Origin: Pseudomonadota bacterium
GTDB taxonomy: Bacteria; Pseudomonadota; Gammaproteobacteria; Pseudomonadales; Halieaceae
NCBI GenBank assembly: GCA_030591305.1
Contig: JAUVBI010000114.1
Coordinates: 1 to 9,589 of the forward strand
Reading direction: 5' to 3'
DNA length: 9,589 bases
The notes under the pieces are model-generated. The model did not search any database and was not told where the DNA came from. It saw only the letters and a list, made by a program, of their open reading frames with translations. Within the stretch, counting starts at the first letter, position 1. Every line of letters starts with the position of its first letter. The position numbers and the translations under genes were made by a program. Positions 1 through 9,589 of this stretch are shown here, piece after piece.

Positions 1-1
1 C

Positions 2-1183
2 ATCTGGATGCCAGATGAAACCCTGGAGGTACGTGCGCGGGTAAGGGCGTTTGCCGATGCCGTGGTACGACCAATGGCTCATAGTTTAAATAATACTCCT
101 GAAAATATAGAGGCCTTCCCCTGGGAGCTGGTAAAACTTATGGGTGATGCCGGCCTTTTTCGCATACCCTTCGAAAAGAAATACGGCGGTGACGGGCTGG
201 AATATCCAACCCTCGCAACTATGGTGATGCTGGAAGAAATCTCCTATCTCAGCTCCGGGCTTGCCGCGGCCATGGTAGACGTGCAACTTATTCTGTTTGG
301 ACACACGCTCAAGCACGCCCAGGAGAGCGTTAAGAACAGGTTGTTTCCCGCACTGTGTGCTGGCGACATCGTCGGTTCTTTTGCCACCAGCGAACCGGCG
401 GCCAGTACAGACCTGAGCGTAAAGGCCCTGCAAACGGAAGCGCGAACGGTTAGCGGCGGCTACAAAATAAGTGGTCAAAAACGCTGGATTACCAACGCCC
501 CTGTGGCCCAACACATGTTTGTACTGTGCAAGATGGACAGTAGCATGAGTATGCTTCTGGTGGATATGAGTGCCGACGGTGTACGTGTGGGTGAGCCTGA
601 CAAGAAAATGGGTAATCACTGCCAACTGACTGCTGACGTTTATCTTGACGATGTATTCGTACCAGAGGAAAACCTGGTTGGGGATGCTGGCAAAGGTCTG
701 AAGGCAGCCCTGACATCCCTTACTCTGGGCAGGGTCGGGATAGGCGCCTGTGGCGTGGGCATGGCTCAGGCCGCTTTTGATTTTGCCGTGGACTACATGC
801 AAAAGAGACATGTATTTGGCAAGCCTATTTCCCAGTTCCAATATTGGCAGTTCAAATTTGCAGAGTATGCAACACAGCTGGAGAATGCTCGTAATCTCTA
901 TATTAAAGCTGCACTAACCGTGGACAAGAGTCGTCCCAATGTGCAAACCATGTGCGCCATGGCCAAACTGGATGGAAGTTCCCTGGCGGGTACAATTGCA
1001 CGCGATGCGATTCAAGTCTGTGGTGGTTATGGCTTTGTTAAAGAATTGGCGGCCACCGGTGAGCAATTTCCACTCGAAGCAATCTATCGAGATTCCAAAA
1101 TAGGGGAGATTTACGAGGGGGCCAATGAAATACAGCGGCTTGTAATAGCACGTGGTATTTTCGGTAAGGGAACTATTGGCTAG
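2..1183 (+). CDS. Acyl-CoA dehydrogenase (FAD-dependent), probably 5'-truncated by the window edge
   Basis: This gene encodes a flavoprotein that introduces the alpha,beta double bond into an acyl-CoA in beta-oxidation, passing electrons to ETF; it should be cytoplasmic. Numbering from the Met at base 8 (391 residues), an N-terminal helical domain is followed by SGQKRWITNA (155-164), a GRVGIGACGVGMAQAAFDF segment (241-259), RHVFGKPISQFQ (267-278), CGGYGF (338-343) and IYEGANEIQRLVIAR (368-382). E370 matches the catalytic base of short/medium-chain family members. The usual TEPxAGSD flavin/substrate loop reads TSEPAASTD (127-135). About eight extra residues (LAATGEQF) lie between CGGYGFVKE and the Glu motif. 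The frame is open to the left edge and the Met at base 8 starts close to the first conserved helix, so the true start is probably upstream. The gene converges on the molybdoenzyme operon. Family is certain; chain-length or steroid specificity cannot be read. Confidence 0.93.
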   Translation: MWMPDETLEVRARVRAFADAVVRPMAHSLNNTPENIEAFPWELVKLMGDAGLFRIPFEKKYGGDGLEYPTLATMVMLEEISYLSSGLAAAMVDVQLILFGHTLKHAQESVKNRLFPALCAGDIVGSFATSEPAASTDLSVKALQTEARTVSGGYKISGQKRWITNAPVAQHMFVLCKMDSSMSMLLVDMSADGVRVGEPDKKMGNHCQLTADVYLDDVFVPEENLVGDAGKGLKAALTSLTLGRVGIGACGVGMAQAAFDFAVDYMQKRHVFGKPISQFQYWQFKFAEYATQLENARNLYIKAALTVDKSRPNVQTMCAMAKLDGSSLAGTIARDAIQVCGGYGFVKELAATGEQFPLEAIYRDSKIGEIYEGANEIQRLVIARGIFGKGTIG

Positions 1184-1207
1184 CCAGAGGGATGATCGTA
1201 TAGTTCC
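1169..1207. repeat. 8-bp inverted repeat spanning the acyl-CoA dehydrogenase stop codon
   Basis: GGAACTAT (1169-1176) and ATAGTTCC (1200-1207) are perfect inverted copies separated by 23 bases. The intervening DNA contains the 10-bp palindrome TGGCTAGCCA, which includes the TAG stop. The RNA could form a stem at the end of the message, but no T-run follows on either strand, so it is not a canonical intrinsic terminator. It may only slow 3' decay or be chance. Confidence 0.3.
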
Positions 1208-1232
1208 ACCAAATACGGCGCTAACTATGTGG

Positions 1233-1248
1233 AAAAAAAGCTGGGCTT
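1233..1248 (-). terminator. Weak candidate terminator at the end of the molybdoenzyme operon
   Basis: On the minus strand, overlapping the chaperone stop codon, AAGC-CCA-GCTT forms a four-pair stem that runs directly into a tract of seven T residues. The stem is much shorter than normal for a rho-independent terminator, so this is tentative. No better terminator is visible in the 63 bases between the two convergent genes. Confidence 0.25.
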
Positions 1249-1885
1249 ATCCATTCATTGGTACCTGCCTGACCACAATTGTGTCACCTATAACTTCACT
1301 AAGATACGCGTGGTCGGCTTCTACAAACTCGCTAAGTAGCATCACCAATTGAGCGTAAACAGGGGTGTCCCTCTTAGTCAACGGCGCCTTCATCCCTTCA
1401 ATTAATGGCCTTAGGTGGCGTGTCAAAAAATCTCTTTGTGCCCTCAAAATAGCTATGTTGTTATCTTCGGACAAGCTTTCAAGGTAAGTGAGGTAGTGCA
1501 TGAACTCCAATTCAATCTGTAAAGAGTCGGGCCAAAAGTCATTATTACTGGAGGAAAAATCAAGTCCAAAATATTCGTAAAACCGGAACAGTTCCTCGAA
1601 TAACTTTTGATCCCCGTCGTTTGTATACGAGCGGCCGTGTAAAGAAACGGCAGCGGCTCCCGTATCAAAATTCACGGTAAAAACCTCCTCCAGGTCATCC
1701 AGAGTATGGTTACCTTCAATTCCTGGTGTAGCGGAATAAAAAGAATAAGGCAGGCCGCTATCGGCGCCTTCAAGCAAAGTAAATGTATTTTCCCCCAAAG
1801 ATTTTTGCCATACCCGGGCTGTCGGAAATGCCATGTAGGCACCAAATTGGCTGTATAGGCTACTTCTTGATTCTGACGCACGCAT
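1247..1885 (-). CDS. TorD/NarJ-like assembly chaperone (delta protein) of the molybdoenzyme
   Basis: This is a cytoplasmic chaperone expected to bind the catalytic subunit, help insert the molybdenum cofactor and prevent premature Tat export; it is not normally part of the mature enzyme. The protein is 212-214 residues, mostly helical, with no signal peptide. Family features, numbered from the upstream Met, are RFYEYFGLDF (103-112), PDSLQIELEFMHYLT (121-135) and DFLTRHLRPLI (154-164), the helix pattern of TorD/DmsD/NarJ proteins. Two ATGs compete. The one at 1891 has a purine-rich AAGAG directly abutting it, whereas the one at 1885 has the same element six bases away; 1885 is therefore preferred, giving a protein starting MRASESR. 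It is the last gene of the operon, in the same position as EbdD in the ebdABCD layout. Family is confident; partner is inferred from adjacency. Confidence 0.88.
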   Translation of the reverse strand: MRASESRSSLYSQFGAYMAFPTARVWQKSLGENTFTLLEGADSGLPYSFYSATPGIEGNHTLDDLEEVFTVNFDTGAAAVSLHGRSYTNDGDQKLFEELFRFYEYFGLDFSSSNNDFWPDSLQIELEFMHYLTYLESLSEDNNIAILRAQRDFLTRHLRPLIEGMKAPLTKRDTPVYAQLVMLLSEFVEADHAYLSEVIGDTIVVRQVPMNG

Positions 1886-1891
1886 AGGCAT

Positions 1892-1896
1892 CTCTT
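1892..1896 (-). promoter_or_regulatory. Ribosome binding site that decides the chaperone start
   Basis: The minus strand reads AAGAG here. It lies six bases before the ATG at 1883-1885 but immediately next to the ATG at 1889-1891. Normal spacing favours the downstream ATG and shortens the protein by two residues. Confidence 0.55.
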
Positions 1897-1922
1897 AATA
1901 ATGGGTGATTAACAGCAATGAA

Positions 1923-2576
1923 TCAGGCATCAATTTCAAACGGGAGCCAATTCCCCGAAAAAGATTTCTGTGCAGAACGTTCTTTGTTATTGCCATCCCA
2001 TACCGCAAAAGCAATACCGGAGATGGCACCGGGTTTGAAGCCAACCTGATCGTGCGAAATCATACTGCTGCGCAAACTGCGCTGAAACACCACGTGCCAA
2101 TGGCCATTGCGGTATTGGGAGGCCGCAGACAAGCCCAGCGTACTGCCGCCTCGACGTTTGCTGGTGCCAAATCCATGGGCTATAACATCGTATGGTTCCG
2201 CCTTGTCTGCACGCCAGAACCAGGCATTAACGGGGTTGTCGGCGTCACCCATTGTCATGGAATTTGCTGTGGGCGTCAGGGGGAACATCACGGCAAGGCT
2301 ATCGATAAACTGATCCAGGTCTTCGATCTTGTCGTCTCTGGATTCGTCTTTCCAGGACACATAAACATTGGCTGTTTTTTCATTGTGGGCAATCTTGAAC
2401 TTCAAATGGTTGATTTTGCCGTGATCTTCACTTAATGCCATAAAAGGCGAAAGGTGTTGCACCATGCCAACCGGCGTTTGGAACAGGTCGACATCGTGTT
2501 CTTTAACACCTGACCACGCACTGGAAAAAGGGTCCAGTAGTTTTTCATTCGATGCTTTTATATATGATAGTTTCAT
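1923..2576 (-). CDS. Haem b-binding gamma subunit of a type II DMSO-reductase-family dehydrogenase (EbdC-like)
   Basis: This electron-transfer subunit should take electrons from the iron-sulfur subunit through one haem b and pass them to a periplasmic acceptor such as cytochrome c. The 217-residue protein matches the roughly 215-residue EbdC size and the beta-sandwich haem domain shared by ethylbenzene, dimethylsulfide and selenate enzymes. Diagnostic segments are NSMTMGDADNPVNAWFWRAD (105-124, the family MGD..PVN.W.W motif) and QKSFSGNWLPFEID near the end. M109 and K204 fall where the Met and Lys haem ligands of EbdC sit; this assignment is from memory of the family plus position. There is no hydrophobic N-terminal segment, so export probably depends on the Tat signal of the alpha subunit. 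The start has AAGGA seven bases upstream. It lies 39 bp after the beta gene and 37 bp before the preferred chaperone start. Confidence 0.9.
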   Translation of the reverse strand: MKLSYIKASNEKLLDPFSSAWSGVKEHDVDLFQTPVGMVQHLSPFMALSEDHGKINHLKFKIAHNEKTANVYVSWKDESRDDKIEDLDQFIDSLAVMFPLTPTANSMTMGDADNPVNAWFWRADKAEPYDVIAHGFGTSKRRGGSTLGLSAASQYRNGHWHVVFQRSLRSSMISHDQVGFKPGAISGIAFAVWDGNNKERSAQKSFSGNWLPFEIDA

Positions 2577-2615
2577 CCAATTATCCTTTCCAGGTACATT
2601 GTATTTAGATCGGGT

Positions 2616-3659
2616 TTATACCGGGTCGTTGGTAAATTGCGCGAACCTGTCGTGCCATTTACGGCTGATAAGTAAATCCATAAGCTCTGACGGTTCACCC
2701 CGTTTTCTTTTTTCTCTTTCCGCAATTACCACACCCAGGGCCCGGTGAACATCCTTGCCAAAATAAGATTCAAGCACAGAGGCAGGCATGCGCATTTCGT
2801 CTGTCAGTTCCATATCTTCATCGTAGGCCAGGGCGGACATTGGCGGCACATAATAGACATTGGGCTGGGTGCCGTACTCCGGGTGCAGGGGAATAGCCAC
2901 TTTCCACTTGTGTACCAGCTTATTGACCAGACTGTCCTGGTCACCAATATGGCCGAATGCGCGGGTTCGTCCCGGGCACTGGCGATTACAAGCACTGGCT
3001 ATACCCTCATCAATTCGCGGAAAGCATTCAATACACTTCTCGCTTTTCTGGGTAACCGGGTTGAAGAACACCATCTTGTAGGGACACGCTTCAACGCAAT
3101 GCCTGTGGCCTTCGCACTTATCCTGGTCGATGAGAACAATGCCGTCATCGCGTTTGGAAATAGCATTACGCGAACAGGCATCGATACAGGCGGCATGGCT
3201 GCAATGATTGCATTTTTTTGGCAGGTAAAAATGGTAGGGGTTAGGCCAGTCGCCGTCACCCTGGTCTTCATCCCAGTTGTAGGTCCATTCGGGTGTGCCG
3301 CCCTGAGCTGATTTGGGTTGCAAATGGACGGATTGTCCCTTTCCACCATACAGTACCTCCTTATGGTTGAACTGCAGGTTGTCACCATTGTCAACCAGGG
3401 TGGGAATGATACCTGCACGTGGGTTGCCGCGCTCATCGTAGCCACCTCCCTTGCTCTCAAAGCCCCGGGGGAAACCCTGGCCGGGAGCTGTTGCCACACT
3501 CATCCAGCGCATGTGTTCTGCACCTTCGCGGTCTGTCCACAAGGTTTTACAGGCGACCGTACAGGCCTGACAGGCCATGCATTTGTTGAGGTCGATAACA
3601 GTGGCGACCTGTTTAGAGGACGACATAAGCTCTTGCTTACTTGGTACATTAATATTCAT
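2616..3659 (-). CDS. Iron-sulfur beta subunit of a type II DMSO-reductase-family dehydrogenase (NarH/EbdB-like)
   Basis: This subunit should relay electrons from the molybdenum subunit to the haem subunit. The 347-residue protein has four cysteine groups. C27/C30/C33/C37 form the first and C150/C153/C158/C162 the second. C182/C188/C192 form the third, which has only three cysteines, and C209/C212/C224/C228 the fourth. Fifteen cysteines fit three [4Fe-4S] clusters plus one [3Fe-4S] cluster, the known NarH/EbdB arrangement. The PGRTRAFGHIGD segment (229-240) after the last group is also family-typical. In the third group the residue that is Trp in NarH is His (H185). The length is close to EbdB (about 350) and far short of NarH (about 510). 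There is no signal peptide, so it is likely co-exported with alpha. The start is supported by AAAGGA about eight bases upstream; the gene begins 20 bp after the alpha stop. Confidence 0.95.
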   Translation of the reverse strand: MNINVPSKQELMSSSKQVATVIDLNKCMACQACTVACKTLWTDREGAEHMRWMSVATAPGQGFPRGFESKGGGYDERGNPRAGIIPTLVDNGDNLQFNHKEVLYGGKGQSVHLQPKSAQGGTPEWTYNWDEDQGDGDWPNPYHFYLPKKCNHCSHAACIDACSRNAISKRDDGIVLIDQDKCEGHRHCVEACPYKMVFFNPVTQKSEKCIECFPRIDEGIASACNRQCPGRTRAFGHIGDQDSLVNKLVHKWKVAIPLHPEYGTQPNVYYVPPMSALAYDEDMELTDEMRMPASVLESYFGKDVHRALGVVIAEREKRKRGEPSELMDLLISRKWHDRFAQFTNDPV

Positions 3660-3679
3660 TTTTTGAATCCTTTAGCTGT

Positions 3680-6577
3680 TCAAGCAGGCACTTTTTCAAA
3701 ATTCACACGCAGAGCACGGTCACCGGTGGGATTGGGTGAGCCAACAAAGAAACGATGGCGCAATTGTTTGTAGTCCATCGCCAGGTGGATACCCTTGGGC
3801 ATGCCAATCAACATGGCATCATGTGACTTCCAGTCCTTGAACTGGTTGGGCTCCCACATATAAACAGCGATCTGGTCAGGGCCAACCCCGGCAGAAGTCG
3901 AGGCCATCAACTCGGATGAGTCGTAATCGTTGTACATGCGAATCATGTCGCCATCACTAATGCCTCTTCTCTTGGCCTCCTGCCTATTGATAAACGCAAC
4001 GGGTTGGCCGCGGTGCAATCTCATCATCATGGGTGTCATCTGGTGTAGCGTATGAACGCTGATTCGAGGGTGGCCACTGATAAGATGATAGGGATGCATG
4101 CCGCCTATTGGCGGAAGATCCTTGTGCACAGGGTGGGCTTCGCCGGCTTCAATAAACCAGTCATGGTCCATATAAAACTGGGCCCGACGGGTATGGGTGG
4201 CATAAGGCAGTTTTTTCTCGACATTCCAACCCATGGCATAAAAAGGTTTATCTGGCACCACATCACTGGCCTGGGTTTCGCGCTGGTGCATGGCCCCCAT
4301 GGATTGAACTCGCACGGTGCCGTCTTTTTCAAACTGCTCAAAGGTATAACCCCTGGGCATGATGCCAGTTGCTTCATTGAGTGCGACAAACTCCTTTTGC
4401 ACATCGAGGTTTGTCAACAGCTCGCCGCCCAGAGTAAAATTGTTATGCAGGTCGGCATACTTCTGCTTTAGCCCCATGTTATCGACAAACTCGCTCATTC
4501 CACGGGCGGCGGCGCGTTCACCAATTTTTCTCATCAGGTCTACAAAAATTTCCCATTCAGCTCGGGCTTCACCGGGTGGACTAACGGCTTTTTGCTGCAT
4601 GGATATAAATGGAAGAAAACCAAACGAGGCGGTCATATCTTCTTTTTCGTAGTACCAGGCCGCAGGAAGAACAATGTCCGCATAAGAGGCCGAACTGGAC
4701 ATGCGCGTTTCAATGTTAAAAATCATCTTCGCCTTGGGCCAGAGATTCTCTGTGTACATTCTGCGCCCACTGCGCTGGCGACGCAGGGGGTTGTGAGCCA
4801 TATACATTAGTACCTGGGGGGCGGTTTCCAGTAACGTATCATCAATAATGCCTTTCTCTACACCCTCCCTGAAATAGTCCCCGAAGGTTTTACCTACAGC
4901 CTGATCCTGCCATTCCTGGCGATCCCACAACTGGCTATACCCGGCGTGTTTATACATCCACAATGATGGGGGTATCCAGCCAAACTTTTTGGTCAACTCG
5001 GTCATAATGTCATTGCCGATTTGTTCGCGAGTGGCGTGAGGATCATTTTCCAGAATCTGTTTAGCCATCACTTTTTCGAAATCATGTAGCTGCTTTAATC
5101 CACCATTGGCAATGGTCTTTTTCGCCATAAATAAGAATTCAGCATGGTCGGCAAAAGCGATGAAGTTGTTAGTGCCGGTGCCCGGTTTTCCCCAGTTGCC
5201 AGTGAGGCCCATTGCCAGTAAAGCAGACCTTTCCATCAGGTCGCCGTGGTAGTGTTTGGCCGAGGTAAACCCGATATACAGATGAGTGCGCCGGGTAGAC
5301 ACTTTTTTAGCCATCATACGAATAACGCTGGGTTTGATACGGCAAATTTCAGACGCCTTTTCCGGTGTGGAATCTTGGTCCAGGCTTGCCTTCAATCGGG
5401 CCAGTGAGGGCTCTACCTGCACTTTCTGACCATTTTTTAATATGACGTCCCAGCTTCCTTTCAGAGCTTGTGTGCCATCAAAACTCAGAGTTCCCTGGGG
5501 TGCCTCTGCTAGCGCATTAGTTTTCAGGTCGTAAAAATAGAGCTGATCCGGGCGGCCACCATTCATATCTTCCGCCGTCAGAAATTTGTGGTTATCCTTT
5601 CTAATCAGCATGGCTAAATCTGTTTGCTCCCGCACGAAGTCCTTATCGTGCCAATCGTTGGCCAGAATTTCCTGACACACCCCCAGCCAGAAAGCTGAAT
5701 CTGAAGCGGCCTTGACAGGAATATGAATGTCGGCGTGAACACCACTGGCATTGAAATCCGGGCTTAATATGACGATCTCCGACCCGTTGTAGCGCGCCTC
5801 GGTAATGAAGTGATAAACCGGTGGTGCGGTATAAGCCCAGTTGGTATGGGTAAATATCAACAGCTCGGCATCCATGAGGTTGTCACAGGAGAACCCCATG
5901 CGCATCTTGCCGAAAACATGCGAAATCCCCTTGAGATCATCGCCAATCTCAACGTTGAAGTCGGGAGCCAGCCCTCCCAGTATTCCTGTCATTCTTGCAG
6001 CGCCAGCCCAGGCCGCGGAACCTGCGTGAACATGTGGCGCATCCAGATGAAAGCCTCCAGGCCCCACGTCCTGATGTGCATCCAAAATTGCATCGGCAAT
6101 GTCAGTTAGCGCCTCGTCCCAGCTAATGCGCTTCCATTTACCTTCCCCGCGCTCGCCCAGGCGCTTCATTGGGTAACGCAACCGCTCTTCGCTGTAGAGC
6201 AGGCTGTGAAAGCCACAGCCTTTTTGGCAGCCAAGAGGATTAAAGTCAGGGTAGTTATCATTGGAGGCGTGAGCCTTTGCCGTTTGTTCCTCACGCCAGA
6301 CGATGCCATTTTTGCTGTACACGCGAAAAGAACAGCCTGCAGGAAGACACTGGTTGTTGTGGGAACCCCAGGAAATGTCATCCCACTGCCACTCATTGCG
6401 ATAGACATCTTCCCAGGAGTTATAGGAAATTTTGGATTTCCCGCTAGCAAGGTCATCTAGAAACGACTCTGATGTAAGTCCATTGAGCGAAACCAGTGAA
6501 AGCCCAGCCCCTACGCTGCCTACCTTGATAAAGTCGCGCCTGTTTAAACCATGCTTTTGCGCATTACCCTTGTTCAT
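3680..6577 (-). CDS. Catalytic molybdopterin alpha subunit, ethylbenzene/steroid C25 dehydrogenase-like (type II DMSO reductase family)
   Basis: This is the Mo-bis-MGD catalytic subunit, acting in the periplasm. The 965-residue protein starts with a Tat signal (NRRDFIK at 12-18, hydrophobic stretch to about 34). A His/Cys cluster site follows: H73, C77, C82 and C117 (in NPLGCQKGC), the FS0 pattern of NarG-type enzymes. After it come RISWDEAL (150-157) and a helix with PHVHAGSAAW (181-190). D214, in EIGDDLKG, aligns by context with the Asp molybdenum ligand of NarG/EbdA. HFITEARYNGSEIVILSPDF (256-275) and EQTDLAMLIRKD are further family landmarks. Residues from about 825 to the end are the C-terminal dinucleotide-binding domain (HPYHLISGHPRISVH). 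Length is near EbdA and the roughly 108-kDa steroid C25 dehydrogenase alpha subunit, and far short of NarG (about 1,245). AAAAGG lies eight bases before the ATG. It is first in an A-B-C-D operon. Oxygen-independent hydroxylation of a C-H bond is inferred; the exact substrate is unknown. A thiosulfate/sulfide- or oxyanion-type reductase is less likely on gene order. Confidence 0.93.
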   Translation of the reverse strand: MNKGNAQKHGLNRRDFIKVGSVGAGLSLVSLNGLTSESFLDDLASGKSKISYNSWEDVYRNEWQWDDISWGSHNNQCLPAGCSFRVYSKNGIVWREEQTAKAHASNDNYPDFNPLGCQKGCGFHSLLYSEERLRYPMKRLGERGEGKWKRISWDEALTDIADAILDAHQDVGPGGFHLDAPHVHAGSAAWAGAARMTGILGGLAPDFNVEIGDDLKGISHVFGKMRMGFSCDNLMDAELLIFTHTNWAYTAPPVYHFITEARYNGSEIVILSPDFNASGVHADIHIPVKAASDSAFWLGVCQEILANDWHDKDFVREQTDLAMLIRKDNHKFLTAEDMNGGRPDQLYFYDLKTNALAEAPQGTLSFDGTQALKGSWDVILKNGQKVQVEPSLARLKASLDQDSTPEKASEICRIKPSVIRMMAKKVSTRRTHLYIGFTSAKHYHGDLMERSALLAMGLTGNWGKPGTGTNNFIAFADHAEFLFMAKKTIANGGLKQLHDFEKVMAKQILENDPHATREQIGNDIMTELTKKFGWIPPSLWMYKHAGYSQLWDRQEWQDQAVGKTFGDYFREGVEKGIIDDTLLETAPQVLMYMAHNPLRRQRSGRRMYTENLWPKAKMIFNIETRMSSSASYADIVLPAAWYYEKEDMTASFGFLPFISMQQKAVSPPGEARAEWEIFVDLMRKIGERAAARGMSEFVDNMGLKQKYADLHNNFTLGGELLTNLDVQKEFVALNEATGIMPRGYTFEQFEKDGTVRVQSMGAMHQRETQASDVVPDKPFYAMGWNVEKKLPYATHTRRAQFYMDHDWFIEAGEAHPVHKDLPPIGGMHPYHLISGHPRISVHTLHQMTPMMMRLHRGQPVAFINRQEAKRRGISDGDMIRMYNDYDSSELMASTSAGVGPDQIAVYMWEPNQFKDWKSHDAMLIGMPKGIHLAMDYKQLRHRFFVGSPNPTGDRALRVNFEKVPA

Positions 6578-6592
6578 ATGCGATACCTTTTA

Positions 6593-6607
6593 GCACTCTA
6601 CCAGTGC
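6593..6607. promoter_or_regulatory. Small palindrome GCACT-5-AGTGC just upstream of the alpha-subunit gene
   Basis: GCACT (6593-6597) and AGTGC (6603-6607) are perfect inverted copies around CTACC, ending 16 bases before the alpha start codon. It would sit near the transcription start if TACAAT at 6613-6618 (minus strand) is the -10. It could be an operator or a 5'-leader hairpin; short arms leave chance as an alternative. Confidence 0.35.
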
Positions 6608-6610
6608 GAC

Positions 6611-6700
6611 AAATTGTACTCCGACACCAACCGATGATGGCATTCAGGGATGCAGCCGAGCTGCTAACTGCGGCGTGCTTCCAATTTCTGAGTACAGTTT
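6611..6700. repeat. Widely spaced 11-bp inverted repeat with an internal hairpin
   Basis: AAATTGTACTC (6611-6621) and GAGTACAGTTT (6690-6700) are inverted copies matching at 10 of 11 positions, 68 bases apart. Between them GCAGC-CGA-GCTGC (6652-6664) can form a five-pair hairpin. The left copy includes the candidate TACAAT -10 hexamer of the operon on the minus strand. Paired regulator sites or RNA structure are both possible. Confidence 0.35.
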
Positions 6701-6725
6701 ATGTCAGGATTGCCAGAAACCGATC

Positions 6726-6760
6726 GTCACTAGATGACGTAGTGCTAGTCATGTAGTGAC
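6726..6760. promoter_or_regulatory. Two near-identical 13-bp palindromes with centres 22 bp apart (candidate operator pair)
   Basis: GTCACTAGATGAC (6726-6738) and GTCATGTAGTGAC (6748-6760) each have the inverted form GTCA-5-TGAC, and each is the reverse complement of the other with a single mismatch. Their centres (6732 and 6754) are 22 bp apart, about two helical turns, so two dimers could bind one DNA face. The whole 35-bp block is also one large inverted repeat with a 9-bp spacer. It lies about 150 bp before the alpha start and about 190 bp before the DUF3604 start. The binding protein is unknown; it does not match the KstR, FNR or FadR consensus forms I know. Confidence 0.55.
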
Positions 6761-6871
6761 AGTAAGAGCTTGGGGTGTTAGCAACAAATAGAATTGTCCG
6801 GTTCTGTAGCAAGTAGCTTGGCTATCTTGTGGGTTTGGCTTAGATTGAGTAGTATCGGGCAGTTCACAAAA

Positions 6872-6894
6872 GGTTTTAGCATGTTAATAAAACC
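6872..6894 (+). promoter_or_regulatory. Leader hairpin GGTTTTA-9-TAAAACC ahead of the DUF3604 gene
   Basis: A perfect seven-pair inverted repeat with a nine-base loop sits 54 bases before the DUF3604 start codon. It would lie in the 5' leader if transcription starts near 6800. It is AT-rich and not followed by a T-run, so it is not an obvious terminator; an operator or leader structure is possible. Confidence 0.3.
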
Positions 6895-6948
6895 CCTTAA
6901 AATTTGCGCTCATACGCCAGAGCAACTAGTTAAATCCGAGGAAATATC

Positions 6949-8877
6949 ATGGGAAATCTCAACCAGGCTCTTAGCACCGCATTGACAACCACGTTATTGC
7001 TCACTGCATCGGGTATTGCCGCCTCCACAGCGTTTGCCTCATCGGCAACGTTAACAGAGGCTGCCAAAGCCTATTCTCCCCCGGCAAACAATACACAGCC
7101 AAACAATGTGTATTGGGGCGATTCACACCTGCACACCGGCTTGTCCCTGGATGCCGGCTTGTTTGGCGCCACCCTGGGTCCCGATGACGCCTATCGCCTG
7201 GCGCGCGGTGAGCAGATAACCGCCTCTTCCGGTGTGCCGGTTAAATTAGCTCGCCCATTGGATTGGATGGTTGTTGCCGACCATTCTGACATGATGGGTA
7301 TTGCCACTGATATAAAAAATGGGACACCTAATATTCTGGCCAATAAAAAAGGTAAGGAATGGTACGAGGGCTTTCAAAAGGGCGGCAAGGCAGCGACTGA
7401 TGCCGCATTTGATCTGATCGGTAATTTTGCCCAGATGACGTTACCCAAACAACTGGTAGAGGATTATAGCCCTGGTTCAGAAGTGTTTAGTGGTGTTTGG
7501 AAGGATATCGTCGGCTCAGCGGAAACATACAATGAACCCGGTCTGTTCACCGCCTTTATCGGCTATGAATGGACCTCTGTACCCAAGGGATTTAACCTTC
7601 ATCGCAATGTCATATTTCGTGATAACGCAGACAAAGCTTTACAAGTTCTACCTTTAACCACGCAGCCACCCAAGGGAACAACTGACCCCCTTGCGCTTTA
7701 TAAATGGCTTGAAGAATACGAAAGCAAAACCGGAGGCCGTGTTTTTGCTTTCCCTCATAATGGTAATCTGTCTAACGGCTGGATGTTTCCTACTGAAAAA
7801 ACCTATGCCGGTGGTGTGGTCAATGAAGAGTATGTAAGGCTGCGTGCCAAATGGGAGCCCCATTATGAGATTACCCAGATAAAAGGGGACGGTGAAGCTC
7901 ACCCCTATCTTTCGCCTGACGATGAGTTCGCTGACTATGAAACATGGGACGTGGGCAACCTCGATATCAGTGAGTTAAAAAGACCTGAGATGCTAAAAGG
8001 GGAGTATGCCCGCGAGGCGCTGAAGCAGGGTTTGTTGTTGGAAAAGAAGCTGGGGTACAACCCCTATAAGTTCGGCGTGGGCGGTGCTACCGACAGCCAT
8101 ACCGCGTTGTCCACAGCAGATGAAGACAACTTTTTTGGAAAGTCTACCAGTGTAGAGCCCTCCCCAGATCGGATCAGTCACCCTTTTGTGACTGCAGAAA
8201 AGGGCTCATACCCGGGTTATTCCCTGGTGGCCTCTGGCTACACCGGCATTTGGGCTTATGAAAATACGCGAACCGCATTATTTGATGCCATGGAGCGCAA
8301 GGAAACCTACGGCACAACCGGCCCGCGCATGACGGTTCGACTTTTTGGAGGCTGGAACTTTGACCAGAGCGATATCTATGCCAACAACAGTGCGGCGATA
8401 GGCTACGCAAAGGGTGTTCCTATGGGAGGAGACCTGAAGAAGGCCAAAGGGAAAAAGGCACCTACGTTTATGGTGTCGGCAATGCGTGACCCCATGAGCG
8501 CAAACCTCGATAGAATCCAAATTATTAAGGGGTGGCTGGACAAGAAAGGTAAGCTTCACGAGAAGATCTATGACGTTGCTGTATCGGATGGCCGCAAGAT
8601 CAAAAACGGCCGCTGTAAGACGCCAGTTGGTAATACAGTAGATCTGGAAACGGCTACCTGGAGCAACAGTATTGGCGACACCCAATTGGCAACAGTGTGG
8701 ACAGACCCAGATTTCGACAGCGATGAGTCAGCCTTCTACTATGCAAGAGTGATGGAAATTCCAACACCACGCTGGGTTGTTTACGACAAGGTGAAAATGG
8801 GTGCTGTGATTCCAGAAGAAGCCGAATTGATAGGCCAGGAAAGAGCGTACACTTCAGCTATTTGGTATACACCGTAA
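6949..8877 (+). CDS. Secreted DUF3604 family protein (PHP-like metal-binding fold)
   Basis: This is a 642-residue exported protein of unknown function. The first 30 residues form a Sec-type signal peptide, hydrophobic from about 11 to 29, with a likely cleavage at AFA-SS (30/31). Family hallmarks are [16 protein letters not shown] (55-70), [14 protein letters not shown] (104-117), GYEWTS (205-210), [12 protein letters not shown] (266-277), [19 protein letters not shown] (379-397) and the closing [12 protein letters not shown]. Likely metal ligands are D58, H60, H62, D111, H112, H270, D382 and H384, by analogy with the PHP phosphoesterase-like fold; this is inference. GAGG lies seven bases before the ATG. 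It is transcribed away from the molybdoenzyme operon, shares its control region and is exported to the same compartment. The gene looks intact and stands alone, followed by a strong terminator. Family assignment is firm; a hydrolase role is only a guess. Confidence 0.93.
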
Positions 8878-8895
8878 CCATCAGAAGGAAGACCA

Positions 8896-8926
8896 GGCGC
8901 AGTCGATAGATTGGTTGCGCCGTTTT
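8896..8926 (+). terminator. Rho-independent terminator of the DUF3604 gene
   Basis: GGCGCA (8896-8901) pairs perfectly with TGCGCC (8916-8921) across a 14-base loop, followed by G and five T residues. It begins 18 bases after the stop codon. This separates the DUF3604 transcript from the downstream thiolase gene. Confidence 0.75.
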
Positions 8927-8927
8927 T

Positions 8928-9038
8928 GCATTGTAAAGACAAGCTATATTCCTTTAATGCCAAGATACAATTAACCTATGGTCGTATAGTTGGCTATTTG
9001 GTTACAGATGGCTTGCCAGTAAATTGGAAAAGGCGACA
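8928..9038 (+). promoter_or_regulatory. AT-rich upstream region of the thiolase gene
   Basis: The interval between the terminator and the thiolase start is AT-rich and should contain its promoter. TACAAT at 8966-8971 resembles a -10 hexamer, but no good -35 is visible at 16-18 bases. An AGG lies five bases before the ATG at 9039 and serves as the ribosome binding site. Confidence 0.35.
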
Positions 9039-9589
9039 ATGAATTCAGAAATGGTTATAGCAGGCGTGGGCATGACCCCCTTCAAAAAGCCTGGGAAGTC
9101 GGATACCTACGACGTCATGGGGGAGAGTGCCGCGCGGGCGGCACTGAAAGACGCCGGGATATCTTATTCCCTGATCGAGCAGGCCTTTTGTGGCTATGTG
9201 TATGGCGACAGCTGTGCAGGCCAGGCAGCACTGTACCGCCTGGATATCAATGGCATTCCCATTTTCAACGTCAACAACAACTGTGCCAGTGGTTCGTCGG
9301 CTTTTGCGTTGGCCACCCAGGCAGTTGAAAGCGGCAACGTAGAGTGCGCCCTGGCGCTGGGCTTTGAAGAAATGCTGCCCGGGGCAATTGACATGGTTTT
9401 TCCTGAAAAAGTCGGCCCACTGGTACGCCATGAAAATGCCATCGCCAATATCATGAATTTCACCGAGGACGAGCGCAAAGCTCCGCCTGCCATCGCCATG
9501 TTTGGTGCTCAAGTTGACGCTATATTGGACTGTGGTGTAAGTGAGGAAACCATTGCTGCCATGAGCGTAAAGTCGCGGCTACACGCCGC
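9039..9589 (+). CDS. Thiolase-family protein, SCP-x/lipid-transfer type (5' part; runs off the window)
   Basis: This is the N-terminal 183 codons of a thiolase-fold enzyme that would cleave or condense acyl-CoA chains in the cytoplasm. The opening VIAGVGMTPFKKPGKSD and YDVMGESAARAALKDAGI (24-41), followed by AFCGYVYGDSCAGQAALY, are typical of the SCP-x/acetyl-CoA acetyltransferase-like lipid-transfer group rather than of FadA. The nucleophilic cysteine is C82 in NNNCASGSSAFALA (79-92). GFEEMLPGAID (about 108 onward) matches the family GFEKM-type segment. The C-terminal His and Cys catalytic motifs lie beyond the window. In steroid degraders members of this group act on C-17 side chains, often with a DUF35 OB-fold partner; whether one follows here is not visible. 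The start at 9039 has an AGG five bases upstream, and the ATG at 9008 meets a stop within four codons. Confidence 0.88.
   Translation, partial: MNSEMVIAGVGMTPFKKPGKSDTYDVMGESAARAALKDAGISYSLIEQAFCGYVYGDSCAGQAALYRLDINGIPIFNVNNNCASGSSAFALATQAVESGNVECALALGFEEMLPGAIDMVFPEKVGPLVRHENAIANIMNFTEDERKAPPAIAMFGAQVDAILDCGVSEETIAAMSVKSRLHA

What the first reader, a model, noticed from the sequence alone, without database searches (positions are those of the whole stretch)
1247..6577. Probable oxygen-independent C-H hydroxylase operon set among acyl-CoA degradation genes
Seen: a four-gene operon with Tat-type molybdopterin alpha, 15-Cys beta, haem-type gamma and TorD-like delta. Known: ethylbenzene dehydrogenase, p-cymene dehydrogenase and steroid C25 dehydrogenase share this make-up and use water to hydroxylate hydrocarbons. 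Inferred: with an acyl-CoA dehydrogenase and an SCP-x-type thiolase alongside, the locus may start catabolism of a sterol/isoprenoid side chain or similar substrate. This would be notable if the host is an aerobic bacterium, where O2-dependent enzymes usually do this step.
Basis: partly seen in the sequence, partly recalled or inferred. Interest (0 to 1): 0.75.

Follow-up and report, generated by a model that had tools for sequence, protein, structure and literature searches.

The report
Probable oxygen-free hydrocarbon hydroxylase operon
A probably marine bacterium carries a four-gene molybdenum enzyme related to ethylbenzene dehydrogenase, which likely adds water-derived oxygen to a hydrocarbon; it is a new branch of a known enzyme family, its substrate is unknown, and its active site resembles the ethylbenzene branch more than the steroid branch as published.

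Summary
A minus-strand operon (1247-6577, gaps 20-39 bases) encodes a Tat-type molybdopterin alpha, a beta with all 15 EbdB cysteines, an EB_dh-type haem gamma and a TorD-like delta. Alpha is 50% identical to ethylbenzene dehydrogenase alpha (EbdA) and under purifying selection. In a 60-row tree it lies in a 44-row clade with EbdA (100/100), apart from ClrA and NarG. All 44 rows keep EbdA His192, which papers say steroid C25 dehydrogenase and alkane hydroxylase AhyA lack. So the C-H hydroxylase reading is supported; the sterol/isoprenoid reading is not. Authentic S25DH, CmdA, DdhA and SerA were not in the tree. The window's sub-branch has a second His (177) beside the catalytic-site His (182) in 14 of 14 rows (13 distinct; 2 of 124 elsewhere), and Leu, Phe and Ala replace Trp87, Trp481 and Asp485, so ethylbenzene is probably not the substrate. 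The neighbouring acyl-CoA dehydrogenase and thiolase are not in the operon and have no close relative in the nearest host genome. Twelve relatives' genomes all have COX1-family genes; five have NarG, and the nearest has a truncated NarG. New member of a known kind.

The parts
3680..6577 (-). alpha subunit: Tat-type Mo-bis-MGD catalytic subunit, 965 aa; D213 (EbdA D223, Mo ligand), H182 (EbdA H192), K441 (K450), H177 (I187), L78 (W87), F472 (W481), A476 (D485)
2616..3659 (-). beta subunit: Fe-S protein, 347 aa, 15 Cys all aligned with EbdB
   Evidence: TIGR03478 484.9 bits, cut-off 480.7
1923..2576 (-). gamma subunit: EB_dh haem b protein, 217 aa; keeps the conserved TMG Met and the Lys of ERSxxKSxSG (their role as axial ligands is inferred)
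   Evidence: TIGR03477 173.3 bits, cut-off 169.85
1247..1891 (-). delta: TorD/NarJ-like assembly chaperone, 214 aa
   Evidence: TIGR03482 112.2 bits, below its cut-off of 152.3
2..1183 (+). acyl-CoA dehydrogenase, N-terminus outside the window; convergent with the operon, link to it not shown
6949..8877 (+). DUF3604 protein, 642 aa, divergent from the operon, link not shown
9024..9587 (+). SCP-x-like thiolase, N-terminal 188 aa, cut off by the window end; link not shown

Best explanation
[quoted passage not shown] Delta helps to load the Mo-bis-MGD cofactor into alpha, and the folded alpha-beta-gamma complex is exported by the Tat system. At Mo(VI)=O the enzyme removes a hydride from an activated (benzylic or allylic) carbon, and the resulting cation receives the oxygen, which is refilled from water. 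D213 binds Mo, K441 holds it monodentate, and H182 is the acid/base. The two electrons pass singly over FS0-FS4 to haem b and on to a high-potential cytochrome c, then to a terminal oxidase or to nitrate respiration. The substrate is probably an alkylaromatic or cyclic-terpene-like hydrocarbon other than ethylbenzene, because Trp87, Trp481 and Asp485 of EbdA are replaced and a second His (177) is gained. Shown here: gene order, homology, phylogenetic place, conserved cofactor-site residues, selection. Inferred: reaction, direction, substrate class, electron acceptor.
For: 50% identity to EbdA in the trimmed alignment (49% by BLASTP for P0090, which is 99.8% EbdA). Careful IQ-TREE of 60 chosen rows: clade of 44 rows 100/100 with EbdA and the window; ClrA and NarG outside. 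A 221-row FastTree gives the same main split. 15 of 15 beta Cys. Gamma retains the most conserved Met and Lys. dN 0.037 and dS 0.68 over 893 codons against L001. His177 in 14 of 14 rows of the window's sub-branch (L001 and L081 are one contig, so 13 distinct) against 2 of 124 other His192 rows, not all independent. Reaction and redox scheme of EbDH, with haem b at +256 mV, from PMC8840923 (passages). In relatives, 4 of 16 loci of the clade given (L007, L008, L009, L018; L007 and L008 near identical) share a cluster of two acyl-CoA dehydrogenases, AMP ligase, enoyl-CoA hydratase, thiolase and FAD oxidase around the operon, and the genomes of L007, L009 and L018 are the only 3 of 12 with BoxB, which fits attack on an alkylaromatic in that branch.
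Against: Alpha misses two curated cut-offs: TIGR03479 918.1 of 984.75 bits and EbdA equivalog NF042978 1181.4 of 2000; the EbdB, EbdC and EbdD equivalogs are missed too. No substrate evidence in the window itself. BoxB was not found in G001 or G002, the genomes with the nearest alphas. CmdA, S25DH, DdhA and SerA could not be placed. That position 187 lines the pocket is not shown.
Confidence: 0.78

Rival explanations
1. Steroid or isoprenoid side-chain hydroxylase working like S25DH/S26DH, feeding the neighbouring acyl-CoA dehydrogenase and SCP-x thiolase.
For: Same subunit make-up (PMC6016249, PMC7411048, passages). SCP-x-like thiolase and an acyl-CoA dehydrogenase adjacent. Several relatives' genomes hold many paralogues, as S. 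denitrificans does. G001 has an HsaA-like match of 353 bits, below the cut-off.
Against: His192 present, reported absent in S25DH. Neighbours not co-directional and without close relatives in G001. HsaA over its cut-off in 0 of 12 relatives' genomes, with weaker matches in 4.
Confidence: 0.12
2. Alkane C2 hydroxylase like AhyABC.
For: Same family; proposed EbDH orthologue in D. oleovorans (PMC7803848, passages).
Against: Retrieved ahyA sequences are reported to carry Pro at His192; in the trees Pro occurs outside the window's clade only.
Confidence: 0.05
3. Respiratory reductase or sulfide dehydrogenase (chlorate, selenate, nitrate or DMS).
For: Type II DMSO reductase architecture is shared.
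Against: 32% identity to ClrA and 25% to NarG in the trimmed alignment, both outside the supported clade. None of the seven window proteins scanned is a chlorite dismutase or a c-type cytochrome. DdhA and SerA were not in the tree.
Confidence: 0.05

Closest known systems
Ethylbenzene dehydrogenase EbdABCD, Aromatoleum aromaticum (2ivf)
   Same: Subunits, 15 beta Cys, Mo-Asp, Lys450, His192, EB_dh gamma, chaperone
   Different: 50% identity; W87L, W481F, D485A and I187H
p-Cymene dehydrogenase CmdABC
   Same: Same subcluster as EbDH and S25DH according to a paper read in passages (PMC6016249)
   Different: Sequence not obtained, so closeness not measured
Steroid C25 dehydrogenase / C26 dehydrogenase
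   Same: Same subunit make-up
   Different: S25DH reported without the active-site His that the window keeps
Putative alkane C2 hydroxylase AhyABC
   Same: Same family
   Different: Pro reported in place of His192

Membership tests
EbDH-type C-H hydroxylases (subclade of type II DMSO reductases) | Alpha in one supported clade with EbdA, apart from NarG and ClrA | tested here: met
   44-row clade 100/100
EbDH-type C-H hydroxylases (subclade of type II DMSO reductases) | Mo-Asp223, Lys450 and His192 equivalents | tested here: met
   D213, K441, H182
EbDH-type C-H hydroxylases (subclade of type II DMSO reductases) | Beta with 15 Cys for FS1-FS4, gamma of EB_dh type | tested here: met
   15 of 15 Cys; PF09459 99.7 bits, cut-off 33.3
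EbDH-type C-H hydroxylases (subclade of type II DMSO reductases) | Water-dependent hydroxylation of a hydrocarbon | not testable with these tools
   Needs an assay
Ethylbenzene dehydrogenase proper | Reaches the NCBIfam EbdA-D equivalog cut-offs | tested here: not met
   Alpha 1181.4 of 2000, beta 535.1 of 740, gamma 205.9 of 400, delta 99.7 of 360 bits
Ethylbenzene dehydrogenase proper | Trp87 and Trp481 (pocket role recalled) | tested here: not met
   L78 and F472
Type II DMSO reductase alpha, TIGR03479 | Curated cut-off 984.75 bits | tested here: not met
   918.1 bits; the beta and gamma subfamily cut-offs are met, the delta one (TIGR03482) is not
Steroid C25 dehydrogenase | No His at the EbdA His192 site | tested here: not met
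   H182 present; S25DH statement from PMC6153880
AhyA alkane hydroxylase | Pro at the His192 site | tested here: not met
   H182 present; PMC7803848
ClrA / NarG reductases | Groups with ClrA or NarG | tested here: not met
DdhA / SerA | Groups with DdhA or SerA | not tested
   No authentic sequence was obtained

The most novel reading that the evidence does not exclude
The window's branch is a separate, unstudied class of water-dependent C-H hydroxylase with a paired-His pocket, used by respiring (oxidase-bearing) marine bacteria to open a hydrocarbon without spending O2, with electrons sent to cytochrome c and the respiratory chain. The many paralogues in related genomes would be a diversified set for different hydrocarbons.
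Probability: 0.3. Interest if true: 0.65.

Novelty: new member of a known kind. Interest (0 to 1): 0.42.

Why it matters
In the papers seen here, EbDH-type enzymes are studied in denitrifying or sulfate-reducing hydrocarbon and sterol degraders. A well-supported separate branch in bacteria whose relatives all carry COX1-family genes suggests that oxygen-independent C-H hydroxylation may not be confined to strict anaerobic life. If the published statements on S25DH and AhyA hold generally, the His192 site is a cheap first marker for sorting the many metagenomic homologues, which sources name only 'DMSO reductase family type II enzyme' where they name them.

Tried and rejected
Steroid side-chain reading from the neighbours: set aside as evidence, because the acyl-CoA dehydrogenase is widespread (Pseudomonas 81-82%, Duganella 78%, Thalassotalea 76-77%) and G001 lacks close relatives of it and of the thiolase.

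Anaerobic control: no FNR-like site above chance (4 found, 5.4 expected); promoter and terminator scans at chance level (7 found against 6.6 expected for each).

Conserved neighbours of the window's own branch: only L027 gives flanks among its held members (L001 is a 3.4 kb contig). There an acyl-CoA dehydrogenase and an alpha/beta hydrolase lie upstream, co-directional, and a TonB receptor downstream. One alpha hit (P0003) and two dehydrogenase hits (P0137, P0164) list the same longest contig length, 5448; whether any share a contig could not be checked.

Authentic S25DH, CmdA, DdhA and SerA could not be fetched; a plasmid search gave ClrA and NarG. Peptide motifs translated from the published ahyA primers were in none of 237 rows, so no AhyA anchor. 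The flavin motif of delta-24 desaturase/limonene dehydrogenase (PMC11061730, passages) occurred once in the loci then held, in L052, with no weight. Structure prediction was not run: with 50% identity to a crystal structure and no coordinates returned it would have added little.
Full report
Observation. The window is probably a whole contig of 9589 bases (its DUF3604 protein is listed with that as its longest contig). It holds four co-directional minus-strand genes at 1247-6577 with gaps of 20, 39 and 31 bases, so very likely one operon. Alpha (965 aa) starts with an NRRDFIK Tat-type motif. Its best solved relative is ethylbenzene dehydrogenase alpha, 2ivf_A, 1104 bits over residues 9-962; perchlorate reductase alpha follows at 353 bits. 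Identity to EbdA is 50% in the trimmed alignment; P0090, 99.8% identical to EbdA, is 49% by BLASTP. Beta matches 2ivf_B at 529 bits and aligns all 15 Cys. Gamma matches 2ivf_C at 167 bits and nitrite oxidoreductase subunit C (7b04_C) at 64 bits, and Pfam EB_dh. Delta is a TorD/NarJ-like chaperone. Against NCBIfam, beta (484.9 of 480.7) and gamma (173.3 of 169.85) pass their type II subfamily cut-offs; alpha (918.1 of 984.75) and delta (112.2 of 152.3) fall short, and all four miss the EbdA-D equivalog cut-offs. Alpha against the 93% relative L001 gives dS 0.68 and dN 0.037 over 893 codons, so the gene is under purifying selection.

Place in the family. A FastTree tree of 221 rows (237 rows aligned, 4 short ones and then near-identical ones dropped) and a careful IQ-TREE tree of 60 rows that I picked to span it give the same main split; they differ on whether the branch of L009 is sister to the window's larger group (FastTree) or unresolved (IQ-TREE). 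NarG (E. coli plasmid copy) and ClrA (Ideonella) lie outside a supported clade of 54 rows. This splits into 10 rows and 44 rows, both 100/100. The 44 include EbdA and the window, and all 44 carry His at EbdA position 192; one further row with His (L019) lies among the 10, so at least two changes. The other nine of the 10 carry Ala, Pro, Cys, Val or Ser. The paper on AhyA says that His192 is Pro in all its ahy sequences (PMC7803848, passages), and the steroid hydroxylase review says that S25DH has no such His (PMC6153880, section 22). The window therefore sides with EbdA. This rests on published statements for S25DH and AhyA, since their sequences were not at hand; CmdA, DdhA and SerA were not placed either. 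The checks warn that NarG, ClrA and the L092 row are long branches whose place is unsure.

The window's own branch. WIN, P0001-P0003, P0005-P0011, L027 and L001/L081 form a supported branch (8 of 8 drawn rows, 100/98; 0.995). All 14 rows (13 distinct) have His at EbdA position 187 besides His192; 2 of the 124 other His192 rows do (P0093, P0100). The window has L78, F437, F472 and A476 where EbdA has W87, F446, W481 and D485. That these line the EbDH pocket is recalled. The direct reading is a changed pocket, so another substrate.

Context. The acyl-CoA dehydrogenase (2-1183, plus) runs towards delta with a 63-base gap; DUF3604 (6949-8877) and thiolase (9024 on) run away from alpha. In G001, the genome of L001 (nearest alpha, 93%), the best matches are 33% for the dehydrogenase, 44% for the thiolase piece and 54% for DUF3604, so this neighbourhood was not found there, though the MAG is fragmented. 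Sixteen loci of the clade, many with short flanks, were given to (L001, a 3.4 kb contig, and L019 were left out; L014 and L017 are cut before position 192 and count by clade). Acyl-CoA dehydrogenase genes lay in the flanks of L007, L008, L009, L018 and L014, and on the longer contig of L027. L007/L008, L009 and L018 share one arrangement (Pfam). Six of the seven genomes examined hold 38-69 acyl-CoA dehydrogenase matches each, the seventh (G003) 6, so single neighbours mean little, while the shared cluster means more. BoxB, the oxygen-dependent benzoyl-CoA epoxidase, was over its cut-off in 3 of 12 genomes, those of L018, L007 and L009. This suggests an alkylaromatic pathway for that branch, joining an oxygen-independent first step with an oxygen-dependent ring step; it is not evidence about the window's own substrate. 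HsaA, a steroid-ring marker, was over its cut-off in 0 of 12; weaker matches were in 4 of 12, among them G001 at 353 bits.

Host. No genome is held. The named DUF3604 relatives among the best 120 include Pseudomonadales, Halieaceae, Halioglobus, Thalassotalea and Oceanicoccus at 74-83%, so a marine gammaproteobacterium is likely. G001 shares its family group with G064, whose match has the same contig coordinates as L013, titled Halieaceae, so G001 is probably of that family. There 2 of 140 genomes had an alpha at E 1e-200 or better, G001 and G064, and 1 of 390 in the order sample, G001 itself: the operon is rare there, and lateral acquisition is a likely reason. COX1-family genes were over the cut-off in 12 of 12 relatives' genomes. 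NarG was over the cut-off in 5 of 12, and G001 has a truncated NarG of 1019 bits. Aerobic or facultative life is likely for relatives and unproven for the window's host.

Mechanism. EbDH works by Mo(VI)-dependent hydroxylation with water and one-electron steps over FS0-FS4 to a +256 mV haem b (PMC8840923, passages). The conserved Mo-Asp, Lys, His, beta Cys and gamma subunit make the same scheme likely here. In an oxidase-bearing host the high haem potential would pass electrons at the level of cytochrome c. This last step is inference.

Literature. A search for ethylbenzene dehydrogenase with Halieaceae gave one paper, which in the passages seen mentions the enzyme for Rhodocyclaceae only. The parts listed of the searches (listings are capped, and abstracts shown only by their start) show no paper that describes this branch. 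Subscription papers are mostly not in the library. Related metagenomic sequences may have appeared in published trees that I could not see. Papers seen in passages: PMC7411048, PMC6016249, PMC10100899, PMC6153880 (also one section), PMC8840923, PMC7803848, PMC11061730, PMC10256201.

Noticed in passing
G002:C63 (L111-L112), G005:C79 (L115-L116), G007:C147 (L117-L118): A conserved cluster with four alpha genes on each contig (37-39% to the window; the N-termini printed for G005 and G007 show no Tat motif), beta and delta genes, an MFS transporter, an AMP-binding-like protein, a DUF3237 protein, a CopD-like protein (below Pfam's cut-off) and a 475-aa protein (78-93% identical between contigs) with no Pfam match at E 1e-4 and no NCBIfam match at E 1e-40. 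In G002 it lies on the same contig as the window-type operon.
   Followed up: partly
G004, G005, G006, G007, G002: Many EbDH-family alpha matches per genome at E 1e-40 or better: 12 in G005, 11 in G007, 8 in G004, 7 in G006, 5 in G002 (places; some genes are split in two); 1-5 in the other seven genomes.
   Followed up: partly
L007, L008, L009, L018: EbDH-type operon inside a shared cluster with two acyl-CoA dehydrogenases, AMP ligase, enoyl-CoA hydratase, thiolase and FAD_binding_4 oxidase; BoxB in the genomes of L007, L009 and L018 and in no other of the 12 searched (L008's was not searched).
   Followed up: partly
window 6949-8877: DUF3604 protein; 3-13 matches per genome, some of them pieces, in 6 of 12 relatives' genomes (8 in G001) and none in the other 6. 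A paper search for DUF3604 gave one paper, on Chlamydia mutants, seen as a listing.
   Followed up: partly
L005, L006, L017: A right-handed beta-helix/NosD-like protein (L006 copy scanned; 82% in L005, 93% in L017) near EbDH-type operons.
   Followed up: no
L092, conjugative plasmid of Alisedimentitalea scapharcae: A DMSO reductase type alpha with beta, chaperone and cytochrome c next to a chlorite dismutase family gene.
   Followed up: no
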